Below, one piece after another: positions 1-64,000 of a stretch of DNA of 64,000 nt (the stretch's first letter is position 1; every line of letters starts with the position of its first letter). The position numbers and the translations under genes were made by a program. The notes under the pieces are model-generated. The model made no database searches, was not told the DNA's origin, and saw only the letters and a program-made list of their open reading frames with translations. Source of the DNA: Streptomyces sp. BA2 (GTDB lineage Bacteria; Actinomycetota; Actinomycetes; Streptomycetales; Streptomycetaceae); the NCBI RefSeq assembly GCF_009769735.1, contig NZ_WSRO01000002.1, positions 2,294,001 to 2,358,000 on the forward strand, given 5' to 3'.

Positions 1-695
1 CCGGTGCCCGTGCCGCCACCGGCACCCACCAGGACCGTCTCGCCCGCCGTCTCCTTCTCCAGGACCTCGTCCAGGGAGAGCATGCCGAGCCGCTTGCGCT
101 CCCGCAGACCCAGTGCGTAGGAGAGCAGGAAGACGGCCACGAGGCCCATCGCGAGCGCCGGGATCATCGGCACGAAGATGTCGGCCGCGTCGACCTTGAG
201 CGCGGCCGCGGCGCGGGCCGTGGGGCCGCCCCAGGGAAGGGTGTTCATGACGCCGTTGGCGGTGGCCGCGACGCCCGTCATGACGACGAGGCTCATCTTG
301 AGGCGTTTGTAGAGCGGATACATCGCCGAGACCGTGATCATGAAGGTCGTCGAGCCGTCGCCGTCGAGCGAGACGATCGCGGCGAGCAGCGCGGTGCCGA
401 CCACGATGCGCACCGGGTCCGCCTTGCAGAAGCGCAGGATGCCCCGGACGATCGGGTCGAAGAGGCCGACGTCGATCATGACGCCGAAGTACACGATGGC
501 GAACATGAGCATGGCCGCCGTGGGCGCCAGATTCCCGACGCCTTCGAGGACGTAGTCCCCGAGATGGGCTCCCTTTCCTACGAACACGCAGAAGAGCGCG
601 GGGATCAGCACCAGTGCCGCGATCGGCGACATCTTCTTCATCATGATCAGCACCAGGAAGGTGGCGATCATGACGAATCCGAGGATTGTCAGCAT
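1..695 (-). CDS. CitMHS-family citrate/proton symporter (3' end off window)
   Basis: The protein starts MLTILGFVMIATF and is almost entirely hydrophobic helices. Its composition and segments such as SLDGDGSTTFMITVSAMYP and NGVMNTLPWGGPTARA match the CitMHS family, which imports metal-citrate complexes with protons at the cytoplasmic membrane. About 231 residues are present; the family is usually about 430-450 residues, so roughly half lies beyond the left edge. The start is the ATG at 693-695. The next gene leftward is unknown, and the upstream neighbour on the same strand ends at 817, so the gene probably has its own promoter in the 120-base gap. The substrate, citrate or another tricarboxylate, is inferred from the family. 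Confidence 0.85.
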   Translation of the reverse strand, partial: MLTILGFVMIATFLVLIMMKKMSPIAALVLIPALFCVFVGKGAHLGDYVLEGVGNLAPTAAMLMFAIVYFGVMIDVGLFDPIVRGILRFCKADPVRIVVGTALLAAIVSLDGDGSTTFMITVSAMYPLYKRLKMSLVVMTGVAATANGVMNTLPWGGPTARAAAALKVDAADIFVPMIPALAMGLVAVFLLSYALGLRERKRLGMLSLDEVLEKETAGETVLVGAGGGTGT

Positions 696-816
696 GGGGG
701 CTACCTAACGTTCACCATCGAACTCCCACCAGGTCTGGCGGTCCGGTTGACGTTAGGACCCGTTCTCAAGCGTTAACAAGATGTTGACGTGTGAGCAATA
801 AGCGCAAAACTCCTGG

Positions 817-3075
817 TCAACGAGTTGCCGGCAGCAGAGGCAGCACGGACACCGGGAAGCCGTTGAGTACGGACGTCCCGGAGAGCGGGTCGAGGAGAGA
901 GCCGTCCAGGAGCTGGTTCACATTGGCCCCGGGGTTCTCGGCGGCGACGGTCAGACGGGTGCCGGGGCGGTCGTGGCCCCAGCCGTGCGGCAGGCTGACC
1001 ACGCCGGGGCGCACGGCGTCGGTCACCTCGACGGGGACGGCGATCCGGCCGCCGGCGGCCTCCACGCGCGCGTGGCCGCCGTTGTCGAGGCCGATGCGGG
1101 CCGCGTCCTCGGGGTGGACGTGCAGGGTGCAGCGGTTGGAGCCGCCGGTGAGGGTGCGGACGTTGTGCATCCAGCTGTTGTTGGAGCGCAGATGACGGCG
1201 TCCTACGAGGACGAGCTCGTCCGGGGCGGCGCGCAGCGCGTTCGTCAGGCGGGGCAGGTCGTCCGCGATCGGCCCCGGGAGGAGTTCCACGCGTCCGCTG
1301 CGGGTCCTGAGGACCTGCGGGAGGCGGGACTCCAGCGGTCCGAGGTCGATGCCGTGGGGGTGCGCGATGAGCCGGTCGAGGGTGAGCCCGTCCTCGCGTG
1401 CGCCGAATCCGTCGCCGTAGGGGCCGAGGCGCAGCATCAGGTCGAGCCGCCGCTCGGGGCCGCTGTCGCCGGTGAGGAGAGCGGCCAGTTCCTTGGGGTC
1501 GCGGCCGTACGCGGGCGAGTGCGGCTCGGTGACGGCCTTGCCGAGGGTCTTGTCGATGACCATGGCGTCGACGGCCGCAGGATCGGCGCCGTGCATCCCG
1601 CTCGCAGCCAGGACGAGACGCGCGAGGATCTCCGTCTCGGCGATCCTGCCGCCCGCCAGGGGCAGTGCGGCACGGGTGTAGCGGACCTGGTTGTGCACGG
1701 CGAACCCGTTGAAGGCGAAGTCGAAGTGCGCGCTCTGGGAGGGCGGGGGCGGCGGCAGGACCACGTGGGCGTGGCAGGAGGTCTCGTTCAGATACGGGTC
1801 GACGCTGACCATGAAGTCCAGTGAGGCCAGGGCCTTGTCGAGGCGGTCGCCGTCGGGCGCCGAGAGGACCGGGTTGGCCGCGACGGCGACGACCGCGCGG
1901 ATCGCGCCGTCGCCGGGGGTGTCGATCTCCTCGGCGAGCGCGGCGATCGGCAGTTCGCCCTTGGCCTCAGGGTGCCCGCTGACGCGGCTGTGCCAGCGGC
2001 CGAGCGCGAATCCCTTGCCGGGGCCTGCCGGGCGGGGCGCGCGGTCGGTGGCCGAGAGGGGGAACAGGGCGCCGCCGGGCCGGTCGAGGTTGCCGGTCAG
2101 GACGTTCAGGACGTCGACCAGCCAGTTGGTGAGCGTGCCGTAGACGACGGTGCTCGCGCCCACGCGGGCGTAGACGGCGGCGGTGGGCGCGGCGGCCAGG
2201 TCGCGGGCGAGGGCGCGGATGGTGTCGGCGGGCACGTCGCAGGCGGCGGAGACGGCGTCGGGGGTGAAGTGGCGTACGGCATCGCGCACGTCATCGACGC
2301 CCTCCACCTGGTCCTCAAGGGCGCCGATGCCGGTGAGCTTCTCCTCGAAGAGGACCTGGGCCATGGCCGCGAGCAGCAGCGCGTCCGTGCCGGGCCGGAT
2401 CGCGAGGTGCTGGTCGGCGAGCTTCGCGGTACGGGTGCGGCGCGGGTCGACGACGGTGAGCGTGCCGCCCCGCGCGCGCAGCGCCTTCAGCTTGCCCGGG
2501 AAGTCTGGGGCGGTGCACAGGCTCCCGTTCGAGTCCAGGGGGTTGGCGCCGAGCAGGAGCAGATGGTCGGTGCGGTCCAGGTCGGGCACCGGGATCGCGA
2601 ACGCGTCGCCGAAGAGGAGCCCGCTGGACACGTGCTTGGGCATCTGGTCGACGGTGCTCGCGGAGAAGATGTTGCGGGTGCCGAGCGAGCTCAGCAGGAC
2701 GGATGGGTAGAGACCGCCCGCCATGGTGTGCACGTTCGGGTTGCCGAGCACGACGCCGATCGCCTGCGGACCGCAGCGCTCGATCAAGGGGCGAAGCCCT
2801 GCGGCGACGGCGTCGAACGCCTCGTCCCAGCTTGCCTCTTGGAGTACGCCGTCCTTGCGTACGAGGGGGCCCTTCAGGCGGTCGGGGTCGGAGTCGGCCT
2901 CTCCGAAGGAGGCGCCTTTGGGGCAGATGAAGCCGTGGCTGAACACATCGTCCCGGTCCCCGCGCACACCGGTCACGCGCGCGCCTTCGGCGCCGTCAGG
3001 GGGTCCTTCGATGGTGAGCGTGAGCCCGCAGGTGGCTTCGCAGAGGGGGCAGATACGCAGGGCGGTGCTGGGCAT
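817..3075 (-). CDS. Molybdopterin (bis-MGD) oxidoreductase with N-terminal [4Fe-4S] domain
   Basis: This 752-residue protein has an N-terminal CPLCEATC cluster motif and a fourth cysteine in GFICPKG, the [4Fe-4S] site of the formate dehydrogenase/nitrate reductase superfamily. Cofactor-binding stretches such as LLLGANPLDSNG, GGTLTVVDPRRT and a C-terminal dinucleotide-binding domain (LRSNNSWMHN, GVVSLPHGWGHD) follow in order. There is no Tat signal, so it is cytoplasmic. I chose the ATG at 3075 because a GGAGGG ribosome site precedes it and because the 16 residues encoded upstream look like noise. A TetR gene lies upstream on the same strand, and a perfect palindrome at 3121-3136 sits in the promoter, so repression by that regulator is likely. 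The substrate cannot be read from sequence. Confidence 0.88.
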   Translation of the reverse strand: MPSTALRICPLCEATCGLTLTIEGPPDGAEGARVTGVRGDRDDVFSHGFICPKGASFGEADSDPDRLKGPLVRKDGVLQEASWDEAFDAVAAGLRPLIERCGPQAIGVVLGNPNVHTMAGGLYPSVLLSSLGTRNIFSASTVDQMPKHVSSGLLFGDAFAIPVPDLDRTDHLLLLGANPLDSNGSLCTAPDFPGKLKALRARGGTLTVVDPRRTRTAKLADQHLAIRPGTDALLLAAMAQVLFEEKLTGIGALEDQVEGVDDVRDAVRHFTPDAVSAACDVPADTIRALARDLAAAPTAAVYARVGASTVVYGTLTNWLVDVLNVLTGNLDRPGGALFPLSATDRAPRPAGPGKGFALGRWHSRVSGHPEAKGELPIAALAEEIDTPGDGAIRAVVAVAANPVLSAPDGDRLDKALASLDFMVSVDPYLNETSCHAHVVLPPPPPSQSAHFDFAFNGFAVHNQVRYTRAALPLAGGRIAETEILARLVLAASGMHGADPAAVDAMVIDKTLGKAVTEPHSPAYGRDPKELAALLTGDSGPERRLDLMLRLGPYGDGFGAREDGLTLDRLIAHPHGIDLGPLESRLPQVLRTRSGRVELLPGPIADDLPRLTNALRAAPDELVLVGRRHLRSNNSWMHNVRTLTGGSNRCTLHVHPEDAARIGLDNGGHARVEAAGGRIAVPVEVTDAVRPGVVSLPHGWGHDRPGTRLTVAAENPGANVNQLLDGSLLDPLSGTSVLNGFPVSVLPLLPATR

Positions 3076-3120
3076 GGAGGACCCTCCAGAGCGGCGGCTA
3101 CGGCGCACGTGCGCTCTCAC

Positions 3121-3136
3121 CATACCGACCGGTATG
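3121..3136. promoter_or_regulatory. Palindromic operator, probable TetR site
   Basis: CATACCG-AC-CGGTATG is a perfect inverted repeat with 7-base arms, lying 46 bases upstream of the oxidoreductase start and 72 bases downstream of the TetR stop. The arm length and short centre fit TetR-family operators. Binding by the neighbouring regulator is inferred from position. Confidence 0.6.
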
Positions 3137-3207
3137 CATGGCGTCAGGACCCGCGAGGGGTGAGGTCGCGAATCCGCCGGCCCTCCTCGCGAATCCGCGA
3201 GCCCGGT

Positions 3208-3840
3208 TCAGTCCAGCGAGCCCGCGAAGTAGGAGTGCAGCAGGGTCCGCGTCTCCTCGATCAGGTCAGGGTCGCCCGACGGGTGCGCGCGGAAGGCGAG
3301 TTGGAGGACGGCGTCCACCGCTTCGACGCCGACGAGCACCGTGCGGCGCAGCTTCTTGTCGAGCGGCCGGTCGATGTGGGCGGCGAGCAGTCCCGCAACT
3401 CGTTCGGCGACATCCGAGTTGGCGTCCGGCATCGCGCCGGGGGCCGATGGAATGCCGAAGTCGACGAGGCCGAAGCCGGGGACGCTGCGTTTCATGGCGA
3501 GGTACTCGTCGAAGGCCGCGTCGACGGCGCCGCGCCAGTCGCCGCGCTCCACGCCGGCCATGCGCGCCGCCACGCGCTCTCCGTACGCGTCGAGATTGCG
3601 GTGGGCCAGGGCGTCGGCCATGGCCCGCTTGTTGCCGAAGAAGCGGTAGACCGAGCCGATCGGGACGCCCGCGCGGGCGGCGACGGCGCGAGTGCTCAGA
3701 TCTTCGTAGCCGACCTCGTCCAGGAGGCCGGCGCAGGCGTCGAGGATGCGGGTCAGACGCTCGGCACTGCGCTCCTGCACGGGCACGCGGCGCAGGGTTC
3801 TCGGGGGTGGCGGCGGCTTGCGCTGATCACGGCGGGGCAT
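3208..3840 (-). CDS. TetR-family transcriptional regulator
   Basis: The protein has 210 residues. After a basic, proline-rich N-terminus comes a typical TetR helix-turn-helix: ERLTRILDACAGLLDEVGYE, then STRAVAARAGVPIGSVYRFFGNK at about residues 47-70. The C-terminal ligand domain is helical and unassigned. The gene is upstream of, and on the same strand as, the molybdopterin oxidoreductase, and the operator-like palindrome at 3121-3136 lies between them. It is divergent from hmgA across a 99-base gap, so it could also touch that promoter. The ATG at 3840 gives a family-typical length. The ligand is unknown. Confidence 0.85.
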   Translation of the reverse strand: MPRRDQRKPPPPPRTLRRVPVQERSAERLTRILDACAGLLDEVGYEDLSTRAVAARAGVPIGSVYRFFGNKRAMADALAHRNLDAYGERVAARMAGVERGDWRGAVDAAFDEYLAMKRSVPGFGLVDFGIPSAPGAMPDANSDVAERVAGLLAAHIDRPLDKKLRRTVLVGVEAVDAVLQLAFRAHPSGDPDLIEETRTLLHSYFAGSLD

Positions 3841-3899
3841 CCCCGGGAGAGTAGAGCATCGTTCACATCCATGGGTCCCCCTTGCGGAAGGAAAACCTG

Positions 3900-3923
3900 A
3901 ATCCTACGGTGTCCCATAGGAAT
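3900..3923. promoter_or_regulatory. Imperfect inverted repeat upstream of hmgA
   Basis: TCCTA at 3902-3906 and TAGGA at 3917-3921 form a short dyad 20-40 bases before the hmgA start, with outer bases nearly matching. It could be an operator for the divergent TetR or for the downstream GntR regulator. The arms are short, so this is tentative. Confidence 0.3.
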
Positions 3924-3939
3924 CGTTGACGAGGGAGCG

Positions 3940-5289
3940 ATGATGAGCCGGGAACACACCAGCGACGCCGGACGTGCGGACGCGAACGACCCGCGCAAGA
4001 CGGCCGAGGCACTGACGTACCTCTCCGGCTTCGGCAACGAACACAGCTCCGAAGCGATGCCCGGCGCCCTTCCGCACGGCCGCAACTCACCCCAGCGCGC
4101 ACCCCTCGGCCTGTACGCGGAGCAGCTGAGCGGCACCGCCTTCACCGAGCCCCGCGCGCACAACCGCCGCTCGTGGCTCTACCGCATCCGCCCCTCGGCC
4201 GCGCACCCGGCGTTCACCCGCGTCGACAACGGCGCTCTGCGGACCGCGCCCTTCACCGAGACGCCCGACCCCAACCGGCTGCGCTGGAACCCGCTCCCGG
4301 TGCCCGCGCCCGGCACGGACTTCCTCGCGGGCCTGTGGACGCTGGGCGGCAATGGCGACGCCACCCAGCGCACCGGCATGGCCGTGCACCTCTACCACGC
4401 CAACTCCTCCATGACGGACAGGGTGTTCAGCGACTCGGACGGCGAACTCCTCGTCGTGCCCGAGCAGGGCGGCCTGCTCCTTCGCACCGAGTTCGGCCTG
4501 CTGCGCGCCGAGCCGGGCGAGGTCGCGCTGATCCCGCGCGGGGTGCGCTTCCGCGTGGAGCTCCTGGACGACACCGCCCGCGGGTACGTGTGCGAGAACT
4601 ACGGGGCGGCCTTCCAGCTCCCCGACCTGGGTCCGATCGGCGCGAACGGCCTTGCCAACGCACGGGACTTCAGGGCTCCCGTCGCGGCGTACGAGGACGA
4701 CGACCGCCCGGTGGACGTGGTGAACAAGTTCTGCGGGAACCTGTGGCAGGCGACCTACGACCACTCGCCCCTCGACGTCGTCGCCTGGCACGGCAACCAC
4801 GTTCCGTACGTGTACGACCTGCGCCGCTTCAACGTCATCGGCACCATCAGCTACGACCATCCGGACCCGTCGATCTTCACGGTCCTCACCTCGCCGTCCG
4901 ATACGCCGGGCCTCGCGGGCGTCGACTTCGTGGTCTTCGCGCCGCGCTGGCTGGTCGGCGAGGACACCTTCCGGCCGCCGTACTTCCACCGGAACGTGAT
5001 GAGCGAGTACATGGGCCTGATCGAGGGCGCGTACGACGCGAAGGCGGAGGGCTTCGTGCCCGGCGGCGGCTCGCTGCACAACATGATGTCGGCGCACGGA
5101 CCCGACCGCGACACCTTCGAGAAGGCGTCGGCCGCCGAGCTGAAGCCGCAGAAGATCGACGACGGGCTTGCCTTCATGTTCGAGACCCGCTGGCCGGTGA
5201 CGGCGACCGAACAAGCAGCTCAGGCCGCCCATCTGCAGCGCGGATACGACGATGTGTGGGAGGGTCTGGAGCGCCATTTTCGAAACTGA
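3940..5289 (+). CDS. hmgA: Homogentisate 1,2-dioxygenase
   Basis: The product opens the aromatic ring of homogentisate to maleylacetoacetate in tyrosine and phenylalanine catabolism, using Fe(II) and O2 in the cytosol. The 449-residue length is normal for the family. Recognisable blocks are [13 protein letters not shown] near the N-terminus, [13 protein letters not shown], the conserved [20 protein letters not shown], and the iron-site region [16 protein letters not shown] with [12 protein letters not shown]. Two ATG codons are adjacent at 3940 and 3943. The GAGGGAG ribosome site ending at 3937 is better spaced for 3943. A GntR regulator begins 22 bases downstream, so the two are probably co-transcribed. 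Confidence 0.97.
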
Positions 5290-5311
5290 TGCGGACTGAT
5301 TCGGAGAGACC

Positions 5312-6061
5312 GTGACCGCTTTCGCCCCGGACTCGATCGTCCTGAATCGCAAACTGCCGCTCTGGTATCAGGTGTCGCAGTCCCTGCGCGCCTCGATACT
5401 CGGCCGCACGCCCGACGCCCCGCTCCGGCTGCCCACCGAGGAGCAGCTCGCGGGGCACTACGGCGTGAGTGTCCTGACCATGCGCCAGGCGCTCAAGGAG
5501 CTCGAGGACGAGGGTCTGATCACCCGCCACCGGCGGCGCGGCACGTTCATCGAGCCCAGCGCCCAGCGCGGCTCACCGGTCCGGCTGCTCGGCTCGGTCG
5601 ACGCGATCGTGGCCCAGCAGTCGGGCATGAGCACCCGGCTGCTCGCACACGGCACGGCTCCGGTCTCCGCCGAACTCGTCGAGCACTTCCCGGATCTGGC
5701 CGAGGTGGCGACGTACCACCGGCTGCGCAGCGACGAGAAGACGGGCGAACCGACCAATCACGCCCATAACTTCATCCGCCCCGAGCTCGCGGAGCGTATC
5801 GACCTCGACGACCTGACGCGCTGGCCCATGACGAAGGTCCTGCGCGATGTGGTGGGCGTCCGCATCAGCCGCATCACGGACACCGTCGAGGCCACGCTCG
5901 CCGACCCGGAGACGGCCCGTCTCCTCGAAGTGCCGCTGCTCAGCCCGATCCTGCACTACACGGGCATCACGTACGACGAGGACGGGCGCGCCCTGGACGT
6001 GGCGCGCATCCACTACCGCGGCGACCGCTTCTCCTTCACGGTCACCCTCGACGCGACGTAA
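5312..6061 (+). CDS. GntR-family regulator with UTRA domain
   Basis: This 249-residue protein starts at a GTG preceded by GGAGAG. Residues about 10-75 form a winged helix-turn-helix of GntR type (LPTEEQLAGHYGVSVLTMRQ followed by LEDEGLITRHRRRGTFI). The C-terminal half has the UTRA ligand fold of the HutC/FarR group (LDVARIHYRGDRFSFTV near the end). It directly follows hmgA with a 22-base gap, so an aromatic degradation intermediate is a reasonable but untested effector. It may repress its own operon. Confidence 0.88.
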   Translation: MTAFAPDSIVLNRKLPLWYQVSQSLRASILGRTPDAPLRLPTEEQLAGHYGVSVLTMRQALKELEDEGLITRHRRRGTFIEPSAQRGSPVRLLGSVDAIVAQQSGMSTRLLAHGTAPVSAELVEHFPDLAEVATYHRLRSDEKTGEPTNHAHNFIRPELAERIDLDDLTRWPMTKVLRDVVGVRISRITDTVEATLADPETARLLEVPLLSPILHYTGITYDEDGRALDVARIHYRGDRFSFTVTLDAT

Positions 6062-6076
6062 GGGTCTCCACGTACG

Positions 6077-7279
6077 ATGCCGGGCGTGACGCACGACGAA
6101 GCGGCGCTGCTCGCCGACCTGATGCCGTGGTCCGTCGCACCGCTCCGGCCGGGCCGCGGGTGGCCGATGGACCCTGACGCCGCATCCCTCAGAGCCCGTT
6201 GGGCGGCGTTCGTGCGGGCGGACGCGGCGGAGCGTGAGCGGCTGCTCTCCCCCTCGCGCTCGCGCACCCTGCACACTGCGGTCGCCCAACTCCCGGGCCA
6301 CCAGGGCGCGACGGTCCCGCTGGCCGCCGAGTCGGGCCCCTGCCCCGAGCCGGTGCGCGTCCTGCACGGCCCCTTCGACGAGCAGTGGCTGATCCCGGAC
6401 CACCGGCTCATCGACGCCGCGCGCCCGGAGCTGTGGCGGGTCGCGGGCAAGGGGCAGCTGTTCCTCGTCGAGCAGGGCTACGTCACCGGTTCCACGGGGC
6501 CTGCGGTGCTCGCATCCGCAGTGCTGCCGGACGGCCGCTCCCCCGCCGGGCGGCCGGGGCGCATCCGGCCGCTGTTCCGCCGCCCCGGAGGCCTCGAACC
6601 CAATGTGGCGCCCGGCCTGCTGGCGTATCTCTCCGACGCGCTCGGCCAGGACGTCGACGACGCCGGGGACCTGCTGGCGTGGACGCTCGCCGTCGCGGAG
6701 GCGTCACCGTCCGGGTGCCGGGTGCCGCTGACGTCCGACGCCGGGCTCTGGGCGCAGGGTACGGAGTTGGGGCACCGCATCCTCGCACTCCAGGCGCGCG
6801 GTGACGGTGCGCGGCCGAAGCTCCCCGGTGGCCGGCGGCCCTACGTCCGTGCGCCGCTCCCCGCCCGCCCCGCGGAAATCTCGTACGACGCCGACGAGGA
6901 GGCCCTGTGCGTGGACGCGGGCCGCATCTCGCCGGTGCCGCGGGAGGCGTGGGACTTCGAGGTGAGCGGGGTGCGGATCCTTGAGCTGTGGTTCGAGCGG
7001 CGGATGGCGGCAGGTGAGGCGGGCTCCCTGGAGGCGATCCGCCCCGCGGAGTGGCCACAGGCCTGGACGTCCGAACTCCTTGAGCTGATCACGGTGCTCG
7101 CACTGCTGGCGGAACTCCACCCGCTGCAACGGGAGTTGGCCGCTGGGCTCGGCTCCCGCATCACGGCGGACACGCTGCGCCGGGCGGGCGTGCTTCCCGT
7201 ACCGGCCGCCGCGCGACGCCCCGCGTCCGTGCTCGACCACCATGAGGAAGGCCCCGGCGGCCAGTTCGCCCTCATCTGA
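6077..7279 (+). CDS. Type ISP restriction-modification specificity-like protein, without motor or methylase domains
   Basis: The protein has 400 residues. Blocks such as GPFDEQWLIPDHRLIDAARPELWRV, GGLEPNVAPGLL, ISPVPREAWDFEVSGVRILELWF and TSELLELITVLALLAEL resemble the C-terminal target-recognition region of Type ISP (LlaBIII-like) restriction-modification enzymes. No helicase or methyltransferase motif such as DPPY or NPPF is present, and no such gene lies nearby. Similar standalone proteins are, as I recall, widespread in Streptomyces and annotated by this partial similarity only. It starts at an ATG 16 bases after the GntR stop. A real role in restriction is doubtful. The family call is moderately sure and the function unknown. 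Confidence 0.6.
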   Translation: MPGVTHDEAALLADLMPWSVAPLRPGRGWPMDPDAASLRARWAAFVRADAAERERLLSPSRSRTLHTAVAQLPGHQGATVPLAAESGPCPEPVRVLHGPFDEQWLIPDHRLIDAARPELWRVAGKGQLFLVEQGYVTGSTGPAVLASAVLPDGRSPAGRPGRIRPLFRRPGGLEPNVAPGLLAYLSDALGQDVDDAGDLLAWTLAVAEASPSGCRVPLTSDAGLWAQGTELGHRILALQARGDGARPKLPGGRRPYVRAPLPARPAEISYDADEEALCVDAGRISPVPREAWDFEVSGVRILELWFERRMAAGEAGSLEAIRPAEWPQAWTSELLELITVLALLAELHPLQRELAAGLGSRITADTLRRAGVLPVPAAARRPASVLDHHEEGPGGQFALI

Positions 7280-7281
7280 GC

Positions 7282-7344
7282 CAACTGGCCGCTGAGTCGA
7301 CAGTCGACTGGCCGCTGAGCCCACTGGCCACTGGGTCGACCGGT
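7282..7344. repeat. Three imperfect direct repeats of an ACTGGCC-containing unit
   Basis: Between two convergent genes, a unit built on ACTGGCCGCTGAG occurs three times (7284, 7307 and 7323), each followed by a GTCGAC- or GAGCC-like tail. It begins two bases past the upstream stop codon. It may be slipped-strand duplication of the gene's 3' flank. No function is evident. Confidence 0.6.
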
Positions 7345-7371
7345 CTGTGCCGTCACCGATCTGGACGCCTC

Positions 7372-8082
7372 TCAGGCGAACGAGTCCAGGAGCCGGTTCA
7401 GCATCCTGTCGAAGAGTTCGTCGGGGTCACCGGGGGACGGGCCCTCCGTGAGTGCCGCCGCGAGCCGTGGATAGGCCCCGCCCGCGACCTGCCCGGCCAG
7501 ATACGCGAACCGCACCTGCTGCTCCTGCTCCTCCGACCACGGCAGTGACCGGGCGCGCTCCGCCATGGCGAACTCGTTGACGACGAACGTCATGACCGAG
7601 CCGTTGACCATCCCGATGAGTTCCATCTTGGTGCCGTAGGGCGCGTCGAGCCCCTCCAGGGCGCCGAGGCAGTGCTCCAGATAGCGCAGGGCGTTCGGGC
7701 TGAAGCCGTAGAGCGTGGACATGATCCGCGGCAGCCACGGGTGGCGTCGCACGATCCCGCGCGTCTGGCGGCCGAGCGCCAGCATCTCGGCGCGCCAGCC
7801 GCAGCCGGGCGGTCCCCCGGGCAGCTCGTACTCGCCGCTGACCGCGTCGACCATCAGCTCGTACAGGTCTTCCTTGCGCGGCACGTAGTTGTAGAGCGAC
7901 ATGGTGCCGCAGCCGAGCTCGGCCGCGACCCTGCGCATGGAGACCGCGTCGATGCCGTCCGCGTCGGCGATGCGGACGGCTGCCGCCGCGATGTCCGCCC
8001 TGCTGTACGCGGGCTTCGGGCCTCGGCCCGCACGCTCGGGGCGCGCCCAGATCACTTCCGGTTCGGCCGCTCGGCCCGCCAT
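7372..8082 (-). CDS. TetR-family regulator of the adjacent DrrAB-type exporter
   Basis: The 236-residue protein has an N-terminal helix-turn-helix (YSRADIAAAAVRIADADG, then SMRRVAAELGCGTMSLYNYVPRKEDL) and a C-terminal helical domain of the TetR_C group seen in regulators of drug exporters. The ATG at 8082 has GAGGTGAT five bases upstream. The gene is divergent from the ABC exporter, and two matching palindromes (8111-8127 and 8154-8170) occupy the shared region, so it very likely represses the exporter and itself. The inducing drug is unknown. Confidence 0.88.
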   Translation of the reverse strand: MAGRAAEPEVIWARPERAGRGPKPAYSRADIAAAAVRIADADGIDAVSMRRVAAELGCGTMSLYNYVPRKEDLYELMVDAVSGEYELPGGPPGCGWRAEMLALGRQTRGIVRRHPWLPRIMSTLYGFSPNALRYLEHCLGALEGLDAPYGTKMELIGMVNGSVMTFVVNEFAMAERARSLPWSEEQEQQVRFAYLAGQVAGGAYPRLAAALTEGPSPGDPDELFDRMLNRLLDSFA

Positions 8083-8110
8083 TGATCATCACCTCGCTCA
8101 CCATGTTAGT

Positions 8111-8127
8111 TACGTACAGCGTACGTA
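8111..8127. promoter_or_regulatory. Operator copy 1 of the TetR/exporter divergon
   Basis: TACGTAC-AGC-GTACGTA is a perfect 7-base inverted repeat in the 63-base gap between the divergent TetR gene and the ABC exporter ATPase. A second near-identical copy follows 27 bases later, which strongly suggests a dimeric repressor binding twice. Confidence 0.75.
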
Positions 8128-8145
8128 GTGAGGTACCGTGCGGAC

Positions 8146-9087
8146 ATGACTTCTACGTACGCTGTACTTAGTGAGGGTCTGGAGAAGCGCTACGGTGACG
8201 TCCACGCCCTGCGTGGCCTCGACCTCGCCGTCCCCGAGGGCGCCGTCTGCGGGCTGCTCGGCCCCAACGGGGCGGGCAAGACGACCGCGGTGCGCCTGCT
8301 CACCACGCTCCAGACGCCGGATGCCGGGAAGGCGCTCGTCGCGGGGCACGACGTGGTGCGGGAGGCTGCCGCGGTGCGGCGGCTCATCGGGGTGACCGGG
8401 CAGTACGCCTCCGTCGACGGGGATCTGAAGGGCCGGGAGAACCTGCGGCTCTTCGCCCGGCTGCTGCGGGCTCCGCGGGCGCGGGGCGACGAGCTGCTCG
8501 AACGGTTCGGCCTCACGGACGCGGCCGACCGTCCCGCACGCACGTACTCCGGCGGCATGCGGCGGCGGCTCGACCTCGCCGCGAGTCTTCTGGTGCGGCC
8601 GAGAGTGCTCTTCCTCGACGAGCCGACCACCGGACTCGATCCGCACAGCCGTAACGGCATCTGGGACGCCGTCAGGGAACTGGCCGCCGAGGGGACGACC
8701 GTGCTGCTGACCACGCAGTATCTGGAGGAGGCCGATCAGCTTGCCGACGAGGTCGTCCTGATCGACGGGGGGCGTGCCGCGCATCGCGGCACGCCTGCCT
8801 CGCTGAAGGCGCAGATCGGGAGTTACGTCGAGGTGGTGCTCCCGCTGGACTCGGCCGAGCAGGCGCTGGCCGGTGCCGCGGTCGTTCTGGATCAGCTCAC
8901 CGGGGGTGAGCCGGTCCTCGATGCCGAGCGGCGTACCGCCGGGGTTGTCGCCCTGGACCCGGATCTCACGCTTCCGCGTGTCGTACGGGAGCTTGATGCT
9001 GCCGGGGTGCCTGTTGTGGACGCGACGCTTCGGGCGCCGACTTTGGACGAGGTTTTTCTGCGGCTCGTCGCCGCTCGCGTTTCCTAG
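8146..9087 (+). CDS. ABC exporter ATP-binding subunit, DrrA type
   Basis: This 313-residue ATPase carries Walker A GPNGAGKTT, Q-loop GQYASVDG, signature YSGGMRRRLDLA, Walker B VLFLDEPTTGLDP and the switch region LLTTQYLEEADQ, all in the arrangement of daunorubicin-resistance (DrrA) ATPases. The C-terminal extension of about 90 residues is also typical. The ATG at 8146 is used here; a GTG at 8128 is possible but falls inside the spacer next to operator 1. Codons 4-9 lie inside operator copy 2. The membrane partner follows at 9173. It probably powers efflux of a hydrophobic compound. Confidence 0.92.
   Translation: MTSTYAVLSEGLEKRYGDVHALRGLDLAVPEGAVCGLLGPNGAGKTTAVRLLTTLQTPDAGKALVAGHDVVREAAAVRRLIGVTGQYASVDGDLKGRENLRLFARLLRAPRARGDELLERFGLTDAADRPARTYSGGMRRRLDLAASLLVRPRVLFLDEPTTGLDPHSRNGIWDAVRELAAEGTTVLLTTQYLEEADQLADEVVLIDGGRAAHRGTPASLKAQIGSYVEVVLPLDSAEQALAGAAVVLDQLTGGEPVLDAERRTAGVVALDPDLTLPRVVRELDAAGVPVVDATLRAPTLDEVFLRLVAARVS
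8154..8170. promoter_or_regulatory. Operator copy 2, inside the ATPase coding sequence
   Basis: TACGTAC-GCT-GTACTTA repeats the first operator in inverse orientation with one arm mismatch. It spans codons 3-9 of the exporter ATPase, so the regulator would bind over the translation start and the first codons. Confidence 0.65.
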
Positions 9088-9088
9088 A

Positions 9089-9111
9089 CCGCCGCTTCGC
9101 GGCGGGTTTTT
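9089..9111 (+). terminator. Intrinsic terminator-like hairpin between exporter subunits
   Basis: A perfect 7-base stem (CCGCCGC, loop TTC, GCGGCGG) is followed by G and five T residues. It starts two bases after the ATPase stop codon and lies upstream of the permease gene of the same presumed operon, so it may attenuate expression of the permease. Confidence 0.7.
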
Positions 9112-9143
9112 CCCGCCCACCCGCCCGATTGCCCCGTAGCGAG
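9109..9143. repeat. Dispersed 35-base repeat, copy 1
   Basis: The segment beginning TTTCCCGCCCACCCGCCCGA and ending in AGCGAG matches the reverse complement of 16805-16839 at 34 of 35 positions. It directly abuts the terminator hairpin in the exporter operon. Two copies sharing so long an exact match outside homologous genes suggest a dispersed intergenic element. Confidence 0.75.
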
Positions 9144-9172
9144 CGGGTGGGGTCTACCCATGGAGTTCCCCC

Positions 9173-9955
9173 TTGAGCGCCATCCTCTACGACGGCTCCG
9201 CCGTCCTCAGCCGGCATCTGCAGCGCATCAAGCACGCGCCCGCCATCCTCGTCATGACGCAGACGATGCCCATCGTCTTCCTGCTCTTCTTCGGCTACGT
9301 CTTCGGCAGCGCCCTCGCCATGCCCGGCGCCGACTACCGCGCCTTCCTCGTCCCGGGCATGCTCGTCGCGACCGCCGCGAACGGCATCATGACCGGCATG
9401 TTCACCGCCGCCCAGGACTCCCACCGGGGCGTCATGGACCGCTTCCGTACGATGCCCATGAGCCGCTCCGCCGTGCCGCTCGGGCAGGCCGTCGCCGATC
9501 TGCTGACCACCGCCGTGGGGCTCGTGCCGCTGATGCTCGTCGGGCTCGCGATGGGGTGGCGGATCGAGGGCGGCCCGCTCCAAGCCCTGGGCGCCTTCGG
9601 CCTGTTGATGCTCTTCCGGTTCGCGACGACCTGGGTCGGCATCCTGTTCGGGCTCGTTTCGCAGAGCGAGGAGGCGGCGGGACAGCTGGGCAGTGCGACG
9701 TTCATGCTGCCGCTGCTCTCGAACGCGTACATCCCCACCGACGGGCTTCCCGGGTGGCTGCGCACCATCGCCGAGTGGAACCCGATCAGCGGGGTCGCCA
9801 CGGCGGTGCGTGACCTGTGCGGCGACGCGCCCGTGCCGACGGACGCCGCCTGGCCGGTGGCGCACCCCGTGGCCGGGGCGATCCTCTGGTCGCTCGTGCT
9901 GCTCGCCGTGTGCGTGCCGCTCGCCGTCCGCCGGTACACGCACGGAGGACGGTGA
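9173..9955 (+). CDS. ABC-2 type exporter permease, DrrB type
   Basis: The 260-residue protein has about six membrane segments and the ABC-2 signature region (SHRGVMDRFRTMPMSRSAVPLGQ, ADLLTTAVGLVPLMLVG). The last helix is followed by a short basic tail. The start is a TTG at 9173, with GGAG at 9162-9165 giving a good spacing; no ATG or GTG fits. It pairs with the DrrA-type ATPase upstream, but a terminator and a dispersed repeat separate the two genes. It forms the channel of a drug or lipid exporter in the cytoplasmic membrane. Confidence 0.9.
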   Translation: MSAILYDGSAVLSRHLQRIKHAPAILVMTQTMPIVFLLFFGYVFGSALAMPGADYRAFLVPGMLVATAANGIMTGMFTAAQDSHRGVMDRFRTMPMSRSAVPLGQAVADLLTTAVGLVPLMLVGLAMGWRIEGGPLQALGAFGLLMLFRFATTWVGILFGLVSQSEEAAGQLGSATFMLPLLSNAYIPTDGLPGWLRTIAEWNPISGVATAVRDLCGDAPVPTDAAWPVAHPVAGAILWSLVLLAVCVPLAVRRYTHGGR

Positions 9956-9970
9956 GCGGAGGGCCGCGCC

Positions 9971-11698
9971 TTACTTCTGAGGTGCGAGCTCGGGTCCCAG
10001 CGAGGAGAACTTCTCCTGGGACACCACACGCTTCGGCGGCCAGGTGATGTTCGACGGCGGCCACTTCTGGCCCGTCTTCTTGAGGAACCACGCCGGTGGT
10101 TCGTACATCGGCGGCTCATAGCCGTCCGGCAGCGCGGTCTTCCAACTGACGTCCTTCGTACGCTCCTTGAACTCGTCCTTGACCGCCTTCAGGCGCTCGG
10201 GCTGCGTGATCAGGTCGACCGCGGTCGCCGCGAGGTACTTCGCCGCCGCGATCACCGCGGCCTGGCCGGGAGCCGCCGCCGCGCAGGCGGCGGTGGACCA
10301 GGTGTGCATCTTGGTGCCGATGGGAGCGAGGGCGGCGCCCATCGAGACGGTGGGGACGTTCCAGCTGATGTCGGCGACGTCCGTCGAGCCGCCGCCCATG
10401 AACACCGGGTTGGGCGGGGTCAGTTCACCGATCTTGTCGTGCATGCCCTTCTGCGGCAGACCGAGGGACTCCTGGAGCTCCTTGGCCAACTCATGGGCCT
10501 CGGAGGGGAATCGGGGCGGGCCTATCTCCCGCATGTTCGCGTGCAGGAGTTCGGCGAAGGCCTTGGCCGGGAGCTGGTTCCAGCAGGCCGAGGTGACGCG
10601 GTGGCGGACGGTCGTCTGTGACGCCTTGGCCGCTGCCTCGGAGACCGCGATCACCTTGTCCAGGAGGACCTGGACACGGGCGGGGCTCCCTTCGCGTACG
10701 TAGTACGAGATCTCGGCGATCTCCGGGGTGACGTTCGGGATGTCACCGCCGTTGTTGATCACCCAGTGCAGTCGGCCGCTCGGCGCGAGGTTCTCCTCGC
10801 GCAGGAACTCCGACATCGTCGCCATCATCACGGCGGCGTCGAGCGCGGACTTGTTGCCGAGCGGGGTGCCGCCGTGGCCTGCCACACCGAGGAAGGTGAA
10901 GGTGACGGCGGTCATCGCCGTGGTGGAGCCCCAGCCGGTCGCGTTGGCCGTCGAGGGGTGCCAGTCGAGGAACGCGTCGAGCCCGTCGTACACGCCCTTG
11001 CTGACGGCGTACGTCTTGCCGATCAGCGCTTCCTCGGCCGTGGAGCCGAAGAACTTCACGGTGACGGGGAGCTTGTGCTTCTTGGCGGCCTGGGCCACGG
11101 CCGCCGCGGCGGCCGCTGCCGCCGTGCCGAGCGCGCTGTGGCCGCAGCCGTGGCCGGGGCCGTAGCTGGGCGCGAAGGGGTCGTGGATGTACTCGCGCGG
11201 ATCGTGGTGGCCCACGCCCTTGTTCTGCGAGAGGCCGGGCAGCGCGTCGTACTCGCCGCTGAAGCCGAGGACCGGGCCGCCCTTGGCGTGCGTGAACGTC
11301 GCGGTGAACGCCGTCGGGAAGCCCGCGGTGCCGAACTTCACGTCGAATCCGGCCTGTTCGAGGAAATCGGCCTCGGCGATGGAGGACTTCCACTCGCGCA
11401 GGGACAGCTCGGCGTTGTCCCAGATCTCGGCGTTCAGGCCGGTGATCCGGTCGTCGTGGGAGGTGATCCAGTCGAGCGCCGCGCGCTTGGCGGGGGTGTC
11501 GGCGGCGAGGCCCTCAGGAGCTTCGTAGGCTGCCGGGCTGTCGTCGGCGCCCGCGGCCATCGCCGGGTCCGCGTCGGCGGTCATGACGCCGGCGGTGACA
11601 CCGGCCGCGCCGAGGAGCTGCATGATGTGGCGGCGGCTCAACGCCGGGCCGCTCGCGGGGAGTGCTTCATGCTCATGCTGATCGTGCAGGTCACACAC
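9971..11698 (-). CDS. Secreted AbgB-like M20 family amidohydrolase with Tat signal
   Basis: The 575-residue protein begins at a GTG (11698) five bases after GGAGGT. An N-terminal twin-arginine signal (LSRRHIMQLLGAAGVTAG) ends near AMAAGADD, so it is exported folded. The mature part has metal-site motifs of the M20D/AbgB group: GEYDALPG, GPGHGCGHSALG, STAEEALIGKT and GGGSTDVADISWNVP. The family cleaves amide bonds, as in p-aminobenzoyl-glutamate, using two metal ions. The C-terminal tail of about 80 residues after AAAKYLAAT is extra. No partner AbgA is nearby. The true substrate is unknown. Confidence 0.85.
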   Translation of the reverse strand: MCDLHDQHEHEALPASGPALSRRHIMQLLGAAGVTAGVMTADADPAMAAGADDSPAAYEAPEGLAADTPAKRAALDWITSHDDRITGLNAEIWDNAELSLREWKSSIAEADFLEQAGFDVKFGTAGFPTAFTATFTHAKGGPVLGFSGEYDALPGLSQNKGVGHHDPREYIHDPFAPSYGPGHGCGHSALGTAAAAAAAAVAQAAKKHKLPVTVKFFGSTAEEALIGKTYAVSKGVYDGLDAFLDWHPSTANATGWGSTTAMTAVTFTFLGVAGHGGTPLGNKSALDAAVMMATMSEFLREENLAPSGRLHWVINNGGDIPNVTPEIAEISYYVREGSPARVQVLLDKVIAVSEAAAKASQTTVRHRVTSACWNQLPAKAFAELLHANMREIGPPRFPSEAHELAKELQESLGLPQKGMHDKIGELTPPNPVFMGGGSTDVADISWNVPTVSMGAALAPIGTKMHTWSTAACAAAAPGQAAVIAAAKYLAATAVDLITQPERLKAVKDEFKERTKDVSWKTALPDGYEPPMYEPPAWFLKKTGQKWPPSNITWPPKRVVSQEKFSSLGPELAPQK

Positions 11699-11898
11699 GC
11701 GCACCTCCGGGGGTGAGGTTGGGTGTATCAGCCAATCGACCAGCCACATTGGGGCCGGAAAGTTGCGGCGTCAACAGGTGTGCGTGACAAGGGTGTTACT
11801 CGGGGTGCTTGATGAGTGACGTGTGCGGAGTGGGAAGGGGCGGGTGGGTGGGAGCAAATCCGCCGCTGAGCGGCGGCCGAACCCCCGACCACCCGTGG

Positions 11899-12165
11899 TC
11901 AGCGACCCCCAAAGAGCGACCGACGCAGCCTGCGCAAGGGAGCGAAGAGGGAAACCCTCCGCACACGTGCACCGCGGCCACTGTGGTCATGCGCGCCCCG
12001 TGAGGTCAGCTCACGCATCAGCAACGTCGCTTCCGCCGTCTCACGCTGCGGAACGGCGGGGCCGCCCAGCACTGCGAGATGGCGGTCGAGACGCGAGCTG
12101 GTCGCGCTGCTCCCGCAGGTGATCGCAGGGACACGCGCCCTGCTGCGCACCGTTATCTGTTCCAT
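11899..12165 (-). CDS. Small conserved hypothetical protein (88 aa)
   Basis: The reading frame starts at an ATG (12165) preceded at proper distance by GGGGAG. The product begins MEQITVRSRARVPAITCG, contains a polar middle part with LDRHLAVLGGPAVP and ETAEATLLMRELTSR, and ends with a basic, arginine-rich tail (APLRRLRRSLFGGR). I recall similar small proteins in other Streptomyces but know no function. It has no membrane segment or signal. The lone cysteine and the basic tail hint at nucleic-acid or membrane-surface contact. It stands alone between two other minus-strand genes. Confidence 0.55.
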   Translation of the reverse strand: MEQITVRSRARVPAITCGSSATSSRLDRHLAVLGGPAVPQRETAEATLLMRELTSRGAHDHSGRGARVRRVSLFAPLRRLRRSLFGGR

Positions 12166-12281
12166 GTCACTCCCCACCCGTACGAGGGCACCCGGCCCAG
12201 GGCAGGTTAACCCTATCGCCCCGCCACGACACTCGTGTATCCCGGTCACAGGATTCACCTACCCCGTAAGGAGGTTGACGA

Positions 12282-13085
12282 TTACTCTCCGAATACAACT
12301 GATTCCAGGGCGAGTTGGACAAGAGGGGCAGAAGTGGGCCTCTCTGAGCCACCGTCGGGTTCGACGGTCACGGCCAGTGACGCGGCGGACGCGCTCAGGC
12401 CCGTGGCGATCACGGGCGTTTCGCCGTCGAGCAGGCCCAGGGAACGGGGCGCCGAGGCGGGCCGCAGCAGCCACAGTTGGTGCGCACGGCCCTCGGGCGG
12501 CGCCGCGAGCCCCGTGACGCTCACCACGGCGCGCCGCCTGGACTCCGACGCCACGACGTTGATGCCGCGCCCCCAAGTTTCCCTCTCCCCGCTCGCGCGG
12601 GCGTCCGGAGCGGCCAGGACGTGGGCGATCTCACGTGCTTCGGCGCGCTCTCGCTCCAGTCGGCCGTCGGAACGGGCCAGCTGGACGGCGAGGATCGCGC
12701 ACGCGGTCATCGCGAGGGCGGTGAAGGCGCCGACGAGGCCGACGGGAACGCCGACGGGAACAAGGAGCGCGCGGGTGCGAGGGGGCGCGCTCGGAGCGAC
12801 GGGCGCCCGCTGGGGCGGCTCCTGTTCCGTCGCGCGTACGGCGTTCAGCACCCGCTCGCGCAGGGCGGGCGGAGGAGGGGCCGCCGTCGCTCCCGCCAGA
12901 CGTACCGTGCCCTCGCCCAGCTCCCTGGTCTCCGTACGGCAGCGTGCGCAGCGGGCCAGATGCCGTTCGAAGCGGCGCAGTTCGCGGGGGTCGAGGGCGT
13001 CCAGGGCGTAGGGGACGGCCAGGGAGTGGACGCGTCGCCAGGGCCGCGGTCGCCCGGCGGCGACCCTCTCGAAGCCCCCGCTCAT
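12282..13085 (-). CDS. RskA-type zinc anti-sigma factor, membrane anchored
   Basis: The 267-residue protein has an N-terminal anti-sigma zinc-binding region (HSLAVPYALDALDPRELRRF, then RHLARCARC), a transmembrane helix around VGAFTALAMTACAILAV, and an extracytoplasmic RskA domain containing GRAHQLWLLRP and SLAVTVEPDGGSERPT. It starts at an ATG overlapping the sigma factor stop (ATGA), so the two are translationally coupled. By family rule it holds the cognate sigma factor at the membrane until proteolysis releases it. It ends at a TAA (12282). Confidence 0.9.
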   Translation of the reverse strand: MSGGFERVAAGRPRPWRRVHSLAVPYALDALDPRELRRFERHLARCARCRTETRELGEGTVRLAGATAAPPPPALRERVLNAVRATEQEPPQRAPVAPSAPPRTRALLVPVGVPVGLVGAFTALAMTACAILAVQLARSDGRLERERAEAREIAHVLAAPDARASGERETWGRGINVVASESRRRAVVSVTGLAAPPEGRAHQLWLLRPASAPRSLGLLDGETPVIATGLSASAASLAVTVEPDGGSERPTSAPLVQLALESVVFGE

Positions 13086-13624
13086 GTCGCGGCGCCCAGG
13101 CAGTCGCGCAGCCGCAGCAGTCCGTCCCGCATCCGCGTCTTGACGGTGCCGAGGGGCACGGAGAGGCGCCGGGCCACTTCCCGGTACGTATAGCCGTCGT
13201 AGTAGGCGAGCGTGACGGCCTGGCGCTGGAGGTCGGTGAGGCGCCGGAGGCAGCGGCGCACCCATTCGCGCTCCAGGCTGCCCTCGACCGCCTCGGCGAC
13301 CTGGTCGAAGGCGGGTCCTTCGCCCCGCTCGGCCACGCGCCGCTCGCGGTCGCTCGCCGCACGGGCGCTGCGTACCCGGTCGACCGCCCTGCGGTGGGCG
13401 AGCGTGAGGATCCAGGCGAGGGCGCTGCCGCGCGCCGGATCGAACCGGGCCGCCGTCCGCCAGAGTTCGAGCAGCACCTCCTGGACCACTTCCTCGGACT
13501 GTGCCGGGTCGCGGAGCACCCGGCGGACCATGCCGTAGACCGGCCCGGAGACCAGGCCGTACAGCTTCTCGAAGGCCCGCTGATCGCCCTCGGCGATCAG
13601 TGGCAGCAGCTCGTCGGGCTCCAT
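13082..13624 (-). CDS. ECF sigma factor, SigK-like
   Basis: The protein has 180 residues from the ATG at 13624. Region 2 includes AFEKLYGLVSGPVYGMVRRVL and EEVVQEVLLELWRTAARFD; region 4 includes LTDLQRQAVTLAYYDGYTYREVARRL and PLGTVKTRMRDGLLRLRDCL. It is followed with a 4-base overlap by the RskA-type anti-sigma factor, the usual SigK/RskA gene pair. It is divergent from the DUF4331-TPR-NicO operon across about 208 bases, so that operon is the most obvious regulon candidate besides itself. The inducing signal is not visible. Confidence 0.92.
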   Translation of the reverse strand: MEPDELLPLIAEGDQRAFEKLYGLVSGPVYGMVRRVLRDPAQSEEVVQEVLLELWRTAARFDPARGSALAWILTLAHRRAVDRVRSARAASDRERRVAERGEGPAFDQVAEAVEGSLEREWVRRCLRRLTDLQRQAVTLAYYDGYTYREVARRLSVPLGTVKTRMRDGLLRLRDCLGAAT

Positions 13625-13832
13625 GCGCGTCCCTCTCCCCCTGCCCCGGCCCGGAGGCTCACGTCCTCCCGGGCCGGGTGCGTCGATGTCCGGTCGCACC
13701 GGGATTCGGGACGGGACAAGGCACCGGATTGGGAACGAGGGCAATCCGCCGGGCCCTTCGCCCCGAATGGCGTGCGTCAGGCGGCTTGCGCGCAGCGCGG
13801 GGTCGCGCGAGGAACAGTTAAGGACGGACGCG

Positions 13833-15410
13833 ATGACAGCTATCGCCAGGAGCCGAGCGGGGCGGCGCGGCAAGCGCGGCCTCGCCGCGCTCGTCTGTGG
13901 CGCGCTGGCCGCCGGGGGGCTCGCAGCCGCCGGCGTGACGGCACTGCGACCGGAGACGGCCGACGCCTCCAGCCACCGGGAGGCCCCGCTGATCTCGGGG
14001 CAGCCTCAGTACGACACCACGGACGTGTACGCGTTCGTGAGCCCGGACAAGCCCGACTCCACGACGATCGTGGCGAACTGGCTGCCTTTTGAGGAGCCCG
14101 CGGGCGGTCCCAACTTCTATCCCTTCGCCGATGACGCCCAGTACGACGTCCACATCGACAGCGACGGGGACGCGCAGGGCGACCTCCTCTACCGGTGGAC
14201 GTTCGACACGAAGACCAAGAACGGCGACACGTTCCTCTACAACACCGGGCCCGTGACGAGCCTCGACGATCCCGACCTGAACGTGACGCAGACGTACGAC
14301 CTGGAGCTGATCAAGCTCAAGGACCAGAAGGTCGTCTCGACCACGAAGGTCGCCGACGACGTGCCCGCGGCGCCGTCGCACGTCGGCAAGGCGTCCATGC
14401 CGAACTACAAGAAGCTGCGTGATCAGGCCGTGCGCCCGGTCAAGGGCGGGGGCTCGACGTTCGCGGGGCAGGCCGACGATCCGTTCTTCCTGGATCTACG
14501 GGTCTTCGACCTGCTGTACGGCGGTGATCTGTCGGAGGTCGGGAACGACACCCTCAAGGGCTACAACGTGAACTCCCTGGCCCTTCAGGTGCCGACCGCC
14601 CGGCTACGGCAGTCGGAGAAGCAGCCCACCGTCGGCATCTGGTCGACGACGCAGCGCAAGAACGCCAACGGCAAGTGGGCCCAGGTGTCGCGCCTCGGCA
14701 ATCCGCTGGTCAACGAACTGGTCGTGCCGCAGAAGGACAAGGACAAGTTCAACGCGTCCTCGCCCTGGAACGACGCGGACTTCCTGAAGTACGTGACCAA
14801 GCCGGAGCTGCCGAAGCTCCTGGAGAAGATCTACAAGCTGAAGGCGCCCGCCGAGCCGCGCAACGATCTCGTGTCGGTGTTCCTGACGGGCGTGAAGGGT
14901 CTCAACCAGCCGCCGGGCGTCCGGCCCGCCGAGGCCCTGCGGCTCAACACATCCGTCAAGCCCGCGGATTCGCCCAAGCGGCTCGGGGTGCTCGACGGCG
15001 ACAACGCCGGGTTCCCGAACGGGCGGCGGCTCGCCGACGACGTCGTCGACATCGAGCTGCAGGCCGTCGAGGGCGAACTCACCGGAAACAAGAACGACTT
15101 GGGCGACGCGGTGGACGTCAACGACCAGGAGTTCGGCGACACCTTCCCGTACGTGGCGCTGCCCACGTCCGGGTCCCGGGGGCCGCTGGCCAAGGGCGGC
15201 GGGGGCGGCGACAGCTCGGCGCGCGACGCGCTGGGCGGCGGCGGTGCGGTGCCCGGACGTCCGGGGTCCGACGACAGCGGTGGCGGCGACGCCACCGACG
15301 CCGTGCTGATCGCCTCCGGGGCGGCGGGAGCGGCAGGGGTGCTGCTTGTCGGACTCGGGCTCGCGTGGTGGCGCAGGCGGGCCGCCGGGGACGGCGGCCT
15401 GACCGGCTGA
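13833..15410 (+). CDS. DUF4331 secreted, membrane-anchored protein
   Basis: The 525-residue protein starts at an ATG with AAGGAC seven bases upstream. A signal sequence (LAALVCGALAAGGLAAAGVTAL) leads to the DUF4331 start SSHREAPLISGQPQYDTTDVYAF, a family hallmark. Further blocks are NWLPFEEPAGGPNFYPF, DDPFFLDLRVFDLLYGG and VNDQEFGDTFPYVALPTSG. A glycine/serine linker and a C-terminal helix (ASGAAGAAGVLLVGLGLAWW) plus RRR form a membrane anchor. The biochemical role of DUF4331 is unknown. It heads an apparent operon with a TPR protein and a NicO metal transporter, and faces the sigma/anti-sigma pair. Confidence 0.88.
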   Translation: MTAIARSRAGRRGKRGLAALVCGALAAGGLAAAGVTALRPETADASSHREAPLISGQPQYDTTDVYAFVSPDKPDSTTIVANWLPFEEPAGGPNFYPFADDAQYDVHIDSDGDAQGDLLYRWTFDTKTKNGDTFLYNTGPVTSLDDPDLNVTQTYDLELIKLKDQKVVSTTKVADDVPAAPSHVGKASMPNYKKLRDQAVRPVKGGGSTFAGQADDPFFLDLRVFDLLYGGDLSEVGNDTLKGYNVNSLALQVPTARLRQSEKQPTVGIWSTTQRKNANGKWAQVSRLGNPLVNELVVPQKDKDKFNASSPWNDADFLKYVTKPELPKLLEKIYKLKAPAEPRNDLVSVFLTGVKGLNQPPGVRPAEALRLNTSVKPADSPKRLGVLDGDNAGFPNGRRLADDVVDIELQAVEGELTGNKNDLGDAVDVNDQEFGDTFPYVALPTSGSRGPLAKGGGGGDSSARDALGGGGAVPGRPGSDDSGGGDATDAVLIASGAAGAAGVLLVGLGLAWWRRRAAGDGGLTG

Positions 15411-15509
15411 GTTCCTCACCCCCGTTGACCGGCGCGGCCCGCAACCATCCCCCTGCGGGCCGCGCCCTCTCCCTCCTCCTACGGAAGCTTCGGAAGGTCC
15501 AGTGATCCA

Positions 15510-16877
15510 GTGATGGCAGTACCCGCATTACCTCGTCCTGGCGGTCGGTCCGTGGTGGCGGCTGTCGTTCTCGCGCTCGCGATCACCGGGGGTGCCGTGG
15601 TGACCGGCGGTGAGAGCGGGCAGGACCGGCCGCCTCCGTCGTCCGTAGCCGTGGCGCCGGGTGCTCTGCGGGGCGGTGACCTGGATCGTGGCGTCGAGGC
15701 GCTGCAGGCTCATCTGCGGGACCAGCCAAGGGACTTCGGGGCGTGGGCTTCGCTGGGGGCGGCCTATGTCGAGCAGGCCCGCACCCGGGGTGACCCGTCG
15801 CGGTACCGCGAGGCGGAACGCGCTCTCGGCCGGTCCCTGGAGCTGCGGCCCCGCAACGACGCGGGGCTCGCGGGACGGGCGGCGCTGGCCGCCGCCCGCC
15901 ATGACTTCGCCGGGGCGCTGCGCCACGCGGAGGCCGCGCTCGACGTGAACCCTTACAGCGAGGGCGCGTTGGCGTCGCGGATCGACGCGCTGGTCGAGCT
16001 CGGGCGGTACGGGGCGGCGGCGCGGGCCGCGGACGAGGCGGACGCGCGGCGGCCCGGGGTGCCGGTGTTCACGCGGTACGCGTATGTGCGGGAGCTCCGT
16101 GGCGATGTGGCGGGGGCCCGGCGGGCGCTGACGCAGGCCGTGGGGCCGGGGTCCGGCGACGCGGACGTCGCGTACGTCGCCACCGCGCTGGGGGAGCTCG
16201 CCTGGCGGCAGGGCCGGTACGGGGAGGCGCTGAAGCAGTGCGGGAAGGCGCTGCGGGCGGACGCCTCCTATCTTCCGGCGCTGGAGTGCAGGGCTCGGGC
16301 GTGGGCCGGGCAGGGCGATGCGGGGCGTGCGATACGGGGGCTGCGGGAGGTGGTGGCGCGGGCGCCGCTGCCGGGACCGTTGGTCGCGCTGGGCGAGTTG
16401 TACGAGGCGCGGGGCGAGCGGGGTGACGCGGCGAGGGCCCGGGAGCAGTACGCGCTGGTGTCCGCGTGGGTGTCGCTGGCTCGGGCGAACGGGGTGAACG
16501 CGGACCTGGACGCGGCGATCGCGTTGACGGATCACGGGACCCGGGAGGAGCGGAAGGAGGCGCTGCGGGCGGCGGAGGCGGAGTGGGGACGGCGCCACAC
16601 GGTCCACACGGCGGACGCACTGGCCTGGGCCCTGCACGTCAACGGCCGCTCACGGGAAGCCCTCCCGTACACCCGCCGGGCCACGGCCACGGGTTTCCGC
16701 GAGGCGTCGATCCTGCGCCACCGAGGCGTGATCGAGGGGGCGACGGGCGACGCGGACGCAGCCCGCCGCTGGAAGTCGGCGGCGAGGGACTTGAACCCGG
16801 GGTTCTCGCTGCGGGGCAATCGGGCGGGTGGGCGGGAAAGGCCCGTTCGGGCGACAAGCACTGCGGGGCACCCATGA
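15510..16877 (+). CDS. Exported or membrane TPR-repeat protein
   Basis: This protein of about 454 residues has an N-terminal hydrophobic stretch (SVVAAVVLALAITGGAVVTG) and then a chain of tetratricopeptide repeats, for example WASLGAAYVEQARTRGD, AERALGRSLELRPRNDAG, AALAAARHDFAGALRHAEAALDVNP and LAWALHVNGRSREALPY. Such repeats are protein-docking scaffolds. Start codons GTG 15510 and ATG 15513 are adjacent. Codon 6 from the ATG is TTA (15528), which in Streptomyces needs the bldA tRNA. The C-terminus runs through the dispersed repeat at 16805-16839 and overlaps the NicO start by ATGA. It sits between the DUF4331 and NicO genes. Confidence 0.85.
   Translation: MMAVPALPRPGGRSVVAAVVLALAITGGAVVTGGESGQDRPPPSSVAVAPGALRGGDLDRGVEALQAHLRDQPRDFGAWASLGAAYVEQARTRGDPSRYREAERALGRSLELRPRNDAGLAGRAALAAARHDFAGALRHAEAALDVNPYSEGALASRIDALVELGRYGAAARAADEADARRPGVPVFTRYAYVRELRGDVAGARRALTQAVGPGSGDADVAYVATALGELAWRQGRYGEALKQCGKALRADASYLPALECRARAWAGQGDAGRAIRGLREVVARAPLPGPLVALGELYEARGERGDAARAREQYALVSAWVSLARANGVNADLDAAIALTDHGTREERKEALRAAEAEWGRRHTVHTADALAWALHVNGRSREALPYTRRATATGFREASILRHRGVIEGATGDADAARRWKSAARDLNPGFSLRGNRAGGRERPVRATSTAGHP
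16805..16839. repeat. Dispersed 35-base repeat, copy 2, inside the TPR gene's 3' end
   Basis: This is the inverted match (34 of 35) to 9109-9143. Here the element is translated as part of the last 25 codons of the TPR protein, giving the atypical tail LRGNRAGGRER, instead of lying between genes. Confidence 0.75.
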
Positions 16878-18271
16878 AGCGCCGCGCCCTCGGCTACGGG
16901 GGCGCCCTGGCCGCAGGGCTCGCAATAGCCCTGCTGCCCGCAGGCGAAGCCTCCGCCCACCCCTTGGGAAACTTCACCGTCAATCAGTACGACGGGCTCG
17001 TGGTGGGCCAGGGGCACCTCCGCGTGGACCACATCGAGGACCTCGCCGAGATCCCGGCCACCCAGGCCATGCCCCGCATCAAGCGTGAGGGCATGGAGAG
17101 TTGGGCCGAGGAGCGGTGTCAAGCCGCCGCCCGCGGCAGCCGGCTGCGAGTGGACGGGCGGACGGCGGGACTCCGCGTGGAGGAGGCCCGGGCGGTCACC
17201 CGGGAGGGCCAGGCAGGCCTGCCCACCCTCCGCGTGGAGTGCGAGCTCGGTGCCCCGCTCCCCCGGGGCACCGAGCTCGCGGCCCGGTTCACGGCTGCCG
17301 GACAGCCGGGCCCCGGGTGGCGGGAAGTCACCGCGCGGGGCGACCGGATGACCCTGAGCGCGTCGGACGTACCGGAGGCGTCCGTGTCGAAGCGCCTGAC
17401 CCGCTACCCGGAGCGGCTGCTCGACTCGCCGCCCGGCGATGACTCCGCCACCCTGCGGATCACGCCGGGCGGCCCCGCCCTGAACGAGGAGCGGCCGGAG
17501 GCACCGGCCTCCGTGCTGCCACGCGGCGCGGACCGTTGGACGCAGGCCCTGACCGGACTCGTGGCGCGCCACGACCTCACCCCCGGCTTCGCCGGACTCG
17601 CCCTGGCCATCGCCCTGTTGCTGGGGGCGCTGCACGCCGTCGCGCCGGGGCACGGCAAGACGTTGATGGCGGCGAGCGCCGCCGCGAGGGGGCACGCGTC
17701 CCTGCGTGACGTCCTCCCCCTCGCCGCGTCGGTGACCGTCACGCACACCCTCGGCGTGACCGCCCTGGGGCTGCTCGTGGCGGGTGGCTCCGCCGCCGCC
17801 CCGTCGGTCATCGCCTGGCTGGGAGTGGTCAGCGGCGTGCTCGTCACCGGAGCGGGGGCCCTGCTCCTGCGGCGGGCCTGGCGGCGGCGCGGGCACAGTC
17901 ACCATCACCACGCCGATCACCACCACACGCACGAGGCGCCGCCCACGATCCGCGGCGCCCTCTTCCTCGGCTTCGCGGGCGGCCTCGTACCCAGTCCGTC
18001 CGCGGTCGTCGTGCTCGTGGGCGCCGCCGCCCTGGGCGAGGCCTGGTTCGGGTTGCTGCTCGTCCTCGCGTACGGGGTGGGGCTCGCCGTCACGCTGACG
18101 GCCGCGGGGTTCCTCGTGGTGCGGGTCGGGTCCCTCGCCGGGCGGCGGGTCCACGGGCCCCGGTGGCTGCGTCGGACCACGCATCGTTTCCTGCCGTTGG
18201 GCTCCGCGTTCGTCGTGCTCGCCCTGGGGTGTGGATTGGTGTTCAAGGGGGCGGCAACCGCGCTCGGTTGA
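16874..18271 (+). CDS. NicO-family nickel/cobalt exporter with large exported N-domain
   Basis: The 465-residue protein has a signal peptide (ALGYGGALAAGLAIALLP) and an extracytoplasmic region of about 200 residues starting ASAHPLGNFTVNQYDGL. It then has a membrane domain of about six helices with the family motif ALHAVAPGHGKTLMAA and a histidine-rich loop (HSHHHHADHHHTH) of the kind that binds metal between helices. The RcnA/NicO family exports Ni or Co. Its start overlaps the TPR stop (ATGA), giving tight coupling in the DUF4331-TPR-NicO operon. The specific metal is inferred. Confidence 0.88.
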   Translation: MKRRALGYGGALAAGLAIALLPAGEASAHPLGNFTVNQYDGLVVGQGHLRVDHIEDLAEIPATQAMPRIKREGMESWAEERCQAAARGSRLRVDGRTAGLRVEEARAVTREGQAGLPTLRVECELGAPLPRGTELAARFTAAGQPGPGWREVTARGDRMTLSASDVPEASVSKRLTRYPERLLDSPPGDDSATLRITPGGPALNEERPEAPASVLPRGADRWTQALTGLVARHDLTPGFAGLALAIALLLGALHAVAPGHGKTLMAASAAARGHASLRDVLPLAASVTVTHTLGVTALGLLVAGGSAAAPSVIAWLGVVSGVLVTGAGALLLRRAWRRRGHSHHHHADHHHTHEAPPTIRGALFLGFAGGLVPSPSAVVVLVGAAALGEAWFGLLLVLAYGVGLAVTLTAAGFLVVRVGSLAGRRVHGPRWLRRTTHRFLPLGSAFVVLALGCGLVFKGAATALG

Positions 18272-18315
18272 GGTAGTTTTGTCGAGAATCGCACGGCTGC
18301 GGATGGGGGACGCCC

Positions 18316-19998
18316 GTGAGCGAGAACGAGCGTGTGATCGCGGGGCGCTACCGCCTGCTCGCCCCCTTGGGCGAGGGCGGCATGGGCACGGTCTGGCGTG
18401 CCCGCGACGAAGTCCTGGGCCGCGAGGTCGCGGTCAAGGAGGTGCGCGCGCCCGCCGGGCTCCCGGCCAGTGAGGTCGACCGGTTGTACGCCCGCCTGGA
18501 GCGCGAGGCGTGGGCCGCCGCCCGTATCCCGCACCGCAATGTGGTGACGGTCTATGACGTGGCGAGCGAGGACGGGCGCCCGTGGATCGTCATGGAGATC
18601 GTGCGGGGTCTTTCGCTGTCCGACGTCCTGGACGCGGAGGGTCCGATGGCCCCGCAGCGGGCCGCTCGTGTCAGCGCCGAGGTGCTCGCCGCCCTCCGGG
18701 CCGCCCACGACGCCGGGGTCCTGCACCGTGACGTCAAGCCCGGCAACGTACTCATCGCGAACGACGGCCGTGTCGTCCTGACCGACTTCGGGATCGCCAT
18801 GGTGGAGGGGAGTTCGGCCCTCACCATGACGGGTGAGGTGGTGGGCTCCCCCGAATTCCTCGCCCCGGAGCGGGCGTTGGGCCAGCGCCCTGGGCCCGAG
18901 TCCGATCTGTGGTCGCTGGGTGTGCTGCTCTACGCGGCCGTCGAGGGCCATTCCCCGTTCCGGCAGGACACCCCGCTCAGTACGCTGCGCGCGGTCGTCG
19001 ACGAGGAGTTGCCGCCGCCACGGAACGCGGGGCCGCTGGTCCCGGTCATCGAGGGGCTGCTGCGGAAGGACCCCGCCGCCCGGATCTCCGCCGCCGAGGC
19101 GGAGAACCAGCTGCGGCTCATCGCGGCGGGCGGCACCCCCCAGGTGGCGACGCCGCTGCCGTACATGCCGACTGTCACGTCACAGCAGTCACATCAGCAC
19201 CAGCAGGTACCCTCTCCGCTTCCGCCGCCGTCGTACCGGCAGGAGCCCGTCGTCACCACGACCACCACGGCTCCTGCGACGCGCTCGCGCCGCACGGTCC
19301 TCGTCCTCACCGCGGGCCTTGTCGCCCTGGCGCTCGCCCTGGGCGGACTCGTCTACGCCCTGGTCAACCGTGACGACGGAGGCGGGGGCGGCACCAGCGG
19401 CGGGTCCTCCGAAGGAGGCGGCAGCGGCGGGAACGGGAGCGGCGGTTCCGACGGCGGCAAGAACGGCGGCAACACGTCGGGCAGCGGTGACGACGGAGGG
19501 TCGGGCGACGGCGGCGGCAGTGACGGCGGCTCCACCGGCGGCGGCTCCACGGACGGTGGCGGCGGAGGCGGCGACGACGGCGGTGGCGGCAACGGCGGTT
19601 CGACCACGCACCCGGCGCAGTCCGTCAAGGTCTCGGTCACCGGCGCGAACACGGAGTACAGCGGCACCTGTCCGCCGGCCGCCGGGCAGGCCCCCTCGTT
19701 CACGGCGACGTTCACCGTGGGGCGGGTTCCGGTCACCGTCGACTACCGCTGGGTGACCAAGTCGGGCGAGCCGAGCGACCCCGGCTGGAAGACGCTCAGC
19801 TTCGCCTCTGGCGGGGGCAAGTCCAAGCAGGCGCACCACACGGAGACGGTCGACGGGGAGCCGGGCTCGACGTATCAGAACGACATCAGTGTGGAGGTGC
19901 GCGGTCCGGTGGAGGCCGGCTCCAACTCGGTCGCGTACTCGGTGACATGCGAAGAGGAGACCCCGACGGGCGGGGCCTCCTCCTATGCGCCGAACTGA
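18316..19998 (+). CDS. Membrane Ser/Thr protein kinase with Gly/Ser-rich stalk and unknown ectodomain
   Basis: The 560-residue protein starts at a GTG. Kinase motifs are complete: glycine loop GEGGMGTVW (19-27), catalytic lysine K41, HRDVKPGN (137-144), DFG (157-159), activation segment to PEFLAPE and SDLWSLGVLLYA. A single helix spans about 328-350. Outside the cell there is a very low-complexity Gly/Ser/Asp/Asn linker (about 353-430), then a compact domain of about 120 residues with two cysteines (C452, C545) that could pair. It lacks PASTA repeats, so the ligand is unknown. It ends 14 bases from the convergent SGNH gene. Confidence 0.92.
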   Translation: MSENERVIAGRYRLLAPLGEGGMGTVWRARDEVLGREVAVKEVRAPAGLPASEVDRLYARLEREAWAAARIPHRNVVTVYDVASEDGRPWIVMEIVRGLSLSDVLDAEGPMAPQRAARVSAEVLAALRAAHDAGVLHRDVKPGNVLIANDGRVVLTDFGIAMVEGSSALTMTGEVVGSPEFLAPERALGQRPGPESDLWSLGVLLYAAVEGHSPFRQDTPLSTLRAVVDEELPPPRNAGPLVPVIEGLLRKDPAARISAAEAENQLRLIAAGGTPQVATPLPYMPTVTSQQSHQHQQVPSPLPPPSYRQEPVVTTTTTAPATRSRRTVLVLTAGLVALALALGGLVYALVNRDDGGGGGTSGGSSEGGGSGGNGSGGSDGGKNGGNTSGSGDDGGSGDGGGSDGGSTGGGSTDGGGGGGDDGGGGNGGSTTHPAQSVKVSVTGANTEYSGTCPPAAGQAPSFTATFTVGRVPVTVDYRWVTKSGEPSDPGWKTLSFASGGGKSKQAHHTETVDGEPGSTYQNDISVEVRGPVEAGSNSVAYSVTCEEETPTGGASSYAPN

Positions 19999-20012
19999 GC
20001 CGGACTGAAGGG

Positions 20013-20837
20013 TCAGGACGCCGCGGCGCTGAACACGGGGAGGTAGCCGCCGGACTGGCCCGCGGCCTTGGGGTGGTAGGACTCGCCGATGTTGGTCCAG
20101 TTCACGCTGTGCAGCCACGCGTCGCCCGAGCAGATCTCGTGCCCGGTGAAGGTGGAGGTCACGTCGCCGAAGGTGAAGCCGTGGTCGGCGGCGCGCTTGG
20201 CGGTCGTGGAGTTGAGGAAGTCCGCTGCGCTGTTGATGGCGCTGCGCTCCTTCTCGGAGAGGCCGGCGAGGCAGCCGCCGCCGAGCTTGTAGAAGCGGGG
20301 GTATCCGAGCACGACGACCTCGGCGGCCGGTGCCTTGGCGCTGATCGCCGAGTAGACCTTGTCGAGGTTGCCGGGGAGCGTCGTCTCGACGTAACTGCGG
20401 GCCTGAGCGATCCGCGCGAGACAGTTGCTCTCGGACTGGAGCACGCAGGTCGTCATGACGTCGGCGAAGCCTGCGTCGTTGCCGCCCACGGAGAGGCTGA
20501 CGAGACCCGTTCCGGAGCCGAGCGGGCCGAGCTGGTTGGCCACGACGTCACCCGTACGAGCGCCCGAGCAAGCCGTGAAGTTGAAGCTGGAGGGTGAGTT
20601 GGCGGCCGCCCAGAGCGCGGGGTACGCGCGCGGGGTGCGCTTGCAGTTCCCGCTTCCGCTGTCGTATCCGCCGGCTCCGACACCGGACGAGTAGGAGTCG
20701 CCGAGTGCCACATAGCCGGTGGCCGCGGCCTGTTGATCGGATCGCTGGTCCGCTTGAGCCGCTGTGGCCCCGGTGAGGGCGAAGGCGGTGGCGAGGAGGA
20801 GTGAGGAAGCGTATGCCGTGATTCGGGACAATCTCAT
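20013..20837 (-). CDS. Secreted SGNH/GDSL hydrolase (lipase/esterase)
   Basis: The 274-residue protein starts at an ATG with GGGAGG upstream. A Sec signal (ASSLLLATAFALTGATAAQA) precedes YVALGDSYSSGVGAGG, which holds the nucleophile serine of the GDSL block. VSLSVGGNDAGF carries the block III Gly and Asn, and the C-terminal DAWLHSVNWT and SYHPKAAGQ supply the Asp/His pair. Several cysteines (CKRTPRAYP, FTACSGA, CVLQSESNC, EICSGD) probably form disulfides, as in Streptomyces extracellular lipases. It is convergent with the kinase. Confidence 0.93.
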   Translation of the reverse strand: MRLSRITAYASSLLLATAFALTGATAAQADQRSDQQAAATGYVALGDSYSSGVGAGGYDSGSGNCKRTPRAYPALWAAANSPSSFNFTACSGARTGDVVANQLGPLGSGTGLVSLSVGGNDAGFADVMTTCVLQSESNCLARIAQARSYVETTLPGNLDKVYSAISAKAPAAEVVVLGYPRFYKLGGGCLAGLSEKERSAINSAADFLNSTTAKRAADHGFTFGDVTSTFTGHEICSGDAWLHSVNWTNIGESYHPKAAGQSGGYLPVFSAAAS

Positions 20838-21071
20838 GGAACCTCCCTTAGCAGGATTTCTGCCTCGACTGTGGTACCACTCCCCCACGGCCGCCGGTAG
20901 TGTTCATGTCAATGAGTTCTTCTGCAATTCCCTTGCCCGCACAGGGAGTTCCCTTACGGTTCAAGGGTCTGACGGCGAACATCTCCACACTCCCTCCGCA
21001 TCTTGACGGGCCGCCGTCGACTGCGCGACATTGAAGCCCGGCATCCGGCGCTTCGGGGGGCAAAGTCGCCA

Positions 21072-21503
21072 ATGCAGACCATCAGGATCAAGTCACCGTC
21101 ATCAGACACCGGGCGAGAGCCCCACGACCGGCCTGGCCGTCACGAAGACGCGCTGCCCCTGCTCGCGGGCACGGCTGTGGCGGTGGGCGCGGTCGGCGCG
21201 ATGCTCGCGCTCACGGACATCGATTCGCCGCTGCGCGCCCCGTTCACCCTGTTCTTCCTGCTGGCGGCGCCCGGCGGAGCAATTGGCGCCGCTCTCAGGG
21301 GACTTGATCCATGGGGCCGGATCATTGCTTCCGTTTCCGGGTCCTTCGCGGTCAACCTGTTGGTGGCGCAGGCGATGCTCGCCCTCCACATGTGGTCGGT
21401 ACGCGGCGGGGTCGCCGCCATCACCGTGATCGGCTCGCTCATCTATCTGCTGGTACTGGCGCGGCGGCTGCGACGCCGTGCCCCGACGAGGCGGACCTCC
21501 TGA
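21072..21503 (+). CDS. Small integral membrane protein, probable first gene of the exopolysaccharide cluster
   Basis: This protein of about 143 residues has four predicted helices (LPLLAGTAVAVGAVGAMLAL, FTLFFLLAAPGGAIGAAL, SGSFAVNLLVAQAMLALHM and GVAAITVIGSLIYLLVLA) and a basic C-terminus. I do not recognise a named family. The ATG at 21072 gives a short polar head before helix 1; a longer upstream frame exists but looks non-coding. The next gene begins about one base after its stop, so it is coupled to the CelD-like acetyltransferase, and a role in the same surface polymer pathway is inferred. Confidence 0.7.
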   Translation: MQTIRIKSPSSDTGREPHDRPGRHEDALPLLAGTAVAVGAVGAMLALTDIDSPLRAPFTLFFLLAAPGGAIGAALRGLDPWGRIIASVSGSFAVNLLVAQAMLALHMWSVRGGVAAITVIGSLIYLLVLARRLRRRAPTRRTS

Positions 21504-21504
21504 C

Positions 21505-22605
21505 GTGGACATCACCGTGCACCGCCCTGGAGAACTCACCGCTGCGGACCGGGCGGCCTGGACAGCGCTGCAGTCCAAGGCCCATCTCCACGGCTCGCCG
21601 GAGCTGGCCAATCCTTTCCTCTCCCCGGAGTTCACCCTCGCGGTGGGCCACTGGCGGCGCGGAGTGCGGATCGCGGTCGTACGCGAAGGCGGCGAGCCCG
21701 CGGCCTTCTTCCCGTTCCAGAGATCCATCACCGGCGTCGGCCGGGCCATCGGCCTCGGCGTCTCCGACTGCCAGGGCCTGGTGCACCGGCCCGGCTTCAC
21801 GTGGGACGCACGAGAGCTGTTACGGGCCTGCGGGCTCGCGATGTACGAGTTCGACCATCTGACCAACGGCCAGGAGCCGTTCGAGGCGGGCGCCTCCGGC
21901 TCCTTCGCCTCCCCCGTCATGGACATCGACCAGGGGTACGAGGCGTATCTCGGCCAGCTCAGGGCGAAGTCACCGAAGTTCACCCGCACGACGCTCTCCA
22001 AGGTGCGCAGGCTCGAGCGCGACCACGACACCGTGCGCTACGTGCACGACGAGCGCGACCCCGCGGTCCTTCGCACCCTGATGGAGTGGAAGTCGGCCCA
22101 GTACCGCAGGACGGGCCGCAGCGACCGCTTCGCGTCCACGTGGATCAACCAGCTCGTCCGGCAGCTCTTCCACACCAGGTCCGATCAGTTCGCCGGCCTG
22201 CTCTCCGTGCTCTACGCCGACGAGGTGCCCGTCGCCGCGCACTTCGGGCTGCGCTCCGAACGGGTCTTCGCCCAGTGGTTCCCTGCGTACGACCCGGCGT
22301 ACGCCAAGTACTCGCCCGGCCTGATCCTGCATCTGCGCATGGCCGAGGCGGCCGCCGCCGACGGCATCGCGTATCTCGATCTCGGGCGGGGCCAGAAGCA
22401 GTACAAGGACTCCCTGAAGACACGCGAACTCACCGTGTCCGAGGGGTGGGTGGCTCTGCGCCATCCGGCAGCGATCGGTCACCGGGCGCGGCGCGCTCCG
22501 GTCAGGGCGCTGCGCAACACGGTCTTGTCACGGCCGGAACTCTTTGAACCGGCCGACAAGCTGCTGAAACGCATGGGCCAAATCCGATCAAGAAAGAACG
22601 AATAA
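21505..22605 (+). CDS. CelD/BcsL-like GNAT acetyltransferase of the exopolysaccharide cluster
   Basis: The protein is about 366 residues and starts at a GTG one base after the previous stop. Two tandem GNAT halves are seen; the second contains GLLSVLYADEVPVAAHFGLRSERVFAQWFPAYDP and YSPGLILHLRMAEAAAADGIAYLDLGRGQKQYKDSLK, typical of acetyltransferases linked to cellulose and other exopolysaccharide operons. It probably acylates sugars or lipid-linked intermediates. Codon 106 (21820) is TTA, so translation should depend on the bldA leucyl-tRNA. The exact start is uncertain because no strong ribosome site is visible. Confidence 0.82.
   Translation: MDITVHRPGELTAADRAAWTALQSKAHLHGSPELANPFLSPEFTLAVGHWRRGVRIAVVREGGEPAAFFPFQRSITGVGRAIGLGVSDCQGLVHRPGFTWDARELLRACGLAMYEFDHLTNGQEPFEAGASGSFASPVMDIDQGYEAYLGQLRAKSPKFTRTTLSKVRRLERDHDTVRYVHDERDPAVLRTLMEWKSAQYRRTGRSDRFASTWINQLVRQLFHTRSDQFAGLLSVLYADEVPVAAHFGLRSERVFAQWFPAYDPAYAKYSPGLILHLRMAEAAAADGIAYLDLGRGQKQYKDSLKTRELTVSEGWVALRHPAAIGHRARRAPVRALRNTVLSRPELFEPADKLLKRMGQIRSRKNE
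21820..21822 (+). promoter_or_regulatory. TTA leucine codon (bldA-dependent) in the CelD-like gene
   Basis: The in-frame codon 106 is TTA. TTA is decoded only by the developmental tRNA encoded by bldA in Streptomyces and is rare in this window. Confidence 0.8.
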
Positions 22606-22984
22606 GGGGTAGCGGGAGGGAACAGGGCGCTCCGTATGTGCCCACCAAGATTGGCCAAATCATCAAAAACGTGAGGCCACGTTCCAGGTCTTGCCATACG
22701 GTCTCAATCATCAATACCGTCGTACATCCACCCGCATCGGTCCATCACGCAACGCGATCTAGGGGAGGGCTCAAGGTCGCGATGGAACCGGCGCGGGGCG
22801 CGGTAGGGGGGTGCCGTGCTCGGCGACTGAATTCGTGCCGAGTCACGTCCCGCGCGATGCCAGCTCACTCGGCATGCACGGAGATCTATTTCGTCATGCG
22901 CAAGTGAGAACCCCCCTTTCGAACCGGATACATATCCGGACCGCCCGGGGGTGGGCGGTCCACCGGACGAGAGGGATCAGACTC
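22606..22984 (+). promoter_or_regulatory. Structured 379-base leader before the first glycosyltransferase
   Basis: No gene is apparent. The left part is unusually AT-rich for this genome (around 22650-22720) and could hold a promoter. From about 22818 several hairpins can form: CTCGGC/GCCGAG around 22818-22842, and ATGCC/GGCAT near 22858-22875. Two adjacent palindromes follow, CCGGATA-CA-TATCCGG (22924-22939) and ACCGCCC/GGGCGGT (22940-22959). A GAGGG ribosome site lies just before the ATG at 22985. The array suggests operator or leader-RNA control. No known riboswitch consensus was recognised. Confidence 0.45.
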
Positions 22985-23818
22985 ATGACTTCTTTTGTGC
23001 GCCCTGCCACCGAGCCGGGCCAAGATCCGTTAAACAAGCCGACGCTGTCCGGCAACTACCGGCCGATTTCCTCGCACTTGGCGATCACACCGCCGGTGAG
23101 TGTCGTGATTCCCGCGATGAATGAGGCGGAGAATCTTCCCTACGTCTTCAAGACATTGCCCGAATGGATCCACGAGGTCGTGCTCGTGGACGGCAATTCC
23201 ACCGATGACACGGTGGCCGTCGCGCGGGAACTGTGGCCGGACGTGAAGGTCGTCCGCCAGCTCGGCAAGGGCAAGGGTGACGCCCTGATCACCGGATTCG
23301 AGGCGTGCACCGGCGACATCATCGTGATGGTCGACGCGGACGGCTCCGCCGACGGTCACGAGATCGTCAGCTATGTCTCCGCCCTGGTCTCGGGCGCGGA
23401 CTTCGCCAAGGGCTCGCGGTTCGCCAACGGCGGTGCCACGGACGACATGACGCCGATCCGCAAGCTCGGCAACCACGTCCTGTGCTCCGTCGTGAACGCC
23501 AAGTTCGGCGCCCGCTACACCGACCTCTGCTACGGCTACAACGCCTTCTGGCGGCACTGCCTCGACAAGATAGAGCTCGACTGCACGGGCTTCGAGGTGG
23601 AGACCCTGATGAACATCCGGGTGGTCAAGGCCGGGCTCAAGGTGCAGGAGATCCCCAGCCACGAGTACCTCCGCATCCACGGCGTCAGCAACCTCAGGGC
23701 CGTACGCGACGGTCTGCGCGTCCTGAAGGTGATCCTCACGGAGCGTTCCAACCGCCGCGGGAAGCGCCGCAGCACCCGTGGGGTGCCCTTCCGCACGCGT
23801 CAGGGAGAGGTGTCTTGA
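22985..23818 (+). CDS. Family 2 glycosyltransferase, polyprenyl-phosphate sugar transferase type
   Basis: The 277-residue protein has a GT-A fold start VSVVIPAMNEAENLPYVF, nucleotide-binding block VLVDGNSTDDTVAVA, and metal-binding DADGSADGHE, with GSRFANGG and TDLCYGYNAFWR as in dolichol-phosphate-mannose synthase-like enzymes. No membrane helix is present. Codon 16 (23030) is TTA, so it should be bldA-dependent. It ends by overlapping the next glycosyltransferase (TTGA at 23815-23818). It probably charges a lipid carrier with the first sugar of a surface polymer. Confidence 0.9.
   Translation: MTSFVRPATEPGQDPLNKPTLSGNYRPISSHLAITPPVSVVIPAMNEAENLPYVFKTLPEWIHEVVLVDGNSTDDTVAVARELWPDVKVVRQLGKGKGDALITGFEACTGDIIVMVDADGSADGHEIVSYVSALVSGADFAKGSRFANGGATDDMTPIRKLGNHVLCSVVNAKFGARYTDLCYGYNAFWRHCLDKIELDCTGFEVETLMNIRVVKAGLKVQEIPSHEYLRIHGVSNLRAVRDGLRVLKVILTERSNRRGKRRSTRGVPFRTRQGEVS
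23030..23032 (+). promoter_or_regulatory. TTA leucine codon (bldA-dependent) in the first GT2 gene
   Basis: Codon 16 of the glycosyltransferase is TTA, in the context Asp-Pro-Leu-Asn. It is the second TTA-containing gene of the cluster. Confidence 0.82.
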
Positions 23819-24846
23819 GCGGTTCCGGACACCACGGGGGTAGCACGGTGGCGGGCATCTCCGTCGTCATCTGCGTCTACACCGAGGACCGCTGGGAGGA
23901 CATCCTCGCGGCGGTCGCCTCGGTGCGGGCGCAGTCCCTGGCGGCACTCGAGACGCTTCTCGTGGTGGACCACAACGCCTCGCTCCTCGACCGCCTTTCC
24001 AAGGAGTACAAGGAGACCGAAGGGGTGCGGGTGCTCGCGAACGCGGGCCCCCGCGGCCTCTCGGCGGGCCGCAACACCGGGATCGCCGCATCCGGCGGCG
24101 AGATCATCGCGTTCCTCGACGACGACGCCGTCGCGGAGCGGGACTGGCTGCGCCACTTCGCCGAGGGGTACGCCGACCCGAAGGTCTTCGCGGTGGGCGG
24201 GCGCACCATGCCGATCTGGGAGTCACGGCGCAGGCCCGCCTGGTTCCCCGAGGAGTTCGACTGGGTCGTCGGCTGTACGTACAAGGGGCTGCCCGAGGGG
24301 CGGGTCCGCGTGCGCAACGTCCTGGGCGGCAACGCCTCCTTCCGTCGCAGCGCGTTCGAGGCGGCGGGCGGCTTCGCGACCGGCATCGGGCGCGACGGCG
24401 ACAAGCGTCCCCTTGGCTGCGAGGAGACGGAGCTGTGCATCCGTCTCACCCGCGCGAGGCCGGACGCGATCCTGCTCATCGACGACCGCGCGGTGATCCA
24501 CCACCGCGTCCCCGCGGCACGGGAGCGCTTCCAGTACTTCCGCGCACGGACGTACGCGGAGGGCCTCTCCAAGGCGCTCGTGGCGCGAAGTGTCGGTGCG
24601 GACAAAGGGCTTGAGTCCGAGCGCCGGTATGCCACGCGTGTCCTGCCGGCCGGTGTCGGGCGCGGTCTGCGTGACGCGCTGCTCGCGCGTCCGGGCGGCG
24701 CGGGCCGCGCGGGCGCCATCGTGGCGGGCGTGGTCACCGCGGCCGGGGGGTACGTGCTCGGGAGTGTCCGCGCGCGCAGGGGAGGCGCCACGTTCTCGGT
24801 CGTGGAGATCGAGACGGATGCGGACGGTGAGGGGGCTGCGGCATGA
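23815..24846 (+). CDS. Family 2 glycosyltransferase (rhamnosyl/galactosyl-transferase type)
   Basis: The 343-residue protein begins at a TTG that overlaps the previous stop, with GGAGAGG just upstream; a GTG at 23848 is an alternative. The GT-A motifs are ISVVICVYTEDRWEDI, LLVVDHNASLLDRL, AGRNTGIAASGGEIIAFLDDDAV (the DDD metal site) and RVLGGNASF-type NVLGGNASFRRSAFEAAGGF with CEETELCIRL for acceptor binding. A weak C-terminal helix (AIVAGVVTAAGGYVLGSV) could associate with the membrane. It belongs to the exopolysaccharide operon and extends a sugar chain. Confidence 0.9.
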   Translation: MSGSGHHGGSTVAGISVVICVYTEDRWEDILAAVASVRAQSLAALETLLVVDHNASLLDRLSKEYKETEGVRVLANAGPRGLSAGRNTGIAASGGEIIAFLDDDAVAERDWLRHFAEGYADPKVFAVGGRTMPIWESRRRPAWFPEEFDWVVGCTYKGLPEGRVRVRNVLGGNASFRRSAFEAAGGFATGIGRDGDKRPLGCEETELCIRLTRARPDAILLIDDRAVIHHRVPAARERFQYFRARTYAEGLSKALVARSVGADKGLESERRYATRVLPAGVGRGLRDALLARPGGAGRAGAIVAGVVTAAGGYVLGSVRARRGGATFSVVEIETDADGEGAAA

Positions 24847-24881
24847 GCACGGCACCGACCGGCCGAGGAGGGCCGTCATGA
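24843..24881 (+). CDS. 12-codon mini reading frame coupling GT2 and deacetylase genes
   Basis: ATG at 24843 overlaps the preceding stop (ATGA) and has GAGGGGG seven bases upstream. It reads 12 codons (M-S-T-A-P-T-G-R-G-G-P-S) and stops at a TGA that overlaps the deacetylase ATG (ATGA at 24878-24881). It also contains the GAGGAGGG site for that ATG. It looks like a coupling frame; it may simply be chance. Confidence 0.35.
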   Translation: MSTAPTGRGGPS

Positions 24882-25678
24882 ACGCTCCTGTGCCGATACT
24901 CATGTACCACTCGATCGCGCATGAACCGGCTCTGGAGACACGGGAGTTGTCCGTGTCTCCAGGGGCGTTCACCGAGCAGCTCGAACTGCTCGGCGAGCGC
25001 GGGTTCACGCCACTGAGCACGGCCGGGCTCGCCGCGATCTGGCGTACTCCCGGCCGCGCCCTGCCGGCCAGGCCCGTCCTGATCACCTTCGACGACGGCT
25101 ATGAAGGCGTGCACCGGCACGCGCTGCCCGTGCTCGCCGAGCACGGCTTCGTGTCGACGCTCTTCGTCTCCACGGGCTGGCTGCGCGGAGCGCACGACAC
25201 CGGGGGCGCCCTCGACCTGATGCTCGACTGGGGCCAGGTGCGCGAACTGGCCGCGGCGGGCACGGAGATCGGCGGGCACAGCCACACGCACCCGCAGCTC
25301 GACCAGCTGGACGACGACGACCTCTGGTTTGAACTCCTTCGCTGTAGAGAGATCGTCACCGAAGAACTCGGCACCCGGCCGGTCTCCTTCGCCTACCCCT
25401 ACGGCTATTCCAGCCGCCGGGTGCGCCGAACGGTGCGCGGCGCCGGATTCGCCCAGTCGCTCGCGGTCGGCAACGCCCTCGCACGGCGTACGCAGGGGCC
25501 GTACGCCCTGCAGCGGGTGACCGTGCGCCGCTCCACCGGCATCGAGGAGTTCGAACGGCTCGTGGAGGGCCGTTCGATCGCCCGCAACTTCGCAAGGGAC
25601 CGTGCCCACACCAAGGGGTACGCCGTGGTCCGCAGAGCCCGACAGGCCCGCCGGAAGGCAACTCGTACCCGTGTCTGA
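24878..25678 (+). CDS. Polysaccharide deacetylase (CE4)
   Basis: The 266-residue protein carries the CE4 catalytic motifs: VLITFDDGYEG (catalytic D72, metal D73), the zinc motif HSHTHPQLDQL (H134 and H138), and FAYPYGYSS. It begins MNAPVPILMYHSIAH, as usual in single-domain deacetylases. No signal or membrane segment is seen, so it may act on lipid-linked intermediates at the inner face or be exported in an unusual way. GAGGAGGG precedes the start. The stop overlaps the next gene's GTG. Within the cluster it would remove N-acetyl groups from the polymer. Confidence 0.92.
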   Translation: MNAPVPILMYHSIAHEPALETRELSVSPGAFTEQLELLGERGFTPLSTAGLAAIWRTPGRALPARPVLITFDDGYEGVHRHALPVLAEHGFVSTLFVSTGWLRGAHDTGGALDLMLDWGQVRELAAAGTEIGGHSHTHPQLDQLDDDDLWFELLRCREIVTEELGTRPVSFAYPYGYSSRRVRRTVRGAGFAQSLAVGNALARRTQGPYALQRVTVRRSTGIEEFERLVEGRSIARNFARDRAHTKGYAVVRRARQARRKATRTRV

Positions 25679-28600
25679 CACGTCGACCGCCCAGGCAGAC
25701 GTCTCTGGGACTCCGAGCACCGAACAGCGGCCGCCGTCCGGCAAGTCGGGCAGGCCGCGCAGAATGCGCATGCCCGGCAGGGGTGGCGGTGGTGGTGGGA
25801 GCCCGTTGTTCCGCAACGCCTATGCACTGATGCTGAACACCGGCATCTCCGGCGTGCTCGGCGTCGGCTTCTGGCTGGCCGCCGCTCGGTACTACTCCGA
25901 GTCGGCGGTCGGCCAGGGCTCGGCGGCGATCGCCGCCATGAAGCTCCTCGCGGGGCTCACCGCCCTCACCCTGACGGGTGCCCTCGCCCGCTACATACCG
26001 GTAGCGGGACGCGCCACGGGCAAGCTCATCTTCCGTACGTACGCGGCCAGTTCGGTGGTCGTGGCGTTCGCCGCGCTGATCTTCCTGTTCACGCTCGACC
26101 TGTGGGGACCCTCGTACAAGTTCCTGCACGGACCGCTGCACGGCCTCGGCTTCATCGCCGCGGTCATCGCCTGGTCGCTGCTCACCCTCCAGGACGGGGT
26201 GCTCACGGGGCTGCGCAACGCACTGTGGGTACCGGTCGGCAACACCATCTTCTCGGTCGTCAAGCTGGGGCTGCTCATCGCGGTGGCCGCGGCGATCCCG
26301 ACGGCGGGCGTGTTCGTGTCGTGGGTCGCCGCGATCGCCCTGTCGGTCATCCCGCTCGGCTGGCTGGTGTTCCGGCGCCTCGTGCCGCGGCACGTGAAGG
26401 CCACCCAGGACAAGACGCAGCCGCCGACGCTGCGCGAGATGGGCCGCTTCCTGGCCGGCGACTACACCGGCTCGCTCTTCTCGCTCGCCGTGGTCTATCT
26501 CGTACCGGTGATCGTCGCCTCGCAGGTCAGCTCGGTCGACAACGCGTACTTCTACATCACCACCACGATCGGCGGCACGGTCAATCTGCTCGCCATCAAC
26601 ATGGGCGCCTCGCTGACCGTCGAGGGCGCGCACGACCCGGCGCGGCTCGCGGCGAACACCCGGGCCGCGCTGCGCCGCATGGCGCGCATCATGCTGCCGG
26701 TGTGCGGTCTGCTCTTCATCGGGGCGCCGTTCATCCTGCGGGTCTTCGGCCAGGGGTACGCGGACGCGGCGACGCCGCTGCTTCGCTGGTTCGCGGTGGG
26801 CGCGGCGCTGCGGGTCGTCATGGAGACGTACTTCGCGGTGCAGCGCGCGCAGAGCCGTACGTCCGGGATCGCCTGGATGCAGGGACTCTTGTGCGCCATG
26901 GTGCTCGGCCTGACGCTGCTTCTGCTGCCGCGGATGGGGCTCACGGGGGCGGGTGTCGCCGAGATCTGCAGCCTCACGGTGATCGTGGCGATCGCGGCGC
27001 CGAAGCTGTACCGGGTGGCGCGGGGGGCTGCGCCGTCGGACGCCGGCGGGGCGCCGGACGGCGATCTCGCGGACCTGGGGACGCCCGAGACGCCGCCCGC
27101 GCCCGCGGCGGACGCGGCGGGTCAGAAGAAGGAGCGGCACGGGCCCGCCTGGGCACTGCGCGAGTCGCTCGACTCGGACACGCTGCAACTGGCGGTGCGG
27201 CCCGACTTCGACCATCCGGAGCGCAGGCCCGACGTGCGTCCGGGGCCGGGAACGCCCGCGTCCGGGGCACCGGCTTTCGGGACACCGGCTTTCGGGACAC
27301 CGGCTTTCGGGGCACCGGCTTTCGGGAAGGCCGCGGGCACGGGGAACAAGGGGGACGACATGCCGGACACGGAGGACTCGGAGGTCACGGCGCACCGGCC
27401 GACCTGGGCGCTGAGAACACCGGTCAAACCGCGCGAACCGGCGGCTTCGTCGCCGATGCCGCCTTCGGTGTCGTCGGCCGTCACCGCGCCCGCCGAGGAG
27501 CCCGCCACCACCCCGGGCGCGGCGGAGACACCGCCCGAGCCCGTCGTCGCGCCCGGACCACTCCCCCGCCGCCGCGCCGTCTTCATGGCGCTGTTCCTCG
27601 CCTTGGCGCTCGCCCTCTACTGGCTGCCCACCGTGGGCATCACCGAGGCCGATCTGGACGAGATGGGCGGGCTCGGGCTCATCTCGATCCTGCCCGCGCC
27701 GACCCTGCTCGGCGCCGCGCTGCTCGTCGTCGTCTTCGCCTCGCTGCTCTGGCTGGAACGGCCGCACAAGGCTTTGCTCCTGACGACGCTGCTCACCACG
27801 GTGGTGTGTCTGCACGCACTGCCGGCCGTCCTTGAGGACGTGCCGCGGTTCGCGACGGCCTGGCAGCACCTGGGCTTCATGGAGTACATCGACAGGACCG
27901 GCTCCGCGGTGCCCGACCTGGACGCGCGCTGGAGCTGGCCCGGGTTCTTCGCGGCGGCCACGTTCGTGGCGAAGGCGTGCGGCGTCTCGGACATGACCGA
28001 GGTGATCCGCTGGTGGCCGCTGGCCATGCAACTGCTCTACCTGGCCCCGATGTTCCTGCTCGTGCGCTCCATGCGGGCGTCCTGGCGCGCCAAGTGGGCC
28101 GGCCTGTGGATCTCCGCGCTGAGCGGCTGGGTCGGCCAGGACTACTTCTCCCCGCAGGGTTTCACGTACCTGCTCTATCTGGTGTTCGTCGCGGTGCTCC
28201 TCGTGTGGTTCCGCGCGCCGCACGTGCTGTGGGCCAAGCGGCGCCCGGGAGAGCTGGAGGTCGAACCCGCCGACCGGCGTCAGCGCGCGGTCCTGCTCGT
28301 CGTCCTGATCGCCCTGTTCGCGGCGACCGTCCCCGCGCACCAGCTCACACCGTTCGTGATGCTCGGCGTTCTGGCCGCGCTCGTCCTGGTGGGCCGCTCG
28401 GAGTTGCGCGGCCTGCCGATCCTCTTCGCGGTCCTCGTCGCCGTCTGGGTGGGCTTCCTCGCGGAGCCGTACTGGTCGGGGCACTTCGACGAGCTGTTCG
28501 GCGGAATCGGCGGCGTCGGCGGCAACGTGTCGTCGTCGGTGTCCGGCCGGATCGAGGGCGGCAGTTCGACCCACCAACTCGTCCTGTACGCACGCGTCGC

Positions 28601-29573
28601 GCTGGCCGGCGGTGTCATGGCGTTCGCCTGCTGGGGCTGGTGGCGGCGGCGCGACCACAAGTACACGGAACGCTCGCTGCTCGTCCTGACCTTCGTCCCG
28701 TTCCTGGGCTTCGGCATGCAGTCGTACGGCGGCGAGATGGCCCTGCGTGTCTTCATGTTCGCGCTGCCCGGCGCCGCGCTCCTCGCCGGGCTCGCGTTCT
28801 TCCCGCGGGCGGGCATCACCGCGAAGGAGCGGGACCGCGACAAGGTGAGCCTGGCGCCGCTCGCCGCGCTGATGGCGGGGCTCGTCCTGATGGGCGGCTT
28901 CCTGGTGGCGCGCTGGGGCAACGAACCCTTCGAGCGGACCCGGGCCGGCGAGGTCGCCGCGATGGAGTACGTGTACGAGCACGACGACCCGACGGTACGG
29001 CTCCTCTGGATGAGCGACGACACGCTCAACAACGTGACGCCCGCGATGCCTTGGGGCACGCGCGACATGGAGAAGGTGCAGTACGTCCCGACCCTCGCCC
29101 CTGCCGACCCGGTCCTGGTCTCCAGCCTGGTGAAGGCGCTCAAGGACGCGGGCCCCAACTCGTATCTGATGATCAACAAGAGTCAGACGGTCTATCTCCA
29201 GATGGACGTGGGCTACCCGAAGTCCTGGGATTCCCGGCTGATCACGAACCTCGACAACCGCCAGGAGCTGAAGAAGGTCCTCACGAACGACGACGCGACC
29301 CTCTACACGCTGCGCAAGCAGCCGAACGGCGAGGTCGAGAAGGCCGACCCGGGCCCGATCGGGCCGCAGGTGACCTGGACTCCCTGGTCAGTGATCGGCG
29401 CGCTCGCGGCGATCGCCCTGGTCCTGCTGCTCGTCACCCGTGAGGTCGTGCGGGTGGCGGTGGAGCCGAGCGTGCGGCAACTGCGCTGGCTGCAGAGCAG
29501 CTTCTGGTTCTCGCTGCCGCTGCTCGCGGTGCTGCTCGCCTCGCTGATCCAGCGGTTCCTGACGATGGCGTGA
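25671..29573 (+). CDS. Fusion of MVF/Wzx-type flippase and GT-C/polymerase-like membrane protein
   Basis: This 1300-residue protein starts at a GTG overlapping the deacetylase stop. Residues about 50-450 form a multi-helix flippase of the polysaccharide biosynthesis (Wzx/MVF) type (LFRNAYALMLNTGISGVLGVGFWLAAARYY, then FLAGDYTGSLFSLAVVYLVPVI). A charged, proline-rich cytoplasmic linker (about 450-635) contains four 5-residue repeats of APAFG/TPAFG. Residues about 636-1300 are a second polytopic domain with a large outside loop (PAHQLTPFVML, FSPQGFTYLLY), reminiscent of GT-C glycosyltransferases or polymerases. Such flippase-polymerase joining in one chain is unusual. It is the core of the exopolysaccharide cluster. 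Confidence 0.82.
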   Translation: MSDTSTAQADVSGTPSTEQRPPSGKSGRPRRMRMPGRGGGGGGSPLFRNAYALMLNTGISGVLGVGFWLAAARYYSESAVGQGSAAIAAMKLLAGLTALTLTGALARYIPVAGRATGKLIFRTYAASSVVVAFAALIFLFTLDLWGPSYKFLHGPLHGLGFIAAVIAWSLLTLQDGVLTGLRNALWVPVGNTIFSVVKLGLLIAVAAAIPTAGVFVSWVAAIALSVIPLGWLVFRRLVPRHVKATQDKTQPPTLREMGRFLAGDYTGSLFSLAVVYLVPVIVASQVSSVDNAYFYITTTIGGTVNLLAINMGASLTVEGAHDPARLAANTRAALRRMARIMLPVCGLLFIGAPFILRVFGQGYADAATPLLRWFAVGAALRVVMETYFAVQRAQSRTSGIAWMQGLLCAMVLGLTLLLLPRMGLTGAGVAEICSLTVIVAIAAPKLYRVARGAAPSDAGGAPDGDLADLGTPETPPAPAADAAGQKKERHGPAWALRESLDSDTLQLAVRPDFDHPERRPDVRPGPGTPASGAPAFGTPAFGTPAFGAPAFGKAAGTGNKGDDMPDTEDSEVTAHRPTWALRTPVKPREPAASSPMPPSVSSAVTAPAEEPATTPGAAETPPEPVVAPGPLPRRRAVFMALFLALALALYWLPTVGITEADLDEMGGLGLISILPAPTLLGAALLVVVFASLLWLERPHKALLLTTLLTTVVCLHALPAVLEDVPRFATAWQHLGFMEYIDRTGSAVPDLDARWSWPGFFAAATFVAKACGVSDMTEVIRWWPLAMQLLYLAPMFLLVRSMRASWRAKWAGLWISALSGWVGQDYFSPQGFTYLLYLVFVAVLLVWFRAPHVLWAKRRPGELEVEPADRRQRAVLLVVLIALFAATVPAHQLTPFVMLGVLAALVLVGRSELRGLPILFAVLVAVWVGFLAEPYWSGHFDELFGGIGGVGGNVSSSVSGRIEGGSSTHQLVLYARVALAGGVMAFACWGWWRRRDHKYTERSLLVLTFVPFLGFGMQSYGGEMALRVFMFALPGAALLAGLAFFPRAGITAKERDRDKVSLAPLAALMAGLVLMGGFLVARWGNEPFERTRAGEVAAMEYVYEHDDPTVRLLWMSDDTLNNVTPAMPWGTRDMEKVQYVPTLAPADPVLVSSLVKALKDAGPNSYLMINKSQTVYLQMDVGYPKSWDSRLITNLDNRQELKKVLTNDDATLYTLRKQPNGEVEKADPGPIGPQVTWTPWSVIGALAAIALVLLLVTREVVRVAVEPSVRQLRWLQSSFWFSLPLLAVLLASLIQRFLTMA
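27267..27326 (+). repeat. Four tandem 15-base units in the flippase fusion linker
   Basis: Units of rCACCGGCTTTCGGG (r is G or A) occur four times without gaps and in frame, encoding A/T-P-A-F-G. They lie in the cytoplasmic linker between the two membrane halves. Slippage could vary the copy number without breaking the frame. Confidence 0.9.
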
Positions 29574-29600
29574 CACGGGGCAGGAGAGGGCTGAAGCGGA

Positions 29601-31025
29601 TCACCGCTTCAGCCACTTCACCTCGTACCCCTTCATCCCGAACCGCTTCCCGTCGACCTTCGCGTCGATCGAGCGGTCGAGGGTGTTCACGACGAGCACG
29701 GTCTCCTTGTCGGCGAGGACGCGTACGTTCGGTACGTCGTCGGCGGCGACGGAGACCTTCTCGTACTCCGTGCCGGGCGGGAACGCGTCGTTGAACCGGG
29801 AGAGCATCTTCAGCATCGGCAACGCCGTGCCGCCGTCGTCGAGTTGGGTGGACCGCCACAGGCAGCCCGCGCAGCTCTCGCCCCTCTTCTGCGGGTTCCA
29901 GTAGAAGCCGCTGCTCGCACCGCCGCGTGCCATCGCCATCAGCCCGGTGGCGTGGACGGCGACGCGGTGCGGCTCGGACCAGTCGTCGCGGTCGTCGTCG
30001 CTGTCGCCCGGTTCCACGTAGTACTCGGCCCACCACAGCGGCAGGTCCCCGGTGCGCTCCCGCACCCATTTACCGACGGCCGTGAGCTTCTCGGTGGCCT
30101 TGAACTCGTCGGGGATCATCTCGTCGTCGACGGTGTAGCTGGAACCGTCCACGACGACGAAGTCCGCGCCCGCCTTGTTCTTGTTCCAGTAGTCGAAGGC
30201 GTCGAGGACCCGCTGGTCCATGCGGCCCCAGGGGCCCTTGACCTCCGTCGAGGCGCCCTCGGTCTGGCGCGGGTCGACGCTGTCCATGACGAGGTAGGGG
30301 CCGCCGACCATGATGTCCTTGTTGACCTTCTTGAGCTCCTTGTGGACCAGGTTGTAGAGCTCGGTGTAGCCCTCGTAGTCCCAGCGGGCCTTCTCGTTGT
30401 TCCAGAAGCCCTTGAACTCGTTCCAGACGATGAAGTGCCGTACGTCCGGATAGCGTTTGGCGACGGTCGCCGCGAGCTTGGCGTAGTCCTTGTAGTGGGC
30501 GCGTTCCGGAGCGGTCTCCAGGGCCTGCTGGCTCCAGTCGGTGTTGTCCGCGCCGGGCTTACCGCCCTTCATCCAGTCCGGGGCGCAGCACAGGGTGACG
30601 ACCGGCGTGCCGTCGGTGGCGCGGATGAAGTCCATCCGGCTGTCCATCTCCGTGAAGTCGTAACGCCCCTTGACCGGCTCGGGGTTGCTCGCGCCCCAGC
30701 CCATGATGTGCTGGATCTGCGGCAGCGGGCGCGGCTGGCCCGCGAGCAGCTCCTCGGCGCGCCGCGTGGCGGCCTCGCCGCCCTCGTCCGCGCTGTACTG
30801 GGTGTGGGTGAAGCCCCAGCCGACGGCCGGCTTCACCTTGCCGGGCGGGACCGCGGGGGTGCCGTGCACCTTGTCGCCGTCGCGCGTGGTGCCTTCGGAG
30901 CCCGTGCCGTCATCGGGGAGCGTGGTGACGACGGTCAGGATCAGTGCCAGTGCGGCCAGAGCAACGCCGAGCAACGCGGCGAGCCGCCACCGCTGTGCCC
31001 CCGAATTCCACCCATGACGTCCCAT
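29601..31025 (-). CDS. Membrane-anchored GH39-like glycoside hydrolase
   Basis: The 474-residue protein has an N-terminal anchor helix (LAALLGVALAALALILTVVTT, residues about 15-35) followed by a TIM-barrel hydrolase. FIVWNEFKGFWN supplies the likely acid/base E203 and LPLWWAEYYVEPG the likely nucleophile E334, in the positions expected for clan A family 39 (xylosidase/iduronidase). A C-terminal beta domain closes the protein. It faces the exopolysaccharide operon convergently, 27 bases from it, and could trim or release the polymer. The start is uncertain: ATG 31025 lacks a clear ribosome site, and ATG 31076 is the alternative. Confidence 0.8.
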   Translation of the reverse strand: MGRHGWNSGAQRWRLAALLGVALAALALILTVVTTLPDDGTGSEGTTRDGDKVHGTPAVPPGKVKPAVGWGFTHTQYSADEGGEAATRRAEELLAGQPRPLPQIQHIMGWGASNPEPVKGRYDFTEMDSRMDFIRATDGTPVVTLCCAPDWMKGGKPGADNTDWSQQALETAPERAHYKDYAKLAATVAKRYPDVRHFIVWNEFKGFWNNEKARWDYEGYTELYNLVHKELKKVNKDIMVGGPYLVMDSVDPRQTEGASTEVKGPWGRMDQRVLDAFDYWNKNKAGADFVVVDGSSYTVDDEMIPDEFKATEKLTAVGKWVRERTGDLPLWWAEYYVEPGDSDDDRDDWSEPHRVAVHATGLMAMARGGASSGFYWNPQKRGESCAGCLWRSTQLDDGGTALPMLKMLSRFNDAFPPGTEYEKVSVAADDVPNVRVLADKETVLVVNTLDRSIDAKVDGKRFGMKGYEVKWLKR

Positions 31026-31186
31026 CAAGGGCAAGACTATCCAGGGAAGTTGGCGGTGACACAGGTTCCGCATCACGGGTTCGCGGCTTTCCGGCGGCTT
31101 CGGCGGCCCTGACCCACCTGAACGGAGTACGGCCGAGTACGTAAACCTGGATGCACGAGGGCACTTGTGTGCCGGATCATGGCGGC

Positions 31187-32281
31187 ATGTCTGCGAACCC
31201 TCAGGACACCCTGCCGATCCGGCTCAACGTCGACGACAGCGACTCTCCGTCGGATGTCGTGGACGCCCTCTTCCTCGGCCGCTTCGCCACCGGGGAGCAG
31301 CCCTTCTCGCACAGCTCCAACATCGACCGCGTCAAGTCCGGCTCCACGCTGCTCCCGCCCGGTGCGACGGTGCTGCGCGCGGCCCGCGACGACGACCGCA
31401 GCGCGACGCTGGCCGAGGGCGAAGGCTGGACTCTCCTGATCTCGCGCTGGAACCGCGGCGCGGACGTCACCGTGACGGCGACGAGCGCCGACCTCGCGGA
31501 GAAGGTTCTGAAGCAGGCGACGGACGGCGCGCAGGACGAGCCGGAGCCCCAGCCGGACAACGTGACCATGGGGTTCTGGTACGTGTCCCCCAGGCGCGGC
31601 CCGCACCGCACCACACGGCAGATCGCCGCCGGTACGTGGGATGAGGTGCGGGAGAACTACACCGCGCCGGTCGCCGGGGCCATGGACTCCCTGATGAAGA
31701 CGGGCCCCGAGGACATCTCGGGCCGCCTCCTGCTCCTGCACGGCCCGCCGGGCACGGGCAAGACGTCGGCGCTGCGGACGCTCGCGCGGTCCTGGCGTGA
31801 CTGGTGCCAGGTGGACTGTGTCCTGGACCCGGAGCGGCTGTTCAGCGACGTCGGCTACTTGATGGACATCGCGATCGGTGAGGACGACGGCACGGCGAAG
31901 GGCCGCTGGAGGCTGCTGCTCCTGGAGGACTGCGACGAGCTGATCCGGGGAGAGGCGAAGCACACCGCGGGGCAGGCGTTGTCGCGTTTGCTGAACCTGA
32001 CGGACGGTCTCCTTGGCCAGGGCCGCAACGTCCTGGTCGGCGTCACGACGAACGAGGACCTGGAGCGGCTCCACCCGGCGGTGGTCCGGCCGGGCCGGTG
32101 CCTCGCCCGGATCGAGGTCGGAAGCCTGACCCGCGCCGAGTCGATCGACTGGCTCGGCACGGAGGAGGGCGTTCCCCGCGAGGGCGCGACGCTGGCGGAG
32201 CTGTACGCCTTGCGTCGCGGAACCTCCCCTACGTCGGTCCCGGACCCCCGGGGCGGGGCGGATGCGGGGCTGTACCTGTAG
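31187..32281 (+). CDS. AAA ATPase with DUF5925 N-terminal domain
   Basis: This protein of about 364 residues has an N-terminal domain of about 170 residues (IRLNVDDSDSPSDVVDALFLGRFATGEQPF) of the DUF5925 type, then an AAA module: Walker A LLLLHGPPGTGKTSALRTL, Walker B LLLLEDCDELI, sensor LVGVTTNEDLERLHPAVVRPGR (arginine finger). The role is unknown. The ATG at 31187 is taken as start; an ATG at 31151 adds 12 residues. A hairpin with CGTTCCGC/GCGGAACG arms lies at about 32300-32320 downstream. Confidence 0.85.
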   Translation: MSANPQDTLPIRLNVDDSDSPSDVVDALFLGRFATGEQPFSHSSNIDRVKSGSTLLPPGATVLRAARDDDRSATLAEGEGWTLLISRWNRGADVTVTATSADLAEKVLKQATDGAQDEPEPQPDNVTMGFWYVSPRRGPHRTTRQIAAGTWDEVRENYTAPVAGAMDSLMKTGPEDISGRLLLLHGPPGTGKTSALRTLARSWRDWCQVDCVLDPERLFSDVGYLMDIAIGEDDGTAKGRWRLLLLEDCDELIRGEAKHTAGQALSRLLNLTDGLLGQGRNVLVGVTTNEDLERLHPAVVRPGRCLARIEVGSLTRAESIDWLGTEEGVPREGATLAELYALRRGTSPTSVPDPRGGADAGLYL

Positions 32282-32391
32282 CCCCCCGTTGTGGGCAGGC
32301 GTTCCGCACGGCGGAACGGGTGGGCACAACGCGAAGCCGCAGGGTGCGTATTCAGTATGGCGTCAAGTCCCGCCTCGGCCCCGGGGGGCAG

Positions 32392-32793
32392 TCACCCCGA
32401 GTCCCCATAAGCAGCCCGCAAAGCATCCCGCGCGGCGGACAACGCCCCCGCCTCGGAGAGGCCGAGCCGCCGAGCCCGCTCGGCAAAGGCCTGGGCGGCG
32501 GCGGACGCCTCCCGCGCGGCAGCGTCCCCCGCGGCGGCGATGAACGTCCCATGACGCCCCCGCGTCTCGATCACCCCGTCCGCCTCAAGCGCCCGGTACG
32601 CCTTGGCCACCGTATTGGCGGCAAGCCCAAGGTCCTGGGCGAGCCCCCGCACGGTCGGCAACTTGTACCCCACCGGCAGCGCACCGCCCAGCGCCTGCTC
32701 GGCGATCTGGGCCCGCACCTGCTCGTAGGGCGGCACACCACTCGCACCGGCGGCGCCGCCCCCGTCACTCTCGATCTCGATCTTCAAAGTCAC
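32392..32793 (-). CDS. GntR-family regulator, YtrA type
   Basis: This short 133-residue protein starts at a GTG. The winged helix (PPYEQVRAQIAEQALGGAL, LPTVRGLAQDLGLAANTVAKAYRALEADGVIETRGRHGTFI) is followed by only about 45 helical residues. This is the YtrA subgroup, which lacks a large ligand domain and usually represses nearby transporter genes. No transporter is adjacent; the divergent neighbour is a GNAT enzyme 70 bases away. Confidence 0.85.
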   Translation of the reverse strand: MTLKIEIESDGGGAAGASGVPPYEQVRAQIAEQALGGALPVGYKLPTVRGLAQDLGLAANTVAKAYRALEADGVIETRGRHGTFIAAAGDAAAREASAAAQAFAERARRLGLSEAGALSAARDALRAAYGDSG

Positions 32794-32863
32794 GCGGCGA
32801 TTGTCCCGCACCCCAGGAAAATAGGAGGCACCTGGACGCGCCCCGCGCGTAGCGTGCGGCCCC

Positions 32864-33793
32864 ATGACCGTCCTAGTCCGCGCACTGCGCCCCGGCAGCA
32901 GCCCCGATGCCGAGGGCTTCGCCGCCGTCCGCCGGGCCTGCGTGCCCGCCATGCTCGCCACCGCCGATTCGGTCCGGTTCGACCTGGCGCACGCTCATCC
33001 CGAGTCCCGGTACCTCCAGTTGGTCGCCGAGGCCGGCGGGGAGATCGTCGGCACGGCGCAGGTGGGCATCGCCTACGACAGCCCCGAACCGGGCCAGGGC
33101 TTCGCCAACGTCTACGTACACCCGCAGCGGCGCAGGCTGGGCGCGGGTTCGCTGATCCTGCGGACGGCGGAGGAGTACCTGGCGGACGCGGGAGCCACCA
33201 CGGTCTTCTCCTGGGTCCTTGACGAGCCCGCGAACCGCGCCTTCGCCGCCGGACGCGGCTACCGCGCGAGCCGCTCGGCCCACTTCCTGCGCCTCGACCT
33301 GGCGGATGGCCGGCTGCCGCCGCGCCAAGTGCTGCCCGCCGGGGTGGAGTTGCGTACGGGAGCGGAGTTCGGGGACGACCCGCGCGCTCTCTTCGAGCTG
33401 GACGCGGAGACCGTGGCGGACGAACCGAGCGATGTGGCCGCGGAGTTCACGGACTACGAGCAGTGGCTCGCCGAGACCTGGAACCACCCTCTGGTGAACC
33501 GCGAACTGACCTCGGTGGCAGTGGTGGACGGCACGCCTGCCGCCTTCACCCTGGCCCGTACGGACGACTCGTCGCGCTACGCGAGCGGCATGACAGGCAC
33601 CGCACGCGCGTTCCGCGGGCGCGGCCTTGCCAAGCTGGCCAAGAACGACTCCCTGCACCGGGCGCGGACCGTCGGCTGCACCGAGGCGTTCACAGGCAAT
33701 GACACCGGAAACGAGCCGATGCTGGCGATCAACAAATGGTTCGGCTACGAGATCTGCGCAACGGAGGTACGTCATGTCCGGACCCTCGGCTGA
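32864..33793 (+). CDS. Tandem-GNAT acetyltransferase
   Basis: The 309-residue protein contains two GNAT folds. The first has ANVYVHPQRRRLGAGSLILRTAEEYL (acetyl-CoA P-loop R/Q-x-x-G-x-G/A type); the second has MTGTARAFRGRGLAKLAKNDSLHRAR, then FTGNDTGNEPMLAINKWFGYE, a common ending in antibiotic- or mycothiol-related two-domain acetyltransferases. The substrate is unknown. Its last 20 bases overlap the DUF402 gene, which has its own GGAGGT inside this gene, so the two are coupled. Confidence 0.88.
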   Translation: MTVLVRALRPGSSPDAEGFAAVRRACVPAMLATADSVRFDLAHAHPESRYLQLVAEAGGEIVGTAQVGIAYDSPEPGQGFANVYVHPQRRRLGAGSLILRTAEEYLADAGATTVFSWVLDEPANRAFAAGRGYRASRSAHFLRLDLADGRLPPRQVLPAGVELRTGAEFGDDPRALFELDAETVADEPSDVAAEFTDYEQWLAETWNHPLVNRELTSVAVVDGTPAAFTLARTDDSSRYASGMTGTARAFRGRGLAKLAKNDSLHRARTVGCTEAFTGNDTGNEPMLAINKWFGYEICATEVRHVRTLG

Positions 33794-34268
33794 CAAGCTG
33801 GACGTCATCCTGATGAAGGCGGGCCGCATGAAGATCCGCTACCCGGCGGAGGTCGTGGCGGACGACGGCACGGTGGTGACGGTCCGCGCACCGTGGGCGG
33901 CGGACGGGGTACGGGACTTCGGCTTCGTACGCTTCGAGCCGGGCGACGTCTTCACGGAGCACTACTGGCGCGACCGCTGGTATGCGGTGAAGGAGGTCCG
34001 CACCTCCACGGGCGCCCTGAAGGGCTGGTACTGCGACGTGACCCGCCCCGCGGTACGGGACGGCGCCACGCTGACGGTGGAGGATCTGGACCTGGACCTG
34101 TGGTGCTCGGCGGACGGCGGGACGATCATCCGCCTGGACGAGGACGAGTTCACCGAGAGCGGCCTCACCGAACGCGACCCCGCGGCCGCCGCGGCGGCTC
34201 TGTCCGCCCTGGACGAGCTGGAGCGCCTGGCACGCGGGGCAGGTTCCCTCTCCCCCGGCCCGCGCTAG
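33774..34268 (+). CDS. DUF402-family nucleoside phosphatase-like protein
   Basis: The 164-residue protein starts at an ATG preceded by GGAGGT within the end of the GNAT gene. The motifs DVFTEHYWRDRWYAVKEVRTSTGALKGWYCDVTRPA and VEDLDLDLWCSADG, then IIRLDEDEF, match the DUF402 barrel, in which charged residues bind divalent metal and hydrolyse nucleoside di- or triphosphates. The C-terminus adds a helix ALDELERLARG. The stop TAG shares the tetranucleotide CTAG with the stop of the convergent fusion gene. Confidence 0.85.
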   Translation: MSGPSADKLDVILMKAGRMKIRYPAEVVADDGTVVTVRAPWAADGVRDFGFVRFEPGDVFTEHYWRDRWYAVKEVRTSTGALKGWYCDVTRPAVRDGATLTVEDLDLDLWCSADGGTIIRLDEDEFTESGLTERDPAAAAAALSALDELERLARGAGSLSPGPR

Positions 34269-35635
34269 GAAGGTCCCCTGTCCCCGGTCCAGCCCGCGAC
34301 CACCAGCTCCACCTCGAACCCCGCCCCGTCCTCCAAGTAGGCCGCGCAGTGCTCCTCCCCTCCCGCGAACGGATGCCGCTCCGGGAAGAGCAGGGACCAC
34401 CCGTGCCCTGGAGCCTGGGCCACCAGCCGGTCCAGCTCCGCCGTGGTCCCGACGTGGAACGCCAGGTGGTTCAGTCCGGGCCGCAGCCGGTCATGCCCTC
34501 CGCCCCGCATGTCCGGCGAGTGCTCGAGCACCACGTACGTCGCACCCCTGCGCCAGCTACCGCCGCCCTCCCACCGCTGCTCACGGACATGTCCCAACTC
34601 GCCCAGGAGCCAGCCCCACGAAGCCTCCGCGGCGGCGAAGTCCGGTACCCAGAGCTCCACATGGTGCGCGCCCCGAGCAGGCGCGAGGACGGTCGCCCGC
34701 TCGGCCCTGCCCCTCTCGTACCGCACCGCATCCCCCTCCTCCTGCCAGTGCAGCACGAACCGCTCGCCCGTCCGCCATGCCTCAAGTGCCGCCCTGCAGT
34801 ACGCCACCATGTCGTCCGGCAGCGCGTCCGCCCTGTGCCAGCTCAGCTCGTCGCACTTGTCCGGCTCCGCGTTGCGGGGCTCGCCGCCCGCGCCGTACTC
34901 CGCCTCGAAGAACCAGCCGATGCGGGCCTCCTCGCCCGGGCCCCTGTGCTGGAGGACCAGTTCGGCGCTTACGTCGGCGGGGGTGAGGGTCAGGCCGATC
35001 TCCTCGTGGGCCTCTCGGATCACCGCCGTGCGGACGTCCTCGCCGGGCTCCACGTGGCCGGAGGGGAGGTTGAACAAGCCGTCCCCGTAACCGGTGTTGG
35101 CGCGGCGGGCAAGGAGCACCTCGTCTCCGCGGCGGAGGATGAGGTGGACGTCCACCACCTCCTTGTGACGGCTGGGTGCCGCGGGGAGGACCGCCACCAA
35201 CGCGTAGCGATCGTCCTCCACCCTCCTCCCCCACAGCCGCTCGTCGCCCGAGAGGCGTTCGGAGTGGAGATGTGCGGCCATCGGAGTCAGTGCGCTGATC
35301 AGGCGGGCCGCGGGGATACCGGACGGGTTTTCCGTGCCCCATACGCCCTCGATGAGGACCAGGCGGCCCCCTGGCCGCAGCAGCCCGCACCAGTGCCGCA
35401 GCGTCGCCTCCGGGTCCGGCAGCATCCACAGCACGTGCCGGGCCAGAATCACGTCGAAGCGGCGTCCCTCCACCGGAGGCGCGTCTGCGTCGCCGACCAG
35501 CACCTCCGTGACGCGGTGTCCTCCCTCCGCCGCGAGCAAGGAGAGGCTCCCGGTGCCGCAGCCCAGGCCAAGGACGTCGCCGGGGGTCTTCGGCAGCCAG
35601 TCCCGCAGGCGCTCCGCCCACGCGTCGATCGTCAT
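34265..35635 (-). CDS. Methyltransferase-NUDIX-VOC triple-domain fusion, methyltransferase shortened
   Basis: The 456-residue protein joins three folds. Residues 1 to about 150 are a SAM methyltransferase with VLGLGCGTGSLSLLAAEGG and ILARHVLWMLPDPEATLRHW, but motif I runs almost directly into GDADAPPVEGRRFDVI. The usual acidic ribose-binding loop and following helix (about 25-30 residues) are missing. Residues about 155-300 are a NUDIX hydrolase with a complete box (GHVEPGEDVRTAVI then REAHEEIGL). Residues about 315-450 are a VOC/glyoxalase domain (HHVELWVPDFAAAEASWGWL, LNHLAFHV, EVELV). The NUDIX and VOC domains look intact. The substrate is unknown. Confidence 0.85.
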   Translation of the reverse strand: MTIDAWAERLRDWLPKTPGDVLGLGCGTGSLSLLAAEGGHRVTEVLVGDADAPPVEGRRFDVILARHVLWMLPDPEATLRHWCGLLRPGGRLVLIEGVWGTENPSGIPAARLISALTPMAAHLHSERLSGDERLWGRRVEDDRYALVAVLPAAPSRHKEVVDVHLILRRGDEVLLARRANTGYGDGLFNLPSGHVEPGEDVRTAVIREAHEEIGLTLTPADVSAELVLQHRGPGEEARIGWFFEAEYGAGGEPRNAEPDKCDELSWHRADALPDDMVAYCRAALEAWRTGERFVLHWQEEGDAVRYERGRAERATVLAPARGAHHVELWVPDFAAAEASWGWLLGELGHVREQRWEGGGSWRRGATYVVLEHSPDMRGGGHDRLRPGLNHLAFHVGTTAELDRLVAQAPGHGWSLLFPERHPFAGGEEHCAAYLEDGAGFEVELVVAGWTGDRGPS

Positions 35636-35743
35636 CCGGCGATGGTGACACCCGCCACTGACAATCCACCTCGGATGAGAAACCCTCCCCGCAGAGGTCT
35701 ACAGACGTCCCACCTTGGACATCGGTAGTACAGGGAGGCAGCC

Positions 35744-35884
35744 ATGCGCCGTGTGACCGTGCACAAGACCGTCGGGAAGCCCACCAATCGGCAGATCCGG
35801 GAGAAGTACGACTCCGAGGAACGGCCTCGCGAGCGCCCCGAGGTCCGCAAGGACATCCAGCGGACCTGGTGGCCGGACGGGTGA
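35744..35884 (+). CDS. Small basic/acidic protein of 46 residues
   Basis: The ATG at 35744 has a strong GGGAGG five bases upstream, which is why I accept this short frame. The product begins MRRVTVHKTVGKPTNRQIRE, is rich in Arg, Lys and Glu, and ends DIQRTWWPDG. It is predicted disordered or a single helix and has no cysteine. I know no family. It stands alone between the fusion gene (divergent) and a GNAT gene (convergent). Confidence 0.55.
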   Translation: MRRVTVHKTVGKPTNRQIREKYDSEERPRERPEVRKDIQRTWWPDG

Positions 35885-35930
35885 GACCCCGGGGCGGGGT
35901 CCCGGGCGAGGTCCCGGGGCGAAGGAAGAG

Positions 35931-36386
35931 CTAGATCCTCTTCCGGTAGTGGTAGCGGTCGTACGGGCCGTCCACCCTGCGCTCCACCATCTCGTAGCCG
36001 TACCGAGGGTAGAGCTTCTGGTTCTCCCACATCATCGCGTTCGTGTAGAGCCGGACCTCGGGAAGGCCGAGTGACCGCGCCCGCTCGTCCACGAAAGCGA
36101 GCAGGCGGCGGCCCACCCCTTGGCCCGCCGCGTCGGGGTGGACCGCGATGCTGTCCAGGAACAGGTGGTCCTCGTACGGGACGAGGACCAGGACACCCAC
36201 CACCGGGTCCCCGGTGACGTACACCCGCCCCGCCGCCACCCCCGCCGCGTGATCCGCCTCCATGGGGACGGGCACGACACCGATGCGCTCGATGTAGGGG
36301 TGGTACGCCGCGTCCGTCACCGCCTTCACAGCAGGGACGTCGGCGGCGGTCGCGGGGCGGATGTCGTCGTTCGTGCCTTGGGTCAT
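35931..36386 (-). CDS. GNAT-family N-acetyltransferase
   Basis: The 151-residue single GNAT domain has the acetyl-CoA pocket [23 protein letters not shown] and the C-terminal [26 protein letters not shown]. It resembles small-molecule acetyltransferases of unknown substrate. Its ATG overlaps the TctA stop (TCAT/ATGA region 36383-36386), so it is the last gene of the tctCBA operon by coupling, although the function may be separate. Confidence 0.88.
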
Positions 36387-37891
36387 GCCTTTACGTCTAC
36401 GTCAGTCCCCCTGCCCCGCACCAGCAGTTTCTTCAGGAGCGGCCAGAGAAGGATCAGCGCGATGATCACGTACACCGTGATCGAGAAGGGCGTGTCGACC
36501 AGACCGCTGACACTGCCGTCGCTGATCTGCAGGGCTCGGCGCAGCTGCTGCTCCGCGTTCGGGCCGAGGATGACGCCGATGACGGCGGGCAGGACGGGCA
36601 GTCCGTAGCGCCGCATGCCGAAGCCGATCAGGCCGATGATCAGGAGGATCACCAGGTCCAGGGCCTCGCCGCCGACCGCGTACGCGCCGACCGCCGCGAA
36701 GAAGAGAATGCCCGCGTAGAGGTAGGGCCTCGGGATGCGGAGCAGCTTCGCCCAGACGGGGGCCAGCGGCAGGTTCAGGGCCAGGAGCAGGACCATGCCC
36801 ACGAAGAGGGACGCGATCAGGCCCCAGACCAGGTCGGGTTCGCGCTCGAAGAGGAGCGGGCCCGGCTGGATCCCGTACTGCTGGAAGGCCGCGAGCATCA
36901 CTGCCGCCACCGCCGTCGTGGGCAGGCCCAGTGTCAGCATGGAGACGAGAGTGCCTGCCGCCGATGCCGATGACGCCGACTCGGGGCCCGCCACTCCCTC
37001 GATCGCTCCCTTGCCCCACTCGTCCTTGTGCTTGGACAGGCGCTTCTCGGTGACGTACGAGAGGAAGGTGGGGATCTCCGCGCCGCCCGCCGGGATCGCG
37101 CCGAAGGGGAAGCCGATGAGCGGGCCGCGCAGCCAGGACTTCCAGGTGCGCTTCACGTCTGCCTTGCCCAGCCAGGGGCGGCCGACCGGGATCGCCTCGC
37201 CGCTCGTGCGCCGCAGGTGGGCCGCGACCCACAGGGCCTCGCCGATCGCGAAGAGACCGACCGCGACGATCACCACGTCGATGCCGTCGGCGAGTTGGAG
37301 CGAGCCGAAGGTCAGACGCTGCTGCCCGGTCATCTGGTCGAGGCCGACCAGGCCGAGGGTGAGGCCGATGAGGAGCGAGGCGAGTCCTCGTACGCGCGAG
37401 GAGCCGAGCACCGACGTCACGGCGATGAACGCGAGGACCATGATGGCGAAGTAGTCGGGCGCGCCGATGTCGACGGCGAGCTCCGCGACGGTCGGCGCGA
37501 GCGCCACCAGGAGGATCGTGCCGATGATGCCGCCCGCGAAGTGCCCGATGGCGGCGGCCGCGAGGGCTTGCGCGCCCCGTCCGGCCTTCGCCATCGGGTT
37601 GCCCTCCATGGCGGCCACCACCGCCGCGCTCTCGCCCGGTGTGTTCAGCAGGATCGAGGTCGTCGAGCCGCCGAACATCGCCCCGTAGTAGATGCCCGCG
37701 AACATGATGAACGCGCCGGTCGGCTCCAGGCCGTACGTGACGGGCAGCAGCAGCGCCACCGCCATCGCGGGGCCGATGCCGGGCAGGACGCCGATCGCGG
37801 TGCCCAGGAGCACGCCGACGGCGGCCCAGAGCAGGTTCATGGGGGTGAGGGCCGTGCCGAAGCCGTCCATCAGGGAGTTGAAGGCGTTCAT
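36383..37891 (-). CDS. tctA: Tripartite tricarboxylate transporter large permease TctA
   Basis: The 502-residue protein has about 11-12 helices. Family blocks are [54 protein letters not shown], a hallmark of TctA, and [35 protein letters not shown]. It forms the membrane channel that takes citrate or other carboxylates from the TctC binding protein with TctB. The start is one base upstream of the TctB stop, so the genes are coupled. A GNAT gene overlaps its end. Confidence 0.95.
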
Positions 37892-37892
37892 G

Positions 37893-38432
37893 TCACAGCA
37901 CTCCCATCAGCGGCCCGCCGGGCAGCGGCACCCCGAGCAGGTTGTTGAAGACGACGTACGTGATGAGGGAGAGCCCTGCCGCGATGAGCGGATCGCGGTC
38001 CAGGTGGCGGCTGCCGAGGGCGTACGCCGCGCCCCAGAAGAGCAGGGCGCCCGCGATGGGGAAGCCGAGCGGTTCGATGAGGACGGCGGCGCCGAGGAAG
38101 ACGCCGGCCAGGAGCAGTACGGTGCGCCAGTCGGCGGGTTCGGACAGGTCGATGTCCTCGCCGCCCTCGGCCTCGCCGCGGCCGCCGCGCAGGACGTCGA
38201 TCGCGAGGAGCACGGCGACGACCAGGAGTCCGATGCCCACGGCGATCGGGACCGTCTTGGGGCCGATCGGACCGCGCTGGGCGATCTCGACGTCCATGGT
38301 GAGCGCGTCGGTGAGGACGAGGACGCCGAGGGCCAACAGCATGAGGCTCACGCCGAGTTCGGAGTGCTCGCGCAGCCAGGCGCGGCGGCTGCTCCCGCTC
38401 TCCTCGGGCGGGTTCTCGGTGCTCGTCGTCAC
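37893..38432 (-). CDS. tctB: Tripartite tricarboxylate transporter small permease TctB
   Basis: The 179-residue protein has four helices ([76 protein letters not shown]) and the PIGPKTVP motif near the first loop, typical of TctB. It starts at a GTG overlapping the TctC stop (GTGA). It lies between TctC and TctA and completes the transporter membrane complex. Confidence 0.93.
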
Positions 38433-39412
38433 AGTCCCAGCTCCTTCAGCACGGAGACCACGCTCTTGTCCTGTTCGGCCAGGAAGTCGCCGAACTTGTC
38501 GCCGGTGAGGAAGGCGTCGTCCCAGCCGTTGGTCTTGAGGGACTTGCGCCACTCCGGGGAGTCGTGCAGCTTCCTGACCAGGCCGGTGAGCTTCTTGCGT
38601 TCGGCGTCGGAGAGGCCGGGCGGGGCGACGATGCCGCGCCAGTTGGTGAAGTCCACGTCGTAGCCGGACTCCTTGAGGGTCGGCCCCTTGAGGCCGTCGA
38701 CGCGCTCGGGTCCGGTGACCGCGAGGAGGCGCAGCTCGCCCGACTTGATCTGGTCCAGGTACTCGCCGACGCCCGAGACGCCGAAGGCGACCTTCTTGCC
38801 GAGGATCGAGGCGAGGAGCTCGCCGCCGCCGTCGAAGGGAACGTAGTTGACCTTCTTCGGGGCGATCCCCGCGGCGCGGGCCATCAGCATCGGGGCGAGG
38901 TGGTCGGGGCCGCCGGGGGACGAACCGCCGCCGACGGGGAGCTTGCCCGGATTCTTCTTCCATGCCGCGACGAGCTGCTTGATGTCCTTGTACGGCGAGT
39001 CCTTGGCGACCACGACGACGTCCGGCTCTTCGGTGAGGCGGGCGATCGGGGTGGTGTCGGCGAGGGTCTTGGGCGAGTGGTTGGAGCGTGCGGCGCCCAC
39101 GACGCCGAGGCCCATGGACATGGCGAGCTTGCCGTTGCCGTGCTCGCCGACAAGGCGGCTGAGGCCGACGGTGCCGCCGGCGCCGGGCAGGTTGAACACC
39201 TCGATGTTGTGGGTGAGTCCGGCGTCCTCGGCGTTCTTCGCCGCGGTGCGGGCGGTGATGTCGTAGCCGCCGCCCGGGGTGTTGGGGACCATGAAGCGCA
39301 GGCCGGGGATCTGTGTGCCGGTCTCGGAGCCGCTGCCCGTGGAGAGCAGCGGCGGCCCTGCGAGCACGAGCAGCGCGGCCCCGAGCAGGGCAAGGGGTGT
39401 GCGCAGACGCAC
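38429..39412 (-). CDS. tctC: Tripartite tricarboxylate transporter binding protein TctC
   Basis: The protein is about 327 residues from a GTG at 39412, spaced five bases from AGGTGG. A signal (LALLGAALLVLAGPPLL) lacks a lipobox cysteine. The mature part has the Bug/TctC fold: IPGLRFMVPNTPGGGYDITART, FNLPGAGGTVGLSRL, GGSSPGGPDHLAPMLMARAAG, YVPFDGGGELLASILG and TNWRGIVAPPGLSDAE. It captures the carboxylate outside the cell. It is divergent from a response regulator across about 194 bases, which probably controls it. Confidence 0.93.
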   Translation of the reverse strand: MRLRTPLALLGAALLVLAGPPLLSTGSGSETGTQIPGLRFMVPNTPGGGYDITARTAAKNAEDAGLTHNIEVFNLPGAGGTVGLSRLVGEHGNGKLAMSMGLGVVGAARSNHSPKTLADTTPIARLTEEPDVVVVAKDSPYKDIKQLVAAWKKNPGKLPVGGGSSPGGPDHLAPMLMARAAGIAPKKVNYVPFDGGGELLASILGKKVAFGVSGVGEYLDQIKSGELRLLAVTGPERVDGLKGPTLKESGYDVDFTNWRGIVAPPGLSDAERKKLTGLVRKLHDSPEWRKSLKTNGWDDAFLTGDKFGDFLAEQDKSVVSVLKELGL

Positions 39413-39570
39413 GTGTGCCACCACCTGTCGGTACGTAGGAGTTTGTGAGCGGCCGGGCTCCCGTGGGGGGAGGGAACCCGGCCGCCATCCGCGGGGACGG
39501 GGAACCTGTGAGGTGGCCCACATGTTGCCTGCGCGTTAAGAAGCTGTCTCTCTTCCGGAATCAACGGACG

Positions 39571-39587
39571 TTGTGGTCGTTGTGGTC
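39571..39587 (+). promoter_or_regulatory. Direct repeats before the response regulator
   Basis: TTGTGGTC occurs twice, one base apart (39571-39578 and 39580-39587), about 20 bases before the response-regulator ATG and in the shared tct promoter region. A TAGCCT-like -10 lies about 8 bases before the ATG, so the transcript may be leaderless. The repeats could be the response-regulator binding site. Confidence 0.35.
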
Positions 39588-39606
39588 ACACCCATAGCCT
39601 GCGGCG

Positions 39607-40293
39607 ATGACAAGGGTGCTGGTCGTGGACGACGACTTCATGGTCGCCAAACTGCACAGCCGTTATGTGTCCGCGGTGGACGGGTTCTCGGTGGTGGGAG
39701 TGGCGCACAGCGGTACGGAGGCGCTGGCGGCGGTGGAGCGGCTGCGCCCCGATCTCGTACTCCTTGACATCTATCTGCCCGATATGGACGGCATCGCAGT
39801 GCTACGGGAGTTGCGGGCCGTGGAGGAGCGCGACCGGGACCGGCAGCCGCTGGACGCGCTGTTCATCACGGCCGCCCGGGACGCGGAGATCGTACGGGCG
39901 GCGCTGCGGGCCGGGGCCCTGCACTACCTGATCAAGCCGTTCAACCAGGCCGCGCTGCGCGAGCAGTTGCTGCACGTGGCGGCGTTGCGGGCCCGCCTGG
40001 ACGGCCTGGACGAGGCGCGCCAGGAGGACGTCGACCAGATCTTCGGCCCCCGCCCGCCCGGCTCCCGCGAATTCCCGAAGGGCCTGGCGGCCCACACCGC
40101 GGACCTGGTCGAGCAGACGCTGCGGGGCCACCCGGCCGGACTCTCCGCCTCGGAGTGCGCACAGGAGGGTGCCCTGTCCCGGGTCAGCGCGCGCCGCTAC
40201 CTGGAGTTCTTCGCGGACACGGGCCGGGTCGAGGTGACGCTGCGGTACGGGGGGACGGGGCGGCCGGAGCGGCGGTACCGGTGGGTGCGGTAG
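39607..40293 (+). CDS. CitB/DcuR-type response regulator for the tct operon
   Basis: The 228-residue protein has a receiver domain with acidic pocket VLVVDDDF, phosphorylation aspartate in LVLLDIYLPDMDGI, Thr/Ser in LFITAARD and lysine in LIKPF. The C-terminal winged helix-turn-helix (GLSASECAQEGALSRVSARRYLEFFADTGRVEV) is of the CitB type that regulates carboxylate uptake. No sensor kinase gene is adjacent, which is unusual for this family. It is divergent from tctCBA. Confidence 0.92.
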   Translation: MTRVLVVDDDFMVAKLHSRYVSAVDGFSVVGVAHSGTEALAAVERLRPDLVLLDIYLPDMDGIAVLRELRAVEERDRDRQPLDALFITAARDAEIVRAALRAGALHYLIKPFNQAALREQLLHVAALRARLDGLDEARQEDVDQIFGPRPPGSREFPKGLAAHTADLVEQTLRGHPAGLSASECAQEGALSRVSARRYLEFFADTGRVEVTLRYGGTGRPERRYRWVR

Positions 40294-40323
40294 GGGCCCC
40301 GGAGGGCCCACCATGAGCACGGG

Positions 40324-40971
40324 CTATGAGGCGTTGGCCAGCTCTTCGACCGCCTGGTCCACGAGGTGGGAGTCCGGGTAGGGGACCTTGCCCATGCCGA
40401 AGTCCTCCACGGTGTCGACCTTGAGCCGGCGTACGGCCTCGTGCAGGCGCCGCGGCAGACGGGCCGCGCGCGGCGCGACCGGTCGGCGCTGGTGCGGGGA
40501 GCGGGGGGCCGGCGGCTCGGCGAGGGTGATGGCCTGCTCGGCCCAGAAGGTGGCATCGCGGACCTCGCCCCGGCTGCGGTGGTAGAGGCTCAGGCACTGC
40601 GCGGCGACCGCGTTGCCGGCACCGGCGGAGAACTGCCACCAGAACTGGGCGCCTTCGCAGCAGCCGGCCAGGCTGAGCAGGCAGGCGAAGTACAGGGCGC
40701 CGTCGGGGTTGTCGGGCCCACGGCTCGCCAGCTGGGAGAGATGTCCGGCGGCTTCGGGGTGGTGCAGGACTTGGGCGGACACCGCGTCCAGGTGGAGTGT
40801 GGCCTGCTCGTGGACGGTGGGCATCTGGCCTGCCGGGCCGGGCGCGGCCCCGAACATCAGGTTCTGGGTGACGTCCCTGACGATCTCCTGCTTGAGGTCG
40901 TCGAGGTCGGCGTCGGTGAACACGTCGTCCATCGCAGCCTGGGCGAGGATGGTGTCGATGTGGCTCGGCAC
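40324..40971 (-). CDS. Uncharacterised protein downstream of the ECF-like sigma gene
   Basis: The 215-residue protein starts at a GTG with AAGGAG upstream, the site lying over the sigma gene stop. It is mainly helical, with DALYFACLLSLAGCCEGAQFWWQFSAGAGNAVAAQCLSLYHRSRGE-like text resembling tetratricopeptide/Sel1-like helices, and a basic region before VDTVEDFGMGKVPYPDSHLVDQAVEEL. No signal, no membrane segment. I do not recognise the family. Co-transcription with the sigma-like gene suggests it modulates that factor or its output. Confidence 0.7.
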   Translation of the reverse strand: MPSHIDTILAQAAMDDVFTDADLDDLKQEIVRDVTQNLMFGAAPGPAGQMPTVHEQATLHLDAVSAQVLHHPEAAGHLSQLASRGPDNPDGALYFACLLSLAGCCEGAQFWWQFSAGAGNAVAAQCLSLYHRSRGEVRDATFWAEQAITLAEPPAPRSPHQRRPVAPRAARLPRRLHEAVRRLKVDTVEDFGMGKVPYPDSHLVDQAVEELANAS

Positions 40972-40975
40972 GGTG

Positions 40976-41638
40976 TTACTCCTTCTCGTCGGCGGCTGGA
41001 TCGATCGACAGATCGAGTTTGATGGCCAGGCGCTGGCGCGCCAGGCGCCGGTGGTAGCGAACGGTATCAGCTTTGATGCCCATGATGTGGGCGATGCGCC
41101 GAGAGGGATAGCCCAGGACGTAGTGGAGCACGATGACGTCGTACTGGCGCTCGGGAAGGCCCGCTATCGCGGTGTAAAGGCCGAGGGCGGATTCCATCGC
41201 GGTGAACCGGTGACGCGCGGCCTCCAGGGTGGCGCGGGCGGTGTGCTGGAGGGCGGCGCTCTGTGCCACCTGGGACCGGGCGGGCCGCCCGGCCAGCCGC
41301 AGGTGGATCTCCACGCGCTGCTTGAGGAGCTTCCAGGCGTAGGCTTCCGGGCTCCCCTCCTTCTGTACGTTGCGCCAGTTCAGGGCGAGGTACCGGTAGC
41401 AGCGGCGCACTATGGTCTTGGCGGCGTCTTTGTCGCCGAGCATCGAGTGGGCGTAGCGCAGTTGGGGCTTGGCGTTGCGGGTGTAGCACGCTTCCAGGTC
41501 GGGGGGCATCTCGTAGGACATGCCGGTGAGGCTGTGCAGATCCGAGAACGGCGCGTGGTCCATGCCGGCCAGGGAGAAGACGGTGTCCTTGGGCCGCTCG
41601 GCGTCCTCGGACGGCACCGACGTGGTGTGGTCGCTCAT
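40976..41638 (-). CDS. ECF-like sigma factor / HTH protein
   Basis: The 220-residue protein has a divergent region 2 (LRYAHSMLGDKDAAKTIVRRCYRYLALNW, EGSPEAYAWKLLKQRVEIHL) and a clear region 4 (GLPERQYDVIVLHYVLGYPSRRIAHIMGIKADTVRYHRRLARQRLAI), as in ECF sigma factors. Its N-terminal 45 residues are extra. It starts at the ATG (41638) overlapping the upstream small gene stop (ATGA); a GTG one codon earlier is possible. The downstream uncharacterised protein starts five bases after its stop. It has no typical anti-sigma partner. Confidence 0.78.
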   Translation of the reverse strand: MSDHTTSVPSEDAERPKDTVFSLAGMDHAPFSDLHSLTGMSYEMPPDLEACYTRNAKPQLRYAHSMLGDKDAAKTIVRRCYRYLALNWRNVQKEGSPEAYAWKLLKQRVEIHLRLAGRPARSQVAQSAALQHTARATLEAARHRFTAMESALGLYTAIAGLPERQYDVIVLHYVLGYPSRRIAHIMGIKADTVRYHRRLARQRLAIKLDLSIDPAADEKE

Positions 41639-41838
41639 CACTGGGCCCCCTCGTCGCTCGGGGCCGGCAGCAGCTCGGCGGTGTCGGAGAGACGTTTCCC
41701 CTTGAGCAGTTCGGCGGCGCCCACGCGCACTCCGGCACGCAGCAGGCGGCGCGTCAGATGGCGTGCGTCAGGGGCGAAGACCCGCAGCGCGGTGACGACG
41801 ACCGTCGCGGCGAGAAGTTCGTCGAGGGTGAAGGTCAC
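41638..41838 (-). CDS. Small protein (66 aa) leading the sigma-like operon
   Basis: It starts at a GTG at 41838 after AGGA. The product begins MTFTLDELLAATVVVTALRVFAPDARHL and is a hydrophobic helix followed by a basic segment (LTRRLLRAGVRVGAAELLKGKRL) and an acidic tail. I know no family. Its stop overlaps the sigma-like gene start (ATGA). It might be a membrane-associated regulator of that sigma factor, but that is inference. Confidence 0.6.
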   Translation of the reverse strand: MTFTLDELLAATVVVTALRVFAPDARHLTRRLLRAGVRVGAAELLKGKRLSDTAELLPAPSDEGAQ

Positions 41839-42531
41839 TGTTCCTGTCCTTTGTCCTGCTGACGGCAGTCCGTCCTGCACCAGGTGCGGACCGCCGGAGA
41901 ACGTCGATGTCCTCAACCGCAGGATTTCGGATCGCCGGGGGCAAACGCGTATGCCAGAGGCAGCCAATTCTGGACGCAAAGTGACTTGGGAGTAACTGTG
42001 GGACAGAATTCACGTTCGAAGTGAACGACGGGTAACCGGCCGTCACTCTGAGTGCAGCCCTCTGGCCAGCGCAAACCTGCCCGCCGCACGACACCCGCAC
42101 GCGCGGCCCACGCCTCCCCCGGAGCCACTCACACGGACGCGCCGCGTTCAGAATCCGCCCCCAATGTGACTGACGTCACTCCACGATGTCCAACTCCGGT
42201 CGCTTACCGGCCTGTTGAGTCATCCGGAGTTGAAAGGCCTACAGCGGATCCCCATGGACTCCCCCGGACCGCCCGGTAGTTCACATACTGGTCAAACAGG
42301 GACTCCCAAGCGCCCAGCCTCAGCCCCCGGTTAGCCCTCCCTTAACCCCACCATAAAGATCGCCATCACCCCCTCCCAGCAGGCGAATTCGGGGATTTCA
42401 GCGGCTAGCTTTCTCGTCGCCGGGCCGGTTACGAACCGTCGGCGCCGCACGCATTCGGGGGGCGGCACCGGCCGTTCGCAACCGTCTCGTGTCCCCACCC
42501 CCCCCAGAACCGCCGCTGAGGAGAACCACTC
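41839..42531. other. Gene-free 693-base region between sigma operon and LPMO
   Basis: No convincing gene. It must hold the divergent promoters of the sigma-like operon and the LPMO gene. A GTGAC-TGAC-GTCAC dyad is at 42166-42179, and a small AT-richer patch lies near 42331-42360. The half sequence ACTGGTC at about 42287 resembles part of a DasR site but the other half is missing. Several short open frames here lack coding character. Confidence 0.6.
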
Positions 42532-43542
42532 ATGACCGCACGTCGCAAGGTCGCCGCGATCGCCGCCGTCGGCATCGCCCCGCTCGCCCTGACCGCCCTT
42601 TCGGCCGCCCCCGCCGCCGCGCACGGTTCGATGACGGACCCGGTGAGCCGTGTCTCCGCGTGCTTCCAGGAAGGCCCCGAGGCCCCGAAGTCGGCTGCCT
42701 GCAAGGCGGCTGTCGCGGCCAGTGGCGCGCAGGCCTTCTACGACTGGAACGGCGTGAACATCGCCAATGCCGCGGGCAAGTCGAAGGAGATCATCCCCGA
42801 CGGCAAGCTGTGCAGCGCGGGCAACGACAAGTACAAGGGCCTCGACCTGCCGCGTGCCGACTGGCCGTCCAGCAAGATGTCCGGCGGCAACCACACCTTC
42901 CACTACAAGGGCACCGCCCCGCACAAGGGTTCCTTCGAGCTGTACATCACGAAGGACTCTTACGACCCGTCCAAGCCCCTGAAGTGGTCGGACCTGGAGG
43001 AGAAGCCGTTCGTCGACGTCACCGACCCGAAGATGGAGAACGGTGACTACGTCTTCGACGGCAAGGTCCCGGCCAAGTCGGGCCGCCACCTGATCTACTC
43101 GATCTGGCAGCGCTCGGACTCCCCCGAGGCCTTCTACACCTGCTCCGACGTCGTCTTCGGCAAGGACAGCGGCGGCGGGGCCGCGGCTCCGGCCCCGACC
43201 GCGTCCGCACCCTCCGAGAAGGACATCGCCGCGGGCGCCGAGAAGTCCACCGTCGAGCACCAGGGCCACGGCGACAGCGACGCCAAGACGGGCGCCGAAG
43301 CCTCCGAGGCGGCCCCGGCCGCCGGTGACGACACCGCCGGAGGCGACGACACCGCCGCGAACCAGCCCGAGGTGAACGGCGGCGCCGCGAAGCCCGCCGC
43401 TGCCGCCAACGAGAACCTCGCCGAGACCGGCGGCGACAGCACCACCCCGTACATCGCGATCGGCGGCGCGGCCGCCCTCGCGATCGGCGCCGCGGCCATG
43501 TTCGGCACGGCCCGCCGCCGCACGGCCCGCCACGGCCGCTGA
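42532..43542 (+). CDS. AA10 lytic polysaccharide monooxygenase with sortase anchor
   Basis: The 336-residue protein has a Sec signal ending APAAA, so the mature chain starts at histidine 31 (HGSMTDPVSR), the copper-brace residue of AA10 enzymes. The second brace histidine is probably H131 in TAPHKG, and FYTCSDVVF is the usual core ending. After a Pro/Ala/Gly-rich linker of about 100 residues comes LAETGG (296-301), a hydrophobic helix and RRRTARHGR, the LAxTG motif of class E sortases. It should oxidise chitin or cellulose while fixed to the cell wall. It is convergent with a lipase. Confidence 0.95.
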   Translation: MTARRKVAAIAAVGIAPLALTALSAAPAAAHGSMTDPVSRVSACFQEGPEAPKSAACKAAVAASGAQAFYDWNGVNIANAAGKSKEIIPDGKLCSAGNDKYKGLDLPRADWPSSKMSGGNHTFHYKGTAPHKGSFELYITKDSYDPSKPLKWSDLEEKPFVDVTDPKMENGDYVFDGKVPAKSGRHLIYSIWQRSDSPEAFYTCSDVVFGKDSGGGAAAPAPTASAPSEKDIAAGAEKSTVEHQGHGDSDAKTGAEASEAAPAAGDDTAGGDDTAANQPEVNGGAAKPAAAANENLAETGGDSTTPYIAIGGAAALAIGAAAMFGTARRRTARHGR

Positions 43543-43560
43543 ATCCTCTGAGAGCCCGCT

Positions 43561-43592
43561 GAGCCGCCGCTGACCCCAGTCAGCGGCGGCTC
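43561..43592. terminator. Bidirectional terminator hairpin between LPMO and lipase
   Basis: A perfect 14-base stem (GAGCCGCCGCTGAC at 43561-43574 pairing with GTCAGCGGCGGCTC at 43579-43592) with a 4-base loop lies between two convergent stop codons. There is no long T tract, as is usual in Streptomyces. Confidence 0.85.
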
Positions 43593-43625
43593 TCGGCTCA
43601 GGAGAAGGCTCTCGGCTCAGGAGAA
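43588..43625. repeat. Tandem 19-base duplication across the lipase stop
   Basis: GGCTCTCGGCTCAGGAGAA occurs twice in direct succession (43588-43606 and 43607-43625). The second copy includes the lipase stop codon (43617) and the codons for its last residues, and the first overlaps the terminator's right arm. Confidence 0.9.
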
Positions 43626-44489
43626 GCAGGTGCTCGGCGTCGCGTGCGCCGGGTCGAGCGCGTTCGTGACCTCGTGGTGCGCGACGCGGTCGAGGATCCC
43701 GATCGCCACGTGCTCCGACAGGTCGACGGGGCACAGGTCCTGGATGGTGACGTTGCGTACGCCGGGGCCGTTCAGGAACTGCGTGCGGTACGGGGTGACC
43801 ACCTCGTCGTACTTGGTGGCGATGACGGTGTAGCGCACGCCCGGGACGGTGTCACCGCCTTCGTTGAGCTTGGTCAGGAACGGCGATCCGGCCACCTGGT
43901 CGGCGAGGCTCGGGGTCTTGGTGGTGAGCAGGTCCTCGATGCCGGGGAAGTAGGGCAGCAGCTTGGTGAGGCCGAGCAGCGTGGTGCCGTGGTTGTCCGG
44001 TGCGAGGCCGACCAGGGCGTTCACCTTCTCCGCGCCACCGAGGAACTTCAGGTAGTAGCGGGGCATCATGCCGCCCTGCGAGTGGCCCACGAGGTCCGCC
44101 TCGGCGGCGCCCGTCGAGGCGAGCACCTTGTCGACGAAGCCGTCGAGCTGCTCGGCCGACTTGTCGATGGGGCCGAGCCCGTTGAAGAACGGCACTCCGG
44201 GCAGCTGGCCGTAGTCGAGGGAGTAGACGCAGTAGCCGCGCCTCACCAAGTAGGGCGCCAGGACGAGCCAGTTGTCGATGGAGTTGCCGAAGGTGCCGTG
44301 GACGAGGACCACGGGGCGCGGGTGAGCGGCGGACGGCTTGCAGTCGTAGTCGTTCCAGCCGCGCGACGAGGCGGCGGGGGCGGCGGACGCCGTGCCGACG
44401 GCGGGAGTGAGGGTGAGCAGGCCCGTCACGAGAAGTGTCATGAGGAGGGCGGCGGTGAACGCTCTGAGCGTTCGTCTCCAGGGCAGCAT
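43617..44489 (-). CDS. Secreted triacylglycerol lipase (alpha/beta hydrolase)
   Basis: The 290-residue protein starts at an ATG after AAGGAGAT. A Sec signal (RAFTAALLMTLLVTGLLTL) is followed by an alpha/beta hydrolase: VVLVHGTFGNSIDNW (oxyanion hole), nucleophile elbow ADLVGHSQGGMM, and C-terminal ATKYDEVVTPY (acid) and LSEHVAIG (histidine). Cys residues near both ends (NDYDCKP, CVYSLDYG, CPVDLSEH, PSTCFS) suggest disulfides. This matches Streptomyces class I/alternative lipases. Its last codons are tandemly duplicated downstream. Confidence 0.93.
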   Translation of the reverse strand: MLPWRRTLRAFTAALLMTLLVTGLLTLTPAVGTASAAPAASSRGWNDYDCKPSAAHPRPVVLVHGTFGNSIDNWLVLAPYLVRRGYCVYSLDYGQLPGVPFFNGLGPIDKSAEQLDGFVDKVLASTGAAEADLVGHSQGGMMPRYYLKFLGGAEKVNALVGLAPDNHGTTLLGLTKLLPYFPGIEDLLTTKTPSLADQVAGSPFLTKLNEGGDTVPGVRYTVIATKYDEVVTPYRTQFLNGPGVRNVTIQDLCPVDLSEHVAIGILDRVAHHEVTNALDPAHATPSTCFS

Positions 44490-44671
44490 CGGGTGATCTC
44501 CTTGCGGCTCAAGGGAGTTGCGATGGGTGAGCCCTGTGATCCGGATCACGAGGATGCCGTGCACACGACAAATTACGGGCGAGTAGTAAAAGTGTGAAGT
44601 TGCGCGTCGGCAAAACTTCCAGCAGGCACTGGCACGGTCACACCGGCAACGTCTTCTGTAGCCCCGGGTGG

Positions 44672-45646
44672 CTACGCCGCCAGCGTTCCCGGCACGATCG
44701 CGCCGGGGCCGAACTTCGCCCGCGCCCGGTCGGCCACCGCCTCGATCCTGCGGGCCCTGTCGTCCACCGGGTCGAACATCAGCTGGTGGGCGGCGTGTTC
44801 GGCGGGGCCGAGCCCTTCGGCGCGCAGCGAGATGCCGCGCACCCGGGCCCGCTGGAGGCCGAGCGCCTCGTACATCCGGTACGCGGACGCGGTCAGCGCG
44901 CAGGAGTGCGCGGTCGGCTCGGGCAGCGCACGCGTACGGGTCGTCGTGGTGCGGTCCGCGTACCGCACGGTGAGGGTCAGGGAGCGGCACACCTGGTCCT
45001 CGTCGCGCATCCGCGCGCCGAGTTCCTCGGTGATGGAAAGCAGCGCCCTGCGGTGCCGTGTGGGGTCCAACTCGTCGCGGGGGAAGGGGCGTTCGGAGGC
45101 GAGGGAGCGGGCGGCGGCGTTCGGCACGACGCGTGCGCGGTCGATGCCGTGCGCCTTCTCGTGCAGCTCGCGGCCCGCGCGGGCGCCGACGAGGCGCTGC
45201 AGCGTGGACAGCGGCGCGGCGGCCACCTTGCCGACGGAGTCGAGCCCGTACGAGCAGAGGGTGCGGGCGGTGGCGCGGCCGACCCCCGGCAGTTCGGCGA
45301 CCGGCTTCGGCCCCAGGAACTCCGCGACGGCGTCCGGACCGGCACCCACGGCCCGGGTCACCCCGGGCGCGGCCTCCCGGGCGGCCATCCGCGCGAGCAT
45401 CGGCCCCGGCCCGGCGCCGATCACGCAGTCCACGCCGTGGTGGGCGAGCGCCCGCACCCGGATCACCGAGGCGAGCTCGACGGCGTCCCGCCCGAAGTAA
45501 CGCATCGCTCCCCGTACGTCGACGAGCGCGCCGTCGGGCGGCAGGGCCTCGACGACCGGGCTGAACTCGCCGAGCAGCGTGAGCAGCCGGGGCACGGCGG
45601 CCTCGTACATCGGCGGCAGAAGGAACCGTACGCAAAGAGTGCTCAT
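44672..45646 (-). CDS. imuB: ImuB-type Y-family polymerase-like protein
   Basis: The 324-residue protein starts at an ATG overlapping the dnaE2 stop (ATGA). It has the Y-family palm/finger text ALVDVRGAMRYFGRD and CVIGAGPGPMLARMAAREA, a helix-hairpin-helix (VAELPGVGRATARTLCSYGLDSVGKV) and a little-finger domain. The N-terminal DxD and the later SxDE catalytic acids of DinB polymerases are not visible, as in ImuB, an inactive scaffold linking DnaE2 to the beta clamp in translesion synthesis. imuA is not adjacent. It is SOS-inducible by inference. Confidence 0.85.
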   Translation of the reverse strand: MSTLCVRFLLPPMYEAAVPRLLTLLGEFSPVVEALPPDGALVDVRGAMRYFGRDAVELASVIRVRALAHHGVDCVIGAGPGPMLARMAAREAAPGVTRAVGAGPDAVAEFLGPKPVAELPGVGRATARTLCSYGLDSVGKVAAAPLSTLQRLVGARAGRELHEKAHGIDRARVVPNAAARSLASERPFPRDELDPTRHRRALLSITEELGARMRDEDQVCRSLTLTVRYADRTTTTRTRALPEPTAHSCALTASAYRMYEALGLQRARVRGISLRAEGLGPAEHAAHQLMFDPVDDRARRIEAVADRARAKFGPGAIVPGTLAA

Positions 45647-48600
45647 CCCGCGCTCCCTGGACTCTGGTGCCACAACTTCCGCCCTGTCGCCGCCCGTTCA
45701 CCGGGCGGCTGGAGGTCGGCCCAGGGGTGCATCTCGTACCCCGTGGACATCCGGATGCGGCGGCCGTCGTCCGCCGGGGTTCCGTCGGACGCTTCGTCCG
45801 GTCCCGGTTCGGCGAGACGTGCTCCCACCGCTTCGAGTCCGCCCTCCTGCCGCAGCTCCACCAGTTCCGCCAGGTTCCACGCGGCGGCGCCGACCACGCT
45901 GAGGCTGCGGGGCCCGCGCCGCTGCACCACTCCGCGGACCAGGAGCAGCCAGGAGTGGAAGACGGTGTGCGCGCACCGTTCGTGCGCGTCGTCGAAGAAG
46001 GCCAGGTCGACCAGGCCCGTGCCGTCGTCCAGGGTGGTGAAGATGACGCGTTTCCCGGAGCGGATCGGCGGGGTCTGGGTGGCCGCCTTGGCGCCCGCGA
46101 CAAGGACGGTCGCCCCGTGTTCGGCCTCCCGCAGGCGGCGGGCGGTCAGCACGCCGAGCTCCCGGAGGAACTCCGCGTGGTCGCCCATGAGATGGCGTGA
46201 GGAGTCCATGCCGAGGACGCCGAGCTCGGCGCTGAGCCGTTCCGCGTCGTCCAGGTCGGGCAGCCCGGCGGGGGCTGTCTTCCGCCCGCCGGACAGGGGG
46301 AGTTGGGCCCCGGAGGAGCCCCGCGAGCCCCGCCGGAGTTCCGTCAGGTGCAGCTGCAGATCGCGGCGGTTGGCGCCGAACGCGTCGAGCGCGCCGACCT
46401 GCGCGAGCCGCTGCGCGAGCGGTTTGCCGGGCCTGGCCCGCTCCCAGAAGTCGAGGAGCGAGGCGTAGGGCTGCCCGTCCGCGATCCGCGCGGCCTCGGC
46501 CTCGCTGATGCCGTGGACGTCCGCCAGCGCGAGACGCAGACCCCAAGCCTCCCTAGGCTCGGACACCAGTTCGATACGGTGAGCGACCGCTGACCGGTTC
46601 ACGTCCAGCGGAAGGATCGGCACCCCCCGCCGGCGCGCGTCCGCGAGCAGCAGCCGCTTCGGGTACATCCCGGGGTCGTGCGTGAGCAACCCCGCGTAGA
46701 AGGCGGCCGGATGATGGGCCTTCAGCCACGCCGACTGGTACGTCGGCACAGCGAAGGCCACCGCGTGCGCCTTGCAGAAGCCGTACGAGCCGAAGGCCTC
46801 GATGATCTCCCACGTCCGGCCGATCGTCTCGGCGTCGTAGCCCTTGGCCGCCGCCTGCTGCGCGAACCAGAACCGGATCCGCCCCTGCGACTCGGGGTCG
46901 GAGAGCCCGCGCCGCACCCGGTCCGCCTCGTCGCGCCCGCAGCCGGTCATGATGTCCACGATCTCGATGATCTGCTCGTGGAAGACGACGACGCCGTACG
47001 TCTCCTTGAGCGGGCCCGCCAGGTCCGGGTGCGGATAGCGGACGGGCGCGCGGCCGTGCCGGGCCTCGATGAAGGGCCGCACCATGTCGGCGGCGACAGG
47101 ACCCGGCCTGAAGAGCGAGATGTCGACGACCAGGTCGTGGAAGGTCGCGGGCTGAAGGCGTCCCACCAGGTCACGCTGGCCCGGCGACTCGATCTGGAAA
47201 CAGCCCAACGTCTCGGTGGACTTGATGAGTTGATACGTCGCCGGGTCTCCCGGCGGCACCGCGTCCACGTCCACCCGCGTGCCCGTGGCCCGCTCGACCT
47301 CCTCCACCGCGTGTGCCATCGCCGACTGCATCCGCACCCCGAGCACATCGAGCTTGAGCAGCCCGAGGTCCTCCACGTCCTCCTTGTCGAACTGGGACAT
47401 GGGGAAGCCCTCGCCGCTGGTGGGCATGACGGGCGTACGCGCGAGCAGCGAGGCGTCGGAGAGCAGCACCCCGCACGGGTGCATGGCGACCCCGCGCGGC
47501 AGCGCGTCCAGGGCCTCGACCAGTTCCCACAGGCGGCCGTGGCGCGCCCCTCCCCGTTGCCACTCCCCCGCGACCTCCCGCAGTTCGGGCAGCTCCTCCA
47601 TGGCCGAGCGGGCGTCCCGGGCGCGGATGTGCGGGAAGGCCTTGGCGATCTTGTCGATCTCGGCCGGGTCCATGGAGAGGGCGGCGCCCACATCGCGGAT
47701 GGCGTGGCGGACGCGGTAGGTCTCGGGCATGGCGACGGTCGCGACCCGCTCGGTGCCGAAGCGGCCGATGATCGCGCGGTAGACCTCCAGGCGGCGAGCC
47801 GACTCCACGTCGATGTCGATGTCCGGCAGGACGGCACGCCGCGTGGACAGGAACCGTTCCATGAGCAGGCCGTGCTCGACGGGGTCGGCGTGCGCGATGC
47901 CGATGAGGTGGTTGACCAGGGACCCGGCGCCGGAGCCGCGCGCCGCCACCCTGATCCCCAAGTCACGTACGTCGTCGACCACTTGTGCCACGGTGAGGAA
48001 GTAGGAGGCGAAGCCGTGGTACGCGATGATGTCCAGCTCGTGGTGCATCCGCTCCCAGTACTCGCGGGCTTCGGGGGCGCGGTCGTACCCCCGAAGAACC
48101 ATCCCCGCCGCCGCCCGCGAGGCGAGTACGCGCTGGGCGGTGCGGCGTCCCGCGCCGACGAGGTGCGGCTCGGGGAAGCGCACGGAGCCGAGGCCGATGT
48201 CGTCCTCGGGGTCGACGAGACACTCGGCGGCGGCCGTCTGCGTCTGCTCGACGAGGCGGTGGGCGGTGTCACGGCGGAAGCCGGCGGCCTCCACGATCCG
48301 CTCGGCGTTGCCCAGCATGGCGTCGGCGCCCTTCAACCACCGCTCCCCGCCGTCGAGTTCCTTGGTCGGGTCGACGGGGACGAGGCGGCGTGCGGCGTCG
48401 AGCACGTCGGCGACCGGGCCCATGCCGGCGTCGGCGTAGCGGACGGCGTTGCTCAGTACGGGGCGGACGCCCTGCTCGGCGGCGAAGCCGACGGTGCGGG
48501 CGGCGAGCCGGAGCGAACCAGGTCCGGTGCCTTCGCGGCCGTGCCACACGGACTCCAGGCGCAGCGCGTCCCCGTAGCGCTCGCGCCAGGGGGCGATGAG

Positions 48601-49089
48601 GCGGGCGGCCCGGTCGGGGCGCCCCGCGGCGAGCGCGCGCCCCACGTCGGAAGCGGGGCCGAGGAGCACGGTCATGCCGTCGCCGTGGTTCTCCTCCCAC
48701 GGAAGCACGGGCTGCCCCTCGCCGCTCCGGTGCGCGGCAGTGATCAGCCGGCACAGCGCGGCCCAGCCCGTGGCACCGTCGCGGGCGAGGAAGGTCACGC
48801 GTGGGGTCGACTCGTCGATGAAGGCACCTCCGCGCACCGGGGTCCGCCGCCGCGCACCGCGCGACGGGGCAGGCTCCCCCACCGCGAGCTCGGCCCCGAA
48901 CAGCGGCCGCACCCCCGCCTTCGCGCAGGCCTTGGCGAACCGGACGGCCCCCGCGAGGGTGTCCCTGTCGGTGAGCGCGAGGGCGTCCATGCCCCGCTCG
49001 GCGGCGCGCTCGGCGAGCCGCTCCGGGTGCGAGGCCCCGTACCGCGGGGAGAACCCGGAGACGGTGTGCAGATGCGTGAACCCGGGCAC
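45643..49089 (-). CDS. dnaE2: Error-prone DNA polymerase III alpha subunit DnaE2
   Basis: This protein of about 1148 residues begins with a PHP domain (FTHLHTVSGFSPRYGASHPERL) and has the C-family catalytic aspartates in RRAVLPDIDIDVES and further palm motifs (GFASYFLTVAQVVDD, FHEQIIEIV, YGFCKAHAVAFAVPTYQSAWLKAHHP). The C-terminal OB-fold (GKRVIFTTLDDGTGLVDLAFFDD) is present. DnaE2 performs mutagenic repair with ImuB. GTG 49089 is chosen because AGGAGG ends five bases upstream; GTG 49095 overlaps that site. The stop overlaps imuB. A LexA-like palindrome is at 49155-49170. Confidence 0.96.
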   Translation of the reverse strand: MPGFTHLHTVSGFSPRYGASHPERLAERAAERGMDALALTDRDTLAGAVRFAKACAKAGVRPLFGAELAVGEPAPSRGARRRTPVRGGAFIDESTPRVTFLARDGATGWAALCRLITAAHRSGEGQPVLPWEENHGDGMTVLLGPASDVGRALAAGRPDRAARLIAPWRERYGDALRLESVWHGREGTGPGSLRLAARTVGFAAEQGVRPVLSNAVRYADAGMGPVADVLDAARRLVPVDPTKELDGGERWLKGADAMLGNAERIVEAAGFRRDTAHRLVEQTQTAAAECLVDPEDDIGLGSVRFPEPHLVGAGRRTAQRVLASRAAAGMVLRGYDRAPEAREYWERMHHELDIIAYHGFASYFLTVAQVVDDVRDLGIRVAARGSGAGSLVNHLIGIAHADPVEHGLLMERFLSTRRAVLPDIDIDVESARRLEVYRAIIGRFGTERVATVAMPETYRVRHAIRDVGAALSMDPAEIDKIAKAFPHIRARDARSAMEELPELREVAGEWQRGGARHGRLWELVEALDALPRGVAMHPCGVLLSDASLLARTPVMPTSGEGFPMSQFDKEDVEDLGLLKLDVLGVRMQSAMAHAVEEVERATGTRVDVDAVPPGDPATYQLIKSTETLGCFQIESPGQRDLVGRLQPATFHDLVVDISLFRPGPVAADMVRPFIEARHGRAPVRYPHPDLAGPLKETYGVVVFHEQIIEIVDIMTGCGRDEADRVRRGLSDPESQGRIRFWFAQQAAAKGYDAETIGRTWEIIEAFGSYGFCKAHAVAFAVPTYQSAWLKAHHPAAFYAGLLTHDPGMYPKRLLLADARRRGVPILPLDVNRSAVAHRIELVSEPREAWGLRLALADVHGISEAEAARIADGQPYASLLDFWERARPGKPLAQRLAQVGALDAFGANRRDLQLHLTELRRGSRGSSGAQLPLSGGRKTAPAGLPDLDDAERLSAELGVLGMDSSRHLMGDHAEFLRELGVLTARRLREAEHGATVLVAGAKAATQTPPIRSGKRVIFTTLDDGTGLVDLAFFDDAHERCAHTVFHSWLLLVRGVVQRRGPRSLSVVGAAAWNLAELVELRQEGGLEAVGARLAEPGPDEASDGTPADDGRRIRMSTGYEMHPWADLQPPGERAATGRKLWHQSPGSAG

Positions 49090-49154
49090 ACGCACCTCCT
49101 GAAACCCTGAATCGATCCGTTCTCACATCCCCCGCCTCCACCATAGACCAAGTT

Positions 49155-49170
49155 TCGAACGTACGTACGA
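49155..49170. promoter_or_regulatory. LexA (SOS) box-like palindrome upstream of dnaE2
   Basis: TCGAACGTACGTACGA matches the actinobacterial LexA consensus TCGAAC-N4-GTTCGA at all but one base. It lies 66 bases before the dnaE2 GTG, where an SOS repressor site is expected for a dnaE2-imuB mutasome. Confidence 0.7.
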
Positions 49171-49252
49171 CACCCGAGTCGAACGGCACTCCGTTTCGCC
49201 CATTCGGCCCCGCCCACCTGCGGGAACGACAGGGGACACGGAGCGTGGGGGC

Positions 49253-50299
49253 ATGAGTTTCACCGATGAGTTGAAGAGCGCCGTCACCCCGCGAGCAGCC
49301 CTGCTGGTCATCGGTGTACTGGCCTTGCAGCTGCTGTTCATCGCCTCCTACGTAGGGGCCCTGCACGACCCGAAGCCGAGAGACGTGCCCTTCGGAGTCG
49401 TCGCTCCGGGACCCGCCGCCCAGGAGACGTCGGACAAGCTCGGCAAACTCCCCGACGAACCGCTCGACCCGCGCGTGGTCAAGGACGAGGCCACGGCCCG
49501 GCACCAGATCATGAACCGCGACATCGACGGCGCCCTGATCGTCGACCCCCGGGGCACCACCGACACCCTCCTGGTCGGCTCGGGCGGCGGCACCGTCCTC
49601 GCCACCGCCCTGGAGAAGATCGCCACCCAGGTCGAAGGGGCCGAGAAGCGGACGGTCAAGACCGTGGACGTGGCCCCCGCGTCCACCAAGGACTTCGACG
49701 GGCTCTCGTCCTTCTACCTGGTCGTCGGCTGGTGCGTCGGCGGCTATCTGTGCGCATCGATCCTCGCGATCAGCGCGGGCTCCCGGGCCGCCAACGGCCC
49801 GCGCGCACTGATCAGGACCGGCGTCATGGCGCTCTACTCGATCGCGGGCGGTCTGGGCGGCGCGATCATCATCGGGCCGATCCTCGGCGCCCTGCCCGGC
49901 AGCGTCATGGGCCTGTGGGGCCTCGGCTCGCTGATCGTCTTCGGGGTCGGCATGATCACGCTCGCCCTGCAGTCGCTCACCGGCATCGTGGGCATCGGCC
50001 TCGCCGTCCTGCTCGTCGTGATCGCGGGCAACCCGAGCGCGGGCGGCGCCTTCCCGCTGCCGATGCTGCCGCCGTTCTGGAAGGAGATCGGCCCCTGGCT
50101 GCCGCCGGGCGCGGGCACCTGGGTGGCCCGCTCCATCGCGTACTTCAAGGGCAACGCGATCACCGGGCCGATGCTGGTGCTCGCCGCCTGGGCGGTCGTG
50201 GGCACCGCCGTCACCCTGGTCATGTCCGCGCTGCGCGGGGACCGCCAGCCGGGGCAGCGCCCCGCCATGGAGGAGGACACCGGCGCCCACCGCCGGTGA
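49253..50299 (+). CDS. DUF3533-type membrane protein (YhgE/Pip-like)
   Basis: The 348-residue protein has an N-terminal helix (AALLVIGVLALQLLFIASYVG), an external region of about 150 residues (KPRDVPFGVVAPGP, DIDGALIVDPRG, TVDVAPASTKDFDGLSSFYLVVGW), then about five helices. The layout resembles ABC-2-like permease relatives (YhgE/Pip, DUF3533), whose role is uncertain and may involve export. It is divergent from dnaE2 and upstream of an AAA ATPase on the same strand with 67 bases between. Confidence 0.78.
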   Translation: MSFTDELKSAVTPRAALLVIGVLALQLLFIASYVGALHDPKPRDVPFGVVAPGPAAQETSDKLGKLPDEPLDPRVVKDEATARHQIMNRDIDGALIVDPRGTTDTLLVGSGGGTVLATALEKIATQVEGAEKRTVKTVDVAPASTKDFDGLSSFYLVVGWCVGGYLCASILAISAGSRAANGPRALIRTGVMALYSIAGGLGGAIIIGPILGALPGSVMGLWGLGSLIVFGVGMITLALQSLTGIVGIGLAVLLVVIAGNPSAGGAFPLPMLPPFWKEIGPWLPPGAGTWVARSIAYFKGNAITGPMLVLAAWAVVGTAVTLVMSALRGDRQPGQRPAMEEDTGAHRR

Positions 50300-50366
50300 G
50301 CCGGGCGGCCTGCCCCGCGGCCCGCTCCCCACGGGCGTTGTCAGACCCGGGTGCGAAGCTGGAGCG

Positions 50367-51512
50367 ATGATCACCACCCTGGCGGTCGAAAACTACCGCT
50401 CCCTGCGCAAACTGATCGTTCCCCTGGACCGGCTGAACGTCGTGACGGGCGCGAACGGCACCGGCAAGTCGAGCCTGTATCGCGCGCTACGGCTGCTCGC
50501 CGACTCCGCGCGGGGTGGTGCGGTGGCCGCCCTCGCCCGCGAGGGCGGGCTGCCCTCCGCGCTGTGGGCGGGCCCCGCGAAGGCGGAGGCGACCAGCCTG
50601 CGCCTCGGCTTCGCGGGCGACGAGTTCGGGTACGGGGTCGACTTCGGGTATCCGATCCCCACCTCGGGATCCGGCGCGGCGCCCTCGATGTTCAACCTCG
50701 ACCCGGAGATCAAGCGCGAGTTCACCTGGGCCGGGCCCGTCCTGCGCCCGGCCGCGCTGCTCTGCGACCGCGCGGGCCCCGCCGTGCGCACCCGCACTGC
50801 CGACGGCGGCTGGCACCGGACCCAGGGCATCCGCCCGTACGACAGCATGCTGAGCGAGCTCGCCGATCCGCAGCTGGCCCCCGACCTGCTGCGGCTGCGC
50901 GAGCTGATCCGCTCCTGGCGGTTCTACGACCACGTCCGCACCGACGCCGAAGCCCCCGCCCGCGCCGCCCGCATCGGCACCCGCACCCCGGTCCTCGGCC
51001 ATGACGGGGCGGACCTGGCGGCGGCCCTGCAGACCATCCGCGAGATCGGTGATCCGGCGGCCCTCGACGCGGCGGTGGACGACGCCTTCCCCGGCAGCCG
51101 GGTGGGCATCGTCGAGCAGGGCGGACGCTTCGAACTCCAGCTGCACCAGCATGGGTTGAACCGCCCCCTCGGAGCGGCCGAGCTGTCCGACGGCACCCTG
51201 CGCTATCTGCTGTGGACCGCGGCGCTGCTCACGCCCCGCCCACCCTCCCTCCTCGTCCTGAACGAACCGGAGACGAGCCTGCACCCGGACCTCCTGCGCC
51301 CCCTCGCGGACCTGATCCTGACCGCGACGAAGGACACGCAGGTCGTCCTGGTGACCCACGCCCGCCCTCTCGCCGATGCTGTGGCCCAGGGAGCGGCACG
51401 CCACCGGGTGGACGTCAACTCCATAGAACTGGTGAAGGAGTCGGGCGAGACGACAGTGGCGGGCAGGGAAAGCCTCCTGGACGAGCCGCTCTGGTACTGG
51501 CCCAAACGGTGA
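50367..51512 (+). CDS. RecF/SMC-like AAA ATPase (single-protein)
   Basis: The 381-residue protein has Walker A VVTGANGTGKSSLYRALRLL near the N-terminus, a central helical insert, an ABC-type signature ELSDGTLRYLLW, Walker B LLVLNEPETSLHPDLLRPL and H-loop VLVTHARPLA. This is the OLD/RecF-like group of predicted DNA- or defence-related ATPases. No partner nuclease is adjacent. A perfect hairpin overlaps its stop codon. The exact role is unknown. Confidence 0.88.
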   Translation: MITTLAVENYRSLRKLIVPLDRLNVVTGANGTGKSSLYRALRLLADSARGGAVAALAREGGLPSALWAGPAKAEATSLRLGFAGDEFGYGVDFGYPIPTSGSGAAPSMFNLDPEIKREFTWAGPVLRPAALLCDRAGPAVRTRTADGGWHRTQGIRPYDSMLSELADPQLAPDLLRLRELIRSWRFYDHVRTDAEAPARAARIGTRTPVLGHDGADLAAALQTIREIGDPAALDAAVDDAFPGSRVGIVEQGGRFELQLHQHGLNRPLGAAELSDGTLRYLLWTAALLTPRPPSLLVLNEPETSLHPDLLRPLADLILTATKDTQVVLVTHARPLADAVAQGAARHRVDVNSIELVKESGETTVAGRESLLDEPLWYWPKR

Positions 51513-51534
51513 GGCGCCCCGCAAGGGGCGCCTC
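51511..51534. terminator. Hairpin with GCAA tetraloop downstream of the AAA ATPase
   Basis: GAGGCGCCCC (51511-51520), loop GCAA, GGGGCGCCTC (51525-51534) is a perfect 10-base stem that starts inside the ATPase stop codon. It can terminate transcripts from either side, as the next gene is convergent. Confidence 0.8.
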
Positions 51535-51554
51535 ACCAGGGGGCCCTGCCCATT

Positions 51555-51570
51555 AATCCCGGCCGGGATT
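51555..51570. terminator. Perfect palindrome downstream of protease 1
   Basis: AATCCCGGCCGGGATT is a 16-base self-complementary sequence touching the TAA stop of the minus-strand protease gene. It could act as part of its terminator. Confidence 0.5.
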
Positions 51571-52655
51571 TAACCGATCTCCGCGCCGAAGGCAGAAAGC
51601 GCCTCCGGAACCGGCTGGAAGAACGTCTCCCCGCCGGCGCTGCAGTCACCACTGCCGCCCGAGGTGAGGCCCAGCGCGGTGTCACCCGCGAAGAGCGCGC
51701 CACCGCTGTCACCGGGCTCGGCGCAGACATCGGTCTGGATGAGTCCGTTGACGACGTCGCCGTTGCCGTAGTTCACGGTGGCGTCGAGGCCGGTGACCGA
51801 GCCGTCGTGCAGCTTCGTGGTCGAGCCACTGCGCTGCACCTTCTGGCCGACGGTCGCGTCGCCCGCCTTGGTGATGGCCTGCGTCGAGCCGTTGTAGAGG
51901 TTCACCTCGCTCGGGTGCGCGGTGTCGCCGCTGTACTTGACGATGCCGTAGTCGTTGTCGGGGAAGCTGGAGCCCGCGTTCTCACCGATGGCCGGGCCGC
52001 CCTGCTCCTCCGACCAGCTGGTCACCGCCTCGGTGCAGTGCCCGGCGGTCAGGAAGTGCGGGGCACCGTCCTTGACCACGTTGAAGCCGAGCGAGCAGCG
52101 GCTGCCGCCGCCCCAGATGGCGTCGCCGCCGGCGATGAAGGGTTTGAACTCCCCCTTGCTGTGCTGGAGTTCGGCCTTGGAGCCGAGTCCCTTCACGACC
52201 GCGCCGAGCTTGTCGAGCTCGGCGCCCTTGACCGTGCGGTCCGCCGTGACGACGACCTTGTTGGTGGCCGGGTCGACCGCCCACGAGGTGCCGGGGATGG
52301 ATGCCTTGTCGCTGAGCGTCGAACGGGCGCTCTTCAGCTCCGCGAGGGAGTTCTCGACGATTCTCGCCTTGGCGCCCGCCGACTCGACGGCGTCGGCAGC
52401 GCTCTTGTCCAGGACGTTCACGACGAGGTTCTTGGCCTTGGCGTCGTAGTAGGTGCCTGCCGCGTCCAGGCCGAGGTCCTTGCCGAGGGACGAGGCGAGC
52501 TTTCCGGCCTTCGCGACCGAGAGGGTGTCCGGCGTGGGGGTCGGGGCACTCTCACTCGCGTTCGCAGTCTGGAAGGTGATTCCGGCGGCGATCAGTGCGG
52601 TGATGCCCGCACCTGCCACGGCGGCACGTCGCTTGGATATGCGTCGGTGCTTCAA
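51570..52655 (-). CDS. Streptogrisin-type S1E serine protease 1 (with propeptide)
   Basis: The 361-residue preproprotein starts at a TTG seven bases from AGGAGG. A signal precedes a propeptide (about residues 35-173) containing two alpha-lytic-type pro-repeats. The mature enzyme starts IAGGDAIWGGGSRCSLGF (about I174), with triad H206 (LTAGHC), D235 (DNDYGI) and S317 (GDSGG), and the conserved end GGETFFQPV. It is an extracellular chymotrypsin-like protease of the streptogrisin family. The prodomain is longer than in SGPA/SGPB, closer to SGPD-type. Confidence 0.93.
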   Translation of the reverse strand: MKHRRISKRRAAVAGAGITALIAAGITFQTANASESAPTPTPDTLSVAKAGKLASSLGKDLGLDAAGTYYDAKAKNLVVNVLDKSAADAVESAGAKARIVENSLAELKSARSTLSDKASIPGTSWAVDPATNKVVVTADRTVKGAELDKLGAVVKGLGSKAELQHSKGEFKPFIAGGDAIWGGGSRCSLGFNVVKDGAPHFLTAGHCTEAVTSWSEEQGGPAIGENAGSSFPDNDYGIVKYSGDTAHPSEVNLYNGSTQAITKAGDATVGQKVQRSGSTTKLHDGSVTGLDATVNYGNGDVVNGLIQTDVCAEPGDSGGALFAGDTALGLTSGGSGDCSAGGETFFQPVPEALSAFGAEIG

Positions 52656-52929
52656 CTCACGTCCTCCTGTGGGGGGTCGGCCCGTTCGGTGTGGGGACCT
52701 GGGGACCGGAAGGCGTACCGGCACGGAGTCGCACACGCTACGAAAGCCGCGTCCATGCCAAAGGTTGGGCCCACTATCCCGATACCGCCTGGTAGCACAC
52801 AAGGTCTACTTCAGGACGCGCACGCGACAATCACCGTGCGCCCCCCGCCTCTTCACCAGCGCCGGTCTCACCACGTCGGTTCCCGGTGCAAACACCGCGT
52901 GCGAGCGAGTGATCGGCAGCGGGTAAGGA

Positions 52930-53862
52930 CTAGTCCTGTCCGGTTCTCGACGCTCCTGGCGCCTCCCGCGCACCGGCTTCCGAATCCGGAGCACCGAAAT
53001 CCGGCAGCGCGACAGCGGGAGTCTCGGTCACGGCGGCGGGTGGATCGGCCGCCACGGCGGGAGACTCGGGCACAGCGGTGGGCGGCGGCTGCTGCTGCTG
53101 CGCCTGTGTGGCCCGCTCCAGGAACCGCAGCAGTTCCACGGGGAAGGGCAGCACGAGGGTCGAGTTCTTCTCGGCGGCGACCGCCACCACGGTCTGGAGC
53201 AGCCGCAGTTGGAGCGCGGCAGGCTCCTCCGCCATCTGGTGCGCGGCCTCGGCCAGCTTCTTGGACGCCTGCAGCTCGGCGTCCGCGTTGATCACGCGGG
53301 CCCGCCGCTCGCGGTCCGCCTCGGCCTGTCGCGCCATGGACCGTTTCATGGTCTCCGGGAGCGACACGTCCTTGATCTCGACCCGGTCGATCTGCACGCC
53401 CCACCCGACCGCGGGAGAGTCGATCATCAACTCCAGGCCTTGGTTGAGCTTCTCGCGGTTGGAGAGGAGATCGTCCAGGTCGCTCTTGCCGATGATCGAG
53501 CGCAGGGACGTCTGCGCCATCTGCGAGACCGCGAAGCGGTAGTCCTCCACCTGGACGACGGCCTCGGCGGCATCGATCACCCTGAAGTAGATGACCGCGT
53601 CCACGCGCACCGTGACGTTGTCCCGGGTGATGCCGTCCTGCGCGGGGACCGGCATCGTCACGATCTGCATGTTCACCTTACGGAGCCGGTCCACGAACGG
53701 CACGACCATCGTGAACCCGGGCCCGCGCACCGAGCTCTGCAGCCGCCCGAGCCGGAGCACCACACCCCGTTCGTACTGTTTGACGACACGCGCCGCCGCC
53801 ATGACATAGACCACTCCGGCAGACCCCACGGCTACTCCCGCCGCCACCAGCTCCTCGACCAT
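52930..53862 (-). CDS. SPFH/band-7 membrane protein (slipin-like)
   Basis: The protein is about 310 residues from the ATG at 53862. It has an N-terminal helix (VAAGVAVGSAGVVYVMAAARV), then the band-7 domain (QYERGVVLRLGRLQSSVRGPGFTMVVPFVDRLRKV, DVTVRVDAVIYFRVIDAAEAV-like text) and a coiled region (RQAEADRERRARVINADAELQA). The tail is rich in Pro, Ala and Gln (QAQQQQPPP). Slipins organise membrane microdomains and often accompany NfeD or proteases. No NfeD partner is adjacent; it lies between two secreted streptogrisins. Confidence 0.88.
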   Translation of the reverse strand: MVEELVAAGVAVGSAGVVYVMAAARVVKQYERGVVLRLGRLQSSVRGPGFTMVVPFVDRLRKVNMQIVTMPVPAQDGITRDNVTVRVDAVIYFRVIDAAEAVVQVEDYRFAVSQMAQTSLRSIIGKSDLDDLLSNREKLNQGLELMIDSPAVGWGVQIDRVEIKDVSLPETMKRSMARQAEADRERRARVINADAELQASKKLAEAAHQMAEEPAALQLRLLQTVVAVAAEKNSTLVLPFPVELLRFLERATQAQQQQPPPTAVPESPAVAADPPAAVTETPAVALPDFGAPDSEAGAREAPGASRTGQD

Positions 53863-54014
53863 GCCGGCCCCCCAGGGTCCGAATTGGGCGTGTTGGGCGT
53901 GCACTTCGAAGGTAACGCCGCAGGGCGCACAAAGGGAGACGGGAGACAGGAGAGAGAGCCTCCGCCCGGACTTCTTCCGGACGAGGGCTCTCCTGCTGCT
54001 GGCTGCAGACTGGC

Positions 54015-54044
54015 CGTACGTGGATCAGTCGTACGTGGATCAGT
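54015..54044. repeat. Tandem 15-base duplication across the protease 2 stop
   Basis: CGTACGTGGATCAGT is repeated exactly (54015-54029 and 54030-54044). The second copy contains the stop and last codon of the streptogrisin B-like gene. Because the unit is 15 bases, it creates a second in-frame stop five codons later. Confidence 0.9.
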
Positions 54045-54939
54045 AGACGCTCACGCCGTACCGGCTCAGCGCCTCGGTGACCGGCTGGAAGAAGGTCGTG
54101 CCACCCGAGGAGCAGTTGCCGCTGCCGCCCGAGGTGAGACCGAGTGCCTTGGTCCCCGCGTAGAGCGGGCCGCCGCTGTCTCCGGGTTCGGCGCAGACCG
54201 TGGTCTTGATCATGCCGTAGACGATGTCGCCGCCGCCGTAGTTGACGGTCGCGTTCAGGCCGGTGACCCTGCCGCTGTGGGTACCGGTGGTCGAGCCGCG
54301 CCGGGTGACGGCCTGGTTCATGGTGGCGTTGCCCGCGCTGGTGATGTCCTGGCTGCCGACCGTGCCCGACTTGGTGATCGAGCCGTTGGTGTACCTGACG
54401 ATGCCGTAGTCGTTGGTCGGGAAGCTGGAGCCGTGCGTGGACCCGAGGACCGTGGTCTTCGCGGAGTTGGCCCACCAGGTGCCCGCACCGTCGGTGCAGT
54501 GCCCTGCGGTGAGGAAGTAGTAGGTGCTGCCGCTGCGGACGTTGAAGCCGAGCGAGCAGCGCCAGCTGGACGCGTAGGTCGCGTCGCCGCCGGAGATCAG
54601 CTTGGTGAACTTGCCGGGAGTGCGTTCGACCTTGAGGGCGCCCGCGTTGCTGCCCGCCGCCTCCTTGATCTTGGCGATCTCGGCCTTGGAGACGGTGCTG
54701 TCGGCGGTGACGACCAGGCGGTTCGACGCCTTGTCGACGCTCCATGCGGTGCCTGCGACATCCGCGTCGAGCACCGCGTCGCTCGCCTTGGTGAGCTGCG
54801 CCGAGCTGAAGGTGGTGACGTCGTTGGCGTTCGCAGCAGGGACGGCGAGCGCGCCGACGGCCACGAGTCCGGTGGCCACGGCGAGCAGACGAGTACGTCT
54901 CGCTATGCCGCTGCGGGGGGTGGTGCGCTTGTTCCTCAC
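54040..54939 (-). CDS. sprB: Streptogrisin B-like serine protease
   Basis: The 299-residue preproprotein (the length I recall for SprB) starts at a GTG eight bases from GGAGG. A signal ([16 protein letters not shown]) and a propeptide of about 75 residues precede the mature start [18 protein letters not shown] (about I115). The triad is H147 (LTAGHC), D177 (TNDYGI) and S255 (GDSGG), and the end [10 protein letters not shown] is that of S. griseus protease B. It is a secreted broad-specificity protease. A tandem duplication spans its stop. Confidence 0.95.
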
Positions 54940-55133
54940 TTGTTGTTCCTCCCGAGGGGAAGTCAGTGGGCCCTTGTGGGTTGAGGGCCCGTGAGGCGCA
55001 GCCAATGAGCAAAGGGCAAGCCGGATTCCGGATACGCCGTGCTCCTGACAAGCGCTGCTCGGGAGTATTCGGGCCACGGACACCGCGCACAAGGGCGCCT
55101 TTCGGCCTTCATCAGCCGGATACACGGCAACCG

Positions 55134-55172
55134 GCCCCGACGGCTGTCGTACCTGTCGTACGCCGTCGGGGC
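55134..55172. terminator. Long inverted repeat downstream of the DUF1684 gene
   Basis: GCCCCGACGGC (55134-55144) and GCCGTCGGGGC (55162-55172) pair perfectly over 11 bases around a 17-base loop holding a TGTCGTAC direct repeat. It lies just past the DUF1684 stop codon (minus strand) and upstream of the protease gene. Confidence 0.65.
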
Positions 55173-55200
55173 TTGGGTCATCGGCTCTTTTTCTGACGTG

Positions 55201-56016
55201 TCAGCGACCGATGAGGTTCCGCTCTCCCGCGGCGATCTCGGCGTCAAGGGTGTTGCCCGGGGGCGGGAAGGGGCAGATGAAGTGGTCGGCGAAAGCGCAC
55301 GGCGGAAGAAGCGCGCGGTTGAAGTCCACCGTCGTGCGGCCATCGGCGTCCGGCGCGGCGGGCCGCAGGAACCGGAACCGGTAGCTGGACACCCCGCTGG
55401 TCGCGTCGGCGAACACCGCCCACAATGAGCCGTCGCCCTCCACCGACACCTGGAGCGTGTGGTCCTTTCCGGCCAGGGTGAAGGCCAGCTCACCGCCGAG
55501 GCCGAGGCCCCGCTCCACCCCGTCCGCGTTGCCGACCCGGACGGTGCGCACCCCGGTTCCGTCGCCGTCGGTGCTCTCGGCGGCGTACGGCGTGAAACGG
55601 CCCGGCACCGCCCAGCGCGCGTCGTACGCGGTGGCCTCGATGCCCTGGAAGGCTCGGCGCGTTGCGGACTCCGGGTCGAAGTCGCGTACCGCCCAGAGCC
55701 CTTCGCGCCGCAGCACGACCAGGCGGCGTTCGCCGTGCCCGACGCGGGCCGCGCCGACAGGACCGGGGTCGGCGGCGAGCCGGGCCTCGCCGCTGAACAG
55801 CTGCCCGTCGAGGGTGAGCCCGTCACCGGCCTCAGCGGTCAGGACGATCTCGTCGGCCGCCTCGGTCCAGCGCCCGGGGATGTCCGGAAGCGATCCGTCC
55901 GGGTAGTCCGCGAGCCAGTGCGTGCCGGTGAGGGAGAGCGGGCCGTAGGGCGCCGCCACCGTCTCGGTCCGCTGCTCGTGCCAGTGCTTCCAGTCGCGTA
56001 CTGCGTCCGTCGTCAT
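55201..56016 (-). CDS. DUF1684 domain protein
   Basis: The 271-residue cytoplasmic protein has the DUF1684 blocks WKHWHEQRTETVAAPYGPLSLTGTHWL at the start and, at the end, TTVDFNRALLPPCAFADHFICPFPPPGNTLDAEIAAGE. The family has a beta-rich fold of unknown function. The ATG at 56016 gives the usual start. It is separated from the decayed binding-protein gene on the same strand by about 60 bases. No catalytic residues can be assigned. Confidence 0.88.
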   Translation of the reverse strand: MTTDAVRDWKHWHEQRTETVAAPYGPLSLTGTHWLADYPDGSLPDIPGRWTEAADEIVLTAEAGDGLTLDGQLFSGEARLAADPGPVGAARVGHGERRLVVLRREGLWAVRDFDPESATRRAFQGIEATAYDARWAVPGRFTPYAAESTDGDGTGVRTVRVGNADGVERGLGLGGELAFTLAGKDHTLQVSVEGDGSLWAVFADATSGVSSYRFRFLRPAAPDADGRTTVDFNRALLPPCAFADHFICPFPPPGNTLDAEIAAGERNLIGR

Positions 56017-56075
56017 GTGACCAACCCTTCCATATGGACATAAGGCATCCCCTTACGACTCCCTGCTTACGGCCC

Positions 56076-56974
56076 CTACGGCTTCGGCAGGCCCTTGGGG
56101 TTGATCTGCGACTCCTTCACGGCCTCGCTCGTCAGATCCCAGCGCCCCAGGACCTCGGCGTAACTGCCGTCCTTGATCACGTGGTTGAGCGCCGCGGCGT
56201 ACGCGTCGACGAGGCCGCTGTCCTTCTTCGTGGTGGCGGCGATCTCGCCCTGGATGTCGGGGCCCCCGCCCGACAGCGTCCCGATGATCTTCGTCTGCCC
56301 CGATGACGCGACGTGATAGGCGGCCGACGGGTTCGGTCCGAGATACGCGTCGATGCGGCCCGACTGGAGGGCCAGGTAGTAGTCGGAGTCCTTCTGGAAG
56401 TACTTGATGGCGACCGGCTCGCGCCCGGCCTTCTCGTTCTGCTCGCTCCAGTCGACGAGGATCTTCTCCTGGTTGGTGCCGGAGGAGACCGCGATCGTCC
56501 TGCCCGCCACGTCCGCCGGCTTCTTCGCCGTCCAGTCGGCGTCCTTGCGCGCCTCGAAAGCGATGTTGTCGTGGCGGTAGGTCGCGAAGTCGTACTTCTC
56601 CTTGCGCTCATCGGTCACTGTGACGTTCGAGAAGACGCCATCGAACTTTCCGCTGTCCAGACCGACGAAGAGGTTCTCCCAGGAGACCTGTTCGAACTTC
56701 GGCCGCAGGCCGAGCCGAGGGGCGCGACCGAGTCGGCGCTGCCGCCGAGCCGCAGCGTGCCGCGCTCGCGCACCTCCTCGGGCACGAGTTTCGCTATCGC
56801 GTCGACCTTCTTCCCGCGTACGCGGTTCTGGTCGGGTCCGATGTTGATGCCGCCGACCTTCTTGGTGCCGGGCTCACCGCCGGTCGCGGCGTCGCTGTCC
56901 CCGCCGCAGGCGCTCAGCAAGGGCGCGAGAGCCAGGGCGGCGACAGAGACGGAGAGAGTGCGTCGGGAAAACAT
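56076..56974 (-). pseudogene. Decayed amino-acid ABC transporter binding protein (deletion plus frameshift)
   Basis: The first part (56974 to about 56715) encodes a lipoprotein signal (VAALALAPLLSACGG), then REEVRERGTLRLGG-like text. After SVAPL the frame breaks, and the rest continues in another frame as LGLRPKFEQVSWENLFVGLDSGKFDGVFSN, then TDERKEKYDFATYRHDNIAFEARK to the end. Compared with the intact paralogue at 59921, about 26-30 residues are missing at the junction. CTCGG occurs twice there, so a short-homology deletion is plausible. It lies 14 bases after the ATPase, in the position of a cognate binding protein. Confidence 0.85.
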
Positions 56975-56988
56975 GCGGGAGCTCCTAG

Positions 56989-57750
56989 CTAAAGAACCTT
57001 GGAAAGAAACGCGCGGGTGCGGTCGTGCCGCGGACGGTCCAGTACGTCGTCGGGGGCGCCCTGCTCGACGATGAGCCCCTCGTCCATGAAGACGACCGTG
57101 TCGGCGACCTCACGCGCGAAGCCGATCTCATGGGTGACGACGATCATCGTGGTGCCCTGGCGCGCCAAGTCCTTGATGACGTCGAGGACTTCACCGACCA
57201 GTTCGGGGTCGAGCGCGGACGTCGGCTCGTCGAAGAGCAGCAGCTTCGGTTCAAGGGCGAGCGCGCGGGCGATGGCCACGCGCTGCTGCTGTCCGCCCGA
57301 GAGCTGCTTGGGGTACGCGTCCGCCTTGTCGGCGAGACCGACCCGGGCGAGCAGGGTCCCGGCGTGGGCGACGGCTTCCTTGCGCGGCCGCTTCAGCGCC
57401 GAGACGGGGGCCTCGACGATGTTCTCCAGGACGGTCAGGTGCGGGAAGAGGTTGAAGTTCTGAAAGACGAAGCCGATCCGGGTGCGCTGTTTGAGTACGT
57501 CGCGTTCGCGCAGCTCGTACAGCTTGTCGCCGGAGCGCCGGTAGCCGACGAGCGCGCCGTCGACGCTGATCCAGCCCTTGTCCACCTTCTCCAGGTGGTT
57601 GATGGCGCGCAGGAGCGTGGACTTGCCGGAGCCGGAAGGGCCGAGGATGACGGTGACTTCCCCCTTCCGCACCTCAAGATCAAGGCCCCTCAGTACTTCC
57701 AGGGACCCGAAGGACTTGTGTACGGACCGGAGTTCGACCATCGCGCTCAT
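56989..57750 (-). CDS. Polar amino-acid ABC transporter ATPase (GlnQ/PAAT type)
   Basis: The 253-residue protein has Walker [22 protein letters not shown]-loop [16 protein letters not shown], signature [16 protein letters not shown], Walker [21 protein letters not shown] and H-loop [11 protein letters not shown], the standard set for PAAT-family importers. It starts at an ATG overlapping the permease stop. The inserted segment [20 protein letters not shown] is typical. With two permeases upstream it forms an amino-acid importer. Confidence 0.95.
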
Positions 57751-58622
57751 CGCGATGCCCCCTTCGAGAAGTGACGTTCGACGTAGTGCTGGAGGATGGA
57801 GAGGGCGCTGGTCAGCAGGACGTACCAGGCGGTGGCGACCATCAGGAGCGGCACGACGCGGCCGTTGCGGCCGTAGATGACCTGCACCTGGTAGAAGAGC
57901 TCGCCGATCGCCATCACGGAGACGATCGAGGTGCCCTTGAAGAGGGAGATGATCTCGTTGGCGGCGTTGGGCAGGATCGAGCGCATCGCCTGCGGAAGGA
58001 CGATGCGGCGGATCTGCCGCAGCCGGGGGATGCCGAGCGCGGCCGCCGCCTCCAACTGCCTGCCGTCGACGGACAGTACGCCCGCGCGCACGATCTCGGC
58101 GGCGTACGCGGCCTGGTGCAGGGCGAGTCCGAGGACCGCCGCGCTCATCGCGCCGACGAGCCCCATCGTGTCGAAGGAGAAGAAGCCGGGCCCGAACGGG
58201 ATCCCGAACTGCAACTCCTTGTAGAGATAGGCGAGGTTGAACCAGAACAGCAGCTGCACGATCAGCGGGATCGACCGGAACGCCCAGATGTAGGCGAAGG
58301 CCACGGCCTTGAGGAAGGGGCTGGCAGAGAGCCGCATGAAGGCGATCACGATGCCGAGCGCGAAGCCGAGAGCCGTTCCGTAGAAGGTGAGCTGGAGGGT
58401 GACCCAGACCGCCTTGAGGATCACGTCCGCGGTGAAGAACTCGGCGAACACCTCCCATTCCCAGCCGGAGTTGGTGGCGAGGCCGTGCGCGAACTGGGCC
58501 ACGAGGACGGCGGTCGCGACAACGGCGGCCCAGCGCCAGGGGTGGCGCACGGGGACGACCTTCAGCGCGCCGAAGTCGTCCTTCGCGACGTCACTGGCCG
58601 GCTTCTGCTCCGTCACGCTCAT
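57747..58622 (-). CDS. Polar amino-acid ABC transporter permease 2
   Basis: The 291-residue protein has five or more helices and the PAAT/EAA loop [37 protein letters not shown]. Conserved motifs [17 protein letters not shown] and [20 protein letters not shown] are typical of His/Glu/Cys-family permeases. It starts at an ATG overlapping the upstream permease stop (ATGA). It pairs with the other permease and the ATPase as a heteromeric channel. Confidence 0.94.
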
Positions 58623-59476
58623 CGGGCGCGCTCCGAACCGCGCGCGTAGTGCCGCTCCACGTAGTACTGGCCGACGCTGAGGAGCGAGGTGATCACGACG
58701 TACCAGAGGGTGGCGACCAGGAGCAGCGGGATGACCTGGTAGGTGCGGTGGTAGACCAGCTGCACGGAGTACAGGAGATCCTGCACCGCGATCACGCTGA
58801 CGATCGACGTGCCCTTGAGCGTGCCGATCAGCATGTTCCCGGCGGGCGGCACGATGGAGCGCATCGCCTGCGGAAGGACGATCCGCCGCCATCTGCGCCA
58901 CCGGCTGAGCCCGAGCGCCTGCGCGGCCTCGATCTGCCCGCGGTCGACGGAGAGGATGCCGCCGCGCACCACCTCGGCGGCGTACGCGGCCTCGTGCAGG
59001 GTGAGCCCGATGACGGCGATGGTGACGGGCCCGAGGAGGTTCACCGTCTTCACGCCGAAGAGGTACGGATACAGCGCCCCGATGTTGAACCAGAACAGCA
59101 GCTGCACCAGGATCGGCATCGACCTGAAGAGCCACACATAGCCCCAACTGACCGCACGCAGCACGGGGTTGGACGAGAGTCGCCCCAGGGCGAGCACCGC
59201 GCCGAGCGCGAAGCCGAGCGCCATGACGACGGCGGTCAGCCAGAGCGTGAGCCACAGTCCGCGCAGCACGGACGCGGAGGTGAAGTAGTCGCCGACCACG
59301 GCCCACTGGAACGCGTCGTTGCGGACGACCGAGTTGAGGGCGAGCGCGAGGAGCACGAGGACCGCGGCGGCGGCCACCCACTGCCCGGCGCGGCGTTGCG
59401 GCACGATGCGCGGTACATCGGGTGGTGGGTCATGGGGAGGGGCGGTCGCGGCTTTGGCGAGCGTGTCGGAAGACAT
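58619..59476 (-). CDS. Polar amino-acid ABC transporter permease 1
   Basis: The 285-residue protein resembles permease 2 throughout: [46 protein letters not shown] and the EAA loop [34 protein letters not shown]. The ATG at 59476 has a weak GGAGC upstream. A TTGACA box at 59569-59574 (minus strand) lies about 93 bases upstream. It is the first gene of the permease-permease-ATPase-(decayed) binding protein operon and is divergent from the intact binding protein. Confidence 0.93.
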   Translation of the reverse strand: MSSDTLAKAATAPPHDPPPDVPRIVPQRRAGQWVAAAAVLVLLALALNSVVRNDAFQWAVVGDYFTSASVLRGLWLTLWLTAVVMALGFALGAVLALGRLSSNPVLRAVSWGYVWLFRSMPILVQLLFWFNIGALYPYLFGVKTVNLLGPVTIAVIGLTLHEAAYAAEVVRGGILSVDRGQIEAAQALGLSRWRRWRRIVLPQAMRSIVPPAGNMLIGTLKGTSIVSVIAVQDLLYSVQLVYHRTYQVIPLLLVATLWYVVITSLLSVGQYYVERHYARGSERAR

Positions 59477-59568
59477 GGCGAAGGCTCCGTGGATACGGGT
59501 GGTGCCTTCACACGGACCGAGCCCCTCAGCACGATCCGCCTTGAGAGTACGGGGCGCTTTCGGCCCGC

Positions 59569-59574
59569 TGTCAA
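59569..59574 (-). promoter_or_regulatory. -35-like element for the importer operon
   Basis: TTGACA reads on the minus strand, followed 19 bases later by TACTCT (59544-59549). The spacing is longer than the ideal 17, so the pair is only a candidate promoter. Confidence 0.35.
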
Positions 59575-59645
59575 GGCTGTCCAGGATATGAGCGTTACGT
59601 CTCACGGCAGTTGACGCGGAAACGGATGCCTGCTCCACTTGCCCC

Positions 59646-59729
59646 ATGCATCCGCAGCAGTGGCTGGTCACGCGCTCCCACATCGACTTCGGTCGAGTGT
59701 GGTCGGCGTCGTGTTCGACGACTCTCTGA
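59646..59729 (+). CDS. Leader peptide of the actinobacterial cysteine-attenuator type (27 aa)
   Basis: The frame ATG 59646 to TGA 59729 encodes a 27-residue peptide containing VTRSHIDFGRVWSASC. This fits the pattern R-x-H-[IV]-D-[LF]-x-R-[VI]-x-S-A-x-C of small peptides found before sulfur and cysteine genes in Streptomyces and mycobacteria, where stalling at the Cys codon controls the next gene. The intact binding-protein gene starts 192 bases downstream on the same strand. The pattern is recalled from the family; the link to sulfur control is inferred. Confidence 0.75.
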   Translation: MHPQQWLVTRSHIDFGRVWSASCSTTL

Positions 59730-59920
59730 GCCGACCCCCTGCGCGCTGAGCCTTTTCCGTTTCCCGGGGCTCTCCCGCCTTGCATCTCCCGTGCGCTCAC
59801 GCGCCGTTGACCTCGCCTTCACACGCGTACACCGCCGCCGCGCCGCTCTGCGCGACGGCGCCCCCTCCCCTCGTACGTCCGCTTCACCCTGCCCTGCTGC
59901 CCGATGGAGAACGTCACGCC

Positions 59921-60910
59921 ATGAGCAAGCCCGCGCATTCCCGCGCCCCGCATCCCCGCGCCCCGCATCCCCGTCGTATCCAGGCGGCCTTCGCCCTGAT
60001 CACCGCCGCCACACTCACGCTCACCGCCTGCGGTTCCGGCGGCACCGCAGACACCGCGGGTGGCGCGGCACCCGCTGGCAGGAGCGACAAGATCCCCACG
60101 CGGGACGTGGTCTCCCCGGTCAAGAAGAACGCGGCGGCCGCGAAGCTCCTGCCGGCGGACGTACGCGAGCGGGGCACCCTGAGTCTCGCGACCGCCGTCG
60201 GCGGAAGTCCGCCCGGCAACACGTATCTGGAGGACGGCAGGACAATCGTCGGCCAGGACGCCGACTTCGCGGAGGCCGTGGCCAAGGCGCTCGGCCTGAA
60301 GCTGCAGCGCGAGGCCGCGAGCTTCGAGGCGATCCTGCCCGCGCTGGACAGCGGGAAGTACGACCTGGGCACCGGCAACTTCGGCGTGACCGAGGAGCGG
60401 CGCAGGACCATCGACTTCGTCACGTACATCAACGACGGCCAGGGCTTCGCCGTCCGCGACGACAGCGAGCTGAAGAAGGTCACCGACTTCAGGCAGCTGT
60501 GCGGCCTGAACGTGGCGACCGGCGCCGGCACCACCTTCGAGGTCACGCTGGAGAACAACAAGCACGTGTGCGAGGACGCGGGCGAGAAGCCGTACAGCGT
60601 GAAGACGTACGCCGAGCAGGGCGCGATCTGGGGCTCGCTCCAGCTGGGCCGCAGCGATGTGGTGATGTCCACGATCAACGGCCTGCGCTACGCGGTCGCC
60701 CACCAGGAGGGCCTGAAGTTCCTCGGCGAGTACCACCGTCTCGACGTCGGCTTCGCCTTCAAGAAGGGCACGAGGCTGGCGCCGGCTTTCCGGGCGGCGG
60801 TGAACGGGCTGATCGAGGACGGAACGTACGACCGCATCCTGAAGAAGTGGGACACGCAGGGCTCAGCGATCGAGGAGTCCCAGATCTCACCTCCGGAGAT
60901 CAAGGACTGA
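59921..60910 (+). CDS. Amino-acid ABC transporter substrate-binding lipoprotein (intact paralogue)
   Basis: The 329-residue protein has an unusual basic, histidine-rich head with a 15-base tandem repeat (AHSRAPHPRAPHPRR), a lipobox LTLTACGS, then a periplasmic-type binding fold: RERGTLSLATAVGG, DADFAEAVAKALGLKLQREAASFEAILPALDSGKYDLG, ERRRTIDFVTYINDGQGFAVRDD, and the end SAIEESQISPPEIKD. It lies divergent from the importer operon and after the leader peptide, and probably serves those permeases now that the local copy is decayed. It ends 20 bases from the DUF5685 gene. Confidence 0.92.
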   Translation: MSKPAHSRAPHPRAPHPRRIQAAFALITAATLTLTACGSGGTADTAGGAAPAGRSDKIPTRDVVSPVKKNAAAAKLLPADVRERGTLSLATAVGGSPPGNTYLEDGRTIVGQDADFAEAVAKALGLKLQREAASFEAILPALDSGKYDLGTGNFGVTEERRRTIDFVTYINDGQGFAVRDDSELKKVTDFRQLCGLNVATGAGTTFEVTLENNKHVCEDAGEKPYSVKTYAEQGAIWGSLQLGRSDVVMSTINGLRYAVAHQEGLKFLGEYHRLDVGFAFKKGTRLAPAFRAAVNGLIEDGTYDRILKKWDTQGSAIEESQISPPEIKD

Positions 60911-60930
60911 CCCGCGCCCCAGTCCCGTGC

Positions 60931-62199
60931 CTAAAGCCCGCAGTCACAACAAGAGCAGCACTCGCAACACGAGCAACACCCGCTGTCACCACAATTGCTG
61001 CAACAGCCCTCCCGCTTCTTGCGGGACCAGGGGCCCTCGTAAGAATCGGCGCAGCACAGCTTGCAGGTGCAGCAGAGGCCGATGGCGACCGCGCACCCCG
61101 CCCAGAAGCCCCGCTTGCCCGGCTTCGGCGGCTGCGGCTCGAACGAGGGCCCACCACCGAAGCCGCCGGGACCACTGGGACCACCGGGACCACCGGCACC
61201 TCCCGGCGCCCCGCCTCCGTAGGGGTTGCTGTTTCCGTACGGCCCGCCCTGCTGTCCGTATGGCCCACTCTGCCCCGGGGATGACGGCGGCGGTCCGAAA
61301 GAACCGCCTTGATGGGCCGTCACCTCATGTGTGTGTCCGCACGCGTCGGTCCCGAAGGCCCGGTCCACCGAGCGCCCCAGCTCGTGCGCGAGCAGCACAT
61401 GCGCCAGCTTGCCGTCGGTGAATTCGGCGTCGCGCAGCGCGAGCCGTATGCCGTGCAGGGCGTCGTCGGCGAGGCGCCGCGCCTCTACGAGGCCGGTGCC
61501 CGTGGCCGTCAGGGGGTTCCACGCACCCGACGCGGCGTCAGCTTCCTTGTCCTCCACGGCATCCAGGAGATGCGCGAGCCTGCCGAAGAGCCGCCCGGCC
61601 TCGGCGAGCGGTTCGGCGTTGCCCGGCCTGCCCGCGATGACGGCGGTGTGCGCGAAGGCCGCGGCGGTCGCCGTCTCGGTGGGCTCGGTGACCGTGAGCA
61701 GGGAGGTGCCGGGGCCCGCCAAGCCCTCGATGCCGACCTGCCGTTCGACGGCGTCGAGCAGGACCGCCGTGTCGAAGCCCACGTCGGCGCCGGTGCGGGC
61801 ACCCGCCCGGTCCCAGCTCCGTGCGACCTTCCGGGCCGCGGCGGCCACCGGCCTGCGCGCCAAGAGGCCGTCCCCGTCGACGACGTGGTCGCGTACCTTC
61901 GCCGACGCGAGCACCAGCGAGACCGCGGCGGCGAGCCGTGCTCCCTCGCCCTGCGCGACGGAAGCGGTGCGCATGCCGCGCAGCGGACAGGGCCCCGCGG
62001 TGCGGCGCCAGCCGGTGGACTGCTTGCCCTGAGCCTCCGTCAGAACCGAGATGATCAGGCCGTCGTAGTTGGTCACGACGCGGGCGAACTGCCCGTGATC
62101 ACCGCGAAGGGCGAGGCAGAGACCGCACAGATGCGCCATCCATTGCGTCTTGAGACCCTCACCGAGACGATGGCTGCAGGGCCTGACGATTCCGAACAT
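60931..62199 (-). CDS. DUF5685 family protein with very Cys-rich C-terminal tail
   Basis: The 422-residue protein starts MFGIVRPCSHRLGEGL, the DUF5685 start. The N-terminal 290 residues are helical with HLCGLCLALRGDHGQ and LLDAVERQVGI. A glycine/proline linker (about 300-365) follows, then a tail in which 18 of 54 residues are cysteine (CCTCKLCC, CCSNCGDSGCC, CCECCSCCDC). Such a cluster suggests metal binding or disulfides; a metallothionein-like role is inference. It is convergent with the binding protein, 20 bases away. Confidence 0.85.
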   Translation of the reverse strand: MFGIVRPCSHRLGEGLKTQWMAHLCGLCLALRGDHGQFARVVTNYDGLIISVLTEAQGKQSTGWRRTAGPCPLRGMRTASVAQGEGARLAAAVSLVLASAKVRDHVVDGDGLLARRPVAAAARKVARSWDRAGARTGADVGFDTAVLLDAVERQVGIEGLAGPGTSLLTVTEPTETATAAAFAHTAVIAGRPGNAEPLAEAGRLFGRLAHLLDAVEDKEADAASGAWNPLTATGTGLVEARRLADDALHGIRLALRDAEFTDGKLAHVLLAHELGRSVDRAFGTDACGHTHEVTAHQGGSFGPPPSSPGQSGPYGQQGGPYGNSNPYGGGAPGGAGGPGGPSGPGGFGGGPSFEPQPPKPGKRGFWAGCAVAIGLCCTCKLCCADSYEGPWSRKKREGCCSNCGDSGCCSCCECCSCCDCGL

Positions 62200-62488
62200 A
62201 CGACTCCCCCGAGAGCCCGCAGACGATCAACTCGGGCATCGTATCGAGGGGTACGTTCACCCGGACGCACCGGTCGTCACCCATACGCCGTGAAGAATCA
62301 TATTTCACTCACTGTCAGCAGCCGTACACAGCTGGACCCTTGGGGAATCACGCGGAACGGCGTGTTGACTCTGCACCAGTACCGTCACGAAAACCCCGCG
62401 CGGCGACTATCCACTTGGCGCACTATCCGCATCATGGACGAACATGGGGATGCGGAACGCAGAAAGCCCGCTGTGAGAGGAGGCGTCC
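62200..62488. promoter_or_regulatory. Divergent promoter region between DUF5685 and SepF-like genes
   Basis: This 289-base region holds no clear gene. It contains an AT-rich patch (ATCATATTTCACT near 62295-62307) and is the likely promoter site for both flanking genes. A GAGAGGAGG ribosome site precedes the ATG at 62489. Confidence 0.45.
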
Positions 62489-62932
62489 ATGGGATCGGTG
62501 CGCAAGGCGAGTGCCTGGCTTGGCCTCGTCGACGACAACAACAATGACGAGCGTTACTACGACGGCTACGACGACGACGGGGCCGAGGGGCCCGGCGAAG
62601 CCTGGGTGACCGACCCGCGGGTGCGGGTGGTGGCCGAGGCCGCCGAGGAGGAAGGGCGCCGGATCGGGACCGTGACCCCGGACAGTTTCCGGGACGCGCG
62701 CGGCATCGGCGAGCTCTTCCGGGACGGTGTCCCGGTCATCATCAACCTCACGTCGATGGAGCCCGGCGACGCCAAGCGCGTCGTGGACTTCGCGGCGGGC
62801 CTCACCTTCGGTCTGCGCGGTTCCATCGAGCGCGTGGCGACGCGGGTCTTCCTGCTCACCCCCGCCGACACGCACATCGTCAACGGGGAGGCCACCAGCC
62901 GTCCGACGGACGGTTTCTTCAACCAGAGCTAG
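62489..62932 (+). CDS. sflA: SepF-like cell-division protein
   Basis: The 147-residue protein has the SepF core: [42 protein letters not shown], then [31 protein letters not shown]. An acidic N-terminal linker carries [15 protein letters not shown]. The membrane-binding amphipathic start ([12 protein letters not shown]) is short. Streptomyces carry a true SepF in the division cluster plus SepF-like SflA/SflB paralogues. An adjacent acyl-CoA dehydrogenase and dnaE2 synteny favour SflA (from memory, unchecked). It associates with FtsZ by inference. Confidence 0.8.
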
Positions 62933-62945
62933 TGGGCGAGGCCGC

Positions 62946-64000
62946 TCACCGGAAGGCGTCAAGGCCGGTGAGCGCCTTGCCCAACACGAGTTGATGCATC
63001 TCGACGGTGCCCTCATAGGTGAGCACCGATTCGAGATTTGTCGCATGCCGCATCACGGGGTACTCCAGCGAGATCCCGTTCGCACCCAGGATCGTCCGGG
63101 ACGTGCGGCAGATCTCGATCGCTTCTCGTACGTTGTTGAGCTTGCCGAAGCTGACCTGTTCGGGGCGGAGCCTTCCCGCGTCCAGGCGGCGGCCGAGGTG
63201 GTGCGCGAGCAGGATGCCCTTGTGCAGCTCGACCGCCATGTCGGCGAGCTTGGCCTGGGTGAGCTGGAAGCCGCCGATGGGCCTGCCGAACTGCTCGCGG
63301 GTCTTGGAGTATTCGACGGCGGCCTCGAAGGAGGAGCGGGCGGCGCCCATGGCTCCCCAGACGATGCCGTAGCGCGCGTGGGAGAGGCAGCTCAGGGGGC
63401 CCTTGAGTCCGGTGACCTCGGGAAGCACGGCGTCGGCCGGCAGTCGTACCTCGTCAAGGACCAGCTCACTGGTGACGCTCGCGCGCAGCGACCACTTGTG
63501 CTTGATCTCGGGGGCCGAGAAGCCGGGGGTCTCGGTGGGGACGACGAAGCCCCTGATCCCGTCGTCGGTGTGCGCCCAGACCACGGCGACCCCGGCCACG
63601 GAGCCGTTGGTGATCCACATCTTGCGTCCGGTGAGCACCCAGTCGGTGCCGTCCTTCTTGGCGAAGGTGCGCATGGACGCCGGGTCGGACCCGTGGTCGG
63701 GCTCGGTCAGGCCGAAGCAGCCGATGATCTCGCCCGCGGCCATGCCGGGCAGCCAGCGCTGCTTCTGCTCCTCGGAGCCGAAGCGGTGGATGGCGTACAT
63801 GGCGAGGGAGCCCTGCACGGAGACGAGCGAGCGGATGCCGGAGTCGGCGGCCTCCAGCTCCAGACAGGCGAGCCCGTACTGGACGGAGCTCGCCCCGGCG
63901 CAGCCGTAGCCCTCCAGGGACATGCCGAGCGCGCCGATCGAGCCGAGCTCACGGGCGAGCTCGCGGATGCCGGGCAGTTCGCCCTTCTCGTACCAGTCGG
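62946..64000 (-). CDS. Acyl-CoA dehydrogenase (5' end off window)
   Basis: The 351 visible residues run from DWYEKGELPGIRELARELGSIG at the right edge to the C-terminus GKALTGLDAFR. FAD/substrate motifs are present: IGCFGLTEPDHGSDPASMRT, WVLTGRKMWITNGSVAGVAVVWA, and the C-terminal ANGISLEYPVMRHATNLESVLTYEGTVEMHQLVLG, where the Glu in YEGT is the catalytic base. It resembles glutaryl-CoA dehydrogenase-type enzymes. The start lies beyond 64000. Confidence 0.93.
   Translation of the reverse strand, partial: DWYEKGELPGIRELARELGSIGALGMSLEGYGCAGASSVQYGLACLELEAADSGIRSLVSVQGSLAMYAIHRFGSEEQKQRWLPGMAAGEIIGCFGLTEPDHGSDPASMRTFAKKDGTDWVLTGRKMWITNGSVAGVAVVWAHTDDGIRGFVVPTETPGFSAPEIKHKWSLRASVTSELVLDEVRLPADAVLPEVTGLKGPLSCLSHARYGIVWGAMGAARSSFEAAVEYSKTREQFGRPIGGFQLTQAKLADMAVELHKGILLAHHLGRRLDAGRLRPEQVSFGKLNNVREAIEICRTSRTILGANGISLEYPVMRHATNLESVLTYEGTVEMHQLVLGKALTGLDAFR

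Follow-up and report, generated by a model that had tools for sequence, protein, structure and literature searches.

The window, a stretch of 64,000 nucleotides from the 10.04 Mb genome of Streptomyces sp. BA2, contains a gene cluster centered on one large gene that encodes two predicted membrane modules. The genes are listed below by position in the window. Fractions give the number of loci carrying each gene: the 72-locus denominator comprises the Streptomyces loci with a full upstream flank and the 78-locus denominator the loci with >2 kb downstream, both among the 80 nearest loci (best of 557), and a gene was scored as present if it occurred anywhere in the fetched stretch.

21003..21503, forward strand: small membrane protein, possible partner (iterative HMM; start codon uncertain)
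21478..22605, forward strand: GNAT/FemAB-like acyltransferase (Pfam, PF13480; 50/72 loci)
22985..23818, forward strand: GT2a, AglJ-like, probable polyprenyl-phosphate sugar synthase (start ATG 22985; 72/72 loci)
23848..24846, forward strand: GT2b, second glycosyltransferase, AglG-like (GTG start at 23848 or TTG at 23815; 72/72 loci)
24878..25678, forward strand: polysaccharide deacetylase (Pfam, PF01522; start ATG 24878; 72/72 loci)
25671..29573, forward strand: fused flippase-GT-C gene (1300 aa; GTG start; stop at 29573)
29601..31076, reverse strand: GH39-like glycoside hydrolase, convergent (PF01229, 3e-8; 78/78 loci)

The two GT2 enzymes, the deacetylase, and the acyltransferase had been proposed as neighbors in the initial annotation, and Pfam assigns each of them as described; further members of the cluster are the small membrane protein upstream and, downstream on the opposite strand, the GH39-like gene. 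A DUF5925/AAA ATPase gene (31151-32281, forward strand) adjoins the GH39-like gene and is also found near the cluster in loci L039, L139, L146, L147, and L148.

The fused gene runs through 1300 uninterrupted codons from GTG 25671 to the stop at 29573, and its first 8 bases are also the last 8 of the deacetylase gene, the kind of overlap that is met in coupled translation. The full-length protein has no match in Pfam or NCBIfam, and searches of PDB sequences with this protein and with profiles of both modules returned chance matches only (E of at least 1). Its closest relatives, where identified, are from Streptomyces, and their database name is often merely "lipopolysaccharide biosynthesis protein"; to our knowledge, lipopolysaccharide is not made by these bacteria.

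A 1300-residue protein with two membrane modules in one frame is what the initial annotation had proposed, with the caveat that a sequencing artefact could have joined two genes. The frame is open throughout and the AF2 models comprise two membrane modules. The probability that the joined frame is an artefact of assembly or sequencing is negligible, since both halves form a single ORF in 75 of the 80 nearest loci, all of them Streptomyces (best 80 of 557 relatives), and in the remaining 5 the ORF hits the contig start. Among 121 Streptomyces genomes, a match to the C-terminal half was found in 61, each of which also has a match to the N-terminal half, while 1 genome has a weak N-terminal match alone and 59 have neither. 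In addition, the same open frame was reported for both halves in 40 of the 42 genomes with a near-full-length C-terminal match at ≥63% identity (one of the 40, G311, is cut by a contig end), and the halves are on different contigs in the other 2; G407, G380 (broken), and G358 (decayed) lie outside this set. The recurrence of the fused state was established computationally, as were the two predicted folds and the conservation of the cluster. The protein is divided as follows.

25803..27035, forward strand: MOP/Wzx-type flippase module (residues 45-455)
27036..27566, forward strand: inter-module linker, putatively cytoplasmic (residues 456-632, ~170 residues)
27141..27260, forward strand: most conserved linker stretch (residues 491-530, GPaWAlr..LDSDTL.LaV..DFdH.ERRPDVRPGPgTP; alignment of 120 relatives)
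27393..27416, forward strand: second conserved linker motif, HRPTWALR (residues 575-582; alignment of 120 relatives)
27567..29570, forward strand: C-terminal GT-C module (residues 633-1300; the GT-C core is preceded by two extra helices, and two more follow the alpha/beta domain)
28140..28142, forward strand: Asp824 in Q-D-Y-x3-Q, between core helices 3 and 4 (candidate active-site residue)
28734..28748, forward strand: Glu1022 and Arg1026 of YGGE...R (52/52 relatives; candidate active-site or lipid-phosphate residues)
28944..29312, forward strand: small alpha/beta domain (residues ~1092-1214, following the final core helix; DSSP of the model)

The AF2 model of the N-terminal module has 12 helical spans, as read from its helix list, and adopts the MOP fold of two six-helix bundles, with fold matches to WzxE and MurJ. 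The Pfam family Polysacc_synt (PF01943) is not matched by the window protein; it is matched by 8 of 16 members of alignment A2, at best with 3.9e-7. The WzxE/MurJ fold and these PF01943 matches support the earlier description of this half as a Wzx/MVF-type flippase, and it would flip a lipid-linked saccharide.

The model of the C-terminal half, built from 40 sequences (pLDDT 76, pTM 0.81), contains a GT-C core fold according to both Foldseek and VIA. The Foldseek E-values are weak (the best, to ArnT, is 1.7e-3); its top ten rows consist, by name, of nine GT-C enzymes or OST complexes and a translocon chain, and unrelated transporters with a probability of 0.15 or less appear from rank 11 on. 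VIA gives a clearer picture: by name, GT-C transferases or complexes containing OST fill 39 of ranks 1-40, and the remaining rank is that translocon entry again, with a matched chain that we take to be STT3. The families in these ranks are OST/STT3, AglB, PglB, PMT, ArnT, ALG9/12, DPY19, AftA/B/D, and Emb, with Z falling from 20.0 (422 residues, 5.9 A) to 10.9 and six rows under 13; rank 41 is unrelated (Z 6.6). The core match begins at about model residue 82 and therefore two extra helices precede the core, which is followed by the alpha/beta domain, probably extracytoplasmic, and then by two more helices. No credible Pfam family was found for the 20 members of alignment A1, which covers this half. 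The initial annotation had allowed that the C-terminal half might turn out to be a transporter or another unrelated fold; GT-C rows lead both structural comparisons, and transporters appear in Foldseek from rank 11 only and in VIA only below the GT-C rows, so that a transporter is not supported. As modeled, this half should transfer a saccharide from its lipid to an acceptor outside the cell.

The same half had been called GT-C/polymerase-like, and of the two terms the first is borne out whereas the second is not: no Wzy or O-antigen ligase-type chain is among the listed Foldseek and VIA rows. It is considered unlikely that this half is a Wzy analogue that polymerizes exopolysaccharide repeat units en bloc, so that one chain does the jobs of both Wzx and Wzy. 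The deacetylase, acyltransferase, and glycoside hydrolase neighbors do resemble those of actinomycete exopolysaccharide clusters as these are presented in PMC13390465, and the 27 proteins scanned with Pfam include no Wzy-like family; however, the strong structural matches are to transferases that depend on a lipid carrier (OST/STT3, ArnT, PMT, Emb, Aft, ALG). Those same rows raise the alternative that the C-terminal half is an oligosaccharyltransferase that glycosylates exported proteins, comparable to haloarchaeal AglB or bacterial PglB, given that the top VIA rows are STT3, AglB, and PglB and that the GT2 neighbors are AglJ- and AglG-like. In Haloferax, as outlined in PMC3871713, AglJ and AglG load dolichol phosphate in turn before flipping and transfer. 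Nevertheless, the 20 A1 members have no match to the STT3 family model, and the GH39-like enzyme and the deacetylase suggest a polysaccharide product, making a protein glycosylation enzyme similarly improbable.

Candidate catalytic residues were sought among 52 near-full-length relatives, a set from which P0122 was removed as a duplicate and L146, L148, L158, and nine truncated pieces were removed for short or interrupted model coverage. Nine residues (W756, W820, Q823, Y825, Q829, H890, Y1019, E1022, and R1026) are invariant in all 52. GT-C enzymes are expected to have one acidic residue in the first extracytoplasmic loop and another in the loop that joins core helix 3 to core helix 4. The latter may correspond to position 824, where 49 of the 52 relatives have an acidic residue. 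Candidates for the former are partly conserved (D751 in 39/52; position 738 acidic in 36/52) in what is predicted to be the first loop.

Among the neighbors, GT2a has AglJ as its best NCBIfam match (140.8 bits versus a cut-off of 325) and GT2b has AglG (226.1 bits versus 440); both scores fall below the curated cut-offs, so that neither protein is an AglJ or AglG equivalog by NCBIfam even though these are the best matches. Eight GT2 proteins from relatives were nearest to AglJ (4), AglG (3), or, in the paralogous locus L053, MftF (1), and the paralogous Streptomyces loci yielded no GT2 of the AglJ-like kind. The AglJ-like GT2a is co-encoded with the flippase and the GT-C module in 72/72 loci, and its synthase role is suggested by the below-cut-off similarity. 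The small membrane protein was detected by iterative HMM in 102 of 125 loci (71 of the 80 nearest and 31 of 45 further loci), including 71 of the 72 fused loci with a full upstream flank; it was missing by the same method from 14 of the 45 further loci, among them the fused L046 and L054. It directly adjoins a separate GT-C gene in 18 of the 45 (examples of the protein are L048:8297-8842, L050:9202-9684, and L157:7670-8059), and it is a candidate partner subunit of the GT-C module. The window's own copy has no Pfam match; among 26 members, the start of DUF6541 is matched by 2 (best 6.8e-5), DUF1616 by 2 (best 0.0038), and CcmF_C and DUF3433 by 1 each; the resemblance to the first part of DUF6541 or DUF1616 is weak, with some matches below gathering cut-offs. 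An identity with GtrA is not supported by these results. The cluster is also distinct from SCO2588-2592 of S. coelicolor, since PMC6629963 gives SCO2589-2591 the names of teichoic-acid and amidase genes.

Beyond the 80 nearest loci, relatives of the C-terminal half occur in 52 of 296 genomes of the class and, by profile search, in 12 of 296 genomes of the phylum, and 45 further loci were fetched. Gene calls in these loci are crude, with ORFs picked by codon composition, and missed for example the GT-C gene of L149. The flippase and the GT-C enzyme are encoded by separate genes in 15 of the 45 (L042, L043, L045, L048, L050, L055-L058, L152, L153, L156, L157, L172, and L173). In 8 of these 15 (L042, L043, L045, L055, L152, L157, L172, and L173) the two genes are direct neighbors, with the flippase gene first in 6 of the 8, so that the halves do occur as separate adjacent genes in other actinobacteria, the pattern that the initial annotation had expected of a fusion. 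No flippase was found in the fetched stretches of L044, L150, L155, L175, and L176, reflecting either absence or a missed gene call, and neither module was found in those of L154 and L174.

Fused genes outside the main Streptomyces group are present in L046, L049, and L054. On trees of either module, the fused state appears in about four separate places (4 label changes in the flippase tree; the GT-C tree has 5, including the broken copy L147), where gain and loss are not distinguishable in either tree, L046, L049, and L054 carry long-branch warnings, and L047 and L128 are unlabeled in the GT-C tree owing to contig edges. The fused gene of L054 (9009-12944, reverse strand) is a single ORF of 1311 residues in which an AglG-like GT2 lies between the flippase and GT-C modules.

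Partial forms were also recovered. Nine paralogous flippases (L052, L053, L140-L143, L145, L149, and L151) carry a truncated GT-C-like piece of ~200 residues that lacks Y825, Q829, H890, Y1019, E1022, and R1026 in 9/9; a separate full GT-C gene is present in 8 of these loci and a GT-C match in the ninth. The tail may be left over from an older fusion and serve for docking. In genome G455 (L139:9471-10826, forward strand), a lone flippase of 451 aa stands in the corresponding position, immediately preceding the GH39-like gene, the GT-C half is missing, and another GT-C gene is on a different contig. A lone flippase of this kind is represented by P0271 (445 aa, 191 member sequences). Conversely, G358 (L146:7286-9142, reverse strand) has the GT-C half alone, opening with the linker-like motif HRPAWALR; it retains W820, D824, and H890, lacks by eye Q823, Y825, Q829, Y1019, E1022, and R1026, and the sole flippase match in its genome is a paralogue. 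Judged from its sequence, the L146 GT-C half is a decayed relic of the fusion, and this one case of decay in a GT-C half without its flippase is consistent with functional coupling.

The linker would be cytoplasmic because the number of flippase helices is even. Among 120 aligned fused relatives, the best 120 of a longer list and hence a measure of conservation among near relatives, the mean frequency of the commonest residue is 0.91 in the flippase, 0.88 in the GT-C module, and 0.51 in the linker. The linker had been described as bearing a repeat; PAFG units are indeed present at residues ~530-555 of the window protein, but at residues 540-559 an average of 70-84% of the 120 relatives have gaps (32% at 530-539), ruling out the repeat as a conserved element. 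What is conserved instead are short motifs at residues 462-470, 491-530, and 575-582.

These data bear on what is gained by joining the modules. The fusion could merely fix their stoichiometry and co-localization, with the flipped product released to the outer leaflet and picked up there by the GT-C half, and no channeling taking place. This reading is a variant of a single-chain flippase-transferase and is compatible with it, and we give it even odds. It accommodates a linker that is mostly poorly conserved and ranges from 105 to 248 residues in fused relatives, the encoding of the same pair by separate genes in relatives, and the persistence of a flippase-only copy in G455, although it is at odds with the strong conservation of parts of the linker and with a fused state that shows up at about four positions in the trees (where gain cannot be told from loss).

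The preferred reading is a single-chain flippase plus glycosyltransferase, to which we assign a probability of roughly 0.6. GT2a would load a first sugar onto polyprenyl phosphate on the cytoplasmic side, GT2b would add a second, and the deacetylase and acyltransferase may modify the saccharide. The MOP flippase half would then move the lipid-linked saccharide to the outer leaflet, where the GT-C half, possibly with the small membrane protein as its partner, would transfer it from the lipid to an acceptor such as a cell-wall polymer, an exopolysaccharide, or a protein; trimming or release of the product may fall to the GH39-like enzyme. Outward flipping, a monophosphate-linked disaccharide as donor, the nature of the acceptor, catalysis, and any direct passage from one half to the other are inferences, as is a single chain that would flip first and transfer afterwards. 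In a bolder version, which we regard as doubtful, one polypeptide would channel the glycan lipid from its cytoplasmic assembly to transfer outside: the linker motifs would dock the GT2 enzymes, the flippase half would pass the charged lipid straight to the GT-C half, the small membrane protein would be a dedicated GT-C subunit, and the whole would be a bacterial Agl-like glycosylation machine in one complex, with the truncated GT-C piece of the paralogous system serving as a docking platform for the separate GT-C enzyme.

Taken together, two GT2 enzymes, a MOP flippase, and a GT-C module that would transfer outside are consistent with a transmembrane glycosylation system, and a large protein with no Pfam or NCBIfam match thereby gains a likely role. 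Since flippase and transferase are normally two proteins, the route by which a flipped lipid-linked sugar reaches its enzyme is difficult to investigate. The fusion is common in Streptomyces, recurs in about four tree places, and exists in split, truncated, and decayed versions, and it offers a ready set of variants for testing hand-off. The cluster also directs attention to a small uncharacterized protein as a possible partner.

Flipping and transfer of a lipid-bound sugar are usually performed by two separate proteins. No published account of a flippase and a transferase in such a single chain was found in the open-licence papers searched, PMC4973528 among them, and the arrangement is new as far as these searches show. 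The principle of joining a flippase to an enzyme is shared with MprF, in which a flippase and a lysyl-phosphatidylglycerol synthase form one chain; there the synthase acts before flipping, and the folds and substrates are unrelated to those of the Streptomyces fusion.

Wzx/Wzy export, represented by the imp and wps clusters of Actinoplanes, shares the Wzx-type flippase fold and, in wps-3 (PMC13390465), deacetylase and acyltransferase neighbors. The Streptomyces system differs in the fusion of two membrane steps, and neither a Wzy-like match nor an initiating phosphoglycosyltransferase was detected among the 27 proteins scanned with Pfam. The GtrA/GtrB/Gtr and GtcA-type systems of Gram-negative and Gram-positive bacteria likewise combine a polyprenyl-P-sugar synthase, a flippase, and a GT-C transferase in the outlines given by PMC7389260 and PMC11127046, but with separate proteins and a small GtrA-type flippase rather than a large MOP flippase in the GT-C chain. 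The separate flippase and GT-C proteins of such described three-component systems are replaced here by one ORF in 75 of the 80 nearest loci (best of 557).

Haloarchaeal N-glycosylation (AglJ, AglG, AglR/Agl15, AglB, and AglS) also relies on a pathway that combines GT2 enzymes of the AglJ and AglG kinds with a flippase and a membrane transferase, a comparison made by sequence for AglJ and AglG and by description for AglR, AglB, and AglS. AglJ and then AglG load their sugars onto a common dolichol phosphate in the Haloferax pathway as sketched in PMC3871713. Unlike in Streptomyces, the components are separate proteins of an archaeon, and the Streptomyces GT2 scores lie below the curated cut-offs and a protein target is putative.

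A precedent for this logic, but built from separate proteins, is the pentofuranosylation system of Citrobacter, which by the account in PMC11127046 consists of a polyprenyl-phosphoribose synthase, the MATE-family flippase ORF14, and a GT-C enzyme of family GT136. The flipping role of ORF14 was, by that account, assigned by bioinformatics (PMC11127046). Both systems pair a MOP/MATE-type flippase with a GT-C enzyme that uses, or in Streptomyces would use, a polyprenyl-phosphate donor outside the cytoplasm (for Citrobacter, as described in PMC11127046). Citrobacter does so with separate proteins and another donor synthase, whereas in Streptomyces the flippase and the GT-C module are one chain, accompanied by two GT2 enzymes, a deacetylase, and a small membrane protein.
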